Shown piece by piece: positions 1 to 64,000 of a stretch of 64,000 nt of DNA (the first letter of the stretch is position 1; every line of letters starts with the position of its first letter). The stretch covers positions 1 through 64,000 of the forward strand of contig NZ_JADVOP010000024.1 of assembly GCF_016508585.1 (NCBI RefSeq), in the 5' to 3' direction. Source of the DNA: Acinetobacter baumannii. Its GTDB lineage: Bacteria; Pseudomonadota; Gammaproteobacteria; Pseudomonadales; Moraxellaceae. Below the pieces are notes generated by a model. It saw nothing but the letters and a program-made list of their open reading frames with translations. It was not told the origin of the DNA and did not search any database. The position numbers and the translations under genes are program-made.

Positions 1-2
1 CT

Positions 3-95
3 AAAACCCAACTTAATCAATTCAACCAAGTCATTGTTTTATCAGAAGTTTTAATCTTCATCACCGCCGATGGATGTGCATTCTACAGCATTTAA
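3..95 (+). CDS. Possible C-terminal end of a plus-strand gene cut by the window edge
   Basis: One frame stays open from the window edge for 30 codons and ends in TAA, with codon use like the neighbouring genes. The tail is hydrophobic in the middle and ends in FYSI. I do not recognise it. The open stretch is short enough to be chance in AT-rich DNA, so it is only a candidate. The following 187 bases before mlaA are very AT-rich and hold no other feature I can support. Confidence 0.25.
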   Translation, partial: KTQLNQFNQVIVLSEVLIFITADGCAFYSI

Positions 96-282
96 CAACC
101 AACACAACCCCTTTTTTTATTTATTTTAATTGTTTGTATAAATATCATCCATTAATCATATTTATTCACATTTTTTAATCAAATTTGCTTTAATACATAT
201 GCAATAACTACTGTTAGAATACGAAAGTGTCTTTAATATTATTATCGACTATTTTTACTTTAAGAATATTTCAAGGAATTCT

Positions 283-1218
283 ATGCGTCCTTATCACGTA
301 ATTTGGGCTTGTTTACTCAGCATTGGTCTGACGAGCCATGGATTTGCTCAAGAAGAATTATCTACTCAAGAAAATTCTGACAATGCTGTTGACTCTGTTT
401 CAGCCGATAAGTTGTCTCAAGAGAATTCTTCTGATCCAGCAATGTCCAAGCATCCGAGAATTGAAGCACTTAAAGAGCTGAAGAACATTACAAAAAATGA
501 TTTAAAAGTAAATGCAAATGCTGCTCAGCCAGATGCTGTAAAAGATCCTCTACAACCATTAAATCGTGAAATTTATGCATTTAACGATATGATCGACCGC
601 AATGTCGCTCGACCAGTGGCAGTTCAATATAAGCAAAAAGTTCCTGAAGATGTGCGCTCTTCTTATAGTCTATTTCGTAAAAACTTAAGTGAACCGTGGA
701 ATGCGGTAAACCAACTTGCCCAAGGACGCTTTAGCCGTGCGGCAAAATCATTAGGTCGTTTTACCATTAATACAGTTACCTCTTTAGGCTTGGCTGATCC
801 TGCAACTCGTTTGGGTTTAGCCACTGAAGAAGAAAGTTTAGGAACGACATTGGGCTATTATGGTGTACCCAGTGGTCCTTATCTGATGTTACCTGTCTTA
901 GGCCCAAGTACACTTCGTCACTCCGTAGACTATGTTGCCGAGAGCTATGCGAATCCACTCAGCTACCCAATGGATGATAATCATCAAACAGGTTTAATTT
1001 GGGGAAATCGTGTTGTAGGTGGGATTAATACCCGCTCGAAACTATTAGATGTTGAAAATGTATTGCAAGGTGACCGTTATTCAGCAATCCGTGATATCTA
1101 TCTACAACGCTTGGCCTTCCAAATCGCCGAGAAAAAAGGTGGTGGAGCGGAAGCGGTTTCTTTTGTTGGTGATGACGATGATATTGATGATTCATCTGAT
1201 ACAGGCGCAGACAAATAA
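283..1218 (+). CDS. mlaA: MlaA/VacJ family outer-membrane lipid asymmetry protein
   Basis: MlaA extracts mislocalised phospholipids from the outer leaflet of the outer membrane and hands them to MlaC and the MlaFEDB transporter. The core, about residues 88-290, opens with the family signature DPLQPLNREIYAFND and contains GRFTINT and the glycine/proline-rich stretch around GVPSGPYLMLPVLGPS. An N-terminal signal peptide of about 22 residues ends near GFAQ. Unlike E. coli MlaA, no convincing lipobox is seen: the only early Cys is residue 10, inside the hydrophobic core. About 65 low-complexity residues separate the signal from the core, and the C-terminus is Asp-rich. The start has a good AAGGA ribosome site 5 bases upstream. 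No other mla genes are nearby. Family is certain; the anchoring mode is open. Confidence 0.93.
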   Translation: MRPYHVIWACLLSIGLTSHGFAQEELSTQENSDNAVDSVSADKLSQENSSDPAMSKHPRIEALKELKNITKNDLKVNANAAQPDAVKDPLQPLNREIYAFNDMIDRNVARPVAVQYKQKVPEDVRSSYSLFRKNLSEPWNAVNQLAQGRFSRAAKSLGRFTINTVTSLGLADPATRLGLATEEESLGTTLGYYGVPSGPYLMLPVLGPSTLRHSVDYVAESYANPLSYPMDDNHQTGLIWGNRVVGGINTRSKLLDVENVLQGDRYSAIRDIYLQRLAFQIAEKKGGGAEAVSFVGDDDDIDDSSDTGADK

Positions 1219-1342
1219 TCACAATATTTTGTTAAACTTATTTGCTAGTAATCTCATCAGTTTTACTAGCAATGTGGTGTTATCTATAGTAAATCTAGTG
1301 GATATCACTTTCTATATTGATTAAGGATCATTCATTTCTTCT

Positions 1343-2311
1343 ATGTATTTCATTCAACCCAGTCGCCAGATTTCAAGTTTAGAGCAGGTATTAAACACGC
1401 TTCCTAGCTTGCAGATGATTACCATTGAAGAGATTCATCGTTATGATCCGACCAGAATTGCCATAGCCGATGTACATGATTTTTTAGAATATCAGTGGGC
1501 ACTGCCAACAATTGTCATTGCTCAAGAGAATGAGGGTGCCGAACTTTCTCAAGCTTGGGAACTGGGTGCACTTGCTGGTTGGATCTGGACAAAGCTTCCT
1601 GAGAATCTTGAAGATTCTCTATTAAAAATAGATGCTCAATATAAGCGTAACCAAGACAGTCGTGACCTCCCTTCAGCAGCAGAATTACAAAAAAAACTGC
1701 TTCCTAATCCAATAGACCTGCAAAACTATAAAGTAGAAACGCTTTTTCAGCCTTCCGCTTACTTGTCTGGTGATTGGTATGATTACTGGAAAATCAGTGA
1801 TAAAGAAATCATGTTCTATTTGGCTGATGTTTCTGGTCATGGTGTAACCAGTTCACTGTTGACCTCATGGATGGCTGCTTTTCACGGGCGTTCAAAAACA
1901 CCAAGAGAGTTAATCAAGAAACTGAATGGAATGCTTGTCCAAGAGAATATTGAAAAACACATCACCATGCTGGCAGGAATTCTCAACATTGAGACACATA
2001 CATTGAAGTGGTCAAGTGCAGGACATTATCCGCCCCCCATCATTTTTGAGCCTAATCAAGCACCTCGTGTCTTAAATACCAGCAGCTTTCCTCTAGGACT
2101 TACTGAGGATTTAGAAGTAGAAGAATTTGAATCTACCTTAAACAAACATGCGCGGTTCATTATTTGTTCTGATGGTGCGCTTGAACCTTTTTCTGGTGGC
2201 TTGAATGAACAATTCGCTCAATTGGTCTATCATTTGCAAAATCAATCATTCCGTGCGCCAGATCACGTCGCAGATGACATTGCCATCCTCAGTCTTCGCA
2301 GAATGAATTAA
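1343..2311 (+). CDS. gigA: GigA-type SpoIIE/PP2C serine phosphatase with degenerate receiver-like N-terminus
   Basis: The C-terminal two thirds is a SpoIIE-type PP2C phosphatase. The metal-binding motifs are present: SGDWYD (D144), ADVSGHG (D162), SDG (D277) and DDIAIL (about 310). Residues 1-100 look like a receiver domain that has lost its phosphoacceptor region but keeps the alpha4-beta5 pattern (AWELGALAGWIWTK). In Acinetobacter baumannii the GigA phosphatase acts on the anti-anti-sigma protein GigB to control stress, antibiotic and virulence responses. The STAS gene that follows fits that pairing. Assignment to GigA rather than a generic RsbU-like phosphatase rests on genus and gene order. 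Confidence 0.8.
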   Translation: MYFIQPSRQISSLEQVLNTLPSLQMITIEEIHRYDPTRIAIADVHDFLEYQWALPTIVIAQENEGAELSQAWELGALAGWIWTKLPENLEDSLLKIDAQYKRNQDSRDLPSAAELQKKLLPNPIDLQNYKVETLFQPSAYLSGDWYDYWKISDKEIMFYLADVSGHGVTSSLLTSWMAAFHGRSKTPRELIKKLNGMLVQENIEKHITMLAGILNIETHTLKWSSAGHYPPPIIFEPNQAPRVLNTSSFPLGLTEDLEVEEFESTLNKHARFIICSDGALEPFSGGLNEQFAQLVYHLQNQSFRAPDHVADDIAILSLRRMN

Positions 2312-2424
2312 CATTATAATCAAATACATATAACTAATTAGACTATTAACTGATATGCAAACGCTTGAGTATAGACTTGCGCTATGTGATAATTTTCCTA
2401 TCCTTCTCTGCAAATGGCATTTAT

Positions 2425-2949
2425 ATGTCAACAGGTCATGTTGAATATGCAAGCTTGAATGGAACGCATATTTTCAAACTTATTGGTGAAGTGCGAGCCC
2501 AATCTTGTATTAGTTTAGACAAACTTTTGGCAAGGATTGAACAACAGGAAAACGTCATTGGCGCGATTGTTGATTTAACCCAAACCACATTTATTGATAG
2601 TACTGTTCTTGGAATACTTGCAAAACTTGGTTTAAAGTTAAAACAAGTACACCACATCCAAGCCGTCATGCTATCTACAAATCCAGACATCACTACTCTA
2701 GCCAATAGTATGGGCTTAGGGCAGGTCTTTGTCATCTTAAACTATTGTGGTGATCCGCATGTATGTACAAAAGCTTTGATTGACGACAATGTGAATCACA
2801 GCACCATGTTGTGTACCGTTCTCGATGCACACAAAACCTTAATGAAGCTCAATGAAAACAATCAAAATATGTTCGAGCCATTAGTGAAACAACTTGAAAA
2901 GCAACAAGATACAATGGAATGTGTATCTTCAAATCAGCAAAACGCTTAA
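2425..2949 (+). CDS. gigB: GigB-type STAS-domain anti-anti-sigma factor
   Basis: Residues 1-105 form a STAS domain; the phosphorylatable serine is S59 in the motif FIDSTVLG, as in SpoIIAA and RsbV. A further 70 or so residues after the STAS fold are unlike classical anti-anti-sigma factors and may be helical. I start the gene at ATG 2425 because the fold begins there; a TTG at 2365 would add 20 residues with a hydrophobic, non-STAS look. It follows the phosphatase by 113 bases. In A. baumannii GigB is reported to act through the nitrogen-PTS protein NPr, whose gene lies at 30153-30422 in this window. Confidence 0.78.
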   Translation: MSTGHVEYASLNGTHIFKLIGEVRAQSCISLDKLLARIEQQENVIGAIVDLTQTTFIDSTVLGILAKLGLKLKQVHHIQAVMLSTNPDITTLANSMGLGQVFVILNYCGDPHVCTKALIDDNVNHSTMLCTVLDAHKTLMKLNENNQNMFEPLVKQLEKQQDTMECVSSNQQNA

Positions 2950-2982
2950 TCTTTTCAAAATTGTTGTGATTAGGGATAGCAC

Positions 2983-3807
2983 ATGACTTTACTTTCTGTT
3001 GTTCAAATGAATTCTCAAAATGACATTGAAGCCAACTTCAGTGTGATTGAGTCATTGATACAACAAAGTAAAGCCGATGGTGCATCTTTGATTGTTTTTC
3101 CAGAAAACTTTGTCTGTTTCGCGGCAGGAAAGCAACGAGAAACAGCAGCGCGCTTTGAAGAGATTCAAAAGCGTCTGGAACATTTAGCACTCCGATATCA
3201 AATATGGATTGTCGCGGGGACATTACCTTGCCCGTTTCGTCCTGATGGTTCGGTCATTGAAGATGGTCGTGTACGTACAGTCAGTTTATGTATTAGTCCT
3301 GAACGTACTGAGGCGCGCTATGACAAAATTCACTTGTTTGATGTTCAAGTGGGCGATGCTGTAGGTGGCTATCAAGAATCAAAATTCTTTGAGCCAGGCA
3401 ATGAGGTTGTCGTTGCAAAAACACCTTTTGGCAATATCGGCTTGATGGTGTGCTATGACCTGCGTTTTCCTGAGCTTGCTCTTACTTTGAGATCACAAGG
3501 TGCAAATATTTTGACAGCGCCTGCTGCATTTACCTATACCACGGGTGAAATGCATTGGCAGTTATTGCTGCAAGCACGTGCGATGGACAGTCAATGCCAA
3601 GTTTTAGGTGCAGCCCAACAGGGTTGGCATGGTGAGAAACGTCAGACATGGGGACATGCTGGAGCCACCAACAGTCGTGGTCAAATTTTAGCAATAACAA
3701 ATCAAGAGGGCGCTCAACTGCTTACCGTACCTTTTGATTTAGCTGAACAAGACGCTATACGTGCTTCAATGCCGCTTATGCAACATCGTCAATTGATTTC
3801 ACTTTAA
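2983..3807 (+). CDS. Nitrilase-superfamily amidase (Nit1/Nit2, deaminated-glutathione amidase-like)
   Basis: A single carbon-nitrogen hydrolase domain of 274 residues, the normal length. The catalytic triad is visible: E41 in FPENF, K115 in RYDKIHLFDV and C157 in MVCYDLRFPE. The YDKIHLFD and CYDLRFPEL forms are typical of the Nit branch, which repairs deaminated glutathione or cleaves omega-amides, rather than of true nitrilases. AGGGA lies 7 bases before the ATG. It starts 33 bases after gigB and may be co-transcribed. The exact substrate cannot be told from the sequence. Confidence 0.88.
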   Translation: MTLLSVVQMNSQNDIEANFSVIESLIQQSKADGASLIVFPENFVCFAAGKQRETAARFEEIQKRLEHLALRYQIWIVAGTLPCPFRPDGSVIEDGRVRTVSLCISPERTEARYDKIHLFDVQVGDAVGGYQESKFFEPGNEVVVAKTPFGNIGLMVCYDLRFPELALTLRSQGANILTAPAAFTYTTGEMHWQLLLQARAMDSQCQVLGAAQQGWHGEKRQTWGHAGATNSRGQILAITNQEGAQLLTVPFDLAEQDAIRASMPLMQHRQLISL

Positions 3808-3887
3808 TATTTTCCCAAATGACTTTATTTTATGAATATGACAAAACAGCGTTATACTTCGTGTGAGTCATATCCTATGAGACAAGC

Positions 3888-4325
3888 ATGCAACAAGACT
3901 ATTCACATTTAAATCTTGATCATCAAGTTTGCTTTCTTGTTTATTCTACAAACTTAGCATTAAACCAACTCTATCGAAAAATACTTGCACCATTGGGCTT
4001 AACCTATCCACAGTACTTAGTGATGCTTGTGCTTTGGGAAAAGGATGGTTTAACTGTCTCTGAAATAGGTGAAAAACTATTTCTAGAATCATCTACACTT
4101 ACCCCTCTGCTTAAAAAATTACAAAGCCACGGTTTGCTTAATCGGGAGCGTTCTACACTCGATGAACGTCAAGTAATCATTAGCCTAACCACTCAAGGAC
4201 AGCAGTTAAAATTGAAAGCTGTTGATATCCCACTACAAATCGCTCAAGCCAGCGAATGTAATTTAGATACCCTGACTGAGCTTAAAGGACTTCTGTCAAC
4301 ATTACGCGACAACATTTCAAAATAA
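3888..4325 (+). CDS. ohrR: OhrR, MarR-family organic peroxide sensor and repressor
   Basis: A winged-helix MarR-family protein of 145 residues. The N-terminus carries the redox-sensing cysteine of OhrR (C15 in DHQVCFLVYS) and the family pattern LTYPQYLVMLVLWE. The DNA-reading helix region is LFLESSTLTPLLKKLQ. A second Cys near residue 124 could allow a disulfide, as in two-Cys OhrR proteins. The gene it should control, ohr, follows directly in the same direction with a perfect palindrome in the gap, so autoregulation plus control of ohr is likely. Confidence 0.92.
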   Translation: MQQDYSHLNLDHQVCFLVYSTNLALNQLYRKILAPLGLTYPQYLVMLVLWEKDGLTVSEIGEKLFLESSTLTPLLKKLQSHGLLNRERSTLDERQVIISLTTQGQQLKLKAVDIPLQIAQASECNLDTLTELKGLLSTLRDNISK

Positions 4326-4367
4326 TTTTTTATTCAATTTTACACAAAAGCTACTTGTTTAAATAAT

Positions 4368-4385
4368 TATATCGTATACGATATA
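4368..4385. promoter_or_regulatory. Likely OhrR operator, 18-bp perfect palindrome
   Basis: TATATCGTATACGATATA is a perfect 18-bp inverted repeat centred 36 bases before the ohr start, between ohrR and ohr. Position and symmetry fit a MarR-family dimer site. It is inferred from context and differs from the Bacillus/Xanthomonas OhrR boxes. Confidence 0.7.
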
Positions 4386-4412
4386 TTTGAACACAATCAA
4401 AGGAAGTCTCCA

Positions 4413-4838
4413 ATGTCTTTAGAAAAAGTGGTTTATACAGCACATGCAAAAGCAACAGGTGGTCGTGATGGTCGTGCAACATCATCAGATGGAATTTTAG
4501 ATGTTAAACTGGCCGTTCCAAAAGAAATGGGTGGTGCGGGTGGCGGAACCAATCCAGAACAACTTTTTGCGGCAGGTTATTCAGCATGTTTCTTAGGCGC
4601 AATGAAGTTTGTTGCTAACCGTGATCATTTAAAAATTACCCCTGAGGTTTATATCGAAGGTGATGTAGGTATTGGTCCTATTCCTACTGGCTTTGGTATT
4701 CAAGTGACTTTAAACATTCATTTAGAAGGTCTAGAACAAGAAGAAGCACAGAAGTTAGTCGATGCTGCTCATATTGTTTGCCCATATTCAAATGCGACTC
4801 GTGGCAATATTGATGTGACATTGAATGTAATTGTTTAA
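4413..4838 (+). CDS. ohr: Organic hydroperoxide resistance thiol peroxidase Ohr
   Basis: Ohr reduces fatty-acid and other organic hydroperoxides with two cysteines, using a lipoylated partner. Both are present: C59 in GYSACFLGA and C123 in HIVCPYSNATRGN. The active-site GGGTNPEQLFAAGYSACF block is intact and the length (141) is standard. The AAGGAAG ribosome site sits 7 bases before the ATG. It lies 87 bases after ohrR with the palindromic operator between, so peroxide induction is expected. This is the OhrR/Ohr branch rather than OsmC, judged by the linked regulator and motif spacing. Confidence 0.96.
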   Translation: MSLEKVVYTAHAKATGGRDGRATSSDGILDVKLAVPKEMGGAGGGTNPEQLFAAGYSACFLGAMKFVANRDHLKITPEVYIEGDVGIGPIPTGFGIQVTLNIHLEGLEQEEAQKLVDAAHIVCPYSNATRGNIDVTLNVIV

Positions 4839-4848
4839 TGGCATGATC

Positions 4849-4882
4849 CCCTACTTAAAATAAATATTCTTTTTAAGTAGGG
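4849..4882. terminator. Hairpin between convergent ohr and gspE
   Basis: CCCTACTTAAAA and its complement TTTTTAAGTAGGG form a strong stem with a short AT loop. There is no clear T-run after the stem on either strand beyond the paired bases, so it may act as a bidirectional 3-prime end or processing hairpin rather than a classical terminator. Confidence 0.5.
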
Positions 4883-4967
4883 CAAGTATCTTTATATTTC
4901 GGGGTTAACTTTATATGAGTAGGATAGATTGAAGATCATACAGACCACATAGATCAATAATTTTCAA

Positions 4968-6455
4968 CTACTCAGCCGCTTCATTGGTCACACGTAAAAC
5001 CTCTTCCATGGTCGTTTTACCTGCCAGTACTTTACGTAAACCATCATCACGAATTGAGCCGGCATCTTTACGTGCATATTCTTCAAGTTCATATTCAGCT
5101 GCGTTGCCATGGATTAAACGACGCATTTGCTCATCAATCGGAACAATCTCATAAATCGCAGTACGTCCTGTAAAACCGGTATGTGAACAATAATCACAAC
5201 CGTTTGGCACAGGTAACTTTAGATCTGATTCCAAGCTGACAGGTTTAAATACATCTTTTTCAAAATCATCTGCTTCACGCCATGTATGGCAATGAGCACA
5301 TAGTGTCCGAACCAGGCGCTGTGCAATCACACCAATCAGTGAACTGGATAATAAGAATGGTTCAATTCCCATATCCTTCAAACGTGTTACCGCGCCAATT
5401 GCAGTGTTGGTATGCAGTGTAGATAAAACCAAATGACCGGTTAAAGAGGCTTGTACTGCAATTTCTGCGGTTTCCAAGTCACGAATTTCGCCCACCATCA
5501 CCACATCTGGGTCTTGGCGAAGCATTGCCTTGAGTGCACGGGCAAAAGTCATATCCACTTTGGTGTTGACTTGGGTTTGCCCAATACCCTCAAGTTGATA
5601 TTCGATTGGATCTTCAGCGGTCAGAATATTTTTTGAACCATCATTCAAATCGGAAAGTGCGGCATATAAAGTTGTTGTTTTACCAGAACCTGTTGGTCCC
5701 GTGACCAAAATGATGCCATGTGGACGGTGAACCAATTGAGTTAGGCGTTCATAATCGCTTTTCATCAGCCCCAAATGCGTCATGTTCAAGCGTCCAGCCT
5801 GCTTATCCAGTAAACGCATCACCACACGCTCACCATGAGATGACGGCAATGTGGATACACGAACATCCACCTCACGCCCAGCGAGACGTAGAGAAATACG
5901 ACCATCTTGCGGAATACGCTTTTCAGCAATGTCCAATTTAGCCATCACTTTGATACGTGAAACCAACAACGGTGCAAGTTCTCGACGTGGTTGTACGATC
6001 TCACGCAATTGCCCATCAACACGCAAACGCACAGATAGTTTCTTTTCAAACGCTTCAATATGAATATCAGATGCACCCACACGAATAGCTTCTGACAACA
6101 AGGCATTGATCAGTCGGACGATAGGTGCATCATCCTCCTGATCCATCAAATCTTCCGTTTCAGGGACTTGGTCGGCAAGGCTTAATAAATCTGGATGATC
6201 TTCCAGTCCAGCTGCAACTTGCTGTGACTCACCTGTTTCACCTGCATAGCTTGAACTGAGCATTTGATTAAATTCAGTTTCATTGCATAATTGATGCTGT
6301 GCAACACGACCAAGATAACGACGTGCTTCCTGAATCGCAATTTGTGCGGTATCCTGACGGCGAACAATAAAAACTTGATCACCTTCATAACGCAACAGCA
6401 CTCCATGCCGTTTTGCAAAACTATATGGTATTTGTAATTGTTTAAGAACTTGCAT
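4968..6455 (-). CDS. gspE: Type II secretion ATPase GspE
   Basis: A cytoplasmic hexameric ATPase powering type II secretion. Visible parts: N-terminal N1E/N2E domain (1-140), Asp box RVDGQLRE near 146-152, Walker A GPTGSGKTT (253-261), Walker B with VGEIRDLETA (321-330), a His box near THLVLSTLHT-like residues 340-350, and a tetra-Cys metal site (C386, C389, C420, C423). The Cys4 site and length of 495 favour GspE; PilB is longer, at about 570. It stands alone here: no gspD/F/G neighbours. Scattered gsp loci are usual in Acinetobacter. Confidence 0.9.
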   Translation of the reverse strand: MQVLKQLQIPYSFAKRHGVLLRYEGDQVFIVRRQDTAQIAIQEARRYLGRVAQHQLCNETEFNQMLSSSYAGETGESQQVAAGLEDHPDLLSLADQVPETEDLMDQEDDAPIVRLINALLSEAIRVGASDIHIEAFEKKLSVRLRVDGQLREIVQPRRELAPLLVSRIKVMAKLDIAEKRIPQDGRISLRLAGREVDVRVSTLPSSHGERVVMRLLDKQAGRLNMTHLGLMKSDYERLTQLVHRPHGIILVTGPTGSGKTTTLYAALSDLNDGSKNILTAEDPIEYQLEGIGQTQVNTKVDMTFARALKAMLRQDPDVVMVGEIRDLETAEIAVQASLTGHLVLSTLHTNTAIGAVTRLKDMGIEPFLLSSSLIGVIAQRLVRTLCAHCHTWREADDFEKDVFKPVSLESDLKLPVPNGCDYCSHTGFTGRTAIYEIVPIDEQMRRLIHGNAAEYELEEYARKDAGSIRDDGLRKVLAGKTTMEEVLRVTNEAAE

Positions 6456-6555
6456 TACAACTTATATTAATCATTTAAATTGCTTTGAGTGTACTCTATG
6501 CACATGACAGCGTGAAGTCTGTTTGTTAATGATTTTATGAATAGGATGAACACTT

Positions 6556-7377
6556 TTGTCTAAAAAGAAAGACCATCTTGAACCAGAACTCCCGGATTTA
6601 AAATGGTGGGGAGAACAAAATTTCGAATTGCACCAATCCAAAGCATGGCAATTTGGTTCAATGATGATGCGCATTACACGTGGTTTACAAGAATGGCGTT
6701 TAGAATACTATCGCCCACATTTTCAGTATGACTATGAACAGCAATGGCATAAAATTCATGATGTGAATTTTGGCTTTCCTGAACCTGTACATGTTGAGCG
6801 CTACATGTTTAGAGAAACCCATAAAACATTTCAGTTAATGCCCCGATTGGCTGACCGTTCTGTGGTAATCCGTCCTGTCGATCCTATTTATATCCCCGCT
6901 GGACAACGTGGTACGCTGTATATCAGTACCCCTTTATGGATCTCAGGTTTTGTTCAAGCTCAAAAAGAGCCACTATTTGATATTCCTGTGATTTTGCCTA
7001 AGGATACATGGTTTGGTCCAGATCATCGTACAGGTGAAATGTGCTATGCAACCTCAGTCGATGGTCGTACAGAATTGAATTTACTGCGTCCTCGTGCTTT
7101 CCGTGCTGTTACCCCGATTGATTTTCACAATGTAAGCAGTCATCAATTGCGCTTTGACCGGATGAATGTGCCTGTTCCAGCACTGCCTTTATTCTATAGT
7201 GAAAGTACAGGGCGTTTGTGGACCTCACAAATTAAGGTCATTTATGAAGGCAATGATCGCCCTGCTCGCGTTAGAATTGAAAATCGTACTCCACCACTGG
7301 CTGGAGAAGTGATCTATGTTCATCCACCACGTTCACCAGGTGGTGCATTATTTAACATGTTTGATTCATTTTTCTAA
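6556..7377 (+). CDS. DUF432-family protein next to a mechanosensitive channel
   Basis: A soluble-looking protein of 273 residues without signal peptide or membrane segment, rich in aromatic residues in the first third and in beta-type sequence later (YIPAGQRGTLYISTPLWI). I match it to DUF432 by the combination of this pattern and its MscS neighbour, a pairing known from archaea and some bacteria. The start is a TTG with AGGA 9 bases upstream; no in-frame ATG precedes the conserved LPDLKWWGE region. It is 15 bases upstream of the MscS gene and surely in the same operon. Its role is unknown; a channel-modulating or sensing partner is an inference. Confidence 0.7.
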   Translation: MSKKKDHLEPELPDLKWWGEQNFELHQSKAWQFGSMMMRITRGLQEWRLEYYRPHFQYDYEQQWHKIHDVNFGFPEPVHVERYMFRETHKTFQLMPRLADRSVVIRPVDPIYIPAGQRGTLYISTPLWISGFVQAQKEPLFDIPVILPKDTWFGPDHRTGEMCYATSVDGRTELNLLRPRAFRAVTPIDFHNVSSHQLRFDRMNVPVPALPLFYSESTGRLWTSQIKVIYEGNDRPARVRIENRTPPLAGEVIYVHPPRSPGGALFNMFDSFF

Positions 7378-7392
7378 GGGATAAGGTAAAAG

Positions 7393-8328
7393 ATGGCTCA
7401 ATCCAATATTCCCAAAGATATCGCGGACAGCTTAAAAGGCATTTTTACCAATGTAAATTTGGATCGTTTAAGTGAAATTGCAGTTGCGCTGATTCTCTGT
7501 TTTGTTGGCTTTGTACTTGCGCGAGTTATTTCCAATACTTTTATTCGAACTATTGGGGCACGCTTTAATGCACATCAACGTTTGGTGTGGCGCAGAGGTA
7601 TTTTTTATTTTATTTTCTTGCTGTTTGTGATCGCCAGTTTAAAAGAAGCAGGATTTAAACTCAGTGTATTTTTAGGTGCAGCAGGGATTTTGACCGTAGC
7701 ACTGGGTTTTGCTTCGCAAACTTCTGCATCCAACTTGATCAGTGGATTATTTTTAATTGGTGAAGGCTCTTTTGAAGTTGGTGATACCATTCAAATTACC
7801 CTGATTCGTGGGCATACCATCGAAGGTGAAGTGATTTCCATTGACCTTTTGTCAGTGAAGCTTTTAACCATGGACAATGTGTATGTACGCTTACCCAATG
7901 AGCAATTGATTCGGGCACCAGTACATAATCTATCAAAATTTCCGATACGACGGTTGTCGATTACGGTCGCGATTAATTTCAATGAAAATATCAATAAAGT
8001 CCGTGAAGTATTGATCGAGGTCGCCAACGATTATCCATTGGTTTTGGCAGATCCAAAACCCCGTGTGACTGTGTCTGCATTTGGTGAATCATCCATTGAA
8101 ATTTTATTTGCACTCTGGTGTATGCAAGCCAATTATCTACAGGTAAAAGATGAAATCCATGAGCTGATCCGCAATCGCTTTGTGGAAAATCAGATTGAGA
8201 TTCCTGTGCCTAAAATTGGTTTTGTGGATCGTCCAAATCCAAATGAACCACTGCAAAATGAAGAGCTTGACAGCTATGCAAATCAACAAGATTTAAAGTT
8301 AGAACAAAAACAAGATAAACAGCTTTAA
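7393..8328 (+). CDS. MscS-family small-conductance mechanosensitive channel
   Basis: An inner-membrane tension-gated channel. Three hydrophobic stretches lie at about residues 23-45, 67-85 and 92-125, the last being the glycine/alanine-rich pore helix (AAGILTVALGFASQTSASNLISGLF), followed by the beta domain with VGDTIQI and the alpha/beta vestibule domain to about 285. The C-terminal 30 residues are charged and Gln-rich. This is the minimal three-helix architecture like E. coli MscS (286 residues). It is co-transcribed with the DUF432 gene. Confidence 0.93.
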   Translation: MAQSNIPKDIADSLKGIFTNVNLDRLSEIAVALILCFVGFVLARVISNTFIRTIGARFNAHQRLVWRRGIFYFIFLLFVIASLKEAGFKLSVFLGAAGILTVALGFASQTSASNLISGLFLIGEGSFEVGDTIQITLIRGHTIEGEVISIDLLSVKLLTMDNVYVRLPNEQLIRAPVHNLSKFPIRRLSITVAINFNENINKVREVLIEVANDYPLVLADPKPRVTVSAFGESSIEILFALWCMQANYLQVKDEIHELIRNRFVENQIEIPVPKIGFVDRPNPNEPLQNEELDSYANQQDLKLEQKQDKQL

Positions 8329-8446
8329 AGCTCAATGGGCATATTTATTCTTCATGATGAATATGTCCAATTACAAAACCTTCATCAAGTTTTAAACAAT
8401 GAGCTGATAAATTAATCACTTCAAAACAACAAAATGGACAGCCACA

Positions 8447-8887
8447 ATGCAACTCAATCATTATTTAAACTTTAAAGGACAAACAGAAGCTGCTTTTAAC
8501 TTTTACAAATCAGTTTTTGGTGGTGATTTTTCTTTTTTAAAACGTTATTCAGAATTGCCCGATGTCCAAGTACCAGAACAAGAAAAAAACTATATTTTGC
8601 ATGTTTCTTTGCCGATTAATGACTTTACCGTATTAATGGGCTCGGATACCACTGAACAGTTCTGCTCACCAAATGGTGCCCCTTTCAGCAAAGGTACAAA
8701 TCATTATATTTCAATTAATTTAGAAGCTCATGAAGTGGATGAAGCTCAACGACTGTTTACAGCCCTGTCTGCCAATGGTCAGATTGAAATGGCTTTGGAA
8801 AAAACGTTTTGGGGTGCGCTATATGGCGCTTTCACTGACCAGTTTGGCATTCGCTGGATGGTAAACTGTCAACTCTCTGAGGTTTGA
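8447..8887 (+). CDS. VOC/PhnB-like glyoxalase-fold protein
   Basis: A 146-residue member of the vicinal oxygen chelate superfamily, PhnB-like branch. Family marks: LNHYLNFKGQTEAAFNFYKSVFGG at the N-terminus, HVSLPINDFTVLMGSD in the middle, and WGALYGAFTDQFGIRWMVN at the C-terminus. Metal-binding and substrate residues in this branch are poorly defined, so no reaction can be assigned. It stands alone between the MscS and rhomboid genes. Confidence 0.85.
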   Translation: MQLNHYLNFKGQTEAAFNFYKSVFGGDFSFLKRYSELPDVQVPEQEKNYILHVSLPINDFTVLMGSDTTEQFCSPNGAPFSKGTNHYISINLEAHEVDEAQRLFTALSANGQIEMALEKTFWGALYGAFTDQFGIRWMVNCQLSEV

Positions 8888-8971
8888 TCATTTCATTAAA
8901 ATTATAGCCTATTGATTCAGCATGATATAGGCTATAGTTCACTTAAGAAAACGACATCATTTACAATAAAT

Positions 8972-9592
8972 ATGATCACAGGGCTAACCCATACACTTCT
9001 GATTATTTTAATCACGATTGCAATCTCTATCCTTGCTTGGCAACAGCGTCATGTGATGAATCGTCTGATTTTCAATATTTCAGCAATTAAACACGGTCAA
9101 TATGATCGTTTCTTAACCCATGGTTTCATTCACAATGATGGTATGCATTTATTTTTTAACATGTTTACCCTATATTTCTTTGGACGAAATATTGAATGGT
9201 TTTTCCGTGGCTATTTAAGCGGTATGGGTTTTGTTCTATTTTATTGTAGTGCCATTATCATTGCTGCCATTCCGAGTTATTTACACAATCGGAGTTTAAA
9301 CTCTTATCGAAGTTTAGGTGCTTCAGGTGCAGTCAATGCGGTACTATTTAGTTCGATCTTGTTTAATCCGTGGGGCATGATCTATATCTATATTTTACCT
9401 GTTCCTGCGATTATTTTTGGAACCATATATTTGTGCTACAGCATGTATGCGATTCGCTCTGGACATTCACCACTGATTGATCATCGTGCTCATATTACAG
9501 GTGCAATCTATGGTTTCTTATTCCCATTACTTTTAGAACCCTCACTAGGTACAGCATTTTTCTATAAGTTTATTCAGTCGCCTTTATTTTAA
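8972..9592 (+). CDS. Rhomboid-family intramembrane serine protease
   Basis: An integral membrane protease with about six transmembrane helices in 206 residues. The catalytic dyad is S118 in LGASGAVNA (GxSG) and H174 in DHRAHITGA. The supporting HLFFNMF motif (H59, N63) in helix 2 and the WR-like loop region are present. I begin at ATG 8972; a TTG at 8912 would add 20 residues with no clear role. Substrates are unknown. In A. baumannii rhomboids process envelope proteins, but nothing here identifies a client. Confidence 0.9.
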   Translation: MITGLTHTLLIILITIAISILAWQQRHVMNRLIFNISAIKHGQYDRFLTHGFIHNDGMHLFFNMFTLYFFGRNIEWFFRGYLSGMGFVLFYCSAIIIAAIPSYLHNRSLNSYRSLGASGAVNAVLFSSILFNPWGMIYIYILPVPAIIFGTIYLCYSMYAIRSGHSPLIDHRAHITGAIYGFLFPLLLEPSLGTAFFYKFIQSPLF

Positions 9593-9632
9593 TTTTGCAT
9601 TCAGTCATTGATGTCTAAGCCATTGTTAAACT

Positions 9633-9986
9633 TCAGACATCAATATTCGAAAATTGCGCAATAATCGTTAAGCCGATGGTAATAAAAGCAATCCCGACCC
9701 AACCTGCTAAATCAATATTTTGACCTAAAAATGCCTTGGCTAATAAAGCAGTGGCAATCACACCAAGCCCTGACCATAGAACATATAGAATTCCGGCTTG
9801 CATAAATTTCAACGCATAAGCAGCACATGCAAAAGAAATGATATATAAGACTAGAGCAATCCCTTGATCAAATTTATTGACCAAACCATTCCCTTTAGCA
9901 GAATAAAATGTGGATAAAACATCCGTCGCAATTGCGATTAACAGCCAAAAGACCCCAGGATTAATTTTTGCAAGTAAGAAAGACAT
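9633..9986 (-). CDS. SMR-family (EmrE-like) small multidrug transporter with Asp in place of the key Glu
   Basis: A 117-residue protein with four transmembrane helices. The SMR pattern is clear: LWSGLGV in helix 3 (EmrE W63 region) and FLGQNIDLAGWVGI before helix 4. The essential proton/drug-binding glutamate of helix 1 (EmrE E14) is replaced by D22 in the motif IATDVLST. That change may shift the proton affinity or the substrate. It is a single gene without a paired second SMR subunit, so it would work as a homodimer. It is not the AbeS efflux pump, which keeps the Glu. Confidence 0.88.
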   Translation of the reverse strand: MSFLLAKINPGVFWLLIAIATDVLSTFYSAKGNGLVNKFDQGIALVLYIISFACAAYALKFMQAGILYVLWSGLGVIATALLAKAFLGQNIDLAGWVGIAFITIGLTIIAQFSNIDV

Positions 9987-10065
9987 TGTCGTTTTAGTTC
10001 AAATCATCATCGACAAATTTTATCTTGAGTCAATCTCAACAGCCAGTAGAATCTTTGAATAAATC

Positions 10066-10093
10066 AAAAGGTGAATATTTAAATTCACCTTTT
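10066..10093 (-). terminator. Rho-independent terminator after the ygiD-like gene
   Basis: AAAAGGTGAAT and ATTCACCTTTT form an 11-bp stem with a 6-base loop, followed by T-rich sequence when read on the minus strand, 19 bases past the dioxygenase stop. Confidence 0.75.
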
Positions 10094-10111
10094 TAAGTCC
10101 CACATTTAAAA

Positions 10112-10978
10112 TTAAGCTTGATCCAATCTAAATGATGTCATGGTCAAAGAACCTGCTACAGCCTGATCATTAAAAATACTCAGCTGATCGTTCTCTTCCT
10201 GCAAACCTAAAGCATATAACATTGGATAATAGTGATCTGGTGTTGGAATCGACAATAAAAATTCAGGACCCTGCTTTTGCCAATCAATCAATGCTTGATG
10301 ATTATGGGTTAACAAGAAGTTTTTCATTTTTGCATCTGCTTCTAAAGCCCAATCATAACCAAAGTGACCATCAAATTTGTCAAAAGCAACTTTTCTAAGG
10401 TTATGGACCAAATTACCACTGGCAACAATCAAAACACCTTTACGTCGCAATTGGGCCAATTCTTTTGCCAAATCATAATGATATTGTGCGCCCTGACTGT
10501 AGTCGATACTCAACTGTACGACGGGAATATTGGCTTGTGGAAAGACATGGCATAACACTGCCCATGTTCCATGATCCAAACCCCACGTATGATCATGATG
10601 AACTTCAACACGATGAATCGCAGCAGTTGTTTCTTCAACCAGTGCTTTATTTCCTGAGGCAGGATATTGCATATCAAATAATGCTTGAGGAAAGCCACCA
10701 AAATCATGAATCGTTTTTGGTTGCTGCATGGCAGTCACTGCTGTAACACCCTGTGTTAGCCAATGCGCAGAAATACATAAAATTGCTGCCGGTTGTGTCT
10801 CCATTTCAGCGCCAATACGATTCCACGAACGCGTAAAATCATTGGTTTGAATGGCATTCATCGGAGAGCCATGCCCAAGAAACAGTACAGGCATGACTTC
10901 AGTATTCGGTAAAGTTGCATTCCAACCTTTGAGTAACGATAAATCACCTGTTGTTTGACTGAGCATTTCGTTCACCAT
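10112..10978 (-). CDS. ygiD: YgiD/DODA-type class III extradiol dioxygenase
   Basis: A LigB-fold zinc/iron enzyme of 288 residues. The metal ligands are in LFLGHGSPM (H36), ISAHW (H72), GNLVHNLR and PDHYYP, with the catalytic GLDHGTW loop in the middle. E. coli YgiD acts as a 4,5-DOPA extradiol dioxygenase in vitro; the natural substrate in bacteria is unclear. The N-terminal 25 residues lie before the conserved fold. The gene is monocistronic, with its own terminator. Confidence 0.88.
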   Translation of the reverse strand: MVNEMLSQTTGDLSLLKGWNATLPNTEVMPVLFLGHGSPMNAIQTNDFTRSWNRIGAEMETQPAAILCISAHWLTQGVTAVTAMQQPKTIHDFGGFPQALFDMQYPASGNKALVEETTAAIHRVEVHHDHTWGLDHGTWAVLCHVFPQANIPVVQLSIDYSQGAQYHYDLAKELAQLRRKGVLIVASGNLVHNLRKVAFDKFDGHFGYDWALEADAKMKNFLLTHNHQALIDWQKQGPEFLLSIPTPDHYYPMLYALGLQEENDQLSIFNDQAVAGSLTMTSFRLDQA

Positions 10979-11147
10979 AAGAAATCTTTATTTGATTATG
11001 TGATCTTTCAACTAGTAAAACAGCGACTTTTACAGCATACAACATTGCAAATATGCAACGATCAATTTAAATTCCTGATTTAACTTTGACCATAGTTTTA
11101 GCCGTCATGAAAGCATTCATGCTTAATGATTCAATCAATCATCCACA

Positions 11148-11175
11148 AAAAAGCCGAACTTAAGTCCGGCTTTTT
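11148..11175 (-). terminator. Terminator after the cysI-DUF934 operon
   Basis: AAAAAGCCG and CGGCTTTTT flank ACTT/AAGT to make a long stem with one A-C mismatch and T-runs on both sides, 25 bases past the DUF934 stop. It can serve both strands. Confidence 0.85.
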
Positions 11176-11200
11176 ATTTCAAAATCAGTGCCTAAAACAA

Positions 11201-11686
11201 TCAAGCACCAGTTTGATAATGCGCTTTCGGTACTGCTGTAGAGGCTTGATAAGGGTGGGTAAAATCACCTAGACCAGCAGCAGCTTCCTGAATATCTTTA
11301 CCCTCTTTGATCACAAAGGTATCAAAACCTGAACGCTTCATATAATTCAACACGTCTTTAAATACATCACCTGTTGCACGAAGCTCGCCTTGGTAACCTT
11401 GGCGACGTAATAACGCAGCAAAGGAATAACCACGACCATCATTAAAGCCTGCAAAGTCAATAAAGATGGCATCTAACTGATCAAGTGGAAACTGGTGGGT
11501 TTCAGGAGAAGCATCCACTGTGATCAATAGCGCTTTTTTACCTGTGACATTGCTAAGCTGATCTAACTGCTCAACTGTTAATAACACATCACCTTGAGGC
11601 AATACCCCATCCTCACCAATAAGTTGATAAGTATTGTCTGCAATAGAGCCATCTTTAGAGAGGACTTGAAGTGCGGTATTAAGCAT
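11201..11686 (-). CDS. DUF934-family sulfite-reduction partner protein
   Basis: A 161-residue DUF934 protein, a family regularly found directly after one-polypeptide sulfite reductases in Pseudomonas, Acinetobacter and relatives. No catalytic motif is visible; the hydrophobic LDAIFIDFAGFNDGRGYSFAALLR block is the family hallmark. The start at 11686 overlaps the end of cysI by 8 bases and has AAGGAG 8 bases upstream. A longer reading from 11752 would run deep inside cysI. A role in assembling or feeding electrons to sulfite reductase is inferred from gene order only. Confidence 0.87.
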   Translation of the reverse strand: MLNTALQVLSKDGSIADNTYQLIGEDGVLPQGDVLLTVEQLDQLSNVTGKKALLITVDASPETHQFPLDQLDAIFIDFAGFNDGRGYSFAALLRRQGYQGELRATGDVFKDVLNYMKRSGFDTFVIKEGKDIQEAAAGLGDFTHPYQASTAVPKAHYQTGA

Positions 11687-13322
11687 ATGCACGCTCCTTG
11701 AATGGTTTAATGCCGACACGGCGATAAGTTTCAATAAACGCTTCACCTTCATTACGAAGATCGAGATAAGTGTTTAAAATTTCATCAATAATATCAGGAA
11801 CAGCTTCTGCGGCAAATGATGGTCCTAAAATGTCACCAATTGAAGCATCATGATCGGCATTTCCGCCCAAAGTAATTTGGTAGAATTCTGCACCTTTTTT
11901 ATCTACACCTAAAATACCGATATTACCGACATGATGGTGACCACAAGCATTCATACAGCCTGAAATATTCAAGTCAATATGACCTAGATTATAAACCGTA
12001 TCCAAGTCATCGAAACGACGTGTAATCGCCTCAGAAATTGGAATTGATTTTGCATTTGCCAAAGAACAGAAGTCACCACCTGGGCAGCAAATAATATCGG
12101 TAATAAAGCCAATATGTGCACGAGCCAAATTGTTCTTTTCAAGAATTTGCCATAATTCAAATAAATCTTTTTGCGGAACGTCTACTAAAGAAATATTTTG
12201 TTCGTGAGTAGTACGCAATTCACCGAACGTATATTTGTCTGCAAGATCTGCAATCAAATTCATTTCTTCAACAGTCATATCGCCAGGGGCAATACCTGCA
12301 CGTTTCAGCGAAATGGTGACAATACGGTAACCTGTCACTTTATGCGCATTGGTATTGATATTAAACCAATGCTTGAATTTTGGATGTTCAGCAAATAAGG
12401 CGCTAAAGTCTTCATCCGCATAATTTTGATAATCAAACGGTGTAAATTCCTGATCTAACTTTTCCAAGATTTCAGGTTGTATCTTTAACGTCTTAATCGT
12501 TTCAGCAAACTCAGCTTCAACTTTCTCAGCAAACACTTCAGGTGTTAATGCTTTCACCAAAATTTTAATACGTGCTTTGTATTTATTATCACGACGACCA
12601 TGTAAGTTATAAACCCGAAGAACTGCTTCCAAATATGCAATTAAATCTTCACGCGGCAACCATTCACGAATCATAGAACCAATAATCGGTGTACGTCCTA
12701 AACCGCCACCGACTTTGATTTTATAGCCCAGTTCACCTGCTTCATTTCGAGTTAAATACACACCGATATCATGAAATGAAGTTGCAGCGCGATCAACTTC
12801 TTCAAGTGCAGACACTGCAATTTTGAATTTACGTGGTAAGAAGGCAAATTCAGGATGGAATGTCGACCATTGACGGATCAATTCACAGGTTGGACGTGGA
12901 TCTGCTATTTCTCCAGCCACAACACCTGCATATTGGTCCGTAGTTGTATTACGGATACAGTTCCCCGAAGTTTGGATGGCATGCATTTGAACGGAAGCAA
13001 GACCTTCAAGCATATCTGGCACATTTTCCAGTGCAGGCCAGTTAAACTGAATATTCTGACGTGTTGAAACATGCGCATAGCCACGGTCGTATTCTTTGGC
13101 AAGTTCAGCAACTTTGCGTAATTGTTTAGAATTCATTAAACCGTAAGGGACAGCAATACGTAACATTGGCGCATAACGTTGCACGTATAAACCATTTTGC
13201 AAGCGTAATGGACGATACTCATCTTCAGTGAGTTTTCCAGCTAAATAACGTTCCGTTTGATCACGGAATTGTGCAACACGTTCGTTGATCAGTTGCTGAT
13301 CAAAATCAGTATATAAATACAT
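11679..13322 (-). CDS. cysI: Sulfite reductase hemoprotein (CysI/NirA-like, siroheme and 4Fe-4S)
   Basis: It catalyses six-electron reduction of sulfite to sulfide in cysteine biosynthesis. The two ferredoxin-like half domains and siroheme domains are intact over 547 residues. The cluster cysteines are in CCPGGDFC and SGCMNAC, and the siroheme-arginine motif is QTSGNCIRNTTTDQYAG. No CysJ flavoprotein gene adjoins it, so electrons probably come from a ferredoxin-type donor, as in other DUF934-linked reductases. A nitrite reductase is less likely because of the DUF934 partner. Confidence 0.92.
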   Translation of the reverse strand: MYLYTDFDQQLINERVAQFRDQTERYLAGKLTEDEYRPLRLQNGLYVQRYAPMLRIAVPYGLMNSKQLRKVAELAKEYDRGYAHVSTRQNIQFNWPALENVPDMLEGLASVQMHAIQTSGNCIRNTTTDQYAGVVAGEIADPRPTCELIRQWSTFHPEFAFLPRKFKIAVSALEEVDRAATSFHDIGVYLTRNEAGELGYKIKVGGGLGRTPIIGSMIREWLPREDLIAYLEAVLRVYNLHGRRDNKYKARIKILVKALTPEVFAEKVEAEFAETIKTLKIQPEILEKLDQEFTPFDYQNYADEDFSALFAEHPKFKHWFNINTNAHKVTGYRIVTISLKRAGIAPGDMTVEEMNLIADLADKYTFGELRTTHEQNISLVDVPQKDLFELWQILEKNNLARAHIGFITDIICCPGGDFCSLANAKSIPISEAITRRFDDLDTVYNLGHIDLNISGCMNACGHHHVGNIGILGVDKKGAEFYQITLGGNADHDASIGDILGPSFAAEAVPDIIDEILNTYLDLRNEGEAFIETYRRVGIKPFKERAYA

Positions 13323-13659
13323 GGCGTACAGCTAGTAGTTTCATTATAACGATGCACAATATAACGAGTATTGATCTATCAAAGAAATGCTTTTTTTCCA
13401 TATTTTATAGCGGTTTTATTGATAAGCATCCCGCAATGATTGAATTGGCAAGACTTCGCCTAGAATCTTAATCTTTATGAGGCAATTGATGTTTTTCTTC
13501 ATTGCTTATCTTTATTTAAGATAATAAAAAAGAGCATATGTTCTATGCTCTTTTTCAACTGATTAAAGTTAGATTAACAATGAAATGCTTCAAATACTCT
13601 CGTTAAACATGTGATCATCTCTTGGATTCAATCCGCTATTGAGACTTAAAACAACAAAT
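13323..13659. other. Intergenic stretch, 337 bases
   Basis: It holds the upstream region of cysI and a terminator for the small minus-strand gene to the right (13527-13555). The rest is AT-rich, with no gene or clear operator that I can support. Confidence 0.6.
13527..13555 (-). terminator. Rho-independent terminator
   Basis: AAAAAGAGCATA and TATGCTCTTTTT form a perfect 12-bp stem with a 5-base loop. Read on the minus strand it ends the transcript of the small gene at 13660-13854; T-runs on both sides would also let it act on the plus strand. Confidence 0.85.
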
Positions 13660-13854
13660 TTAGGACTGGTCATCCGAGTTTTGCTGATCAGTATCATTCT
13701 CCAATTTATTTTCAGCAATTTTTGCAGCTTCATAACCTGCAAATGCACCTGCCGCTTTTTCCAAAAATCCAGCATCAGGATCTAATTTATCAACCCCTTG
13801 CTCTGCAATTACAGCGCCTGCAATTTTACCCAACTCATCCAATAATCCGCTCAT
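13660..13854 (-). CDS. Small uncharacterised protein, 64 residues
   Basis: The protein starts MSGLLDELGKIAGAVIAEQG, has an Ala/Gly-rich middle (GAFAGYEAAKIAENK) and an acidic, Asp/Gln/Ser-rich end. GTGGAG stands 8 bases before the ATG and a strong terminator lies about 105 bases past the stop, which supports a real gene. The glycine/alanine spacing could form an amphipathic or glycine-zipper helix. There is no signal peptide. I do not recognise a family. Confidence 0.65.
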   Translation of the reverse strand: MSGLLDELGKIAGAVIAEQGVDKLDPDAGFLEKAAGAFAGYEAAKIAENKLENDTDQQNSDDQS

Positions 13855-14056
13855 TGCCTACACTCCACAGTGTTTTGTTTGAGTTCTCATTGTATGCAGT
13901 CACATGCTCAACATTGCGGAGATTCTGTTGTATGAACATGGAGCTTATGAGAGAACAATGCAATGATTTATATCATTTGTTTCTGATTAAGTGACTCTTA
14001 ATCTTTTAAGGTTGAAATACTACGCCCTTTTCACTGCTCAAATCTGATTGATTCAG

Positions 14057-14587
14057 CTAAATCGTCAAGTAAGTATTTTCCCACTTATTTTCACAGAATT
14101 GACTCAAATCTGTTTTCCTATCTACTTCAATGAGTTCAACATAGCGACCATGTACATGATCAATCGCGAGACAATCATCAATATCTAAAACCCGATCTGT
14201 GTGTTGCTTTTGCCAATGGCTGGCAAAATATTGTTTACCTTTGTTTTTTGCTTCAATGCCATCCCGAGCAACCACCAGAACATATCGATGCAACTCGCCA
14301 AATTCATGCGCATCATAACCACCCAAGTTAATTAACCACAGTTTGGCATCCGATAGATTCGGTTGAGCATCACTAAAACGAATATGGTATTTCTTATTTT
14401 CAAACTCAATAACTTGTAGCTTTTGCCAAGCATCAATGTGCAAACCTTGTTGTTCACCAAACCAAGCATTTTTTAATTGGGGATAAATTTCTTCGAGTGT
14501 GTCTCCAACAGCCAAAACCACATCATGGACTTCCATATTGGCACGTGCATGACGACCACCCAACATCACGATAAATAAACTAGACAT
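14057..14587 (-). CDS. DUF1543-family protein
   Basis: A soluble protein of 176 residues with the DUF1543 start SLFIVMLGGRHARANMEVHDV and two similar halves, each with an aromatic/His pattern (the second around VHGRYVELIEV). The family has no established function. I take ATG 14587 rather than the TTG two codons upstream. It is 17 bases from the CPBP protease gene upstream and probably shares its transcript. Confidence 0.82.
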   Translation of the reverse strand: MSSLFIVMLGGRHARANMEVHDVVLAVGDTLEEIYPQLKNAWFGEQQGLHIDAWQKLQVIEFENKKYHIRFSDAQPNLSDAKLWLINLGGYDAHEFGELHRYVLVVARDGIEAKNKGKQYFASHWQKQHTDRVLDIDDCLAIDHVHGRYVELIEVDRKTDLSQFCENKWENTYLTI

Positions 14588-14604
14588 ATGCAATTACTGA
14601 ACAA

Positions 14605-15333
14605 TTAAGTGAATGTTTGAATAAATTTTAATAATAAAACGCCGCCTAAAGATAATACCGCATTATTGAGAAAATGAATGAGTAATACATGCCATATATT
14701 TCTTGTCCATAAATAAATCAAGTTTAAAAATAATCCCGCACTCATAAAGCTGATCGTTGCAACCAAGTTCCCATCAAAATTATGATAATGAATCAAACCA
14801 AATAAAATCGAATTCAGCATGATCAAGACCATGCGCCATAACCACGGCTGAATAAATAATTTTTGTAATAAGGTGTAGCGGAACACGATATCTTCTAAAA
14901 GTGCGGTGAATAAAGGTCCAAAGCTGATGATCAGCAAACTCAGAAAAGCGATCTGTTCAGGTTCAATATACGGTCTCTCTTCTTGTCTCTCACCCAGAGG
15001 AAGAAATTGACGTGTAAGTGAGATGACCACTTGTAATAATATTGCACCCACCACAACCCATATACTTGAACGCCAAAAGGTCTGTTGATACTTTTGCCAA
15101 TGTGTAAGCAACATATCTTTATATAGGTAACACACTGAAATAAACAACAGTCCGCGAAAAATAGCATCTCCCAAACTGACAGCAATCGAGATTCCAAATA
15201 TTTTTTCTAAAATAAGACCATTTATAACAATCAATGGGAGAATAGAAACGGCAAAAGTATCTTTCCATCCCCAGATAATTTTTTCAGGGAAATTTTCAGC
15301 CCGAACTTTTTGTAAAAAATGCATAACCAACAT
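14605..15333 (-). CDS. CPBP-family intramembrane glutamic protease (CAAX protease-like)
   Basis: A membrane protein of 242 residues with about seven hydrophobic segments. The three CPBP motifs are visible: LLEDIVFR (usual EExxxR, here ED), FGLIHYHN (FxxxH) and IHFLNN (HxxxN). In bacteria such proteins act in protein secretion, bacteriocin self-immunity or signalling. No bacteriocin gene is seen next to it. The E-D change in motif 1 is tolerated in many members. Confidence 0.85.
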   Translation of the reverse strand: MLVMHFLQKVRAENFPEKIIWGWKDTFAVSILPLIVINGLILEKIFGISIAVSLGDAIFRGLLFISVCYLYKDMLLTHWQKYQQTFWRSSIWVVVGAILLQVVISLTRQFLPLGERQEERPYIEPEQIAFLSLLIISFGPLFTALLEDIVFRYTLLQKLFIQPWLWRMVLIMLNSILFGLIHYHNFDGNLVATISFMSAGLFLNLIYLWTRNIWHVLLIHFLNNAVLSLGGVLLLKFIQTFT

Positions 15334-15416
15334 AATCTTTTATTTTTAGTAGATTTTTCGCAAAATAGCGCAAATTCCAAATACTGTGTATAGGGTGCTT
15401 ACCATCAAGATATAAA

Positions 15417-15440
15417 AAAGCCCCTTATAAAAGAGGCTTT
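15417..15440 (-). terminator. Terminator of the trpFB operon
   Basis: AAAGCCCCTT and AAGAGGCTTT pair with one mismatch around a TATA loop; on the minus strand the stem is followed by a T-run. It lies 18 bases past the trpB stop. Confidence 0.8.
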
Positions 15441-15458
15441 CCAAATAAAAATGATGAA

Positions 15459-16700
15459 TTACATTTCCACCATTTCCACACCATCAATACGCGCCACAGT
15501 CATTAAATCTTTATCCCCACGACCTGATACGGTTGCAATAATAATTTGATCTTTTGACATCGTTGGTGCCAGTTTGGTGACATAAGCCATCGCATGTGAA
15601 CTTTCCAATGCAGGAATAATTCCTTCAATATGGGTCAAATCACGGAAACCTTGTAAAGCTTCCGTATCGTTAATTGGTACATAATTTACCCGATGCATAT
15701 CTTTCAGGAAACTATGTTCAGGTCCTACGCCAGGATAATCCAAGCCTGCTGAAATAGAGTGAGTTTCAATAATTTGACCCTGTTCATCAGACATCAGATA
15801 AGTTCTGTTACCATGTAGAACACCGACATGTCCTGCATTGAGTGGTGCTGAATGTTTACCCGTTTCCACACCAAGACCAGCAGCTTCAACGCCATACATT
15901 TTCACATCAGGATCATTTAAGAATGGGTAGAACAAGCCCATGGCATTTGAGCCACCGCCCACACATGCCACCAGGGCATCAGGTAAACGACCTGCCTGCT
16001 GTTGAATTTGTTGGCGTGCTTCACGACCAATAATCGATTGGAAATCACGTACCAATTGAGGATATGGATGTGGACCCGCAACTGTACCAATCACATAATA
16101 AGTCGAGTCTACATTGGTCACCCAATCACGCATTGCTTCATTCATGGCATCTTTCAGTGTTTTAGAACCGCTCTCTACGGGAACAACAGTCGCCCCAAGC
16201 AAACGCATGCGATAGACATTCATCGCTTGACGTTTCACATCTTCAGCGCCCATGAAGACAACACATTCAAGACCTAAACGTGCTGCGATTGTCGCTGTTG
16301 CAACACCATGTTGCCCTGCACCTGTTTCAGCAATAATACGTTTTTTACCCGAAAGCTTTGCCAACAATGCCTGACCAATTGTATTGTTGACCTTGTGTGA
16401 GCCTGTATGATTCAAGTCTTCACGTTTAAGATAGATCTGCGCACCACCCAACTCTTTCGACCATCGTTCAGCATAGTACAAAGGACTAGGACGTCCTACA
16501 TAATAAGCGAGATCACGGTCGAATTCTGCCAAAAACTGAGCATCATTCTTCATGCGGAAATAGAGCTTCTCTAAATCCTCTAAAGCTGCCATTAAAGTTT
16601 CTGACACAAAACGTCCGCCATGGATACCAAAATGCCCGTTTTGATCCGGGAATTGGGTATAGTCAATCACACTATTTTGTTGATTACTTTGCTGATCCAC
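15459..16700 (-). CDS. trpB: Tryptophan synthase beta chain
   Basis: It joins indole and serine to make tryptophan with PLP. The PLP lysine is K103 in [10 protein letters not shown]; the phosphate-binding GGGSNA motif and the [20 protein letters not shown] loops are intact; 413 residues is normal. It starts with GTG, with AAGGAG 6 bases upstream, and overlaps trpF by 17 bases, so translation is coupled. trpA does not follow. A separate trpFB operon is known for Acinetobacter, so TrpA must be supplied from another locus. Confidence 0.97.
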
Positions 16701-17334
16701 GTTGGACTCCTTGCATAAATCGTTCTACGAGTTGTTGGTCTTTAATACCTTTTGCGGATTCTACGCCTCCGCTCACATCGACTGCATAGGCTTGAGTCGT
16801 TTGTATGGCGTTTTCAACATTTTCAGGCTTTAAACCACCTGCCAAAATCAAAGGAATATCAAGTTTAGGGAATTGTGACCAGTCAAAACTGTGCCCTGTT
16901 CCCCCTTTCAAGTCAGGATGCCATGCATCTAGAAGCATAGCACTCGCGCCTGCCTGTTGATATGGTCGAATTGTCGCAATAATTTCGGAATGTTCTGCAT
17001 CAGGTTTGATCTGAATTGCCTTATACCAACGACGCTTATTGTATTGGGCAATCTGTTGGCATTGCTGTGCAGTTTCATCCCCATGAAATTGAATAATATC
17101 TAAAGGGACAGACGCCAAGACTTCAGCAATTTCATCTGCACTGGCATTCACAAACAAGCCTACAATATTGATATATGGTGGAATGAGTTGTGCGAGTTGT
17201 TGCGCCAGTTCAATTGTCACGTAACGAGGGCTGGGTTTATAAAACACAAAACCAATCGCATCCACACCTGCATTTACAGCAGCATGAATATCCTGTGGTC
17301 GTGTAATTCCACAAATTTTGGCACGGGTACGCAT
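16684..17334 (-). CDS. trpF: Phosphoribosylanthranilate isomerase
   Basis: It converts phosphoribosylanthranilate to the carboxyphenylamino-deoxyribulose form in tryptophan synthesis. A TIM barrel of 216 residues with the catalytic Cys (C8 in AKICGIT), the general acid Asp in VDVSGGVE and the phosphate site [10 protein letters not shown]. First gene of trpFB. The 150 bases upstream are shared with the divergent btuB riboswitch region. I see no leader peptide with Trp codons, so attenuation is not supported. Confidence 0.97.
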
Positions 17335-17484
17335 AGTTTTGAACTCGAATTTGTTCAGATCAAACTGATTTTTTCAATATTTTGGACAAATCATTGTAAA
17401 GCAAATTTATTCACTTGCGTTAAAGTTATATAGGATTATCTGTTTTACATTGTTTATACACTTAACAAACTTTATACTGCACAC

Positions 17485-17676
17485 AAATGCAACAAGTCTA
17501 GCTTAAGGCTTTGGGAAGTTGGTGCAAATCCAACACTGCCCCCGCAACGGTAAAATGAAAATATTATTCTTTATAAGTCAACTGACTTACACCACTGCAA
17601 TGTTTTGTGGGAAGGTGGAATAATCTGAATCGTTTCAGATTCTATATTTAAGTCCGGATACCAGCTTGTTGTGCCC
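17485..17676 (+). promoter_or_regulatory. Adenosylcobalamin riboswitch aptamer
   Basis: The conserved cobalamin riboswitch elements are in order: GGGAAGTTGGTGCAAATCC, CTGCCCCCGCAACGGTAA, a variable arm, and AAGTCCGGATACC, closed by P1 pairing of GCAACAAG with CTTGTTGTGC. It lies directly before the TonB-dependent receptor gene, its usual target. Confidence 0.96.
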
Positions 17677-17687
17677 TTAAACTCAAT

Positions 17688-17706
17688 CATTCACGGGGAG
17701 TGAATG
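17688..17706 (+). promoter_or_regulatory. Shine-Dalgarno-sequestering hairpin (riboswitch expression platform)
   Basis: CATTCAC and GTGAATG form a perfect 7-bp stem that holds GGGGA of the ribosome site in its loop, ending 1 base before the first btuB ATG. The loop is complementary to the CCCCC run of the aptamer at 17539-17543, as in the known L5-L13 kissing interaction of btuB-type switches. This predicts translational control by cobalamin. Confidence 0.8.
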
Positions 17707-17707
17707 T

Positions 17708-19573
17708 ATGGAGCATATCATGTCTGTTATTTTTAAACCTACTGCACTTGTAGGTGCTGTCGCTTTTGCGATGGGGTTATCTTCTACTGCATTTGCTGAA
17801 CAGCAAGACCAGACTTCTAATTCGACAGCATCCTTGTCACCGATTGTTGTGACAGCCACTCGTTCCGAAGAAAGTCTAAAAAATATTCCTGTTCGACTTA
17901 CTGTAATTGATCAAAAAACAATTGAACAAAACCCATTACTGAATGTTTCAGATGTCATCCAAAGAGATCCTGCTGTTTACATTAAGCAAAGTGGTGGTAT
18001 TGGACAAGTTTCAGAAATTGCACTTCGTGGCACTAAAGCAGTACATACATTGGTTTTAAAAGACGGCGCTCGTCTAAATAGTCAAAATGAACTTGGGCCT
18101 TTATATCCTGCGTTCTTGGATACAACGGATGTTCAACAGATTGAAATTTTAAAAGGTCCAGCTTCGGTTCAATATGGCAGTGATGCCATCGGTGGGGTTG
18201 TTCAGCTCATTTCAAAAAAACCAGTTAAATCTGGTGCTGAATTAACAGGCATCTACGGTGAAAATAATACTTACAAAGCCATTGCAAAAGCAGACCTAGT
18301 GACTGATCAAGGCTTTTATGCACAAGTTGGTGGACAGCGTTTAGAAAGCGACGGTACACGTATTTTTGAAAGTCAGCCAAAAAATGAAAAAGCTAGCTTT
18401 GATCAAAAAGGCTACAATGCAAAATTTGGTTATTCACAAGAAGATGTCGTTGACGCTTATGCATCAATCAGTGAAAACAAAGGTACAAATATTTTTAGTA
18501 ATGACTACATTGTCAACACATCACCACGTGAATTTGAAAATCGTGTGATCAATGCAAAAGTCGCTTATAATATTTTGCCTGAACTAATTGTAAATGCACA
18601 ATATTCGAATGTTCAAGACAAACAAAATGTTCCAGCTTATGCATCGCATTACAACACTGAGAATAATCAGGGCGATTTAAACTTAAAATGGAAATTTACA
18701 CCAAATCAAAATATTTTGGTGGGTGCAACATACAACGATGCAAATTATAAAAGTAATACGATTCTAAAAAATGACCAAAGTGTGAATAGCACTGGCTATT
18801 ATTTACAGCATCAATTTAAAAATGAGTTGTTTGATACCCAGGCTGGTATTCGTGTAGAAGATAATGAACGTTTTGGTACGCATACTGTAGGACAAGGTGC
18901 CGTACGTTATCACTTCTTACCGAATGCAAGTGTATATGCCAATATTGGTAGTGCTTTCCGTGCACCAACCTTAAATGAGTTATATTCGCAATGGGGTGGA
19001 AATGAGAAGTTAAAGCCAGAAGAAAGTACATCTTATGAACTTGGTTTTGATTATGATTTAACATCAAACATCAGCACAAATATTTCTGCTTATCATACTA
19101 AAATCAAAAATTTGATTATTTACAATTATCCTGCGGGTAATGAGAATGTTGATCAAGCTAAATTTACTGGCGGCGAAGCTGAAGTTAAATGGCATCAAGA
19201 TGATTTATTTCTCTCTACTGCATACGCTTATGTAAAAACAGAGAACAATAAAGATGGCAATGAAATTGCTTATCGTCCTCGCCAGACTTTAACGCTTACC
19301 ACTGGTTTAGAAAATACAACTTATGGTATTAGTGCTTCACTCATTGCACGAGCGAAAGCTTATGCAGATGCCGCCAATAAAACTCGTGTCCCTGGTTATG
19401 CAACTGTGGACTTAAATGCTTATTGGAATGCAACACCGAATGTTAAAGTTTTTACCAACATTCAAAATGTGGGTGATGTTGAATATCGTGAAGTTTTCAA
19501 TAATTATCCATCACAAGATTGGTATATCAATAGTGGGCGTCAAGCTTCAGTGGGGGTAACTTTCCGTTACTAA
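17708..19573 (+). CDS. btuB: TonB-dependent cobalamin receptor BtuB
   Basis: An outer-membrane 22-strand barrel that imports vitamin B12 using TonB energy. Signal peptide residues 1-30 (cleavage near TAFAEQQ), a TonB box at SPIVVTATR (44-52), plug domain to about 170, then barrel strands and a C-terminal aromatic end (VGVTFRY). Length 621 matches BtuB. The upstream cobalamin riboswitch identifies the substrate class. Two starts are possible, 17708 and ATG 17720 (GGAG 6 bases before it). The next gene is a corrinoid adenosyltransferase, which supports a salvage role. Confidence 0.93.
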   Translation: MEHIMSVIFKPTALVGAVAFAMGLSSTAFAEQQDQTSNSTASLSPIVVTATRSEESLKNIPVRLTVIDQKTIEQNPLLNVSDVIQRDPAVYIKQSGGIGQVSEIALRGTKAVHTLVLKDGARLNSQNELGPLYPAFLDTTDVQQIEILKGPASVQYGSDAIGGVVQLISKKPVKSGAELTGIYGENNTYKAIAKADLVTDQGFYAQVGGQRLESDGTRIFESQPKNEKASFDQKGYNAKFGYSQEDVVDAYASISENKGTNIFSNDYIVNTSPREFENRVINAKVAYNILPELIVNAQYSNVQDKQNVPAYASHYNTENNQGDLNLKWKFTPNQNILVGATYNDANYKSNTILKNDQSVNSTGYYLQHQFKNELFDTQAGIRVEDNERFGTHTVGQGAVRYHFLPNASVYANIGSAFRAPTLNELYSQWGGNEKLKPEESTSYELGFDYDLTSNISTNISAYHTKIKNLIIYNYPAGNENVDQAKFTGGEAEVKWHQDDLFLSTAYAYVKTENNKDGNEIAYRPRQTLTLTTGLENTTYGISASLIARAKAYADAANKTRVPGYATVDLNAYWNATPNVKVFTNIQNVGDVEYREVFNNYPSQDWYINSGRQASVGVTFRY

Positions 19574-19613
19574 AAGTTAGACTCAAAAAAATATCTAAAA
19601 CAGCGCAGTTTAT

Positions 19614-19645
19614 GGATAATGTTTTGACCGACATTATCCTTTTTT
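19614..19645 (+). terminator. Terminator after btuB
   Basis: GGATAATGT and ACATTATCC form a perfect 9-bp stem with an 8-base loop followed by CTTTTTT, 40 bases past the btuB stop and before the adenosyltransferase gene. Some readthrough is possible. Confidence 0.85.
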
Positions 19646-19681
19646 ATTCTTTAGCTTTTCATTTAAATCCAGGACAAAATC

Positions 19682-20260
19682 ATGGGACATCGCTTAAGTA
19701 AAATTTACACCCGTACAGGTGATTCAGGAACAACTGGTTTAGGAGATGGCTCTCGTGTACCCAAAGATGACTTACGTATTACCGCTTTAGGTGATGTGGA
19801 TGAGCTGAATTCAATTGTCGGTGTATTACGTTCACAAATTTCAATCAGTGATATCACGGATAAAGGAGATTGGGACAAATCGCTCAGTTTAGTTCAACAC
19901 TGGCTGTTTGATTTGGGTGGTGAAGTATGTATTCCCAATTACAACTTGCTACAGCCTGTTTGTGTGGAATTTCTAGAAAATGAAATTGATAGAATGAACG
20001 AAGACCTGCCGATGCTGAAAGAGTTTATTCTTCCTTCAGGCACCTTGGCATGTAGTTATGCTCATCAGGCACGTGCAGTATGTCGTCGTGCTGAACGTAG
20101 CCTCATGACTGTACATAGCAGAGACCAGAATATTCAAGCCACAGCCTTACAATTGCTCAATCGTTTGTCAGATTGGTTGTTTGTTGCTTCACGTACACTT
20201 CAACGTGCAGAAGGTGGCAGTGAAGTGCTTTGGCAAAAGAACATCAACGATACAATTTAA
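19682..20260 (+). CDS. PduO-type cob(I)alamin adenosyltransferase
   Basis: It transfers the adenosyl group of ATP to cob(I)alamin, making coenzyme B12. The family motifs are KIYTRTGDSGTTGLGDG at residues 7-23 (ATP loop), GDVDELNS and the C-terminal RRAERS and LNRLSDWLFVASR. Length 192 is typical of the PduO/MMAB branch, not CobA. It follows btuB after a terminator and completes uptake plus activation; no de novo cobalamin genes are present here. Confidence 0.95.
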   Translation: MGHRLSKIYTRTGDSGTTGLGDGSRVPKDDLRITALGDVDELNSIVGVLRSQISISDITDKGDWDKSLSLVQHWLFDLGGEVCIPNYNLLQPVCVEFLENEIDRMNEDLPMLKEFILPSGTLACSYAHQARAVCRRAERSLMTVHSRDQNIQATALQLLNRLSDWLFVASRTLQRAEGGSEVLWQKNINDTI

Positions 20261-20309
20261 ACATCACTGATCATTCATTGATGGTTTCTGGACAGTATGA
20301 TCAAGGTGT

Positions 20310-20332
20310 AGCCCTATTAGTGGAATAGGGCT
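20310..20332. other. Intergenic hairpin
   Basis: AGCCCTATT and AATAGGGCT form a perfect 9-bp stem with a 5-base loop, 50 bases past the adenosyltransferase stop. No T-run follows on either strand, so it may stabilise the transcript end rather than terminate. Confidence 0.4.
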
Positions 20333-20438
20333 AAAACACAAGTTTTCAGTTAAAGATTAAAATTTCATCACGAGTCAAAATGATCTAACGATCAGGCTTA
20401 TGTGATGGGATCGATAATCTGAGTATCGAGTACATTCT

Positions 20439-21161
20439 ATGAAAATTATCGGACATCGTGGCGCACGTGGCGAAGCACCTGAAAACACATTGGGTGGTTT
20501 TCAATATATTCATGACTTGGGCATTCGTGCGGTCGAGTTTGATGTCCGACAATTAAAAGATAATGCACTGATTATTATGCATGACGATAATTTCTTAAGA
20601 ACCACAGGAATTGATCAACCACTTTATGCTTTAGACAGTACACAACTGGCACCTTTTAATCAAGCCAGCATATGGATGGATTGGGAAAAGCAAATCACGC
20701 CGACTTTAAGCCAAAGTCTAAATATCATGCATGATTTTGAACATATTGAAGTCGAGGTGAAGGCTGTTGAAAGTCTAGAAGATGCTGAAAAACTGACCAT
20801 TGAATTACAACAACAGCTTAAGGATTTTAAACATACTGCGGTCATCACCAGCTTTGATTTAAAAATACATCAGGTTTTACAGCAGCAGCAATCTGAGTTT
20901 AAACGTGGTTTACTGATCGAAAGGGACATTCAAGAACAGGCGATTGAACAAGCTTTAGAACTGGATTGTTGCCAAATTGGCTGGATGAATCAGTTGGCAA
21001 GCGATGCGATACTTCAAGCAACCCAAGCAGCAGGTTTAAATATCAGTGTTTGGACCGTGAATGATATCCAACGTGCTCAGCATTTACGCGATCTAGGCAT
21101 CCAAGGATTAATTACTGATTTTCCAAAAATGATGCAAAATGCTTTAGGTCAGGTGCAATAA
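20439..21161 (+). CDS. Glycerophosphodiester phosphodiesterase
   Basis: It splits glycerophosphodiesters to glycerol 3-phosphate and an alcohol. A 240-residue GDPD TIM barrel: catalytic HRGARGEAPENT at residues 6-17, metal ligands in VEFDVRQLKD, second His in IIMHDD, and the C-terminal ISVWTVND and GLITDFP. There is no signal peptide, so it is the cytoplasmic UgpQ-like type. Substrate uptake genes are not adjacent. Confidence 0.93.
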   Translation: MKIIGHRGARGEAPENTLGGFQYIHDLGIRAVEFDVRQLKDNALIIMHDDNFLRTTGIDQPLYALDSTQLAPFNQASIWMDWEKQITPTLSQSLNIMHDFEHIEVEVKAVESLEDAEKLTIELQQQLKDFKHTAVITSFDLKIHQVLQQQQSEFKRGLLIERDIQEQAIEQALELDCCQIGWMNQLASDAILQATQAAGLNISVWTVNDIQRAQHLRDLGIQGLITDFPKMMQNALGQVQ

Positions 21162-21503
21162 TTCAGAATAAATGAGACATGCAAAACCGGCTTTCGTTTA
21201 CAGTGTTAAAAGCGCTTAAACTCAAAACTTCGACTATTCAATCACTACAGACTATGAAGCTACAACGATTATTGCGACTAAAATCTTCTATACATATGTG
21301 ACAATGAAATACGACTTTTTAATCATTCATTTTTTTCGATCAAACCGCTAGAATTTGTGTTTTATTCTGTTACTGTTTTATACAATACAGATGTACACTA
21401 ATACTAGTGAACAGATGTTCGCCCATGATACTATCCCTGAAAGTATAGCCTAGAAAATGCTGAAGCTATGCGTTTAACTTTTACCTAATGAAGGTTCTTA
21501 GGA
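21162..21503. other. Intergenic stretch upstream of the desaturase, 342 bases
   Basis: AT-rich, with no supported gene. It contains the DesT-like inverted repeat listed separately and a small hairpin (ATACT/AGTAT near 21428-21446). The likely promoter of the desaturase lies here. Confidence 0.6.
21406..21422. promoter_or_regulatory. DesT-like fatty acid desaturase operator (candidate)
   Basis: AGTGAACAGATGTTCGC contains the inverted repeat GAAC-4-GTTC and resembles the AGTGAAC half-site bound by the TetR-family regulator DesT, which represses desaturase genes in Pseudomonas. It lies about 95 bases upstream of the desaturase start. The match is by memory of the motif and needs testing. Confidence 0.45.
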
Positions 21504-21515
21504 GTGCTGTTGGAG

Positions 21516-22679
21516 ATGAATGCTCCCCTACCCAAAGCCCCAATAAATTGGATCGGTGTTTTTGCCTTGGTATTCCTACCACTTGTGGCATTGATCGCGA
21601 TTCCATTGTATGCCTACCATCATGATTTTAGTATGGCAGCTTGGATTAGTTTATTCGTTTTACTCGGTCTCAGTAGTTTAGGCATTACTGCGGGTTACCA
21701 TCGCTTATGGGCACACCGTGCTTATGAAGCGACTTTACCTCTTAAAATTATTTTGATGATTATGGGAACATTTGCTGTTCAAAACAGTATTTTGTTCTGG
21801 GCTTCCGGTCACCGTACCCATCACCGTCATGTCGATGATGTTGATCAAGATCCATATTCAATTAACAATGGCTTTTGGTATGCACACATTGGCTGGATGT
21901 TACGCAACTACCCTGCTGCAGAAGCAAATTACAAAAATGCACCAGACTTATTGAATGATAAAGTGGTGATGTTCCAGGACAAATATTACATTCCATTGGT
22001 CATTGCGGTTCACGCAGCCATTCTGCTCCCATTGGGTTGGGCTGTAGGTGACATGTGGGGCGTATTACTCTTAGGTGGTTTACTTCGTTTAATCATCAGC
22101 CATCATGTAACCTTCTTTATCAACTCTTTATGTCATATGTGGGGCAAACGTCCTTATACAGACGAAAATACTGCACGTGATAACTTCCTGCTTGCCATTG
22201 CGACATGGGGTGAGGGTTATCATAACTACCACCATATTTTCCAATACGATTATCGTAATGGCGTGAAATGGTGGCAATATGATCCAACCAAATGGTTGAT
22301 CTGGTCCTGTTCTAAAATTGGTTTAGCAAAAAATCTTCGTCGTATTCCAAGCTTTAATATTAAAAAAGCAGAATTAGCAATGAAGTTTAAATATGCTGAA
22401 CAGGATTTAGCGATTTACGGTCACAATGTAAATGCTGACATTTTAGCCATGAAACAAAAAGTCTCTCAAGAATATGAAGCCTTTACCCATACATTAAACG
22501 ATTGGGCGGCTTTAAAAGAGCAAGAACTACAAGCAAAAAAAGCCTCGGTTGCTGAAAAAATCCACCAAATGGATGTCAAGCTTAAAGTTGATTTCCAGTT
22601 GGTAGAACAAAAGTTGGCTTTCCATCGTGAACGCTTAGAAACATTGATGCGTGGTATTAAAAAGAACGTGGTTTCTTAA
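21516..22679 (+). CDS. Acyl-CoA delta-9 fatty acid desaturase
   Basis: A membrane di-iron desaturase that introduces a double bond into acyl-CoA chains aerobically. The three His boxes are present: HRLWAHR, HRTHHRHVD and EGYHNYHH. About four membrane helices precede residue 215. The last 100 residues form a charged helical extension with repeated Lys/Gln/Glu heptad-like spacing, probably coiled-coil. I choose ATG 21516; GTG 21504 and TTG 21510 are alternatives. An electron-donor oxidoreductase gene (DesC-like) is not adjacent. Confidence 0.92.
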   Translation: MNAPLPKAPINWIGVFALVFLPLVALIAIPLYAYHHDFSMAAWISLFVLLGLSSLGITAGYHRLWAHRAYEATLPLKIILMIMGTFAVQNSILFWASGHRTHHRHVDDVDQDPYSINNGFWYAHIGWMLRNYPAAEANYKNAPDLLNDKVVMFQDKYYIPLVIAVHAAILLPLGWAVGDMWGVLLLGGLLRLIISHHVTFFINSLCHMWGKRPYTDENTARDNFLLAIATWGEGYHNYHHIFQYDYRNGVKWWQYDPTKWLIWSCSKIGLAKNLRRIPSFNIKKAELAMKFKYAEQDLAIYGHNVNADILAMKQKVSQEYEAFTHTLNDWAALKEQELQAKKASVAEKIHQMDVKLKVDFQLVEQKLAFHRERLETLMRGIKKNVVS

Positions 22680-22690
22680 TCCATCGTTCA

Positions 22691-22726
22691 GCAAAAGAAA
22701 AGCTCCAACTGGAGCTTTTCTTTTGC
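22691..22726 (+). terminator. Strong terminator after the desaturase
   Basis: GCAAAAGAAAAGCTCC and GGAGCTTTTCTTTTGC form a perfect 16-bp stem around a 4-base loop, with T-rich sequence just after. Confidence 0.85.
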
Positions 22727-22767
22727 CTAATTTTTTTCGTGATTTAACTCCAAACTGAGAAACAGAC

Positions 22768-23097
22768 ATGCAGATCAATAACATCCCTTTTGGCATCACC
22801 AACTGGACAGAGATTCCGACCACGCATCACCAAGGTGAACAAGGTTTTGCACTTTGGCGTACTCAACAATTTGATCAAATTCGTGTTCGAATGGTCGAAT
22901 ACTCTGCAGGATATCTGGCAGATCACTGGTGCTTGAAAGGTCATATCCTTTTTTGTTTAGAGGGTGAGTTACACACCGAACTTGTAGATGGCCGTACATT
23001 TACTTTAACGGCAGGTATGAGTTATCAAGTTGCAGACCAAGCGGAAGCACATCGTTCCTCAACCACATTGGGCGCAAAATTATTTATTGTTGACTAA
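22768..23097 (+). CDS. DHCW-motif cupin-fold protein
   Basis: A single-domain cupin of 109 residues. The family motif ADHWCLKGHILFCLEGEL is at about residues 50-67, followed by the second cupin motif around LTAGMSYQVADQAEAHRS. The His residues would bind a metal, but the reaction is unknown. It sits between the desaturase terminator and selO in the same direction, 78 bases before the selO start chosen here. Confidence 0.85.
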   Translation: MQINNIPFGITNWTEIPTTHHQGEQGFALWRTQQFDQIRVRMVEYSAGYLADHWCLKGHILFCLEGELHTELVDGRTFTLTAGMSYQVADQAEAHRSSTTLGAKLFIVD

Positions 23098-23175
23098 ATC
23101 AGTCGGCATTCGCCCATGTCATTAAAATTTTGCTATATTGATCAAGTCATGATTTATCCATTGCGATCAACTGCT

Positions 23176-24633
23176 ATGTACTTCAATCCTCGTTATCCCA
23201 CGTTGAATCCAAAACTATACCATGAGCAAATGCCCAACCCACTTCAGGGGGCCAAAGCAGGACATTTTAATCTTGCACTCGCTGATGAATTGCAATGGTC
23301 TGAAGAGGAAAAAACGCAGTGGGTCGAGATTTGCAGTGGGCAAAAAACATTCCCAGAATTCCATCCTTTAGCGATGGTCTATGCAGGACATCAGTTTGGT
23401 CAATGGGCTGGTCAGCTGGGTGATGGTCGGGGTTTGCTGATTGCGCAAATTCTCAATCGCCATCATCAAACCATTGATCTGCATTTAAAAGGCGCGGGCT
23501 CTACGCCCTACTCTCGCATGGGCGATGGTCGAGCTGTACTTCGTTCCGTCATCCGTGAGTATTTGGCAGGTCATGCCTTGAATTCGCTTGGTGTCCCCTC
23601 TAGTAACGCCGTAGGTTTTACCTCATCAAATCAAGGTGTTCAACGTGAGAAACTCGAACTCGGCGCAATGATGTTACGTACTTCTGATTGTCACATCCGT
23701 TTAGGTCATTTTGAATGGATCAACCAATACCAACCAGATTTACTGGCTGAATTTACCCAAAAATGTATTGAATGGCATTACCCTGAGTGTTTAGCGCTTC
23801 AAAAAACAGGAACTGAAAATCACATCTTGGCCTTTGCACGCAAAGTGATTCAAAATACAGCCATCATGATTGCCAAATGGCAGTTGGTTGGCTTTGCGCA
23901 TGGAGTGATGAATACTGACAATTTAAATATTACTGGTTCGACACTCGATTTTGGTCCTTATGGTTTTATGGAAAGATTCCGCCCAAACTGGATCAATAAT
24001 CACAGTGATTATAACGGACGTTACACTTATCAAAACCAACCCAGCATCGCACATTGGAACTTATGGAATTGGTTGAACAATTTAATTCCACTTGCCCATC
24101 CCGAAACAAAAGAACAATTTAAACAGGATTTGGTTGAATGTTTAGAAGATTTTGAACCTACTTTTCTAAAACATTATACACAGGGCCTCTGTCAAAAACT
24201 TGGACTGCCAGACTTTCACAAAGACAGTTTTGACTGCGGAATGAGCTTTTTAAGAATTTTACAAAGTGAACAACTTGACTATACCGGCAGTTTTATTCGT
24301 TTACAAAATAAGCAGTATGAAGCCATTCAAGATGATTGCTTAGATCGCCATCAATTTGAAGTATTTTTGAATCAATACCAAAGTATTCGTGAACATCAGG
24401 ATCTAGATGTATTGGATGCTGAGATGAAGCAAGTCAATCCAGTTTATATTTTGAGAAATCATATGGCTCAAAAAGCCATTGAACAGGCTGAACGAGATGA
24501 TTTTTCTGAGGTCGACCGTTTATTTAAATTATTAAGCCAACCTTTTAAGCGTCAGCTTGATTTAGAAACCGCCGCAGATTTAGCGCCTTTAGCAAGCGAC
24601 TTACCAGAAGTCATGGTAAGTTGCTCTTCATAA
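23176..24633 (+). CDS. selO: SelO protein adenylyltransferase (YdiU family)
   Basis: A pseudokinase-fold enzyme that transfers AMP to Ser, Thr or Tyr of target proteins, linked to redox homeostasis. Marks: FHPLAMVYAGHQFGQWAGQLGDGRG, LHLKGAGSTPYSRMGDGRAVLRS, GFAHGVMNTDN with the HGVMNTDN catalytic loop, and LDFGPYGFME (the DFG-like site). The start ATG 23176 puts the family opening YFNPRYPTL at the N-terminus and gives 485 residues; ATG 23116 would add 20 unrelated residues. Unlike eukaryotic SelO there is no C-terminal selenocysteine; it ends VMVSCSS with an ordinary Cys three from the end. Confidence 0.93.
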   Translation: MYFNPRYPTLNPKLYHEQMPNPLQGAKAGHFNLALADELQWSEEEKTQWVEICSGQKTFPEFHPLAMVYAGHQFGQWAGQLGDGRGLLIAQILNRHHQTIDLHLKGAGSTPYSRMGDGRAVLRSVIREYLAGHALNSLGVPSSNAVGFTSSNQGVQREKLELGAMMLRTSDCHIRLGHFEWINQYQPDLLAEFTQKCIEWHYPECLALQKTGTENHILAFARKVIQNTAIMIAKWQLVGFAHGVMNTDNLNITGSTLDFGPYGFMERFRPNWINNHSDYNGRYTYQNQPSIAHWNLWNWLNNLIPLAHPETKEQFKQDLVECLEDFEPTFLKHYTQGLCQKLGLPDFHKDSFDCGMSFLRILQSEQLDYTGSFIRLQNKQYEAIQDDCLDRHQFEVFLNQYQSIREHQDLDVLDAEMKQVNPVYILRNHMAQKAIEQAERDDFSEVDRLFKLLSQPFKRQLDLETAADLAPLASDLPEVMVSCSS

Positions 24634-24654
24634 ATATATTGAGGACAATCATAC

Positions 24655-24694
24655 TTACCCACAATTTCTGTGGATAACCATGTGTTTATCCACA
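24655..24694. repeat. DnaA-box cluster A
   Basis: Three DnaA-box-like 9-mers lie in 40 bases: TTACCCACA (24655), TGTGGATAA (24669, inverted, perfect) and TTATCCACA (24686, perfect). The last two form a 10-bp inverted repeat with an 8-base spacer. A near copy with the same spacing occurs at 25918-25957. It is intergenic, between selO and the L,D-transpeptidase gene. Confidence 0.85.
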
Positions 24695-24788
24695 GGATAA
24701 ATCAATAATCACAATTCAGCTACAACGTGCTGGTTTAAAATGCGTAAAATTTAGGCAAGACATCGCTTTGCAACATCTATACTTTACA

Positions 24789-25388
24789 ATGAATAAAAAA
24801 TACCTCTTTTCAATTTGTACGGTTTTAATCCTGATCATCACGAGCGGATGGATTTATCAAAAATATAATCAATTTATTCCAACAGCCACTGCTGCAATCC
24901 ATGTCAAAAATTTAACCCTGCAAGATATCAATCATATTCGTCAAAACACCCCGATTACAGAGGTTAAAGTTTATAAGTCTGCTCGCATTGTCCAATTGAT
25001 GCATCATGATCAAAAAATTCAAAGCTATCCAATGCGTTTAGGTTTTACCCCACAAGGTCATAAAGTACAGGAAGGGGATGGAAAAACACCTGAGGGGCAA
25101 TATATTTTAGATTGGCGCAATCCCAACAGCGCCTTTTATAAATCATTGCATGTATCTTATCCAAATCAACAAGATCTCGTCCAAGCCAAACATCTGGGTG
25201 TTTCCGCAGGGGGGGATATTATGATTCACGGCTCTGCAACCATTTCACAGGTCGAGAAAATGCCAAGTTTAATGAATTATTTACCTCGAAATGACTGGAC
25301 ATGGGGCTGCATTGCCGTTAGAAATGTTGATATGGATGAAATCTGGAAACTTGTGGATGATGGAACAATGATTCGCATTTACCCATAA
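24789..25388 (+). CDS. L,D-transpeptidase (YkuD-domain) with N-terminal anchor
   Basis: A periplasmic cell-wall enzyme of 199 residues that makes 3-3 crosslinks or attaches amino acids or proteins to peptidoglycan. Residues 4-22 are a single hydrophobic segment (signal anchor). The YkuD motif is at H147 (MIHGSA) and C174 (WGCIAVRN); the usual SxGC is replaced by WTWGC, seen in some family members. I use ATG 24789; the 7 residues upstream from TTG 24768 are unlikely. It is flanked by the two DnaA-box clusters together with the next gene. Confidence 0.87.
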   Translation: MNKKYLFSICTVLILIITSGWIYQKYNQFIPTATAAIHVKNLTLQDINHIRQNTPITEVKVYKSARIVQLMHHDQKIQSYPMRLGFTPQGHKVQEGDGKTPEGQYILDWRNPNSAFYKSLHVSYPNQQDLVQAKHLGVSAGGDIMIHGSATISQVEKMPSLMNYLPRNDWTWGCIAVRNVDMDEIWKLVDDGTMIRIYP

Positions 25389-25409
25389 TTGAATTAAAAA
25401 GAGAACATC

Positions 25410-25793
25410 ATGACTGGTGATGAAATTCGGAAAATCGCTTTTAATTTTGCAACTCAATTGCCAAAATCAGAATTAGACTATCCATTTGGTGAAGATATTC
25501 CTGTCTTTAAAGTGCTTGGTAAAGTGTTTATGTTAAGTTTTGAATTGCATGGTCAAAAAGTCATTAATTTAAAGGTTCAACCTGAGCATGGTGAAATGCT
25601 GAGAGATGTGTATCCCTCAATTAAAGTAGGTTATCACATGAATAAACGCCACTGGATTTCGGTTTATGAAGGCGATCAAATTCATGCCGATTTGATTCAG
25701 GACTTGGTCGAGACTTCCTATGAATTGGTCAGCAAAACGCTGACTAAAGCTCAAAAACAGGTTTTAGCAATCCATCAACAGATCCAGTCATAA
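25410..25793 (+). CDS. MmcQ/YjbR-family protein
   Basis: A 127-residue protein of the MmcQ/YjbR family (CyaY-like fold), described as DNA-binding or of unknown role. Visible signature: LDYPFGEDIPVFKVLGKVFML near the N-terminus and VGYHMNKRHWISV in the middle. It follows the transpeptidase gene by 21 bases and probably shares its transcript; there is no functional link that I can name. Confidence 0.88.
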   Translation: MTGDEIRKIAFNFATQLPKSELDYPFGEDIPVFKVLGKVFMLSFELHGQKVINLKVQPEHGEMLRDVYPSIKVGYHMNKRHWISVYEGDQIHADLIQDLVETSYELVSKTLTKAQKQVLAIHQQIQS

Positions 25794-25917
25794 GAATGTT
25801 CAACGATTTGACGACTCAGCCGGATCAATACAAATTGTTTATCTGCATCACAATATGTGAGTTATACTCCATTCAAATGCTTGTTTTTTCAGCATTGATT
25901 TCAACATTTGTACACAT

Positions 25918-25957
25918 TTACCCACAATATCTGTGGATAAACCTGTGTTTATCCACA
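25918..25957. repeat. DnaA-box cluster B
   Basis: The same three-box pattern as cluster A: TTACCCACA (25918), TGTGGATAA (25932, perfect) and TTATCCACA (25949, perfect), with identical spacing and only a few base changes in the spacers. It lies between the convergent YjbR-family and baeR genes, 1263 bases from cluster A. The arms plus spacing could also form a hairpin in RNA. Confidence 0.85.
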
Positions 25958-25982
25958 ATGTGAATTAAAAAATGCTGGAAAC

Positions 25983-26669
25983 TTAATCTTCTGGATATTC
26001 AAAACGATAGCCTACACCATAAACAGCTTGTACCCATTCATGGCGGTTTCCTGTTTCAGCAGCTTCCGAAATTTTTCTTCGTAAGTTCTTGATATGACTA
26101 TCAATAACACGGTCAGCCACATCAAAACTGTCTGGATTGATATGATCTAAAAGTTGAGCTCTTGAGTAGACTTGACCTAAATGTTCGAGGAAAAGCTCTA
26201 AAAGACGAAATTCGGTTGGTGTTAAATTCAACGATTTTTGTTGATACCAGATACGTTGTTGTGCTTTATCAATTCTGAATAAATCATTGGCTTCAGGTTC
26301 AGCCTTGCGTTCTAAACGGCGCAACACAGCTTGTACACGTGCAACCAGTTCTTTCGGACTAAATGGTTTACATACATAATCATCAGCCCCCATGTTTAGT
26401 CCCAATACGCGGTCAATTTCTTCAGTTCGTGCAGTCACCATAATGATCGGTAAATCTGTTTGTTCACGCACTTTACGACAGATGGTAAGACCATCCATAC
26501 GTGGCACCATCAAATCCAGAACCATGAGACTTGGTTTACGTTGCTGAAAACTCTCATAAGCTTCCTGACCATCATGAAACATACTGACTTCAAAGCCTGC
26601 CGCTTCTAGATAATCCCGCACCAATTGCGCAAGTTCAACTTCATCTTCTACCAGCATGATATGTTTCAT
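25983..26669 (-). CDS. baeR: BaeR-like OmpR-family response regulator
   Basis: A 228-residue regulator: receiver domain with phosphoacceptor D52 (VLDLMVPRMDG), acid pocket E9/D10, Thr/Lys switch (TAR, KPFSP), and a winged-helix domain ending in VYGVGYRFEYPED. In Acinetobacter BaeR controls envelope stress and AdeABC-type efflux. It is 15 bases downstream of the kinase gene. Assignment to Bae rather than another OmpR pair rests on the kinase and the Spy-like gene next door. Confidence 0.85.
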   Translation of the reverse strand: MKHIMLVEDEVELAQLVRDYLEAAGFEVSMFHDGQEAYESFQQRKPSLMVLDLMVPRMDGLTICRKVREQTDLPIIMVTARTEEIDRVLGLNMGADDYVCKPFSPKELVARVQAVLRRLERKAEPEANDLFRIDKAQQRIWYQQKSLNLTPTEFRLLELFLEHLGQVYSRAQLLDHINPDSFDVADRVIDSHIKNLRRKISEAAETGNRHEWVQAVYGVGYRFEYPED

Positions 26670-26684
26670 GTTGTGTTATTCCTT

Positions 26685-28418
26685 TTAAACTTTCGTATGT
26701 TTTGAAAATGTCAATTTACAACGCAAACCACCTAAAGGTGAATGATCAAAAGTTAATTGTCCACCCAGCGCTTGCGCAATTTTACCAGATAATGCCAAAC
26801 CTAATCCTGTTCCACCTGTACTGCGGGTCCTTGAATCATCGACACGATAGAAACGTTCTCCCAAACGTGCAATCTGTTCATCGCTCAAGCCGAGCGGGCT
26901 ATCATCGACAATCACACTCCATGAGTCCGCATCTTGTTCAGTGTGTACATGAACTTCACCGCCTGCTTCAGTATATCGGATACTATTTCCCAGTAAGTTG
27001 ACCATAATTTGCTTAAAACGATCTATATCTAATTGTAATTTTGCCCCTTCACCTGTCGCTGAGACATTGAGATTGGCTTGTTCAAACTTGGGTTTAAAGT
27101 TATCAATTTCCTGTAAAACCACAGACCATGGATCAACTTCTGCAAAATAACATTTCAATTGTTGCGCTTCTGCCTGTGCCAAATCGGCTAAATCTTGAGT
27201 CAGTTTTTTCAAACTTGTGACCTGACGTAGCATGGCAGCAAAATGTTCTGGAGTAGGCTTACGAATCCCATCCTGCATTGCTTCAATTTGTGCCTGTAAT
27301 ACAGCCAGTGGCGTTTTTAATTCATGTGAAGTGTCTGCAACCCATTGTCGACGAGACGTTTCATGCTGATCTAGAATCACTGCCAATTGATTGAGTTCTG
27401 TAGATAAATCACCAAGCTCATCATTTCGTTTAATCGCAACTTGATGTTGGAAATTACCTTTGGTAAGTTCACGTGTGCCATTGAGTAAGCGTTGAATTGG
27501 TGTTTTAAAATAGGTCGCTAAAAGTAATGCTGCAACCAAACTCGACAGGAATGTAAAAATATAGATCAGCACCAAATAACGTTTTTGGCTACTAAAGAAA
27601 TTGATGCTCGATGCATCATCTTCATCCAGAACAGGTTTAAGCCCTAAGTAACCCACCACTTGTTCATTGACGATAATTGGACGGTAAGAGACTTGATCAT
27701 CTGAAGGTTCACCCAATACAAACTGATGTTTGGCATCATATAAAGAAAGACGTGAACTCAATCCTAAACGGTCTGGCATGGATACAAACATTTTCTTACC
27801 ATTTTTTGGACTGACCATGCGCATTGGATCACGCATGGAAGATTCTTTTCCCTGAGCAGGAGGGTTTTCATGACCTCCCCCGATATGCCCCTTGTCCATC
27901 GGTGGCTTAGTTTTACGATCAGAAGGTTTAAATAAATTTTGATTCGAACTCAATGGAAATTTCAAACCTTCAAAAGGCTGATAGGCTGAAGGTAAGTTTT
28001 CTTCAAGAATTTTTATTTCTTCTTTGTCTAATTGGGATTTTGGCGTAGTACCTTCAGTTTGTCCCAAAGTCGCCATCATCGTATGTTCTTTAAAATAACG
28101 TTGCTGTAAAGCAATATCGTACTGACGACGCAACCACCACCGTGACAGCTTATCGTAATCATCTGGCGCAGCATCGCCTTCAATCTGTAAAATTTGTGCC
28201 TGAACTGCATTTCCCCAGTCTTGATATACACCATAAACATCTGCCAAATTCTCAATCAAATGATCAAGTTTTTGCATTTCAACATCAGCAACATATTTAG
28301 CAAAGTTTTTCTGCATGGTCCAATGCAATACACTTAAACTTACTGTAGTAATCACCAATGTCGTCAATAACACAGTAAGAAATAGGCGTAAAGCGATGGG
28401 GACTCGGCGTATTTTCAA
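26685..28418 (-). CDS. baeS: BaeS-like sensor histidine kinase
   Basis: An inner-membrane kinase of 577 residues. TM1 at about 9-30, a large periplasmic domain, TM2 at about 280-305, HAMP, phosphoacceptor H365 (DTSHELKTPL), N-box (NLLGNSIRYTE) and G-box (GGTGLGLALSGK). The periplasmic part holds a low-complexity Lys/Pro/Gly/His/Met-rich insert (about residues 165-210: GHIGGGHENPP, MRDPMRM), unusual for BaeS. It is transcribed first, before baeR, and diverges from a Spy-like lipoprotein gene. Confidence 0.85.
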   Translation of the reverse strand: MKIRRVPIALRLFLTVLLTTLVITTVSLSVLHWTMQKNFAKYVADVEMQKLDHLIENLADVYGVYQDWGNAVQAQILQIEGDAAPDDYDKLSRWWLRRQYDIALQQRYFKEHTMMATLGQTEGTTPKSQLDKEEIKILEENLPSAYQPFEGLKFPLSSNQNLFKPSDRKTKPPMDKGHIGGGHENPPAQGKESSMRDPMRMVSPKNGKKMFVSMPDRLGLSSRLSLYDAKHQFVLGEPSDDQVSYRPIIVNEQVVGYLGLKPVLDEDDASSINFFSSQKRYLVLIYIFTFLSSLVAALLLATYFKTPIQRLLNGTRELTKGNFQHQVAIKRNDELGDLSTELNQLAVILDQHETSRRQWVADTSHELKTPLAVLQAQIEAMQDGIRKPTPEHFAAMLRQVTSLKKLTQDLADLAQAEAQQLKCYFAEVDPWSVVLQEIDNFKPKFEQANLNVSATGEGAKLQLDIDRFKQIMVNLLGNSIRYTEAGGEVHVHTEQDADSWSVIVDDSPLGLSDEQIARLGERFYRVDDSRTRSTGGTGLGLALSGKIAQALGGQLTFDHSPLGGLRCKLTFSKHTKV

Positions 28419-28555
28419 AACTCATCTCACGTTTTTCTTCGCATTTCAATATTGTACCCAACACTTGCTTAAAATACTCTCCATTGTTTCTACATCATTA
28501 TTATTTAATCTTTACTGTATTCACAGAACATAGAATATTCATTGGAGTAGTAACA

Positions 28556-29176
28556 ATGAAAGCGATCACAAAAATCACATTATTGTCAGCAAGTATTTTG
28601 AGCATGGGGGCTTTAACAGCCTGTCAATCGAATCCAGGTCCAAAAGACAGTCCAGAAGGTCGTTCTATGATGCATGGCGGACATCATAAAATGTCTCCTG
28701 AACAACGTGAAGAAATGAAAAAAATGCGTGCGCAGCATAAAGAGATGCGTCAGCAAATGCAAAAAGCCTGTGATGGTAAAGCCATTGGTCAAAGCATTCA
28801 GGTCAAAGCAGGTGAACAAAGCATTGATGGGACATGCAACCTTGTATTCAAAGCAGATCGTAAAGCGATGAGAGAAATGAAGCAGGATTTTCGTCGTGAT
28901 GGAGAAGATCGTGGACATATGATGCGTCACGATGGTCCGCGTATGAAAGATATGACAGACGAACAGCGTGCTCAAATTCAACAGGAATTTGCACAAAAAC
29001 GTGCAGAACGTAAAGCACAATGGGACGCGATTCAAAAGGCTTGTGCCGGTCAAAGCAATGGAAAAGCCATTCAAGTGAAAATCGGTGACAAAACCTTAGA
29101 TGGTCAATGTGTTGTTAAATTCCAACCCGATTTTAAAGCAGACCGAGCAATGCCTGTCATGCCACCAAAATTATAA
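28556..29176 (+). CDS. Spy-like Met/His-rich lipoprotein with duplicated Cys module
   Basis: A lipoprotein of 206 residues: signal peptide with lipobox LTAC (C23), then Met/His/Gln/Lys-rich helical sequence (MMHGGHHKMSPEQ, and HMMRHDGPRM) resembling LTXXQ/Spy envelope-stress chaperones. Two copies of a roughly 30-residue module follow, each with two Cys 22 apart (C72/C94 and C163/C185) and the pattern KAC-G-IQVK-G-DG-C. Each could form a disulfide loop. It starts 137 bases from the divergent baeS, consistent with BaeR control. GGAG lies 10 bases before the ATG. Confidence 0.82.
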   Translation: MKAITKITLLSASILSMGALTACQSNPGPKDSPEGRSMMHGGHHKMSPEQREEMKKMRAQHKEMRQQMQKACDGKAIGQSIQVKAGEQSIDGTCNLVFKADRKAMREMKQDFRRDGEDRGHMMRHDGPRMKDMTDEQRAQIQQEFAQKRAERKAQWDAIQKACAGQSNGKAIQVKIGDKTLDGQCVVKFQPDFKADRAMPVMPPKL

Positions 29177-29221
29177 ACGATATGTCGGGTAGAACGGCGT
29201 AAGATTTATTGTGACGATAAC

Positions 29222-29255
29222 AAAACCTGGATCTCATCACTGCGATTCAGGTTTT
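29222..29255 (+). terminator. Terminator after the Spy-like gene
   Basis: AAAACCTG and CAGGTTTT pair with an 18-base loop that itself has partial GAT/GAT pairing, followed by ATTTTATT. Confidence 0.6.
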
Positions 29256-29289
29256 ATTTTATTGCATTCAATATGATTAACTTGATATC

Positions 29290-29480
29290 AATAAAGTGTT
29301 TTTGCTTTTTACATCCACTGATTTTACCTCATATCGCGATCGGATTCTGTGACATGGATGTCGTCCAGTCGGGAGGATTGCAAGCATATCACGCTCACCT
29401 GAACAAAAACAAAGCACTGCTTCGCTTGCAGCATAAGGTTTAGCGATACCTATAAAAAGGGAGGCAGTGAACACACCTGT
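29290..29480. other. Structured intergenic segment of unknown function
   Basis: Part of a 434-base gap between convergent genes. It is less AT-rich than other gaps here and holds inverted repeats: TGCAAGC/GCTTGCA (29379 and 29424), TGGATGTCGTCCA (hairpin near 29356) and GGTTTAGCGATACC. A 65-codon minus-strand frame starts with GTG and lacks a good ribosome site, so I do not call it a gene. A noncoding RNA is possible; I could not match it to tRNA, SRP, RNase P or tmRNA. Confidence 0.3.
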
Positions 29481-29571
29481 TTATTTATATGATACAAGTT
29501 TTCAAGAATGCTAAAGATATTCCCTCGTCAGTTACTGAAGTATCAGTCCTATCTTTATCATCCATAAAAAA

Positions 29572-29591
29572 AACGACCCTCTCGGATCGTT
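29572..29591 (-). terminator. Terminator of the rapZ-npr-darP operon
   Basis: On the minus strand AACGATCC-GAGA-GGGTCGTT is followed by a run of T. It lies 20 bases past the darP stop; one G-T pair in the stem. Confidence 0.8.
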
Positions 29592-29610
29592 ATTACGCGT
29601 TAAGATCAAC

Positions 29611-30150
29611 TTACTTCGAGTTGTCAGAAATCAACGCCACTTGCTGAGCATAATTCAACAATTTCAGCTTTGAAGCTGCTAATTCTTCAGCAGAAGCCTG
29701 ACGGGTAATATCGCGGTGAATACGCAATACATGCTGACGCAAAGAATGCCCTTCTGCGGCATTATAAGACTTACAAAACTCTTTAATCGCAGGGTCACGT
29801 TGCTCAATCATACGTTCAACCCAACGATCAAGCTGTGCGAGCTTTTTAACACCCTGTTTAGGCGTTAAATACGATAAAATTACCGCTTCATCTTCATTAC
29901 GCAACAACTTACCAATACGTTGAAATTGACGACGACGAGCCTCAAAAGATGTAATCAACTGCACATCCAATAAAGCTTCAATTAAGCGCTCTTCAACAGG
30001 TAAAGATTGAATTTGTTTTTTTGACAACTCTGCGAGTTGCTCACCTAAAGCAGCCATACGCTGTACAGCTTTTTTCTGTTCGGTTTTACTTGCACGCCCT
30101 TCTAAAGACTCAAAATCATCTTCAGTAAAACGTTGCGGACGACGTGCCAC
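29611..30150 (-). CDS. darP: DarP (YjgA), 50S ribosome assembly factor
   Basis: DarP helps fold the peptidyl transferase centre late in 50S assembly. A charged, all-helical protein of 179 residues with the family blocks RPQRFTEDDFESLEGRASKTE-, KKAVQRMAALGEQLAEL, RRRQFQRIGKLLR and GHSLRQHVLRIHRD. It starts with GTG 2 bases after the npr stop, so it is coupled to npr. Confidence 0.93.
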   Translation of the reverse strand: MARRPQRFTEDDFESLEGRASKTEQKKAVQRMAALGEQLAELSKKQIQSLPVEERLIEALLDVQLITSFEARRRQFQRIGKLLRNEDEAVILSYLTPKQGVKKLAQLDRWVERMIEQRDPAIKEFCKSYNAAEGHSLRQHVLRIHRDITRQASAEELAASKLKLLNYAQQVALISDNSK

Positions 30151-30152
30151 GA

Positions 30153-30422
30153 TTATTCTGCCTCGTAAAATTTATCTGCAAAAAGTGCTTGAACTTCAGA
30201 CAAAGCTTTTTCTTCGTCTACACCATCAATCACTAAACGCAAGGTTGTTCCTTTACCAGCTCCCAGCATAAGTAAAGAAAGGATATTCTTGGCATCAACC
30301 AACTTGTCGCCTTTCCCAATTTGAATAGAACATTTAAATTTGGTGGTGACTTCGATGAGTTTTCCAGATGCACGCGCATGTAACCCTAATTTATTAATTA
30401 CGTCAACAGTTGTGTCAATCAT
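30153..30422 (-). CDS. ptsO: NPr, phosphocarrier of the nitrogen-related PTS
   Basis: An HPr-like protein of 89 residues. Phosphorylated His is H15 in [10 protein letters not shown]; the second regulatory region is [14 protein letters not shown]. The NPr branch lacks the HPr kinase Ser motif typical of Gram-positives. It overlaps rapZ by 4 bases (ATGA). In E. coli the same pair follows ptsN; here EIIA-Ntr is not adjacent. NPr is reported to be the partner of GigB, whose gene is at 2425. Confidence 0.93.
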
Positions 30423-31270
30423 GACCAGTGCTTCATTTCTCTATGTAATACTTGAATGGTCCATTTCGACTCAAGAGCCTTTTTCAACCGATCCACAATA
30501 TAAACCGAACGATGTTGACCACCCGTACAGCCTATCGACACTGTGATATAGTGACGATGACCTTCCGCAAAAGCAGGCAACCACTTATTTAAAAACTGAT
30601 AGATGTCTTGATACATCTCATTTGCTTGCTCGCTGGCTTCTAAAAAATTACGCACAGGTTCATCCAAACCCGAATATTTACGCAACTCTAAATCCCAATG
30701 TGGATTAGGCAAATGCCTTACATCAAAAACAAAATCTGCATCCAATGGGATACCGTGTTTATATCCAAAAGACTGCAAAATTAAAATTAGTTTATCGGAC
30801 TGTCCCAATTTGGACAATAAGGTATCTTTTAAATCATGTACACTTTTGTCAGTGGTATCAATGTGCGCGGTTGCGCGCAGTTGAATCGGCAACAGAAGAT
30901 TTTTTTCTTCTTGGATACATTCATTTAAACTTTGAAAACGATTTGAAAGCGGATGCGGACGTCGAGATGCACTAAAACGTGAAATCAACTCCTGATCACG
31001 GGTAGTTAAATAAATAACATCCACACTGCCATGTTTTTGTAATTGTTGAAAAACATCATCAAAACCTTGTAAATCTTCTTTTGCACTACGAACATCTACA
31101 CCGAGTGCCAACAATTCTAAATTATTTTCTCGGTCAAGCTTTTCAACGATTTCAGGAAGCAATGCCAGAGGCAAATTATCAATACAGTAATAACCCAAAT
31201 CTTCCAGTACCTGCAAAGCAGAGGATTTACCTGAACCAGATTGTCCTGTCACGATAAGTATACGCTTCAT
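30419..31270 (-). CDS. rapZ: RapZ family P-loop RNA-binding regulator
   Basis: Walker A GQSGSGKS at residues 9-16 and Walker-B-like [10 protein letters not shown]; the C-terminal RNA/amino-sugar sensing domain has [18 protein letters not shown] and HREM. In E. coli RapZ hands the GlmZ small RNA to RNase E and senses glucosamine-6-phosphate. Whether a GlmZ-like RNA exists here is unknown. First gene of rapZ-npr-darP. Length 283 is standard. Confidence 0.95.
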
Positions 31271-31295
31271 GGCATAGCGATCCTAAAAGCAAAGT

Positions 31296-32141
31296 TTATG
31301 CAGAATATTTCACTTGTAAATTGTCAATCAGACGAGTTTTGCCTAATTTCGCTGCAACAAACAATACAACATCTTGGTCGAACTGTTCAACTTTTTGTAA
31401 GGTTGGGCTACGTGCCTCAACATAATCCACCACTAATCCCGCATCAGTCAGACTTTGACGAATCTGCTGAAGCGCTTCTGCAAGTGTTTTACCTGCATGC
31501 AGATCATCTGCAGCAATTGTTAAAGACTTAAAGATGACAGGGGCGGTTTGGCGTTCCTGCTCAGACAGATAACCATTGCGAGAACTTAAAGCTAAACCGT
31601 CTTCAGCACGGGCTATCGGTACACCGATCACTTCTATCGGCATGTTCAAGTCACGAACCAACTGCTTAATTACAGCCAATTGTTGATAATCTTTTTGCCC
31701 AAAGAATGCAAAGTTGGGCTGAACAATATTGAATAGCTTGGTCACCACCACAGCAACGCCATCAAAATGACCTGGACGCTGTAAGCCACATAGATCTTCA
31801 GTAATTTCACCAACACTAATATTGGTCAATCGTGGATATTTACCATACATTTGCTCAACAGAGGGAGCAAAAACAATATCACATCCCACTTCAGCCAATA
31901 AATGGCTGTCATGCTCTAAAGTACGAGGATAGTTATCAAAGTCTTCATTTGGTCCGAATTGGATCGGATTGACAAAAATGCTGACCACTACGACATCACA
32001 CAACTTTCGTGCTTCACGAACCAGATTTAAATGACCTTCATGTAAGTTCCCCATCGTTGGGACAAAACCAATGATTTTACGTGCTGATCGAGCAGGATTT
32101 AGAGATGCTGATAATCCTTGGATGGTCGTTTCTGTTTTCAT
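31296..32141 (-). CDS. panC: Pantothenate synthetase
   Basis: It joins pantoate and beta-alanine with ATP, the last step to pantothenate. Signature [16 protein letters not shown] at about residues 26-41 (HxGH for ATP), [10 protein letters not shown] and the KMSKS-like LSSRNGYL. 281 residues, normal. It is 3 bases downstream of panB in the same operon. Confidence 0.97.
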
Positions 32142-32144
32142 CTT

Positions 32145-32954
32145 TTACAGCTCAACTTGGAAAGTATGTTCTTTCGCAGGGAAAGACTTGTTTTGCACAG
32201 CAAGATGATAGGCTTTGAATGCATCTACAATTGCTGTCTCACCTGTTTGCTCTTTCATAAAGTTACGTACAAAACGTGCCACTTTTCCAAAAGTCAAACC
32301 CAACATATCTTGTACAACGAGGACCTGACCATCCGTGTCAGCACCAGCACCAATACCAATCACAGGGACATGTGGGAACAACTCAGCAATTTCTTTACCC
32401 ATTTGTGCAGGAACACATTCGAGCAGTAGTACTGCCGCACCAGCTTCGACCACAGCTTTACAGTCTGCAATCAATTGATCTGCAGCTTCACGTGTTTTTG
32501 CCTGAAGTTTATATCCGCCGAAAACATGAACCGATTGTGGTGTCAAACCTAAGTGTACACATACGGGAATGCCATTTCGTGTCAACACTTGTACAGTTTC
32601 TGAAAGCCAAGCACCACCCTCGATTTTAATCATTTGCGCGCCTGCCTGCATGACAGTTTTAGCATTTACCAAAGCATCATTGAGCGTTGCATAACTCATA
32701 AAAGGGAGGTCACATAAAATAAATGCATGCTGATTCGCTCGACGTACAGCGGCAGTATGATATGCCATATCCTCGACCGTGACAGGCAAGGTTGAATCAT
32801 GCCCTTGGATGGTCATTCCTAAAGAATCGCCAATTAAAATAGTATCAATTTCGGCAACTTCCATACCTTTTGCCATACTTGCATCGTAGCAGGTCAAGCA
32901 TGAAAATTTACGACCCTGAGTTTTAAATTGTCTTAAATCACTTAGACTGATCAT
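32145..32954 (-). CDS. panB: 3-methyl-2-oxobutanoate hydroxymethyltransferase
   Basis: It adds a hydroxymethyl group from methylene-tetrahydrofolate to ketoisovalerate, the first pantothenate step. TIM barrel with the metal site in LIGDSLGMTIQGHDSTLPV and the GIPVCVHLGLTPQ and IGIGAGADTDGQVLV blocks. Start ATG 32954 has GAGGA 8 bases upstream and gives 269 residues; the earlier in-frame start at 32972 is unneeded. pcnB-folK lies upstream in the same direction. Confidence 0.96.
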   Translation of the reverse strand: MISLSDLRQFKTQGRKFSCLTCYDASMAKGMEVAEIDTILIGDSLGMTIQGHDSTLPVTVEDMAYHTAAVRRANQHAFILCDLPFMSYATLNDALVNAKTVMQAGAQMIKIEGGAWLSETVQVLTRNGIPVCVHLGLTPQSVHVFGGYKLQAKTREAADQLIADCKAVVEAGAAVLLLECVPAQMGKEIAELFPHVPVIGIGAGADTDGQVLVVQDMLGLTFGKVARFVRNFMKEQTGETAIVDAFKAYHLAVQNKSFPAKEHTFQVEL

Positions 32955-32999
32955 GACGATATCCTCTATCAATGAGAGTTCTTTAGCGCATCCAACAGT

Positions 33000-33485
33000 T
33001 CAGTCTGCCCAACTTTGATCAGCCAAAACAGTCAATGTTGAATGTTGCACAAGTTCTAGGTTTTGCAATGATTGTCCATTTATCTTCAACTCAGTATTCA
33101 AGTCCAATAAAGGAATCACCACAAAATCACGCTGCAAAATACCAACATGTGGTACTGTGAGTCGCTCATTTATAATGTTTTTTTCAGCATAAAGCAAAAG
33201 ATCTAAATCCAAAGTCCGCTCACCCCAATGGCGTAAACGTACACGACCTGATTCATTTTCGATCCGTTGCAACTCATTTAATAAATCCAAGGGGGCTAAA
33301 TGGGTCAGCAATTCGGCAACAGCATTGTGGTAATGCGGCTGATCCTGTGGTCCCATCGGTGGACTTTGATAAAGCCGTGAAACCTTCACTTCACCCAATA
33401 GCCTTAACTGCTCAACAGCTTCACGCAAAATCTGTGCTGAATCACCCAAATTACTGCCTAAACCAATATAGGTTTTATTCATCAT
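33000..33485 (-). CDS. folK: HPPK, 2-amino-4-hydroxy-6-hydroxymethyldihydropteridine pyrophosphokinase
   Basis: It transfers pyrophosphate from ATP to the pterin in folate synthesis. Family marks: YIGLGSNLGDS, YHNAVAEL, RLRHWGERTLDLDLLLY (catalytic RTLDLDLL with its paired Asp) and VPHVGILQRDFVVIPLLDL. 161 residues. It overlaps pcnB by 4 bases (ATGA), so the two are coupled. Confidence 0.96.
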   Translation of the reverse strand: MMNKTYIGLGSNLGDSAQILREAVEQLRLLGEVKVSRLYQSPPMGPQDQPHYHNAVAELLTHLAPLDLLNELQRIENESGRVRLRHWGERTLDLDLLLYAEKNIINERLTVPHVGILQRDFVVIPLLDLNTELKINGQSLQNLELVQHSTLTVLADQSWAD

Positions 33486-34972
33486 TGTGTAGGCCCAAAG
33501 ATCACTTTGCTCAAATCACGCTGTACACGTCTACGTTTGGTGATCGGGTGTTCAGCTGTAATTTCACCTTTGTTGACAGCTGCTCTGCTGTCACTTCTGG
33601 TTTTAAAATCATGCGATGTCGTAGCTTGTGCATGACCAGCATTTGCTTTCTGACGAGAACGGCGACTACGTGACTCTTGTTCTTTGACTAGAGGTTCAAT
33701 CTCTGTTGAAACAGTTTTTACTTCTTCAACAGCAGGAGACTCAGCAAGCTTCTTACGGCTTTTCGCTCGTTGGCGATTGTAGCTACTGATTGCACGTTCT
33801 TTCTCATCAGTAGACATAGTTTGGTAAGCTTCCCACCAGGCCCCCATACCATTGGTGGTAGAGTCGCCAGACTTTTCTCTTAACAATAAAAAGTCAAATC
33901 CAGCACGGAAACGTGCATGCCCTGAGAGTGCTTCGATTTGTTGCGGTTTTGGATTCAACAGCCGTGTCTGCATTTCCCAAACCTCACGGATAAACGTCTC
34001 CGCAAATCGAGGGATAATGGTACGCGTTGCCTGTCGTTTTAAAACATCCAAACCTGCTTGTGCACGGGCTTCTGCCGCAACCACGCCTTTAGCCTGATAA
34101 AAATCGCAACGTGCTAAAAAGTTGTTCCAAAGCAATACTGCATAGAAAAAAGCAGGATTGATGGTTTTGCCAATTTGAATCCGCTGATCCGTATTTTTTG
34201 CTGCACGCTCAATAAATTGAGTAATTTCAGGGCTAATATCAGCAAATAATTGTTTCCAAATACCAAATTCGATCAACATTGGCATCACACGATGTAAATG
34301 TCCCATCGTGAATAGTTTTTGTGATTCATCGTATAAACGATGCGGAGAAACATCACGCAATAGCTGTGTCATTTCTTGAGTAAAAATTTTTAAAATTTGA
34401 GGATCGATGCTGAAATTTAATTTTGCAGCAAAACGCAATGTACGCAACATTCGTACAGGATCTTCTTCAAAACGTAGAGCCGGATCACCCAATAGTCTTA
34501 AGGTTTTGCTCTTGATGTCATCAATAGCATTACAAAAATCAAGCACTTCGCCCTTACGTGGCTGATAATACATTGCATTGATAGAGAAATCGCGACGTGC
34601 AAAGTCTTGCTCGATGGTTCCCCAATTGTTATCTCGCAGAATCATGCCTTGAGCCGAAGTGATCGCTTTCTTTGGTGGTGCACGAAATGTTGCGACTTCA
34701 ATCAATTCACGACCAGAATAGACATGTGCCAATTCAAAACGTCGCCCAATAATTCGACAACGACGACCAAAAACTTCTTTGACCTGTGAGGGCGTTGCAT
34801 TGGTCACAGCATCGAAGTCTTTCGGATTTAAGCCTAGCATTAAATCACGCACACCTCCACCGACTATATAAGCTTCATAGCCAGCTTTGGTTAAAGAATC
34901 AATAACATCTAAAATGGAAGAAGGTAATTGAGCGGTGGATAATCCACACTTTGACGCACGCAAAGTTTGCAA
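33482..34972 (-). CDS. pcnB: Poly(A) polymerase I
   Basis: It adds 3-prime A tails that promote RNA decay. Class II nucleotidyltransferase head: GGGVRDLMLG at 38-47 and catalytic D52/D54 in KDFDAVTNA, then RRDFSINAMYY and EDPVRMLR. The C-terminal 90 residues are basic (KSRKKLAE, RSRRSRQKANAGH), as in PcnB rather than CCA transferase. The start is a TTG with AGGAG about 10 bases upstream; the first ATG is codon 45, inside the active-site motif, so a non-ATG start is forced. Confidence 0.93.
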   Translation of the reverse strand: MQTLRASKCGLSTAQLPSSILDVIDSLTKAGYEAYIVGGGVRDLMLGLNPKDFDAVTNATPSQVKEVFGRRCRIIGRRFELAHVYSGRELIEVATFRAPPKKAITSAQGMILRDNNWGTIEQDFARRDFSINAMYYQPRKGEVLDFCNAIDDIKSKTLRLLGDPALRFEEDPVRMLRTLRFAAKLNFSIDPQILKIFTQEMTQLLRDVSPHRLYDESQKLFTMGHLHRVMPMLIEFGIWKQLFADISPEITQFIERAAKNTDQRIQIGKTINPAFFYAVLLWNNFLARCDFYQAKGVVAAEARAQAGLDVLKRQATRTIIPRFAETFIREVWEMQTRLLNPKPQQIEALSGHARFRAGFDFLLLREKSGDSTTNGMGAWWEAYQTMSTDEKERAISSYNRQRAKSRKKLAESPAVEEVKTVSTEIEPLVKEQESRSRRSRQKANAGHAQATTSHDFKTRSDSRAAVNKGEITAEHPITKRRRVQRDLSKVIFGPTQ

Positions 34973-35188
34973 AAGACACTGTCTCCTACGTCAGGACGTA
35001 AAAATCATAATTGTGCTAATGATATCGCTTACACAGCTAAAGGGCAATTTGATTCTCGCAATCTTGCATTGAAATTATGATCCTTAAATCATTGCTCTCA
35101 AATTTAAGCTTGCATGTTTTTTAACAATACTTTGTTTCAGATCAATGATATTGGGCTTTGTTGAAAAAATGCAATATAAGATCATTCA

Positions 35189-35662
35189 TCATAAGCCAAG
35201 TTGGTTTTTGTTTTTCTCATAAAGTGAAGGACCAATTCCTTTGACATTTTTTATATCTTCCACGTTTTTAAACTTTCCATACTGATGACGATGATCAATA
35301 ATCGCCTGCGCTTTTTTTGCACCGACCCCATTCAACTGCTGCAATTGCACGACATTGGCACTGTTCAAATTGATTTTTGGACTTAAATTGGATGGAACCT
35401 GCACTGAGGACCCCCGCCCTTTCCCTGCCAGATGAGTTTGAGTAGGCTGGATATTGGGACGTGACAGATAGTAATTGTCATCTACTTTTTTTAACTGAAT
35501 GTCTTGTGCTTGCTGTTCAGCTTTCCATTTTAAATAAGCTTGATCAAATTTCTGCGCCTGCAACATGGTAGGCATACCCAATAACGATAGGTATAGCCCA
35601 CTCAAAAATGCTGTTTTATTTAATTTTACTATACAATTTATCACATATTTAAAACGACTCAT
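35189..35662 (-). CDS. ComEA-like helix-hairpin-helix DNA-binding protein
   Basis: A signal/anchor segment at residues 15-35, a linker, and a C-terminal double helix-hairpin-helix domain: LNSANVVQLQQLNGVGAKKAQAII and VEDIKNVKGIGPSLYEKN. In ComEA proteins this binds incoming DNA in the periplasm during natural transformation, and Acinetobacter species are often competent. The linker here is longer than in the shortest ComEA proteins. It overlaps mazG by 14 bases. Confidence 0.8.
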   Translation of the reverse strand: MSRFKYVINCIVKLNKTAFLSGLYLSLLGMPTMLQAQKFDQAYLKWKAEQQAQDIQLKKVDDNYYLSRPNIQPTQTHLAGKGRGSSVQVPSNLSPKINLNSANVVQLQQLNGVGAKKAQAIIDHRHQYGKFKNVEDIKNVKGIGPSLYEKNKNQLGL

Positions 35663-36434
35663 GATGATCCTGATATTGTAATTTTTGCTTTGCCTGATTC
35701 CATAATTGGTCCATTTCAGTCAAACTCACTTCTTCTATTTTTTTGTTTTTAGAATTGATTTGTTCTTCAATATAAGCAAAGCGAGATTTAAATTTAAAAA
35801 TGGTGGTTAAAAGCGCCATTTCACTCGAGATATTCAGTTTACGCCCAACATTGATTAAAGAAAATAAACAATCACCGAATTCTTCAATAATTTTTTCGGA
35901 CTCTCCCAATTGCATGGCTTCTTCAAACTCAGCCAATTCCTCTTTGACTTTCTCATAGGCTTGCGCAACATCGGGAAAATCAAAACCTACTTTCGCCACG
36001 TTTTTTTGAATCTGCTCTGCCTGTGTCAATGCCGGACCGTGTTTTACCGTATCTAAGCGGGATTGACGTTTCCCCTGCTTTTCCTTATTTTTAATTTCTT
36101 GCCACAATGATGAGACTTGGTCTGGTGTTAAATTTTCAAATTGTTGTTTTTGAAACACATGTGGATGACGTCTAATTAATTTCTGACAAATCGCCTCAAT
36201 CACATCATTAAAATCAAATGCGCCTTGTTCACTGTACATTTGTGACTGGAACACCACTTGAAGCAACAAATCCCCCAACTCATTTTTAATTTCTTCAGTA
36301 TTTCCAGAACGAATAGCCTCTTCCACTTCATAGGCTTCCTCAATCGCATATTGAGTCAAACTTGCAGGTGTCTGTTCACGATCCCAAGGACATTCTGCAC
36401 GTAATTGTTTCATGATAGTTAATAACTGTTCCAT
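35649..36434 (-). CDS. mazG: Nucleoside triphosphate pyrophosphohydrolase MazG
   Basis: It hydrolyses NTPs to NMPs and pyrophosphate, cleaning up abnormal nucleotides and affecting ppGpp levels. Two MazG domains: the first with CPWDREQTPASLTQYAIEEAYEVEEAI and ELGDLLLQVVF, the second with KVKEELAEFEEAM and EEFGDCLFSLINVGRK. 261 residues, like E. coli MazG. relA is close by (37732), as in other gammaproteobacteria. Confidence 0.95.
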   Translation of the reverse strand: MEQLLTIMKQLRAECPWDREQTPASLTQYAIEEAYEVEEAIRSGNTEEIKNELGDLLLQVVFQSQMYSEQGAFDFNDVIEAICQKLIRRHPHVFQKQQFENLTPDQVSSLWQEIKNKEKQGKRQSRLDTVKHGPALTQAEQIQKNVAKVGFDFPDVAQAYEKVKEELAEFEEAMQLGESEKIIEEFGDCLFSLINVGRKLNISSEMALLTTIFKFKSRFAYIEEQINSKNKKIEEVSLTEMDQLWNQAKQKLQYQDHHESF

Positions 36435-36540
36435 TTTATGTCCTTTAAGATCAATAACAAATGACTGTACAACGCTTGTTGTTATGGATATTTTATGTTC
36501 AACTCACTGCAATCAAAAAATAAAACTGCAGGATGTTGCA

Positions 36541-37323
36541 ATGAGCCAAAGTATATTCATTAGTGGGGCAGCGCAAGGCATAGGTGCTGCAATCGCACGT
36601 CTATTCTATCAACAAGGTTATCAAGTTGGTATTTATGATATCAATGCAGTGCAAGCTCAAGCTTTAGCAGATCAGTTGGGGCACAACGCCAAAGCAGGAA
36701 AATTAGATGTGAGTGATTATGCACAATGGCAAAATGCATTAGCCGAATTTACTGAGTGGGCGGAAGGCTTAAATATCCTCGTCAATAACGCAGGCGTTCT
36801 TTATTCAGGTGATTTTGAAAAGACAGACATTCAAGCCCATCATAGAACAATTAATATCAATGTAAATGGGGTACTCAACGGTTGCCATGCTGCATTTCCC
36901 TACCTTAAACAAGCTAAATTTGCTCGTGTCATCAATCTTTCCTCAGCATCAGCCATCTATGGGCAGGCTGATTTGGTTTCCTATTCTGCCAGTAAATTTG
37001 CGGTACGCGGCATTACAGAAGGTTTAGATATCGAATGGCAAAAACATGGCATTCGCGTACTTGATGTCATGCCACTTTTTGTTCAGACATCAATGGTGAA
37101 AGATATGGACTCTGGAGCGATTCAGAATATCGGTGTCAGTCTTTCTCCGCAAGATGTTGCAGAACAAGTATTTGCACAGGTGAAAGCCAAAGGCACTCTT
37201 TTCACTGCAACACATCGCCCTGTGGGATTAAAGACCAAAGTCATGTTCACGCTTTCTGCAATCAGCCCTCAATTCATCAATCGCTTGAGTAATTTGTACC
37301 TTACACGAAAGTCTAAAAGCTGA
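36541..37323 (+). CDS. Short-chain dehydrogenase/reductase
   Basis: A classical SDR of 260 residues: nucleotide-binding GAAQGIG at 9-15, NNAG at 82-85, catalytic S135/S136, Y148 and K152. D34 after the second strand (IYDIN) suggests NAD(H) preference. I start at ATG 36541, where the Rossmann fold begins; an upstream frame from 36412 overlaps mazG and has no fold. The substrate is not clear from the sequence. It is the only plus-strand gene in an otherwise minus-strand region. Confidence 0.9.
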   Translation: MSQSIFISGAAQGIGAAIARLFYQQGYQVGIYDINAVQAQALADQLGHNAKAGKLDVSDYAQWQNALAEFTEWAEGLNILVNNAGVLYSGDFEKTDIQAHHRTININVNGVLNGCHAAFPYLKQAKFARVINLSSASAIYGQADLVSYSASKFAVRGITEGLDIEWQKHGIRVLDVMPLFVQTSMVKDMDSGAIQNIGVSLSPQDVAEQVFAQVKAKGTLFTATHRPVGLKTKVMFTLSAISPQFINRLSNLYLTRKSKS

Positions 37324-37509
37324 ACCACCTAAAATTAAAAATCGATCACGCCTTTTTGATTAAGCATTTCAATATATTCTTGAAAGAAATAAGTGAATCT
37401 AATGAACCTGAGTTCGATATAAAAATCTTGATAAAATATGATACTCCAAAACGTCATCCGCAACTGTTTGAGGCAGGGCTACTTCTATAAGATATTGTTT
37501 CTGATCAAA

Positions 37510-37680
37510 TATATTGCTGGTGGTTGACGAGTTTTGCGGTGAGCAGCGATGTCGCTGCGCAAGATGGTTGCCCTTGCGAAGCTTCGCCCCTCATCCCGAA
37601 AGAAAAGTAGGGGCTAGCCGCAGGCTGATCCTAAAGTTGCATGAAAACTCAGCAAGACTCCGTAGAGTTTTATTTTTTCA
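37510..37680 (+). ncRNA. Candidate structured small RNA
   Basis: A GC-richer island in a 408-base gap between the SDR gene and relA. It contains a hairpin GCAGCG-ATGT-CGCTGC (37543-37558), a self-complementary GCGAAGCTTCGC (37576-37587), a CCCCT/AGGGG stem around 37587-37613, and ends in a rho-independent terminator on the plus strand (37644-37678). No open frame with a ribosome site is seen. It could be an independent small RNA or a stable 3-prime part of the SDR mRNA. I recognise no family. Confidence 0.45.
37644..37678 (+). terminator. Terminator at the end of the candidate small RNA
   Basis: AAAACTC and GAGTTTT form a perfect 7-bp stem (inner ACTC-CGTA-GAGT alternative) followed by ATTTTTT. 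It ends plus-strand transcription before the relA 3-prime end. Confidence 0.75.
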
Positions 37681-37731
37681 ATAGATTAAAGATGTGGTTG
37701 CGTCGAACTCACGTTAATTAACCTAATATGT

Positions 37732-40038
37732 TTAGTTCCCTTGAACCAAACGGCGTGCACTGATAATACCTGGCTGTTGCTCCAAACGAGCAAGCAAGCG
37801 AGATAATTGAGCCAAACCTTTGACTTCAATCAATAACTTCATATTGGCTATACCATCCGCTTCAGAAATAGTATTCACCTGACGAATATTGATTTGGTCA
37901 GAAAAAATCACTTGGGTCAAATCTTTAAGCAAACCACGACGATCATAAGCTTCCACAACAATTTGGACGCTTTGTCCACGTGTCGGTTGCATTTCCCAAT
38001 CCGCCTCTACGGCACGGTCTGGTTCTAACTTGATCATACGCATGTAATCAGGGCAAGCAACTTTATGAATACTCACACCACGATTCAAAGTGATATAGCC
38101 AGCAATCGATTCACCATGCACAGGCTGACAACATTGCGCAATATGCAGTTCAACATTATCTAAACCATCAATCAAAATACCGTGTGCAGATAAAGTATGG
38201 CTTGCACGTGGATTCAATGTAGGTTTCAGTACAAGTTCTGGTTCGTCCTGATCCAAATGCATATGGCGATTAACTTGATTAATCAATGCATGCAGACTGA
38301 TATCACCACTGACCAGTGAAACCAGAATATCATCGCCAGATTTCACATTGAAGTGATTGCAGTAATCACTTAAATCAATGCTTTTAGGATGAATCGCTAA
38401 ACGTGAAAGCTCTTTGTTTAACAGCTCACGCCCAACTTCCAAGTTCTTACTGCGATCTTGCTGTCTAAACCAATGGCGAAGTTTGTCACGCGCACGGGCT
38501 GTTTTGATATACCCCAGAGAGTTGACCAACCAATCACGATTCGGTTCACGATCTTTTTTGGTCAAAATCTCAACCTGTTCACCTGTTTTCAGCGTATAGG
38601 TGAGCGGTACATAACGCTGATTGACACGCGCTGCATAGCACTTGTTACCGACTTCCGTATGCACATGATAGGCAAAATCAAGTACTGTAGAACCACGCGG
38701 TAATTCTTTGATATCTCCATCACGACTGAACACATAGATCTTTTCAAAACCTTCAAAATCTTGAAGTTGTTCAAAATCTTCCGTTTCATCTTCATTTGGA
38801 TGTGCACTGGTTTCAGTACGCTCTTGATAGTGTTCAAGTACGGCACGTAAAGAATGCAAACGGTGATTAAATGAATAATCTGTGGTTTTAGAACCTTCTT
38901 TATAATTAAAGTGCGAACATACCCCCAGTTCTGCTTCTTCATGCATCTCTTTGGTACGGATCTGAATTTCCAAAGATTTGTTTTCAGCAATTACAGCAGT
39001 ATGCAATGAACGATAGCCATTGGCTTTTGGGTTAGTAATATAGTCATCAAACTGATGCGGGATATGCCGCCAGATCTGATGAACGATGCCCAACGCGTGA
39101 TAGCACTCAGCAACCGATTTAACCAATACCCTGAGCGCACGAATATCATAGAGCTGATCGAAGCTTAGATTTTTACTCTTCATCTTACGATAGATTGAGT
39201 AAATGTGTTTTACTCGCCCTGAAATTTCCGCTTCGATATCGTGATCAGCCAATTCGCTTTTAAGCTTTTCCACCACAAATTGGATATATTGCTCTCGCTC
39301 CAAACGCTTTTCATTCAACAATGAGGCAATTTCTTTATAGCGTTCAGGCGCAAGATAACGGAAAGCAAGATCTTCCAGTTCCCACTTTAATTGAGCAATT
39401 CCCAAACGATGCGCCAAAGGAGAATAGATGGTGAGAATTTCTCGTGCGACACGTTCTTGGCGTTCTTTTGAAGAATGAGCCAGCTCCCGAAGCGCAAAAG
39501 TACGTTCAGCCAGTTTAATCAATACAACCCGAACATCCTCAGTCACTGAAATCAGCATCTTGTAGATGCCTGTTAAATGTTCACGTTGGTTGTTATTGAA
39601 ATGGTCTTCCAAACGTTTGTTTTTCTCTATCAGCTCAGACAGTTTACCCATTGCCAAAGTACCTTTGACAAGATTGTAAACCTGTTCGCCAAACTGTTGT
39701 TGGATATCATCAAGTGTCGTCAGATCCTCACGAACACTACGATAAAGTACAGCTGCTGCCAGTGTATCTTCATCTACGTGCAGATGCGCAAGAATATCGG
39801 CCATCCCGATACCTGTAGCAAAAGTATTGGTTCGAGAGTTTACCGTGGTCGCCAATTCTTTTTGTAATACTAATTGCGCGACTTCTTCTAACTGTTTTAG
39901 TTCAGCACCGTCTAAAATTCCACGCACTCGATCCAGCCAAGTTGCTAGAGCTTGCTGCGCTTCATCGGCATGTTCTACAGTCGCTTCCTCTGATAGCTCA
40001 TTGAGCTGATCAGGAAGTTGCTCACGTACTGTGACCAT
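37732..40038 (-). CDS. relA: RelA, ribosome-linked (p)ppGpp synthetase
   Basis: A long RelA/SpoT protein of 768 residues. The hydrolase HD site is degenerate: AAVLYRSVREDL stands where SpoT has HDxxED, so this is the synthetase-only RelA. The synthetase domain has GRVKHIYSIYRKMKSKNL and YDIRALRVLV; then the TGS domain (PRGSTVLDFAYHVHTEVG), the Cys/His zinc-finger region (IAQCCQPVHGESI) and a C-terminal ACT domain. It lies downstream of rlmD in one direction, as in Pseudomonas. Confidence 0.95.
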   Translation of the reverse strand: MVTVREQLPDQLNELSEEATVEHADEAQQALATWLDRVRGILDGAELKQLEEVAQLVLQKELATTVNSRTNTFATGIGMADILAHLHVDEDTLAAAVLYRSVREDLTTLDDIQQQFGEQVYNLVKGTLAMGKLSELIEKNKRLEDHFNNNQREHLTGIYKMLISVTEDVRVVLIKLAERTFALRELAHSSKERQERVAREILTIYSPLAHRLGIAQLKWELEDLAFRYLAPERYKEIASLLNEKRLEREQYIQFVVEKLKSELADHDIEAEISGRVKHIYSIYRKMKSKNLSFDQLYDIRALRVLVKSVAECYHALGIVHQIWRHIPHQFDDYITNPKANGYRSLHTAVIAENKSLEIQIRTKEMHEEAELGVCSHFNYKEGSKTTDYSFNHRLHSLRAVLEHYQERTETSAHPNEDETEDFEQLQDFEGFEKIYVFSRDGDIKELPRGSTVLDFAYHVHTEVGNKCYAARVNQRYVPLTYTLKTGEQVEILTKKDREPNRDWLVNSLGYIKTARARDKLRHWFRQQDRSKNLEVGRELLNKELSRLAIHPKSIDLSDYCNHFNVKSGDDILVSLVSGDISLHALINQVNRHMHLDQDEPELVLKPTLNPRASHTLSAHGILIDGLDNVELHIAQCCQPVHGESIAGYITLNRGVSIHKVACPDYMRMIKLEPDRAVEADWEMQPTRGQSVQIVVEAYDRRGLLKDLTQVIFSDQINIRQVNTISEADGIANMKLLIEVKGLAQLSRLLARLEQQPGIISARRLVQGN

Positions 40039-40065
40039 ACCCTACTCCTATAACTCTATATTTCA

Positions 40066-41460
40066 TTATAAATCGTTTATCTCTAGTTTCTTTTCAAATA
40101 AAGCGATGGATTCAACATGTCCAGTATGTGTAAACATGTCCATTACACCGGCTTTTTTTAGCTGATAACCGTGTTGCACCAAGATCCCTGCATCCCTCGC
40201 CAAAGTCGCTGGATTACACGATACATAAACGATTCTTTTCGCACCAAATTTAGGGAGATAATGCATAACCTGCTCAGCTCCCGCACGCGGTGGGTCAATC
40301 AATAATGCATCAAATCCTTGATTTGCCCAAGAATAATGCGAAAAGTCTTTTGTTAAATCTTGTGAATAGAATTTAACATTGCGGATGCGATTGTTCAGTG
40401 CGTTTTCTGTACCGCGCTTCACCATCGCCTCACTTCCCTCCACTGCGACCACCTTGCCTGTGTCACCCACACATTTAGCAAGCGGAAGAGAAAAATTACC
40501 CAATCCACAAAAAAGATCTAGAACGCTTTCACCTTCTTGTAATTCAAGCAAATCACATGCCAATTTAACCATTTGAGGATTCACTGTTGGATTCACCTGG
40601 GTAAAATCGGTAGGATTAAACGTAAAATCAACAGCAAAATCATTCAAACGATAATGTAAACACATTGCTGCATCAACATCATCAACCCGATGGACACTTT
40701 CAACCCCTGCAGGTTGCAGATACAACTGCCATTGCTTCTGTAACGCATATTGTTGCAATAGGTTGACATCCTGCTGTTTTAATTTTTCAGTATGACGAAT
40801 CAGTAAAGAAATTTCACAATCTCCTTTGGCTAATTCTATATGACCAATACTGCTTTTGCCTTTTAGACTTTCGAGTAATGCTTTAATTTCAGGTAAGGCT
40901 TGATCCAGTTGAAGGTCCAAGATTTTACAAGTCTGAATTTCAGTGAGATGGTTGCTTTGGGCTTCCCGAAAACCCATCAGTAATTTATTTTGCTTGGGTA
41001 AAAACCGCACACCGATTCTTGCCTTATGGCGGTAATCGACACGTGTAGAACGCAGGGGCGATAACCACTGTTCTGGCTCCAAGCCTGCAAAGTGACTGAG
41101 ATGAGATTTTAAAACATCCTGTTTTAAGCGAATTTGTTCGTCAGGATGAATATGTTGCATATTACATCCCCCACACACTCCAAAATGCGGACAAATGGGT
41201 TGGATGCGATATGGACTCGGCTCACCCAGTAACTCGATACTGTCTGCTTCCTCAAGCTTTGAGATCTGACGTGTGATTTGAGCTTTAACGGTTTCACCAG
41301 GCAATGCATAGCGAATAAAAACTTTTTTACCCTGCTTTTCAATTGGGTGGGAAAACTCAGCCCCGTAATGTGCAATCCCTCGCCCCTCATGTGACAATCG
41401 TTCAACTTTAAACACATATTGAGGAAGTTGAGATGGTCGAGGTTTGGCTCTATGCTTCAA
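40066..41460 (-). CDS. rlmD: 23S rRNA (uracil-1939-C5)-methyltransferase RlmD
   Basis: A radical-free SAM m5U methyltransferase with an N-terminal TRAM domain (about 15-80), a 4Fe-4S site (C90, C96, C99 plus C177) and a Rossmann methylase domain ([16 protein letters not shown]). The catalytic Cys is in [11 protein letters not shown]. The start is TTG with a weak AGG 7 bases upstream, 8 bases after the exonuclease stop. Length 464 fits RlmD. Confidence 0.94.
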
Positions 41461-41468
41461 AGGAATAC

Positions 41469-42290
41469 CTAATTGGGTGTGGAGGAAAAATCTGCCTGAG
41501 TAAATTCAGTAAGTTGTGACATTTGACGCCAAACATCTAAAAACTCATGTTGCTGGGGTTGTCCTTGTAAATAATGAATCGAGGCTTGAATCCACAAACG
41601 GTGATCTTGCAAAGAAATCTGCCCTTTTAACAAAGACCAGCGCAAATAAATCAACCATGTATTTAAAACATCGCCCTCACAATAACTGGTCAGTTTTAGC
41701 CATTGCTGGGTTTTCACGTATTCTGGAACAAAATAACCTGAAATACCACGTTTGCCGGGATAACCAAGCAAATGTGCAACATCATCCAATTTCTGAAAAT
41801 GACGGCCATTAAACATCGCCATCACGTCCATCAAATCGACATGACGGTTGTGGTATCGGTTCTGGTAGTTATTATACCTTTTTTGCGTATCAATCTCACC
41901 TTGATCGAACAAACTTGGTGCAGATAATCCGTGATACATTGAACGGAATAAAATAACAGGCAAATCAAACTGTGAACCATTCCAACTGACAAGAGTTGGA
42001 TGGCGTTTATCAAAAATAGATAAAAACTTTTGCAAAATTTCAGCTTCAGTATCATGCTCGCGGCTGAATGAAAAAAGCTTCATCGCTCCATTTTCATCAA
42101 TCCACAACCCTGAAATGCAGACAATTTCATGTAAAGCCAAACGTTGAAAATCCATACCGGATTCTTGACGGCGTAATTTGGCAAGTGCTTGTTCCAAATC
42201 AGCTTCAGCTAAGTCCAATCCATACAAATGCGCCCCTGACTTAAGATCTGTTAGGGTTTCAATGTCAAAAACTAAAACAGGAAGACGCAT
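41469..42290 (-). CDS. PolB-like 3-prime to 5-prime exonuclease (DEDDy type)
   Basis: A predicted DnaQ/PolB proofreading-type exonuclease of 273 residues without polymerase. Exo I is VFDIETLTD (D9, E11), Exo II is in [14 protein letters not shown], and Exo III is [15 protein letters not shown]. Found next to rlmD/cysM in many gammaproteobacteria. The substrate is unknown; DNA or RNA end trimming is expected from the fold. Confidence 0.86.
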
Positions 42291-42346
42291 AAAAATTACT
42301 CAATTACTCAGAGATGATCATGAAATCATGGATTGACTGAAAACAA

Positions 42347-43267
42347 TTATTGATCATCTTCCACAGAGAATAAACCTGTAGATAAATAACGGTCACCACG
42401 ATCACACACGATACATACAATCACAGCATCCGGATGTTCTTCTGCAATTTTTACTGAAGCCCACACCGCCCCACCGGAAGATGTACCGGCGCTGATACCT
42501 TCCTGACGTGCCAAACGACGAGCTGTTTTTTCAGCTTCAAGCTGTGGAATATCCATGATTTGATCAACACGTTCAGGATCAAAAATCGTAGGCAAATATT
42601 CCTGTGGCCAACGACGAATCCCAGCAATGTTTGATCCTTCAGAAGGCTGTAATCCAATAATTTGAATGGCTGGATTTTGTTCTTTCAGATATTTTGAAAT
42701 TCCCATGATCGTCCCTGTGGTTCCCATTGAACTCACAAAGTGGGTAATTTTACCGCCAGTTTGTTGCCAAATTTCCGGACCTGTGGTCAGATAATGTGCT
42801 TCGACATTATCTGGATTCCCAAACTGATTGAGGACCAAGCCCAGACCGTCACTCTGCATTTGCAAAGCCATATCACGTGCAGCCTCCATATTCGGTGCTT
42901 CAATCAACTCTGCACCATAAGCACGCATCGCATCCTTACGTTCCTGACTTGAATTTCCCGGCATGATCAATTTCATTTTATAACCACGCATGGCAGCAAC
43001 CATTGCCAATGCAATCCCTGTATTTCCACTTGTCGCTTCGATCAACGTATCGCCTGGCTTGATTTGACCGCGTTGTTCAGCTTTCATGATCATATTATAT
43101 GCTGGACGATCTTTTACCGAACCTGCGGGATTATTCCCTTCTAATTTTGCCAATACTGTTGCTTGAGTATGACTTGCCAAACGCTGTAGACGTACTAATG
43201 GTGTTTTCCCAACATAGTGATCTAGTAAAAATTCGTCGGCTAAGAAATCAGGTTGTGTGTTACTCAT
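42347..43267 (-). CDS. cysM: Cysteine synthase B
   Basis: A PLP enzyme making cysteine from O-acetylserine and sulfide or thiosulfate. PLP lysine K52 in NPAGSVKDRPA, substrate loop SGNTGIALAMV, phosphate site SSMGTTGTIMG. The VKDRPA form and lack of the C-terminal CysK features point to CysM. I use ATG 43267; a GTG at 43276 is possible. gacS diverges upstream, an order shared with Pseudomonas. Confidence 0.93.
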   Translation of the reverse strand: MSNTQPDFLADEFLLDHYVGKTPLVRLQRLASHTQATVLAKLEGNNPAGSVKDRPAYNMIMKAEQRGQIKPGDTLIEATSGNTGIALAMVAAMRGYKMKLIMPGNSSQERKDAMRAYGAELIEAPNMEAARDMALQMQSDGLGLVLNQFGNPDNVEAHYLTTGPEIWQQTGGKITHFVSSMGTTGTIMGISKYLKEQNPAIQIIGLQPSEGSNIAGIRRWPQEYLPTIFDPERVDQIMDIPQLEAEKTARRLARQEGISAGTSSGGAVWASVKIAEEHPDAVIVCIVCDRGDRYLSTGLFSVEDDQ

Positions 43268-43581
43268 GGACTGCACCTATATTGAGGTGGGCATATTGTA
43301 TGAAAAAATAAATGTCACTGCACATCTTTCCATTTGATTTTTACGAGTATGGTCAAACTAAATCCACTCCAAACAATTCAGTTAAACACTGGAGAAAAAT
43401 TGTTTATCCAATAAAATTAGATAGATATAAAAAAAACATTAAGACTTAGAATTAGAAGTGATAAGGTTATCTATAAAACAGCATAACCAGAATGCAGTTT
43501 GCAAGTTTTTTAATCATATTGTCATGCAGGATCATTAAAGCATGTTAATATCTTGCGCATGGTCAATGAGTTGCTGGAACC
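43268..43581. other. Divergent promoter region of cysM and gacS, 314 bases
   Basis: AT-rich, with no gene or clear operator. The ribosome site of gacS is GGA, 3 bases before its ATG, which is weak. Nothing else stands out. Confidence 0.5.
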
Positions 43582-46386
43582 ATGTCGAATTTCAATAAAA
43601 AGCTCTTTAAACGTTTAAAACTCAATCACGCTTATGGTCAACTCATCGCGTTAATTTTCGTGCCGATCATGATTTTGGCATGTGTGGGAACCGCACTTGT
43701 ACTTTCCGAAACATCTGCAGCTGCAAAGTCTAAACAACGTTTTCAAGCCATTGCAATATTGAGTCGTTATCAATATACCGCTGAACAACTTACCGCGGTG
43801 ATGGGACAAAGCCCACTACAGCACACCAAAGCTGAAAATATTTTACAAAAAATATTCAATGAAAAACATCTGCTCAGTGCCGCGATTTTGGATGGAAATA
43901 ATGTCAATCATTTAAGTGTCGGCTATCAAAATCAACGTGAATGGCCCAAAATACCAAAAACCGGAACCTTTTTTGGACCCGTTCATAACAAGTACAACAA
44001 TATTTATGGGATCAAACTCAATCCAATCAATAATGCGCAAAATATGTGGTTGGTGATTGAACTAGATAATCAACCTCTAGAAATCTCACATTATCGCGTC
44101 ATGATCGTGCTGATTACGACGGCTCTACTGACACTGCTTCTGCTTTTATTGTGCTTGAATTTTTATTCACGTCGCTGGATTGCCCCAATGTACGAAATTC
44201 GGATGCAATTACAACGTTTAAATGCAGATACGCTTGATCAACACATGGTGATCAACAGTACAGGTGAGTTACGTTTGTTACAACGAGACATTGCCAATGT
44301 GGTTAAACGCCTGCATTTCAGTTTTCTAGAACTCAAAGAACATACTGAACAAACAGAAGATGACTTAAGACGTACTTTAGACACCTTGGAAGTTCAAAAC
44401 ATCACTTATAAACAGGCACGTGATCAGGCAATTTCATCAAATCAGGCAAAGTCCGTATTTCTTGCAAACATCAGCCATGAATTAAGAACCCCATTGAACA
44501 GTATTGATGGCTTCATTCATCTGATGCTACGTCAGGACAACCTGAGCAACGATCAGAGTTTATATTTACAGACCATTCGAAAATCGTCTGCGCATTTATT
44601 GGCACTGATTAATGATGTGCTCGACTTTTCTAAGATTGATGCAGGTAAATTAGAATTAGAAACCGCACCATTCGATCTAGAAGAAGCAATTTTCGATGTA
44701 ATGGATATGCTGTCACCATTAGCGGCGCAAAAACATATCGAAATGGCATTCTATTTTGCAGACAACGTGCCAAAACATGTGATTGGTGATGCCTTACGCT
44801 TTAAACAAGTTCTGACCAATTTAATTTCCAATGCAATTAAATTCACTCCCGATGGTGAAATCATCGTTCGTGCGCGTATGGAACACGATGATATCGGGCA
44901 ATGCCTATTACATTTCAGCGTACAGGACAGTGGTATCGGACTGAGTGGTACCGACCGTAAAAAACTATTTGAGTCATTCTCTCAAGGTGATGCATCTGTT
45001 ACCCGCCAATTTGGTGGAACAGGTTTAGGGTTGGCAATTTCCAAACAATTGGTGCACTTGATGCATGGTCAGATCGGTTTTGAAGATAACCAAGAGCGTG
45101 CACCAACGGAAAAAGGCTCGACATTCTGGTTTACGGCTATGCTGACGACCAATGAAAATGAAGATATTGTGCATCCATCATTTAAAGATTTAAATGTCGT
45201 GTCCTTCTTGGCGCATCCAGCCACAGCCAATGTCTTACGGCACTATTTAGAAAACTATCAAGTTCAGCATACTGAGGCACAATCCATTCTGGACCTGTTC
45301 AGCCGTCTAAACAGTTTGGAACAAAATGTTGAAAATACCTGGCTGATTGTTGATCACAGTGGCGATACGGAAGCCTTATTAAAAGAAATCCGTAGTCGCT
45401 ATCAGGGACATCTTGCTGTGTATGGTTATCAGATGTCACTTGATCCCAATATGCTCAACGAATATATGGCACGCCCCTTATATCAACCACTCAGTCGTAG
45501 CTCAGTCATTCAATTACTCAACAATAAACCGATTTTTGAGCAGGAACAACACAAAGATTTTAAAGGACAGGACTTACATATCTTGGCGGTTGATGATCAT
45601 TTACCAAACTTAATTGTACTGGAAGCGCTGCTCGGTGAGTTGAATGTAAAAACCACCAAGGCGCAAAGTGGTCAAGAAGCACTGACAATTATTCAACAGG
45701 CTGTTGAACAGGGTTCAAAGCCTTTCGATTTAATCTTTATGGACATTCAAATGCCTGTCATGTCAGGAATTGATACCACACGTGCTATTCGATCATTAGA
45801 ATCGACCTTGGATGACATGCGCATGCCAATCATTGCCTTAACGGCCCATGCATTGGCAGATGAAAAACAGAAATTACTCAAAGTCGGTATGGATGACTAT
45901 GTCACCAAACCGATTCAAATCGAACAAATCATTCAAATTTTAACCAACTGGACCTCGGATAAATTTATTCAGCATCAAGCACCCGTTGAAAATACAATTT
46001 ATATCGAAGCCTTTGACACGGATATTCTGGACTGGAAACAAAGCCTTGCGCTCGCAGCCAACAAGGAGGATCTTGCACAAGATCTTTTAAAAATGCTGGT
46101 TGACAGTTTCCCAACCGAATTGGATGAAATTGCACAATTGATCGAACTTGAGGACTTTCCTCAACTGGAGCATGTGTTACACCGTTTATATGGTGCGACC
46201 CGTTATGTTGGGACACCAAAATTGCAAAGTGTTACAGGGGATTTTGAACAGTTTATCTCAACTTTACGTAAAGAACGCCGTAAAGCAGATGAGGCTTTCA
46301 TTCAGGATGTCATGCAACGTTTGGATGATTTGCAATTGGTGATTCACGAAGTAGAAACAGCCGCACAGCAGATCTTAACTGGCTGA
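43582..46386 (+). CDS. gacS: Hybrid sensor kinase GacS/BarA
   Basis: The tripartite kinase of the GacS/GacA system, controlling secondary metabolism, motility and virulence through small RNAs. Domains in order over 934 residues: TM1 (about 20-42), periplasmic sensor (43-168), TM2 (171-195), HAMP, HisKA with H299 (ISHELRTP), HATPase (FGGTGLGLAIS), a degenerate receiver (about 535-620), receiver with D721 (FMDIQMPVMSG), and HPt with H867 (LHRLYGA). The cognate gacA is not in the window. Confidence 0.93.
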   Translation: MSNFNKKLFKRLKLNHAYGQLIALIFVPIMILACVGTALVLSETSAAAKSKQRFQAIAILSRYQYTAEQLTAVMGQSPLQHTKAENILQKIFNEKHLLSAAILDGNNVNHLSVGYQNQREWPKIPKTGTFFGPVHNKYNNIYGIKLNPINNAQNMWLVIELDNQPLEISHYRVMIVLITTALLTLLLLLLCLNFYSRRWIAPMYEIRMQLQRLNADTLDQHMVINSTGELRLLQRDIANVVKRLHFSFLELKEHTEQTEDDLRRTLDTLEVQNITYKQARDQAISSNQAKSVFLANISHELRTPLNSIDGFIHLMLRQDNLSNDQSLYLQTIRKSSAHLLALINDVLDFSKIDAGKLELETAPFDLEEAIFDVMDMLSPLAAQKHIEMAFYFADNVPKHVIGDALRFKQVLTNLISNAIKFTPDGEIIVRARMEHDDIGQCLLHFSVQDSGIGLSGTDRKKLFESFSQGDASVTRQFGGTGLGLAISKQLVHLMHGQIGFEDNQERAPTEKGSTFWFTAMLTTNENEDIVHPSFKDLNVVSFLAHPATANVLRHYLENYQVQHTEAQSILDLFSRLNSLEQNVENTWLIVDHSGDTEALLKEIRSRYQGHLAVYGYQMSLDPNMLNEYMARPLYQPLSRSSVIQLLNNKPIFEQEQHKDFKGQDLHILAVDDHLPNLIVLEALLGELNVKTTKAQSGQEALTIIQQAVEQGSKPFDLIFMDIQMPVMSGIDTTRAIRSLESTLDDMRMPIIALTAHALADEKQKLLKVGMDDYVTKPIQIEQIIQILTNWTSDKFIQHQAPVENTIYIEAFDTDILDWKQSLALAANKEDLAQDLLKMLVDSFPTELDEIAQLIELEDFPQLEHVLHRLYGATRYVGTPKLQSVTGDFEQFISTLRKERRKADEAFIQDVMQRLDDLQLVIHEVETAAQQILTG

Positions 46387-46573
46387 AAATTGCGTTGAAA
46401 CCCTTTTAGCCATTTCTGTATCTATGGGCTGTATCCATAAAAAGCCCTTGCAGAGATATAAACTCAAATTACTGTCCATTGGCGCATATACAGAAATTCT
46501 GTGACTGTACTGTCATGTAACTCATCCTTCCACATGCTATGCTGATGACCAAGGAAAAAAATGAGTCAAGATC

Positions 46574-47362
46574 ATGGCACTGTTACATATAGAAAAAAAC
46601 AAGGGTATCGCTACAGTTTCATTAAATCGTCCAGATAAACGCAATGCCATGAGCTTTGCTTTACTGCGTGAGCTCGTCAAAGTCGCGGAGAAAATTAAAA
46701 AAGATCGAAGTATCCGAGTGGTGATTCTGACTGGTGAAGCCAATGTATTTAGTGCTGGTATTGATTTAGCTGATTTAAATAGCCCTAAAAATACTGCATT
46801 TGCAGCTTGGGAACTGATTAAACCAGGACAAAGCCTGTTTCAAAAAGCATTCCTCATTTGGCAAGAGTTACCTGTTCCTGTCATCGCTGCCATTGAAGGA
46901 TTCTGCTTTGGTGCGGGAATGCAGCTGGCTTTGGCTGCTGATATCCGTATTGCACATCCAGAAACTAAAATGTCGATTATGGAAAGCCGTTGGGGGTTGG
47001 TGCCCGATATGGGGCTTACGCGTTCTATCAAAGGTGTGATCGGCATCGATTTAGCCAAAGAACTGACCTTAACTGCACGTATTTTTGATGGTCATTATGC
47101 CAAAGACATTGGCTTGGTTACGCATGTAAGCACCTCTCCCTTAGAAAAAGCTCAAGTAATCGCTGAGGAAATGTTGCAACGCTCTCCTGATGCTTTGATG
47201 GCAGCCAAACGTGTGTTGGATGCCATGGAGCATCAACCTAACAAAGCGCTGCGTTTAGAAAAGATTTGGCAGTTAAAATTACTTCTAGGGAAAAACAGTC
47301 AAATTGCCCGTAAAAAAGACAAGAATCCTGAAGTACAATTCCTACCGCGCCAATATAAATAA
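46574..47362 (+). CDS. Crotonase-family enoyl-CoA hydratase/isomerase
   Basis: A 262-residue crotonase. The oxyanion-hole and CoA motifs are NRPDKRNAMSF, FSAGIDLADL and GFCFGAGMQLALAADIRIA; the catalytic region ESRWGLVPDMG carries Glu at the usual place of Glu144. A beta-oxidation role is likely but the substrate is unknown. The start is ATG 46574, where the fold begins (ALLHIEKNKGIATVSLNRP). A strong AAGGA ribosome site points instead at an out-of-frame ATG at 46561. Confidence 0.9.
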   Translation: MALLHIEKNKGIATVSLNRPDKRNAMSFALLRELVKVAEKIKKDRSIRVVILTGEANVFSAGIDLADLNSPKNTAFAAWELIKPGQSLFQKAFLIWQELPVPVIAAIEGFCFGAGMQLALAADIRIAHPETKMSIMESRWGLVPDMGLTRSIKGVIGIDLAKELTLTARIFDGHYAKDIGLVTHVSTSPLEKAQVIAEEMLQRSPDALMAAKRVLDAMEHQPNKALRLEKIWQLKLLLGKNSQIARKKDKNPEVQFLPRQYK

Positions 47363-47400
47363 TTTAAAAACACTTCAGTACAAGGCTTGGGAATAACAAA

Positions 47401-48270
47401 ATGAATTTTGATCGCAACAGTAAAATCGCATTTCTAGGTATGGGCTTAATGGGGAGCCGCATGGCTGCCCGATTGATTCAAGCTGGATTTGATGTGGCAG
47501 TTTGGAATCGCACAGCAACTGCATGTGATGCTCTGGTGGATATGGGTGCACATCCCCTACAGCTTGAACAAATTGCAGACTACCCTGTTATTTTGATCTG
47601 CCTCGCCGATGACCAAGCCGTTCAACAGGTTTATCAACACATTGAACCTAACTTGCAGGCTCAACAGATCATCGTTGATTTCTCAAGCTTGTCTGTAGCG
47701 ATCACCAAGCAACTGGCAAGTCTGGCAGCAAGCAAAGAGGTGATTTGGATTGACTCTCCTGTTTCAGGGGGTACTGCAGGGGCAGAAAATGGGACACTGG
47801 TCATTTTTGCAGGTGGTCACCGAGAAACCATTCAAGATTTGAGTTTAGTCTATAACGTGCTTTCACAAAGAGTGACCTGTATGGGAGAAACAGGTACGGG
47901 ACAAGCAACCAAGATATGCAATCAATTGATCGTTGCTGCAAACAGTACACTGATTGCAGAAGCAGTTGCACTTGCTGATCAGGCGGGGGTTGATACCCGC
48001 TTACTTGCACCTGCATTAGCAGGTGGATTTGCGGACTCCAAACCCTTTCAGATTCTTGCGCCACGTATGGCGAGCCATACCTTTGAACCCGTACAATGGA
48101 AAGTGCAGACCTTATCCAAAGATCTCAATAACGCCGTTCAATTAGCACAACAATCTGGTCTAGATATTCCGGTTGCCCAACGCGCGCTAGATCAGTTGCA
48201 AAACCACCAAAGCCAAGGTTTTGCAGAAGCAGATCTCGCTACAATCATTCATCAAGTCGAGAAAACTTAA
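47401..48270 (+). CDS. Beta-hydroxyacid dehydrogenase (tartronate semialdehyde reductase/HIBADH family)
   Basis: 289 residues. NAD(P)-binding FLGMGLMGSRMA, substrate motif DSPVSGGTAGAENGTL, and catalytic Lys in GTGQATKICNQLIV. The family covers 3-hydroxyisobutyrate, tartronate semialdehyde and related substrates. With a hydroxypyruvate isomerase-like gene next, a glyoxylate/tartronate or threonate-type pathway is the best guess. It follows the crotonase gene by 38 bases. Confidence 0.87.
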   Translation: MNFDRNSKIAFLGMGLMGSRMAARLIQAGFDVAVWNRTATACDALVDMGAHPLQLEQIADYPVILICLADDQAVQQVYQHIEPNLQAQQIIVDFSSLSVAITKQLASLAASKEVIWIDSPVSGGTAGAENGTLVIFAGGHRETIQDLSLVYNVLSQRVTCMGETGTGQATKICNQLIVAANSTLIAEAVALADQAGVDTRLLAPALAGGFADSKPFQILAPRMASHTFEPVQWKVQTLSKDLNNAVQLAQQSGLDIPVAQRALDQLQNHQSQGFAEADLATIIHQVEKT

Positions 48271-48367
48271 GCATGTAGGTGTTTTATATCATACAGAAAT
48301 AAGTTGAAAAATAATCTATTGCCGACTACATTGAAGATAAAAGCCAATAAGAGCACGGAAGATTGCC

Positions 48368-49162
48368 ATGACTAAACTCGCAGTAAACCTATCGATGATT
48401 TTTACTGAAGTTCCACTCATTGAACGCTTTGCTTTGGCACATCGCCACGGCTTCCAGTATGTAGAAATTCAATTTCCCTATGAATTAAGTATTGAAGAAA
48501 TTCAAGCACAGTTGGAACAATATGACTTACATATTTGCCTCATCAATGCTCCTGCAGGAGATTTGATGCAGGGCGGCAATGGACTTGCAGGCATACCCGG
48601 TAAAGAACTTGAGTTTCATCAAGCTTTAGAACAAGCCATCGAGTATGCCGATGCACTTAACATTCCAAACATCAACATATTGTCCGGTAAACAACCTGAA
48701 GATGCTGATTTGCTGCCATGTCTAAACACCTTGGCAAACAACCTGAAACTGGCCTGTCATATGTTGTCTGAATACGATATTCAGCCTGTATTTGAAATGA
48801 TCAATGGAACAGATATGCCTCGTTTTCTCGTACAGAATATTGCCCAGGCCCAGGAAATGCTTGAGGCAGTGCAACATCCCGCTTTAAAAATGCAGTTTGA
48901 CTGTTATCATATGGCCATGATGGGTGAAGAAGTTCTTCCAGCCCTACAAGAAAACATTGACTGGATTGGGCATATTCAATTTGCAGATTGCCCAGGACGT
49001 CACGAGCCAGATACTGCGCAGATTGATTATTCATCCATTTTTTCATGGTTAAAACAAAGTCACTACACAGGTTTTATTGCGGCAGAATACAAGCCACAAT
49101 CTCATTCAAATCAATCCTTTGCATGGAAAGAAAAATACTTTTCAAATAATCATAGCTATTAA
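48368..49162 (+). CDS. Hydroxypyruvate isomerase-family protein (Hyi/OtnI-like)
   Basis: A TIM-barrel xylose isomerase-like enzyme of 264 residues. Metal-binding Glu/Asp/His patterns are in PVFEMIN, KMQFDCYHMAMM, IGHIQFADCPGRHEPDTAQIDY and FIAAEYKP. The GRHEPDTAQIDY block is the mark of the Hyi/OtnI group. With the dehydrogenase before it this may convert hydroxypyruvate/tartronate semialdehyde or a 2-oxotetronate. 97 bases separate the two genes. Confidence 0.87.
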   Translation: MTKLAVNLSMIFTEVPLIERFALAHRHGFQYVEIQFPYELSIEEIQAQLEQYDLHICLINAPAGDLMQGGNGLAGIPGKELEFHQALEQAIEYADALNIPNINILSGKQPEDADLLPCLNTLANNLKLACHMLSEYDIQPVFEMINGTDMPRFLVQNIAQAQEMLEAVQHPALKMQFDCYHMAMMGEEVLPALQENIDWIGHIQFADCPGRHEPDTAQIDYSSIFSWLKQSHYTGFIAAEYKPQSHSNQSFAWKEKYFSNNHSY

Positions 49163-49263
49163 TTGAACAATATCTTGCATCAATACTGGCACTGAATAAT
49201 TGTATTTTTTAGCCAAAAGCGCTATATTAGAAGATGAGATATTTTCTGGAAAATATACCTTAT

Positions 49264-49665
49264 ATGAATTTAGAACCATCGCCCAGCGCTTCTAATTCTC
49301 ACGAACTTGCAATGAACACTCAAAATCAAGATGTACAGACCTGTTTAAATGTCGTACAAGAAGCTCTACTTGATGTAAAAGCCAAAGATATTATTCAACT
49401 TGATGTAAGCAAAATCAGTAACGTCGCAGATGCTATTGTGATTGCAAGCGGAACATCAACTCGTCATGTTAAAGCCCTTGCTGATAATGTTGCTGATGAA
49501 GCACGTAAAGCAGGTTTTCGCCCAATCGGTGTAGAGGGTGAAAGAGATGCTGAATGGATCCTTATCGATCTCGGTGTTGTGGTTGTACATGTCATGCTTC
49601 CAACAGCACGTAAATTTTATGATTTAGAAAGCTTATGGCGTGCTACGCCTGAAAGTGTAGCCTAA
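49264..49665 (+). CDS. rsfS: Ribosomal silencing factor RsfS
   Basis: RsfS binds L14 on the 50S subunit and blocks subunit joining in stationary phase. The conserved core is KAKDIIQLDVSKISNVADAIVIASGTSTRHVKALAD followed by EGERDAEWILIDLGVVVVHVMLP and FYDLESLW. The start is uncertain: 49264 (133 residues), 49234 or 49312 are all in frame, and none has a strong ribosome site. It stands alone, with its own terminator. Confidence 0.92.
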   Translation: MNLEPSPSASNSHELAMNTQNQDVQTCLNVVQEALLDVKAKDIIQLDVSKISNVADAIVIASGTSTRHVKALADNVADEARKAGFRPIGVEGERDAEWILIDLGVVVVHVMLPTARKFYDLESLWRATPESVA

Positions 49666-49689
49666 GTTTTCTGATGTTGTAAAAATAGA

Positions 49690-49714
49690 AAAAAGCGACT
49701 TTATGTCGCTTTTT
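49690..49714 (+). terminator. Terminator of rsfS
   Basis: AAAAAGCGAC and GTCGCTTTTT form a perfect 10-bp stem with a 5-base loop and T-run, 24 bases past the rsfS stop. The A-run on the other side may also end the amt transcript from the minus strand. Confidence 0.9.
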
Positions 49715-49749
49715 CTGCCTCTATATGATGAATTGACAAGCCAAGTTCC

Positions 49750-50973
49750 TTAAACACCCGTTTTAAATTTGGAATTAATGCCACAAATCAATTTAAAAAC
49801 TAAAAATGCAACGCCAAAGCTCCAAATAAAATTCACGCCAATCCCCATGATTTGAGCCAGCAGACTGGCTTTATGCGTGAGTTGAATGTTTGGATGATTG
49901 CTCAATGATACTGCCAAGGTGCCCCAAATACCGCATATTCCATGTACCACCACAACTTCACGAATATGTTTTGAAGCAATCCAACGGGTCAATAGATGCG
50001 GAAGATAGTTTGTCAGAGTACCCGAAACCAAACCAATAATCAGTGCAGATGAAAAGCCAACCAAACCGCAGCTTGCTGTAATTGCCACCAGTCCACCTAA
50101 TGCAGCTTTGATCAATTCAGCCCAAGAAATGATCTTGTTATTCATCAACAGAGATAAAGCCCATGAAGCCAGCATTGCACCAAATAAAGCGGCGAAAGCA
50201 TTCAGGACAATCAAGCCAATATCAATACGGTAGGTAGAAATATAAACGATATTCAAGCCCGACCAAGCTAACCAAAGAATAAAACCCGCTAAAGCCAAAG
50301 ATAAAATTTTGTAATCTTCAAAGATTAAATCTTTCTTGGAAATTTCCCGCTTATCCTTTGATTTGGAAGTGAAATACCCCGCCAAGACTATCCATGCAGC
50401 AGTCGAATGCACGACAGTTGAGCCAGCAAAATCAATAAAGCCTAGGGCTTTCAGCCAGCCACCAGCAAAAACAATATTTCCCCAGACCCAACTACTGAAA
50501 AATGGAAAAATAATCCCGGCAATCATAAAGCCAACAATCCAGTTGACCCATAAGGAAGCTTTATTTGGAATAACCCTTCCAACAACAGTGGTTATTGTGG
50601 TTGCCATCAGCATATAGAAAAACAGTAAATTCCAATGCCAACCTCGTAACATAGCGTTGAGATAATTCACGGAATCAACCACATCAGCATGAAATATCTT
50701 TGAACACACCAAACTAAAAAAAAGGGTGCCTAAAATCGCAGAAATATAATTTACAATCAGGGCATAAACAGACTTTTGGGTATTTTCATATCCACCTTCA
50801 ACAACTGCAAAACCTGCCTGCATCAGGATGACAAATACACCACCAAGGAATAGAAGTTTATAATTTGTAATAAGATTAAAAGCAGCAATGTCACTTTCTA
50901 GTGCGGAAGCAAATGCAAAATTTGGGCAAACAAATATGAGAAAAATTAAACAGAGGAGATATTTTAATTGCAC
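49750..50973 (-). CDS. Amt/Rh-family ammonium transporter-like protein
   Basis: 407 residues with a signal peptide (1-22) and eleven membrane helices. The twin-His pore is present: His in AGSTVVHSTAAW (helix 5) and VVVHGICGIWG (helix 10). The N-terminal cleavable signal, as in AmtB, is clear, and the start is GTG with AGGG 7 bases upstream. No GlnK gene is linked and the C-terminal tail is short, so PII control is uncertain. Confidence 0.85.
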   Translation of the reverse strand: MQLKYLLCLIFLIFVCPNFAFASALESDIAAFNLITNYKLLFLGGVFVILMQAGFAVVEGGYENTQKSVYALIVNYISAILGTLFFSLVCSKIFHADVVDSVNYLNAMLRGWHWNLLFFYMLMATTITTVVGRVIPNKASLWVNWIVGFMIAGIIFPFFSSWVWGNIVFAGGWLKALGFIDFAGSTVVHSTAAWIVLAGYFTSKSKDKREISKKDLIFEDYKILSLALAGFILWLAWSGLNIVYISTYRIDIGLIVLNAFAALFGAMLASWALSLLMNNKIISWAELIKAALGGLVAITASCGLVGFSSALIIGLVSGTLTNYLPHLLTRWIASKHIREVVVVHGICGIWGTLAVSLSNHPNIQLTHKASLLAQIMGIGVNFIWSFGVAFLVFKLICGINSKFKTGV

Positions 50974-51313
50974 ACATTGACCCTAATGTATTGATCATTT
51001 ATTAATCTAAATTCACAATAATTAATATTTCAGAGACTTGCTTTTCATTTAATTTATCAAGTATAGAGAATTTCCAGAATAAATAAACTCTTTTTTAAGA
51101 AATAATCATGATTCATCAACTTGAGGATGTTGAAATATTTTAGATGATATTGATAATATTCAATTTGCTTGACGATTTATAAATTTCAGTCTTCAACTTA
51201 AACAAATACGCATCAACATCTGTGTCTATATTGCTGAGAATATTCATAAAAAATAGATTTTCCCTATCCCAGCAGCCCAAATTTTAAGTAAGTGCTTTTA
51301 AGTAAGTCGCATT
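50974..51313. other. Intergenic stretch, 340 bases
   Basis: Very AT-rich. It holds the amt upstream region and the 3-prime flank of the phosphopantetheinyl transferase gene. I see no gene, repeat or convincing operator; a near-repeat TTTTAAGTAAGT occurs twice within 51283-51310. Confidence 0.5.
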
Positions 51314-51961
51314 TTAATTATGCTGAATAATTTCAATCTGCGGGAAAGCAAAACCTTTGCAGGATAATTCAGAACGCCATGCAACCGTAAGCATGACTCG
51401 ACTGAGATGAAAATTCTGATAGGCAAAACTACCTAATAATGAATGAGTACATAATCCCCCATCATTTACACAATGCACATGCGTATTCAGCTCATTTAAA
51501 CTTAAACGGATTCCCAAGCCCGAAGCTTTTAAAATTGCTTCTTTGGTGGTCCATACTTTAAACCAAAACACTGGATCAAAATCCAACTTTTGCCAAGTCT
51601 GATATTCCTCAGGGTGAAACGCATGTTTTGCTAAAGCATCAAAGCGTACTTTGCGATCTAGATCTTCAACATCAACCCCCAAATCATTGATGTATTGACT
51701 GCTTGCCAAAGCATAATGCTGCTGACTATGCGAATGATTCACGTGAAACTTTGGATAATCAATTAAATACGGCTTGCCAAATTCTGTCTGCGCAAAACTG
51801 GGATTTGTGATTTGTTTGGACAACAAATCAGAGATTAATTGATTACGATATTGATAAATGGCTTGCTTGAGCTCTTGAATTTGGCTTTTACGATCGGATG
51901 TCTGAAAAGCAGGAAGAATATTTTGAATAGAATTTAGGTCAAGCCGAATTGTACGGTTCAC
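51314..51961 (-). CDS. 4-prime-phosphopantetheinyl transferase, Sfp/AcpT type
   Basis: It activates carrier proteins with the phosphopantetheine arm of CoA. 215 residues in two similar halves; the magnesium site is in LGVDVEDLDRK and the second motif FWFKVWTTKEAILKASGLGI. It starts with GTG and no carrier or synthase gene is nearby, so its clients (fatty acid, siderophore or other) are unknown. Confidence 0.9.
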   Translation of the reverse strand: MNRTIRLDLNSIQNILPAFQTSDRKSQIQELKQAIYQYRNQLISDLLSKQITNPSFAQTEFGKPYLIDYPKFHVNHSHSQQHYALASSQYINDLGVDVEDLDRKVRFDALAKHAFHPEEYQTWQKLDFDPVFWFKVWTTKEAILKASGLGIRLSLNELNTHVHCVNDGGLCTHSLLGSFAYQNFHLSRVMLTVAWRSELSCKGFAFPQIEIIQHN

Positions 51962-51996
51962 AATATATTCCCAAGTTTTTTTCTCATTTTAAAGCA

Positions 51997-52026
51997 AAAA
52001 AACCCAAAGATCACTTTGGGTTTTTT
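51997..52026 (-). terminator. Terminator of der
   Basis: AAAAAACCCAAAG and CTTTGGGTTTTTT make a perfect 13-bp stem with a 4-base loop, 22 bases past the der stop and before the transferase gene. Confidence 0.9.
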
Positions 52027-52048
52027 AAGCATACAACAACTTTCAGTA

Positions 52049-53458
52049 TTAACGGCTAAATTTTTTCTCAGCCTTTTTAAACTTCTGAATATAACGACGG
52101 CGACGTGCGGCTGTACGTTCATCCATCTGAGATTTGCGCCCCTCAAATGGATTTTCTGAAGTTTTAAAGTCAATTCGAACAGGTGTTCCCTCAAGCTTAT
52201 ACACTTTACGGAAAACATTTTCGAGGTAGCGACGATAATCTGCCGGTGTCTTATCCACTTTATTACCATGGATTACAATCGTAGGCGGATTCTGCCCCCC
52301 CATATGCGCATAACGCATTTTAATTCGTTTACCACTGATCATCGGTGGCTGATGCGCATCGGTGGCATCATTCAGAATTTGAGTCAATTTTGCCGGTGAT
52401 ACTTTCAAATGAGAAGAATCATAAGCACGGTGGATTGATGGATAAAGCTCTCCTACCCCTGTACCATGCAAAGCAGAAATCAAGTGGATTTTTGCCCAAG
52501 GAATAAAATCAAAGCGACGTTCAACATCGAGTTTACATTGTTTGCGGTCATATTCGGTCATGTTATCCCATTTATTAATGGCGATCACCATCGCACGACC
52601 CGCCTCAAGCGCATAACCAATTAAATGCAGATCCTGCTCAACAATACCCTCACGCGCGTCAACAACAACCACAACAACATGCGCATCTTTCATGGCTTGC
52701 AGCGTTTTCACCACTGAGAATTTCTCAATCATTTCGTCTACTTTACCTTTACGGCGCACACCTGCCGTATCAATCAAGGTATATTGACGACCATCACGCT
52801 CAAACGGAATATAGATTGAATCTCGCGTTGTACCAGGTTGGTCAAAAGCCACCACGCGCTCTTCACCCAATAAACGGTTGACCAGGGTTGATTTACCCAC
52901 ATTTGGGCGACCAATAATTGCTAAGCGCAAACCTGTGGCTTTATCATGCTCATCTTCATTTTCATCTTCTGGAATATCAGCAAGAACGTCTTCAAGCATT
53001 TGTTGAACGCCGCGCCCATGACTCGCAGCCACTTGCAAAGGCTCGCCCATACCCAACTTATAGAATTCAACTAAAGCAGCTTCAGCATGGACACCATCGA
53101 CTTTATTGGCAACCAAATATACTTTTTTGCCCAGAGTACGTAGCTCACGTGCAATCTGCTCATCTGAAGCCAAGAGACCTGCACGCGCATCCACAACAAA
53201 AATAATAATATCCGCTTCATTTATCGCAGTTTTTGATTGTTCTGCCATATACGAATCGATACCACCTTCATTTTCACCAATACCCCCAGTATCGACAACA
53301 ATGAAAGATTTATTTTGATAAGTTGCATCACCATATTTGCGGTCTCGCGTTAGTCCAGCAAAGTCAGCAACAAGTGCATCACGGCTCTTGGTAATCTGGT
53401 TGAATAACGTTGATTTGCCGACGTTTGGACGACCAATGAGCGCAATTACGGGTTTCAT
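52049..53458 (-). CDS. der: GTPase Der (EngA), ribosome assembly
   Basis: A double GTPase needed for 50S maturation. First G domain: [22 protein letters not shown]; second: [22 protein letters not shown]; then a KH-like domain to the end ([24 protein letters not shown]). Start at ATG 53458, where the first P-loop begins four residues in; the in-frame upstream reading adds MNKGYF without need. 469 residues. Confidence 0.97.
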
Positions 53459-53547
53459 AAAATAACCTTTATTCAAGATCAGCCAGTATGACTGGTCTGA
53501 ACATCAGAAATGTATAGGAAGAAAAGTAGGAAAAACCTAAAATAAAA

Positions 53548-53579
53548 ACACGGGGTATTGATTTGCAATCACCCCGTGT
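53548..53579 (-). terminator. Terminator of the bamB end of the hisS operon
   Basis: ACACGGGG and CCCCGTGT pair around an AT-rich loop with inner TTGAT/AATCA pairing; minus-strand T-run follows. It separates bamB from der, so der probably has its own promoter. Confidence 0.85.
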
Positions 53580-53642
53580 ATGAAATTCTTACGGATGCGT
53601 CTATTTTAGCACAAGACTAAAAAAATAGAGAATCCTAATCAG

Positions 53643-54791
53643 TTAACGACTTTGCCAAATACTTAGTGCACCTTTACGCGTCGATACATAGAGCTGATTA
53701 TCAATCACTCTTAAGGTACGGACTTCACCACTGGTTTTTGAGCGACCCAGTGTAGTTCCACTGTTGAGATCAATTTGATGTAAATAACCATCCAAATCCC
53801 CCACCACAAGAGTTGAACCCAGCAGCACAGGATTACTGAGGTTACGATTCAGCAATTGCTCATTTTTCCAGATTTGCTGACCAGTAATCAAATCATAGGC
53901 AATAATCTGACCATCTGTTTGTGACACAATCACTTTACCGTCTGTCACTTCTGGACGATTGATACTGCTTGAATTTTCACTCCACAAGATACGTTGTGTC
54001 GCGAGATCAAGAACAGTGACTTGGCCTTGAAAACTTGTCGTTACGACATATTGTCCAGAAACCACAGGTTCACTGTCAACATCAATCAAACGTTGAATAT
54101 CTGATCGCCCTTCTGAAACAGCAACGCGTCGTTGTAAGCGTGGCACACCTGCAAGACTATCAATTGCGAAGAGGTAGCCTGTAGATGTTCCTATAAGTAC
54201 TGTACGCGGATCCAAACTTACAGGGGACGCTTGACCACGTAAGCTCAACGATGCATTGGGTAATTTATAAGTCCAGGCCTGTTGCCCCGACTCAACATCT
54301 AAGGCATAGACAGTACCGTCATTTGCAACCACAATCACTCGACCAGATTGAATCAATGCTGAACTAATGATTGCGCCCGATAACTGTGTAGACCACTTGG
54401 TTGCACCAGTAGCCTGATCTAAAGCAAAGATGCGCCCTTTCTGGTTCCCCACAATTACCACACCGTCAGCAGCCTCAACACCTGAGCTTAAACCTTCTTT
54501 GGTCACTTTAGCTTCCCATAGGCGTTGTTTACCTTTATAGGCTGCCACTTCACCTTTTGGATCTAATGCAAACACAACACCATTATCAGTATCTAAACGA
54601 AGACGCAGCGCATCTTCACTGCTGGTTGAGGAAACACTGGTCGAAAAAACTTGCACCAAACTTGATGCTTGTGCAACTTTAGGCAATGGATTCGGCTTAA
54701 TCTTTACTTCTTTCGTCTTATTGCTCGAACAGCCGATTAAAGCGATTGATAAGATTGCTAAAGCAAAAGGTATTTTAAAATTTCTATCCAT
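53643..54791 (-). CDS. bamB: Outer-membrane assembly lipoprotein BamB
   Basis: A BamA-binding lipoprotein of the Bam complex. Signal peptide with lipobox LIGC (C21), then an eight-blade PQQ-like propeller with repeated blades ending in AxDxxTGxxxW-type motifs (ALDQATGATKWS, ALDVESGQQAW, AYDLITGQQIW). It overlaps yfgM by one base (TAATG). Confidence 0.96.
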   Translation of the reverse strand: MDRNFKIPFALAILSIALIGCSSNKTKEVKIKPNPLPKVAQASSLVQVFSTSVSSTSSEDALRLRLDTDNGVVFALDPKGEVAAYKGKQRLWEAKVTKEGLSSGVEAADGVVIVGNQKGRIFALDQATGATKWSTQLSGAIISSALIQSGRVIVVANDGTVYALDVESGQQAWTYKLPNASLSLRGQASPVSLDPRTVLIGTSTGYLFAIDSLAGVPRLQRRVAVSEGRSDIQRLIDVDSEPVVSGQYVVTTSFQGQVTVLDLATQRILWSENSSSINRPEVTDGKVIVSQTDGQIIAYDLITGQQIWKNEQLLNRNLSNPVLLGSTLVVGDLDGYLHQIDLNSGTTLGRSKTSGEVRTLRVIDNQLYVSTRKGALSIWQSR

Positions 54792-55492
54792 TAAGACTCA
54801 TCCACTTGTGTTGCTAAAATTGGGCGCTCAAGATCAGGATCTTCTACTAATACGCCAACACTTTCGAGTTTAATTTGTAAAATTTGTCGTTCTTGCTTAC
54901 GCTCAACAACTGCATTCCATGCTGCTTGATACGATTTTTTGGCATTTTCAGTATCATTTTTTGCCACATAAATGTCACCTTTCAACTCATCGGCACTTGC
55001 TTGAAAAGCAGGATCATTCACGGTTGACAAGGTTTTTAAAGCTTCATCAAACTTTTTTTGTGCCAACTGTGCATCAGCCAATTTGATTTTTACAACTTGT
55101 AACAAACCCGCATCTTTAATTTTAGAATTTTCGACTTTTTTCAACTCACGTTCAGCCAAGGCATAATCATTTTTATCATAAGCAAGTTTTGCCATGATAA
55201 TTTGAGCCTGGATTGCCTGCACTGAATCTGGATTGTCTTTGACGATTTTGTCTGCTGATGACACCAAAGCAGCTGCGACTTTAGCATCACCATTGGCTGC
55301 TCTTGCCTCGTCCATCAATCTTTGAATTTTAGCCGTTTGGTTTTGATTTTCAGCCAAAGTTTTCTTTTGCCAATATTCCCAACCGAAAAAGGCAATCAAT
55401 GCAATGAGCACACCAGTGACCATAGCCGAGCCATATTTTTTAAAGAATGACTTCACACTATCCAGTTGTTCTTCATCAGTCATTGCGCTCAT
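54791..55492 (-). CDS. yfgM: YfgM-family ancillary translocon protein
   Basis: A single membrane anchor (about 22-43: GSAMVTGVLIALIAFFGWEYW) and a periplasmic TPR-like domain, 233 residues. E. coli YfgM associates with SecYEG and PpiD and influences envelope stress. Conserved between hisS and bamB. AGGGGAG 5 bases before ATG 55492; ATG 55483 is also possible. Confidence 0.92.
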   Translation of the reverse strand: MSAMTDEEQLDSVKSFFKKYGSAMVTGVLIALIAFFGWEYWQKKTLAENQNQTAKIQRLMDEARAANGDAKVAAALVSSADKIVKDNPDSVQAIQAQIIMAKLAYDKNDYALAERELKKVENSKIKDAGLLQVVKIKLADAQLAQKKFDEALKTLSTVNDPAFQASADELKGDIYVAKNDTENAKKSYQAAWNAVVERKQERQILQIKLESVGVLVEDPDLERPILATQVDES

Positions 55493-55522
55493 TTGACTCC
55501 CCTTTTCCTTATGATTATCGGC

Positions 55523-56818
55523 TTATTTTGACGAAAGTTTTTCAATGAAAAACGGTACTATTTCAGATACCTGAATTTCATGTTGCTCAGCTGTTGCAAG
55601 TTCTTTAACTAAAACCTGCTGTGCTTCAGCCTCACGTTCACCAAAGATCAATGCATAGATCGCACCAGACTGGTCTGCTTTCTTCATTTGACTCTTCATC
55701 GAACCCTGTGAACCTGTTTTTAAACGGATTGACGTTTTTGCCGTTTCAATCTGATCGCGGATTTGCTCCGCCAACACCAAAGCCTGCCCTTGTGTAGCCG
55801 GGTCAGAAACCAAAAACAGCTCACATTCACGTGTTGGAGTATTGTCTTCAACCTGTTCAAGAAGCAACAATAAACGCTCCATACCCATGGCGAAGCCTAC
55901 AGCAGGTACAGATTGATCCGGCTTGCCTTTGAGCTGTCCAACCAAACCATCATAACGACCACCTGCACAGACAGTACCTTGAGAACCTAAGTGCGTTGTG
56001 GTCCATTCAAATACTGTTTTGTTGTAATAGTCTAAACCACGTACCAGTTTTTGATTGATCACAAAACTAATGCCAGCATTCGTTAAATACTGCTGTAACT
56101 GGGCAAAATGGTTCAAACTGTCTTCTTTTAGGAAGTCGTGCAACTTTGGCGCATTTTCAAGAATGTGTTGGGTACGGGCATCTTTTGAATCCAAAATGCG
56201 CAAAGGATTGGTTGTCAGACGACGTTGTGAATCTTCGTCCAATTCCGCTTGATGAGCAGTCAAAAATTCAACCAATGCTGCACGATACTCAGCACGCTCA
56301 TCAGATTCACCCAAAGTATTCAGCTCAAGTTGAACTTTGTCGGCAACCCCCATGCGTTTCCACAGACGTGCAGTCATGAGAATCAGTTCAGCATCTTGAT
56401 CCGGTGTTGCAACCCCGAAAGTTTCGACACCAAATTGGTGGAATTGACGATAACGTCCTTTTTGAGGCTTCTCATAACGGAACATTGGTCCCACATACCA
56501 AACACGTGGATTAGCACCACGCAGAAGATTATGCTCCAACATTGCACGTACACATCCCGCAGTCCCTTCTGGACGCAATGTCAAGGACTCAGGCGGATTG
56601 CCTTTATCCAGAAAGGTATACATTTCCTTTTCAACGATGTCAGTTGCATCACCAATTGAACGCTTAAACAAATGGGTATGTTCAACGATCGGCAAACGGA
56701 TTTGCTGATAACCATAAGCATCCATAAGTGATGCTAAATGTTGCTCAAGACGTCTCCATGCAGCAGTTTGCGTTGGCAGTACGTCGTTAAAACCTTTAAT
56801 TGCGACAATTGAACTCAT
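55523..56818 (-). CDS. hisS: Histidyl-tRNA synthetase
   Basis: A class II synthetase of 431 residues. Motif 1 region is [18 protein letters not shown], motif 2 [20 protein letters not shown], motif 3 [16 protein letters not shown], with the HisA loop [12 protein letters not shown] and a C-terminal anticodon-binding domain. It overlaps ispG by 4 bases. Confidence 0.98.
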
Positions 56819-57930
56819 GATGAACTACGGATAATCTCTTTAGCTTTAGCTTCTTCAAGCTCTTGAACACGTTGACGAACCATCGTTTCGATTTCATCAA
56901 CCAACTGATTTGTATCTATTAAATGACTCTTTTCGCCATTACGATACACGAGTGAGCGTGGACTTGCACCAACAATACCAATATCAGCTTCCTTGGCTTC
57001 ACCCGGACCATTGACTTTACATCCAATGACAGATACATCCATCGGAGTACGAATATCTTCCAAACGTTCTTCAAGGGATTGCATGACCTTAATCACGTTA
57101 AATTCCTGACGTGAACAACTAGGACAGGCAATAAAATTGATCCCATTTGAACGAAGACTCAATGATTTTAAAATATCAAAACCGATTTTCACTTCTTCTT
57201 CAGGCTCTGCTGCCAATGAAATACGCATGGTGTCACCAATGCCTTCCATCAACAAACCACCTAATGCAATCGCAGATTTCACTGAACCTGTACGATAAAC
57301 ACCGGCTTCTGTCACTCCCAAATGCAGTGGATTATCAATCTGTGCAGATAGTAAACGATAAGCATCCATGGTTAAAAATACATTTGAAGCTTTTACAGAT
57401 ACTTTAAATTCATGAAAATCCAGGCGATCCAAGATATCGATATGACGCATCGCAGATTCAAGTAAAGCTTGTCCTGTCGGTTCACCATATTTCTTTTGAA
57501 TATCTTTCTCTAAAGAACCGGCATTGACTCCAATACGCATTGAAATATCGTGATGGCGTGCCGCAGCCACAACCTCGCGAATCTTGGCTTCAGAACCAAT
57601 ATTCCCTGGGTTGATGCGCAAACAATCCGCACCCATATCAGCAACTTTCAAAGCAATTTTATAATCGAAATGAATGTCCGCAACCAAAGGAACGGTAACA
57701 CGCTTACGAATTTCCCCGAAAGCTTCAGCAGCTTCCATGGTCGGCACTGAAACACGCATAATATCCGCACCCACATCCGCACAGCGTTGAATCTGTGCAA
57801 CAGTTGCATCAATATCACATGTTTCAGTATTGGTCATACTTTGAATACTGATCGGGGCATCACCACCGACATACACCGAACCCACACGTATCTTACGTGT
57901 TGGACGGCGCTTGATTGGATTCTCAATCAT
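56815..57930 (-). CDS. ispG: 4-hydroxy-3-methylbut-2-en-1-yl diphosphate synthase (GcpE)
   Basis: The penultimate step of the MEP isoprenoid pathway, a 4Fe-4S enzyme. The cluster cysteines are in [12 protein letters not shown] and [11 protein letters not shown], with the third-position Glu/Gly-rich loop [12 protein letters not shown]; the TIM-barrel part opens at [21 protein letters not shown]. 371 residues. It leads the ispG-hisS-yfgM-bamB run. Confidence 0.97.
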
Positions 57931-57951
57931 GATCTTATCTACTCTTGCCCA

Positions 57952-58734
57952 TTAACGTGACAAACGGAATTCTGCTTTTCCGTTCACTGTATATGGAGAC
58001 AATGAAATCTGTTCATTATTAAGGCTTAATGACACAGCAGTTGCATCATCGAGTCGAATTTGGAATGGTGACTGACCACTCAGTGTCAATGTCGCAGATT
58101 GACGACCAGTTGCCAAAACTTTTCCGGTGCTGTCCACAATATGCACAGACGTTGGATGGCTGAAATTCAGCACCATTTGATCGCCTGAAGTGGCAGCTGC
58201 ATTGTTTAAGTTCAATACTTCTACTTCAGACTCCTGTGGTTTAGCATCATTGTTTTTGCTTGATGTAAGCTTTTGAATTCCTGCAATTAACGCCCAAATT
58301 AAAGCAATCGCAACAATCGCAATCAATGCACGCTTCAACCATTTTTTATTACGGTCACTGTTTGAACCAGGGAGTTTACCCATGATCTTGATCGGAGAGT
58401 TATTCAATGCATGGTTCGGCAAAAGCCCAGTATCGTTTTGATAGATTTCATCAAAACGCTGAATGATGACAGTCGCATCAACATTCAAAAATTTAGCATA
58501 TGAACGATAGTAGCCTTTAATAAACGTGGCTTCCGGCAAAGATTTATATTCATCTTGCTCTAATGCCTGTAAGGTTTTTACAGGCATTTTCAGCTCTTTT
58601 GCAACATCCTGAATGTCTAGGTTCTTCGAGACTCGAATTTGACGCAAGTACTCACCTGGACGTTGAACATTTCCTAAACCATTAGATGCTACGTTTGAAC
58701 CTGTAGGTTGCTGTGAATTAGGATTTACTTCCAT
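57952..58734 (-). CDS. rodZ: RodZ-like cytoskeletal membrane protein
   Basis: An N-terminal Xre-type helix-turn-helix (about 28-95: LRQIRVSKNLDIQDVAKELK), a linker, one membrane helix (136-155) and a periplasmic beta domain (DUF4115). RodZ links MreB to the Rod complex for cell shape. 260 residues. The end of pilW overlaps its start by 10 bases, and ispG follows by 21. Confidence 0.92.
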   Translation of the reverse strand: MEVNPNSQQPTGSNVASNGLGNVQRPGEYLRQIRVSKNLDIQDVAKELKMPVKTLQALEQDEYKSLPEATFIKGYYRSYAKFLNVDATVIIQRFDEIYQNDTGLLPNHALNNSPIKIMGKLPGSNSDRNKKWLKRALIAIVAIALIWALIAGIQKLTSSKNNDAKPQESEVEVLNLNNAAATSGDQMVLNFSHPTSVHIVDSTGKVLATGRQSATLTLSGQSPFQIRLDDATAVSLSLNNEQISLSPYTVNGKAEFRLSR

Positions 58735-59528
58735 ACGGCCTCAGTACTGTACTGTAATTGCAGATAACGTTGATATTCTTTACTGTCAGGAAATAGTGCC
58801 CGTAACTGGTTTACCAGCACTTGCATTCCCATCTGGTCATTATTGGCACGTGCAATACGTAAACCAATCCAGAGTGCTCTTGCGCCCTGTTTGTCCTGAC
58901 CTACTAAACGAACATATTGTTCATAGAGTTGACTTGCTTGCGCATTTTTTTGTTGCAAATAGAAAATCTCTGACAACTCTACCAAAGAAATGATCGAATC
59001 GCGATTAACTTGTAGGGCATTTTTGAATGCTTTTTCGGCATTTGCCGTATCACCGACTTTTAAATATACCCGCCCCAAATTTTCTAAAGCTTTGTAACGC
59101 TGATCATATCCAAGAGATGCACCCGCGATACTCAACTGCTCAATGGCATCATTATAACGCTCACTCACAAATAAATATGTTCCATAATTATTACGAGCCT
59201 GTGCATTTTTCGAATCGCTTGAAATTGCGCGTTTAAAATAGCCATCCGCTTTTTCCATGCTGATCTTGCTACCTTCCTGTTGGAGTAAAACCCCCATCAT
59301 CATATTGGCTGCTGAATCTCGAGAATCTGTTTCAAGCGCTTGATCAAGCGCACGTTTGGCAGCATCCAAATCGCCTGATCGAATATACTCAGCAGCTAAC
59401 TGGGTACGGACTTTTACGGCTTTCTCAGGGTCTTTTTTTATAATTGTGTCTGAGTTTGTCGTTTGACAACCCTGTACCACCAATGCAGATAAACCAATTG
59501 CCAATATTACAACTGCTTTTTGATACAT
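58725..59528 (-). CDS. pilW: Type IV pilus pilotin/assembly lipoprotein PilW (PilF)
   Basis: A TPR lipoprotein that pilots the PilQ secretin. Signal peptide with lipobox ending at C21 (VVQGC; the Gln at -2 is unusual), then about six TPR repeats (LDAAKRALDQALETDS, NAEKAFKNALQV, YEQYVRLVGQD). Start ATG 59528 preferred; TTG 59540 with AGGGG upstream is possible. Encoded with rlmN and rodZ, the usual gene order. Predicted outer-membrane, periplasm-facing. Confidence 0.9.
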   Translation of the reverse strand: MYQKAVVILAIGLSALVVQGCQTTNSDTIIKKDPEKAVKVRTQLAAEYIRSGDLDAAKRALDQALETDSRDSAANMMMGVLLQQEGSKISMEKADGYFKRAISSDSKNAQARNNYGTYLFVSERYNDAIEQLSIAGASLGYDQRYKALENLGRVYLKVGDTANAEKAFKNALQVNRDSIISLVELSEIFYLQQKNAQASQLYEQYVRLVGQDKQGARALWIGLRIARANNDQMGMQVLVNQLRALFPDSKEYQRYLQLQYSTEAVWK

Positions 59529-59587
59529 CGATTTTCTCAAAGTCAGCCCCTGATTCTTTGTTGATATAAATGTATGTCTACAGATCT

Positions 59588-60838
59588 TTAACCTTGTGAA
59601 CGTATGATTTCACCACGTTCAGCCACTTTCTTTTTCCACTGTTCAGCACGACGTGTACGGTCTGCAACCTGCCCCACCAACTGTCCACAAGCAGCATCAA
59701 TATCGTCCCCACGCGTCTGACGAATCGTACACACAAAACCCGCATCAGACAAAGTTTTTTGGAAAGAAATAATACGATTTCGGCTTGAGCGCCCGTAAGG
59801 TGCGTGTGGAAATGGATTAAATGGAATTAAATTAATCTTGCTAGGTAAATTTTTCAACAGCTTAATCATTTGCTGTGCATGCTCAGGTTGGTCATTCACA
59901 CCATCCAACATGACATATTCAATCGTCACATGTTTACGTGAACTTTCATTACCATCTTTGGCAATATAGCGCTGACATGCTGCAATCAATTGCGCCAAAG
60001 GATATTTCTTGTTAATTGGCACCAATTCATTGCGCAGTTCATCATTTGGCGCGTGTAAGGAAATTGCCAGAGCAACATCAATATCTTGAGCCAACTGATC
60101 AATTTTAGGCACTACACCTGATGTCGATAATGTGACACGGCGCTTTGACATTCCGTAAGCAAAATCATCCAGCATGATATTCATGGAACTCAATACTGCA
60201 TCATAATTCAGCAATGGTTCGCCCATACCCATCATCACCACATTGGTGACAGAACGCTCACGCTCTGCAACTGGCACATCTTCCATGTAAGAATAATTGG
60301 CCATCCACAGCTGCCCAATAATTTCGTCGGGCAGTAAATCTCGCTGAAACCCCTGCTTTCCTGTTGAACAGAAAGAACAGTCGAGTGCACAACCGACTTG
60401 TGAAGAAATACACAAGGTTTTACGTGAACCAGTCTTATCTTCTGCTGGGATCAATACCGTTTCAACCAGTGAACCTGCACCATCGCCGACACGGAAAACC
60501 CATTTACGCGTGCCATCTTTTGAATAGTGACGGTGAACAACTTCAGGCGCTTTAATCTCGCAAATTCGTTCCAATTTTTCACGAAGTTTGCCTGAAATAT
60601 TGGTCATTTCAGCAAAATCAGTGACGAAAAACTGATGAATCCATTTCATTACTTGCCCAGCACGGAATTTTTTCTCCCCCATTTCTTCGAAGAATTTTTC
60701 CAATTGCGGACGTGACATGCCAAGTAAATTCACTTTCTGTGCATGTGCAGACTGAACACGGTCAGCCTGTACTGTATGTGACGATGCAGGCTGCTGTTCA
60801 TCTAAATTTAACGATGAAGCGACAACTTCAGAACTCAT
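59588..60838 (-). CDS. rlmN: Dual-specificity RNA methyltransferase RlmN
   Basis: A radical-SAM enzyme that makes 2-methyladenosine in 23S rRNA A2503 and some tRNAs. CxxxCxxC cluster [11 protein letters not shown], the second catalytic Cys in AACGQLVG near the end, and family block [12 protein letters not shown]. The first 45 residues are a poorly conserved extension beyond the core. 416 residues. pilW is next downstream. Confidence 0.97.
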
Positions 60839-60913
60839 GGGGATTACCTAAATCATGCCGTAGAATGAAAAATATTGATCAGCATTTGAACAATAAAAAC
60901 TACAAAAATAAAA

Positions 60914-60947
60914 AAACCAGACAAGCAGTATATCACTTATCTGGTTT
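60914..60947 (-). terminator. Terminator of ndk
   Basis: AAACCAGACAAG and CTTATCTGGTTT pair with one C-A mismatch and a 10-base loop; on the minus strand T-rich sequence follows. It lies between ndk and rlmN, so rlmN is not simply in the ndk transcript. Confidence 0.75.
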
Positions 60948-61015
60948 CGGGTCTGTTATCAATTCATAAATCGAAGATTTATTGGATGAGAAAAATAGAC
61001 CCTAAATACGTCGAA

Positions 61016-61447
61016 TTAACGAGTACGTGGGCAAACTTCAGTTTGAGCGAAGAAGTAGTTTACTTCACGATCAGCAGATGCAACTGAGTCAGAACCATGA
61101 GCAGCGTTTTCGTCAATGCTTACAGCGAAATCTGCACGAATTGTACCAGGAGCTGCTTCTTTAGGGTTTGTTGCACCCAGAATTTCACGGTGAGCAAGTA
61201 CAGCGTTTTCGCCTTCAAGAACAGATACTACAACTGGACCAGAAGTCATGAATGCAACTAAATCACCAAAGAAACCACGTTCTTTATGTTCAGCATAGAA
61301 ACCTTCAGCTTCAGCTTTAGAAAGGTGTTTCATTTTAGTCGCAACGATTTTAAGACCAGCTTTTTCGAAACGAGCAAAGATGTCACCGATGTGGTTTTTA
61401 GCAACTGCATCTGGTTTTACGATAGATAAAGTACGTTCAATAGCCAT
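61016..61447 (-). CDS. ndk: Nucleoside diphosphate kinase
   Basis: It equilibrates NTP and NDP pools through a phosphohistidine, H117 in [13 protein letters not shown]-site residues KPDAVAKN and RGFFGDLV are intact; 143 residues. AAGGAG lies 6 bases before the ATG. In many gammaproteobacteria ndk sits between iscX and rlmN, as it does here. Confidence 0.98.
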
Positions 61448-61589
61448 GATTGGCTCCTTAAGTCAATTTGACACGAAATTTTTGGCGCATTATACCGAAT
61501 AATGGATAATTTTCCGCTTTTAATCTGTAAAAAAATTGGATTTTTCGATGTGTAGTGACATTCCATCACTTAATTACATGGATAAGCGA

Positions 61590-61790
61590 TTAATTTGCTT
61601 CATCAATCCATGCCATTTGAATGGCTTCCAACAAGCCTTCTGTTGATTTTGCAGGATCATCACTGAACTCTGGCAAAGCGCAAATCCATGCATGCATATC
61701 CGTAAAGCGCACCCATTGTGGATCCACATCTGGATGCGCTTCACTGAGTTCAATAGCGATATCAATCGTGTCCGTCCAACGTAAGCCCAT
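61590..61790 (-). CDS. iscX: Iron-sulfur cluster assembly protein IscX
   Basis: A 66-residue acidic protein: MGLRWTDTIDIAIELSEAHP at the start and VRFTDMHAWICALPEFSDDP in the middle, matching IscX (YfhJ), a frataxin-like modulator binding IscS and iron. ATG 61790 has AGAGGA 8 bases upstream and gives the canonical MG-WTD start; ATG 61796 adds two residues. No isc operon genes are beside it; the link to ndk is a remnant of the ancestral order. Confidence 0.92.
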   Translation of the reverse strand: MGLRWTDTIDIAIELSEAHPDVDPQWVRFTDMHAWICALPEFSDDPAKSTEGLLEAIQMAWIDEAN

Positions 61791-61963
61791 GCTCATGTTC
61801 CTCTGCTTTATTTAATTCTGCTACTGTATCAAATCTTAGAGGCGGTGGACAATTTGTCTATGTTTGCGACCACTTATAAATGATCATTCAAAATTAAAAC
61901 CTTGGTGATCAAAGTCATCTGATTCTTTAAAGATGAAATTACACACCACCAGTAAATAAACCA

Positions 61964-62515
61964 TCATAGAATAACTCCTAAATAAGGTGCGGTTAAAACA
62001 ATCAAGCTTGCAACACTTGCACCAATCAATGCTCCAACAATCACATCACTCGGATAATGCAGACCCAATACCATACGTGACAACGCAATCAAGACGGTAA
62101 AAGGTGTCATGATGAACAACATCAGTGGTTGGATATAACCAAAAACAATCGTTGCCATCACAGCATGTAGTGTATGGCCTGATGGAAAACTGAAGTGATC
62201 CAATGGGCGTTCCCCCAAGACAATCACCTGATGGACTTGATAGGGTCTTGGACGAACTGTTTTATGTTTCAGAAATTTATAGATCCCTGTCCCCAACAAA
62301 CCGGCAACCACCACATAGAGCAATTGCAGACCATACATCCAGCCTTTTTGCAACCAGACGATGATCAACATCGCACACCAAAAAGCGCCATCCCCTAAAC
62401 GGCTGACGGTTTTAAAGAACGTTGCAACACTTTGTGTATGCGATAAATTATTGAGATATAAGCAACCTCTAAGATCGAGATCGAGCATTTTTATTTTGGT
62501 ATTTTTTAAATTCAT
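61964..62515 (-). CDS. PAP2-family membrane phosphatase
   Basis: A membrane phosphatase of 183 residues with about five helices. All three PAP2 motifs are visible: KTVRPRPY (KX6RP), SFPSGHTLH (PSGH) and SRMVLGLHYPSD (SRX5HXXXD). It could dephosphorylate undecaprenyl pyrophosphate, phosphatidate or a related lipid. ATG 62515 preferred (GAGGAG 7 bases upstream). It is 30 bases downstream of the glycosyltransferase gene and co-transcribed. Confidence 0.9.
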   Translation of the reverse strand: MNLKNTKIKMLDLDLRGCLYLNNLSHTQSVATFFKTVSRLGDGAFWCAMLIIVWLQKGWMYGLQLLYVVVAGLLGTGIYKFLKHKTVRPRPYQVHQVIVLGERPLDHFSFPSGHTLHAVMATIVFGYIQPLMLFIMTPFTVLIALSRMVLGLHYPSDVIVGALIGASVASLIVLTAPYLGVIL

Positions 62516-62545
62516 TTTCACTCTCCTCTCATTATTTGAGATGAA

Positions 62546-63832
62546 CTAGGTCAGTCGCTTTGCATACTGCGTGACCTGATATAGTGCTTCTTCGAATTGT
62601 TGTACTGGATGTTGCCATCCAATGGTTTGAACATCACGCATGGCTTGTTGCCCCATGCGTTTAAGTATGCTGTTCTCTGGAATCTGCAACACATGCTGCT
62701 TTAATTGTTGAATATCACCGATTGCGCACAACCAGCCAGTTTGTGTATGTTTGCCATGAAGTTGGGCACAGGCATAATCATAGGCAATAATCGGTAAGCC
62801 ACTTGCCATCGCTTCGATGACCACATTGCCAAATGTTTCGACTTGGCTGGCAAATACAAAAACATTGGCACTTGCATAAGCTTCAGCAAGTTGTGTGCCA
62901 CTTAGACTGCCCATGAAAATCACATGTACTGCACCTGGCATTTTTTCTAATCGGGTACGGTCAGGACCATCTCCCACCAACACCAGTTTGACTTGACGTT
63001 GTGATTGCTTACGTAAAGCGCAATAAGCATCAATCACCACATTAACTTCTTTTTCTGAAGATAAACGCCCCACATAGATTAAGACTGTGGTGTTTTCATC
63101 TGCCCCCCATTGTTGTCTAAGCTGTTCCGAGTAGCGTTGTGATGAGAACCGCTCTGTATCAATACCTCGCCCAACCACTACCAAGGGACAGGTCACACCA
63201 AATTCACGCAAAGCCTGCTCTGTGTCACGACTAGGCACACAGGTTAAATGGGTTGCATTATGAAACCATCTCAAATAGCTTTGTATCGGCTTGACCAAGA
63301 ATGCCAAGTCAAAGAAACGGCTAAACTCTTGGAATTGAGAATGAAAACCACTGGAAACCGGGATACGTCGTGTTTTTGCAGCATGCAGTGCCGTAAATCC
63401 CAATGGACCTTCAGTCACGATATGCACGACATCAGGTGAAAATGCTGAAATCGCCTGAGAGACTTTGAGAAATTGTGGCCAACCAAACTTCATGTCCGGA
63501 TATTTAGGAATTGACTGACCGTTTACCAAGCACTCTTTATTGGGAACAAAGTCATAACATTTGGCTTTCTGTTCAGGACGAATCAGCAAAATTTTATGCC
63601 CTTGATTTTGCAATCCTTTACACAGTTGCATCAAAGATAAAGCCACACCATTAATTTCTGGCGGCCATGTTTCTGTCACGATTGCAATTTTAAGCCGAGG
63701 TCGAGATAAATCACGAATAAGGTCATCATTATTCGTTGTCGTTTTCTTGTTGTTTGGATTGAAATAATACTTAATATTATCGGGAAAATCTTGTTGTTTA
63801 AATTGCAAGGTGTTCGCGAACGTTTTATTCAT
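62546..63832 (-). CDS. GT4-family glycosyltransferase (PimB/MgtA-like)
   Basis: A GT-B fold glycosyltransferase of 428 residues. First domain: TETWPPEINGVALSLMQLCKGLQ; second: VGRLSSEKEVNVVIDA, PDRTRLEK, and the EX7E-type SQVETFGNVVIEAMASGLPIIAYD. Such enzymes transfer glucose or galactose to diacylglycerol or a lipid carrier. The extra 50 residues before the fold are unlike the core. The PAP2 phosphatase partner suggests a lipid substrate. Confidence 0.9.
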   Translation of the reverse strand: MNKTFANTLQFKQQDFPDNIKYYFNPNNKKTTTNNDDLIRDLSRPRLKIAIVTETWPPEINGVALSLMQLCKGLQNQGHKILLIRPEQKAKCYDFVPNKECLVNGQSIPKYPDMKFGWPQFLKVSQAISAFSPDVVHIVTEGPLGFTALHAAKTRRIPVSSGFHSQFQEFSRFFDLAFLVKPIQSYLRWFHNATHLTCVPSRDTEQALREFGVTCPLVVVGRGIDTERFSSQRYSEQLRQQWGADENTTVLIYVGRLSSEKEVNVVIDAYCALRKQSQRQVKLVLVGDGPDRTRLEKMPGAVHVIFMGSLSGTQLAEAYASANVFVFASQVETFGNVVIEAMASGLPIIAYDYACAQLHGKHTQTGWLCAIGDIQQLKQHVLQIPENSILKRMGQQAMRDVQTIGWQHPVQQFEEALYQVTQYAKRLT

Positions 63833-63917
63833 ACGATACCTAATCTGTTCATTTTTAGACAGATTAGGTTATCTTCTTGACAATTTAATGATTATTTTAT
63901 GACAGTTTCTTGACCAA

Positions 63918-64000
63918 TTACTGATCACCTTTCACACGAACAAGGAGACCATTTTCAACTTGATAAACTTGCCCATTGCCAAAATCAATCTGCTGCTTTT
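63918..64000 (-). CDS. C-terminal end of a minus-strand gene cut by the window edge
   Basis: Reading from the right edge on the minus strand gives an open frame of about 27 codons ending in TAA at 63918, with peptide end DFGNGQVYQVENGLLVRVKGDQ. The stop is 85 bases upstream of the glycosyltransferase start, in the same direction. The family is not recognisable from the end alone. Confidence 0.55.
   Translation of the reverse strand, partial: KQQIDFGNGQVYQVENGLLVRVKGDQ

Follow-up and report, generated by a model that had tools for sequence, protein, structure and literature searches.

A doubled four-box site at the selO-baeR locus of Acinetobacter as a candidate DARS-type DnaA-recharging element

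Two short intergenic sites in a 64-kb window of an Acinetobacter genome (the window being the whole stretch of DNA that was analyzed) each hold four DnaA boxes, and on the evidence of the sequence we consider it somewhat probable that each is a DARS-type element at which DnaA is recharged. This reading is built on the order, orientation and spacing of the boxes, on their conservation, on their likeness to E. coli DARS1, on the place of the sites between gene ends and on their distance from dnaA. The sites and the genes around them are as follows.

23116..24633, + strand: selO, protein adenylyltransferase gene (PF02696), whose 3′ end adjoins site 1
24655..24663, + strand: site 1 box I, TTACCCACA, in the position and orientation of DARS box I
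24669..24677, - strand: site 1 box II, TGTGGATAA on the plus strand (TTATCCACA on the minus strand), 5 bp from box I
24681..24689, - strand: site 1 box III, weak, ATAAACACA on the minus strand, 3 bp from box II
24686..24694, + strand: site 1 fourth box (IV), TTATCCACA, overlapping box III and tail-to-tail with box II at 8 bp
24789..25388, + strand: YkuD (L,D-transpeptidase-domain) gene, between the sites
25410..25793, + strand: YjbR-family gene, between the sites
25918..25926, + strand: site 2 box I, TTACCCACA
25932..25940, - strand: site 2 box II, TTATCCACA on the minus strand
25944..25952, - strand: site 2 box III, ATAAACACA on the minus strand
25949..25957, + strand: site 2 fourth box, TTATCCACA
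25983..26669, - strand: BaeR-like response regulator gene, convergent, whose 3′ end adjoins site 2

At both sites TTACCCACA is followed after 5 bp by TGTGGATAA and after a further 8 bp by TTATCCACA, and a TGTG half-box lies 3 bp past the second box, where it forms part of box III on the minus strand; boxes III and IV overlap by 4 bases. The TGTG and box III are absent from the list in an earlier note on this DNA, whose coordinates, 1263-base separation and account of the same three 9-mers in the same orientation and spacing all proved correct on re-examination, as did the L,D-transpeptidase and YjbR genes that it placed between the sites; upstream of these lies selO and downstream the BaeR-like regulator gene. 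The regulator is so named because BaeR is its best NCBIfam model, at a score under the model cut-off. The two copies, offset by 1263, are 81% alike over 59 aligned nucleotides and identical at 39 of 46 core bases; site 1 is situated 95 bp ahead of the start codon of the YkuD gene, and site 2 is placed between two convergent gene ends.

A search of the 64-kb window for TGTGGATAA-N8-TTATCCACA with up to 3 mismatches gave 2 matches against 0.02 expected, and the same two-box search on 100 shuffles of the window reached a maximum count of 1, confirming that the pairing is, as the earlier note had claimed, far more than chance. In the whole 4.34-Mb genome the three-box pattern, again with up to 3 mismatches, was found only at the two window sites. 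A simple dispersed repeat was rejected on this count and because the flanks are unrelated across species. Perfect DnaA boxes number 75 in the genome (31 for the reversed control), and the densest places beside the window sites are oriC (dnaA-rpmH, C29:10608-10900) and a cluster at C29:34521-34742, 24 kb on from oriC. Other places with at least two boxes within ~300 bp include single pairs such as C20:20587/20849, and one further 8-bp inverted pair lies at C25:19051-19076, between genes that by eye are sodC-like and DUF2252-like.

DARS is defined by three boxes, with box I opposite to boxes II and III and with spacing that is equal in both E. coli DARS, as described in passages of PMC5742627. 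The DARS loci were taken from MG1655, their boxes were located there and the E. coli spacing was measured on that genome: the DARS1 core reads TTATCCACT, 5 bp, TGTGGATAA, 3 bp, TGTGTATTA, and the DARS2 core has the same 5-bp and 3-bp gaps. The order of box I, 5 bp, opposed box II, 3 bp and box III at the window sites is this core geometry, so that both sites have the three-box core with box I opposed to II and III and both have the 5-bp and 3-bp spacing. Across the 42 DARS-form sites of the alignment described below, boxes I and II show 0-1 mismatch to TTWTNCACA and box III shows 2 mismatches with its CACA half invariant, a weakness that counts against the DARS reading, though imperfect third boxes are seen in E. 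coli DARS as well. A blastn search with window positions 24650-24700 against 28 Gb of E. coli sequence, which presupposed nothing about DARS, found matches in 5374 of 5426 genomes, at a median of one place each. Among the matches listed, most were of 31 bases at 90% with an E value of 0.07 and the best had an E value of 0.006 (these values refer to the whole 28-Gb collection), and no place in E. coli covered 80% of the query. The two match places that were inspected both lie between bioD and uvrB, which is DARS1. This resemblance could be convergence. Recharging of DnaA was among several roles that had been suggested from the window, and its support comes from the blastn match to DARS1, from conservation and from the way in which the boxes are ordered, oriented and spaced.

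To follow the element in relatives, loci were fetched by the BaeR-like neighbour protein, and the interval from selO to baeR was scanned in the best 80 of 582 loci for the fixed-gap DARS pattern with up to 4 mismatches. This gave 44 sites in 42 loci and none in 38. Strong sites, with up to 2 mismatches, numbered 40 in 38 loci; these and the two window sites made up the conservation alignment of 42 sites, from which the 4 weak ones (L122, L125, L141 and L144) were left out. Mean pairwise identity was 0.85 in box I, 0.99 in box II, 1.00 in the TGTG and 0.99 in the fourth box. The 5-bp spacer stands at 0.83 and the 3-bp spacer at 0.40; the 6 bases past the fourth box reach 0.73, the stretch 20-5 bp upstream 0.41, and the outer flanks (>20 bp upstream, >10 bp downstream) a chance-like 0.29-0.34. 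Because boxes I and II, the TGTG and both gaps were in the search pattern, their conservation is partly built in, and sites found with fixed spacing are no test of spacing; the fourth box and the drop to chance outside were not part of the pattern. The mismatches to the pattern are unevenly spread over the 42 sites, with one deviant in box II, none in the TGTG and the rest in box I. The element persists in other species whether or not the YkuD and YjbR genes are there, and these genes are dispensable for its presence. Its start varies within the selO-baeR interval in other species, regardless of the intervening genes: it can lie 7-48 bp downstream of the selO match, 60-70 bp ahead of the baeR end, or at some other point.

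An unbiased choice was made in the same best 80 of 582 loci by searching for boxes II and IV only, with one mismatch in all and any gap of 0-20 allowed. This search returned 64 pairs in 61 of the 80 loci, every one with a gap of 8 bp, and a control of twelve 19.9-kb stretches elsewhere in 12 Acinetobacter genomes returned one pair, with a gap of 2. TGTG stands at exactly 3 bp, the DARS form, in 40 of the 64 pairs and is absent in the other 24, and 23 loci with a TGTG-less pair have no DARS-form site. A box I candidate accompanies 55 pairs, at 5 bp in 37, at 14 bp in 11 and elsewhere in 7. Among the loci with selO in view (70 of these best 80), 59 carry the 8-bp pair, 36 of them in the DARS form and 23 only in the non-DARS form. 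The loss of boxes where the neighbouring genes persist, which the earlier note had held to speak against a DnaA role, was therefore seen in part, since among the 70 loci keeping selO and baeR 11 are without a pair and 23 have a pair without DARS features. With the pair in 59 of 70 loci and the DARS form in 36, what this locus keeps more steadily is the 8-bp tail-to-tail pair, of which the DARS core represents one form. Likewise, the 23 of 70 loci whose pairs lack TGTG at 3 bp and the 11 of 55 pairs with box I at 14 bp indicate that DARS geometry is not genus-wide here.

The non-DARS form lies 17-41 bp past the selO match and has a different loop, TTTAAGCA in 7 of 24 cases; G followed by at least 4 T occurs in 5 of the 24 (L089, L100, L106, L131 and L140), with A runs on the opposite side. 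Loci with this form behind selO include L075, L076, L079, L080, L086, L089 and L091, and it often has an extra box 14 bp upstream and in some cases A and T runs like those of a two-way terminator.

A quick tree of the two regulator proteins, labeled with site numbers from the fixed-gap count, placed the two-site state in one group that comprises the window, A. guillouiae and A. piscicola (SH-aLRT 99); the genome G005 likewise has two sites. On the calcoaceticus-haemolyticus side of the tree 28 of 32 rows have one DARS-form site, and on the lwoffii side 36 of 39 have no site by this count. The duplication proposed for the window fits the near-identical copies and the clade that keeps both. In A. 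silvestris (L077) a DARS-form site on the baeR side is combined with a non-DARS pair on the selO side, and this mixed layout suggests that the doubling may predate the clade in which both sites have the DARS form.

We also examined the occurrence of the DARS pattern outside this locus, with up to 3 mismatches. It was found in all 119 Acinetobacter genomes (this one included), with one control match; in 144 of 149 genomes of the family (41 being Acinetobacter), with no control match; in all 25 genomes of 15 other genera; and in 199 of 232 genomes of the class, with one control match. Among the matches listed, a triad of the type TTKTCCACA-N5-TGTGGATAA was present in 44 of 44 Acinetobacter genomes, and one Acinetobacter genome in the family list (G145) had none of this exact type. 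The loci of this type that were inspected adjoin ttcA, most with a transglycosylase gene and htpX on the other side, and the triad directly precedes a TTGACA hexamer; this genome has it at C95:3228 (G000; L165:3228). Further ttcA-side loci are L153, L156, L159, L161, L164, L167, L168 and L170. This more widely kept triad is possibly the older DARS of the Moraxellaceae. In 8 of the 15 other genera a gene related to this transglycosylase gene lies close to the triad, and at one locus (L203) the triad adjoins uvrB. The possibility that an oriC of the dnaA-rpmH type was the source of the triads was rejected: a search of 40 loci (L184-L223; 30 from the family and 10 from the class), with ~1.5 kb inspected on each side, yielded no coding match to DnaA or RpmH at E 1e-5, a check that a short RpmH could escape.

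Pairs of boxes were counted in 25 Acinetobacter genomes. Head-to-head pairs of 8-mer cores have a 5-bp gap in 19 of 28 cases and a 14-bp gap in 5, and six of the 19 share one common A/T-only spacer, mostly on small contigs and with no third box. Tail-to-tail pairs have an 8-bp gap in 45 of 73 cases and a 14-bp gap in 22, and those of the 14-bp pairs that were checked are at oriC. TGTG occupies the DARS position in 16 of the 45 tail-to-tail 8-bp pairs and is absent in 29, some of which are the non-DARS form of the selO-baeR locus. In a genus-wide set of 8-bp pairs, a run of at least 5 T is listed beside the pair for 3 of 23 pairs without TGTG (L015, L016 and L037). With up to 1 mismatch, tail-to-tail pairs at exactly 8 bp were seen in 116 of 119 Acinetobacter genomes, at 0-10 each, the selO-baeR sites included.

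A third conserved pattern in Acinetobacter consists of TTATCCRCA (TTATCCGCA) or TTATCCTCA, 5 bp and TGTGGATAA, with outer arms that match further out, and lies at the end of a gene that by eye is universal-stress-protein-like (L154:3051-3087, L157, L160, L162, L163, L169 and L171). It was set apart from the DARS-type sites and is by eye likely a plain hairpin, because its arms change together between species.

The cluster 24 kb from oriC (G000:C29:34470-34860; L005:2971-3361) is oriC-like, lies between a gene that by eye is purK-like and an mltB-type transglycosylase gene, and holds 4 perfect DnaA boxes and 6 exact TTTRAATTYAAA palindromes; oriC holds another 4 of these palindromes. The palindrome occurs 39 times in the genome, against 22 for the reversed control. 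All 12 of the other Acinetobacter genomes inspected (L227-L238) have, ~18-31 kb from dnaA (distances by hand), a cluster in which 6-15 such motifs are accompanied by at least one perfect DnaA box. TTTRAATTYAAA is reported to be targeted by the orphan methylase AamA; in the passages available of that study, region 1 has 29 methylated sites and region 2, which is dnaA/rnpA, has 9, and the term oriC does not appear in the main text (PMC10483419). This second cluster may be a Dam/SeqA-like or datA-like control site.

The distance from the selO-baeR site to dnaA is ~0.15 of the chromosome in G047 and G084, 0.17 in G010 and 0.24 in G063, and that from the ttcA site is 0.21-0.31; the fractions were worked out by hand, with G084 in 2 contigs and G063 in 9, and the window genome (111 contigs) stands outside this set. 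In E. coli, DARS2 and DARS1 lie at ~0.21 and ~0.33 of the chromosome, according to coordinates given in part of PMC11317965. A mid-arm position, which is a trait of E. coli DARS outside the strict definition, was thus found in four genomes. The DnaA of this genome is identical to that of E. coli at 224 of 460 aligned positions, and we take most of the residues by which E. coli DnaA contacts the box to be kept in it. The counterparts of E. coli D269, R281, R285, L290, R334, R399, R407, Q408, D433 and H434 are retained, whereas those of E21, F46, R245 and T435 differ, which counts against the DARS reading; D269 and L290 are described, in passages of PMC5742627, as having roles in DARS.

Several other explanations would account for part of these data. 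One is that the sites act as an RNA hairpin or transcription terminator at gene 3′ ends, with the likeness to DnaA boxes being secondary, which we consider unlikely. Both sites fold better than all 200 shuffles on both strands, and box II pairs with the fourth box in 376 of 378 cells, so that this pair by itself would allow a hairpin. In the non-DARS form the stem is partly extended by the A/T runs, and the G followed by at least 4 T in 5 of 24 cases points the same way; furthermore, none of 29 intergenic 8-bp pairs lies between divergent genes, compared with 37 of 150 background gaps, in a count for which genes were called mechanically and relatives are not independent. However, a promoter and terminator scan and an Rfam search over the region found nothing at the window sites, where the pair has no adjacent T run and the G+C-rich hairpin followed by a T run of an intrinsic terminator is not seen. 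Box I fails to pair with box II in 41 of 378 cells, and no change compensates for this; on these grounds a box I-box II hairpin was rejected by covariation. In addition, all 42 sites have the same TGTG in the loop, for which a hairpin has no need, and a terminator would require no stem made of DnaA boxes. The RNA stem-loop that the earlier note had offered can fold, and the non-DARS form is more hairpin-like in some species, but the stem-loop reading gains no support from covariation in the DARS form and leaves the conserved TGTG unexplained.

Titration or storage, in which the boxes would bind DnaA and cut its free level with no nucleotide exchange, is in our estimate a rather improbable role. 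It would fit the two perfect boxes per site and the 8-bp tail-to-tail pairs that occur without the DARS layout at this locus and elsewhere in the genus. On the other hand, titration needs neither a fixed spacing nor half of a third box, yet among pairs chosen with no regard to these features 40 of 64 have TGTG at 3 bp, and 37 of the 55 that have a box I candidate carry it at 5 bp, and so few sites would presumably store few DnaA molecules. Least probable by far, in our judgement, is a DnaA-dependent control of the neighbouring genes through promoter regulation or a roadblock. The position of site 1 ahead of the YkuD gene would suit it, as would the other triad of this genome, just before the TTGACA hexamer by ttcA, and the location of E. 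coli DARS1 upstream of uvrB; against this stand the convergent gene ends around site 2 and a position in the interval that varies between species whichever genes intervene. Regulation of the neighbours had been among the suggestions made from the window, and the convergent ends at site 2 and the persistence of the element in species where the YkuD and YjbR genes are gone speak against it.

Under the DARS-type reading, which we favour, ADP-DnaA would sit face to face on boxes I and II, with a further DnaA molecule at the weak box III; contact between AAA+ domains would loosen the ADP, and the freed DnaA could then take ATP, so that the next round at oriC could start. DnaA binding, nucleotide exchange and an effect on initiation are what the layout would predict. 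The proposed element would be present twice, each copy with a strong fourth box that overlaps box III and stands tail-to-tail with box II. The probable effect of this fourth box is a gain in affinity or a competition with DnaA at box III, and the 4-base overlap of boxes III and IV suggests that these may exclude each other, in which case the element would be a switch. A tentative extension, which we regard as doubtful, is a composite four-box switch in which boxes I, II and III form the DARS and boxes IV and II a competing assembly, such that an 8-bp pair could be converted to a DARS by the addition of boxes I and III. If this composite reading were true, Acinetobacter would have an undescribed class of DnaA control site that is doubled in one clade.

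The conservation of DARS2 has been described for species related to E. coli, in the available parts of PMC4245941 and PMC8682772. Among the papers listed by a literature search, judged by title and start of abstract and with PMC10218098 and PMC5397419 (which hold such terms) aside, none gives an account of DARS for Acinetobacter or Pseudomonas. Our data suggest that a DARS-type timing device extends well past E. coli and its close relatives. If the sites work as DARS, the recharging of DnaA would reach the Moraxellaceae and, by the class count, most of the Gammaproteobacteria sampled, and it would be directly testable in Acinetobacter, where the sites are short, their sequence is kept in changing gene neighbourhoods and their doubling in one clade provides a natural dosage experiment.

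Among known systems, E. coli datA is likewise an intergenic cluster of DnaA boxes off the origin, but it acts through boxes on either side of an IHF site, whereas here four boxes lie within 40 bp and the flanks are unconserved. The datA option raised in the earlier note was rejected on this misfit of layout and flanks: conservation is lacking at any flanking IHF position, and the boxes are arranged as in DARS. E. coli DARS2, upstream of mutH, has the same geometry as the window sites, a similar distance from the origin and 23 of 35 bases in common with either site, but it carries further boxes and sites for IHF and Fis, none of which is position-conserved in the Acinetobacter sites: the alignment of the 42 DARS-form sites revealed no conserved IHF or Fis position in the flanks, and since identity there is chance-like (0.29-0.34) we do not file the element as DARS2. 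E. coli DARS1, between bioD and uvrB, shares 29 of 35 bases with site 1, 18 of them consecutive, and 26 of 35 with site 2. It differs in its genomic place, in being single where the element here is doubled, in its reported need for a flanking stretch, none being conserved at the Acinetobacter sites, and in having no fourth box, which is new relative to the E. coli DARS cores. Finally, double DnaA boxes in E. coli ChIP-seq data have a preferred spacing of 2 or 3 bp in the same direction, as reported in passages of PMC11317965, and boxes II and III here are such a same-direction pair, 3 bp apart; unlike those double boxes, they are accompanied by a box I in the opposed orientation and by a fourth box.
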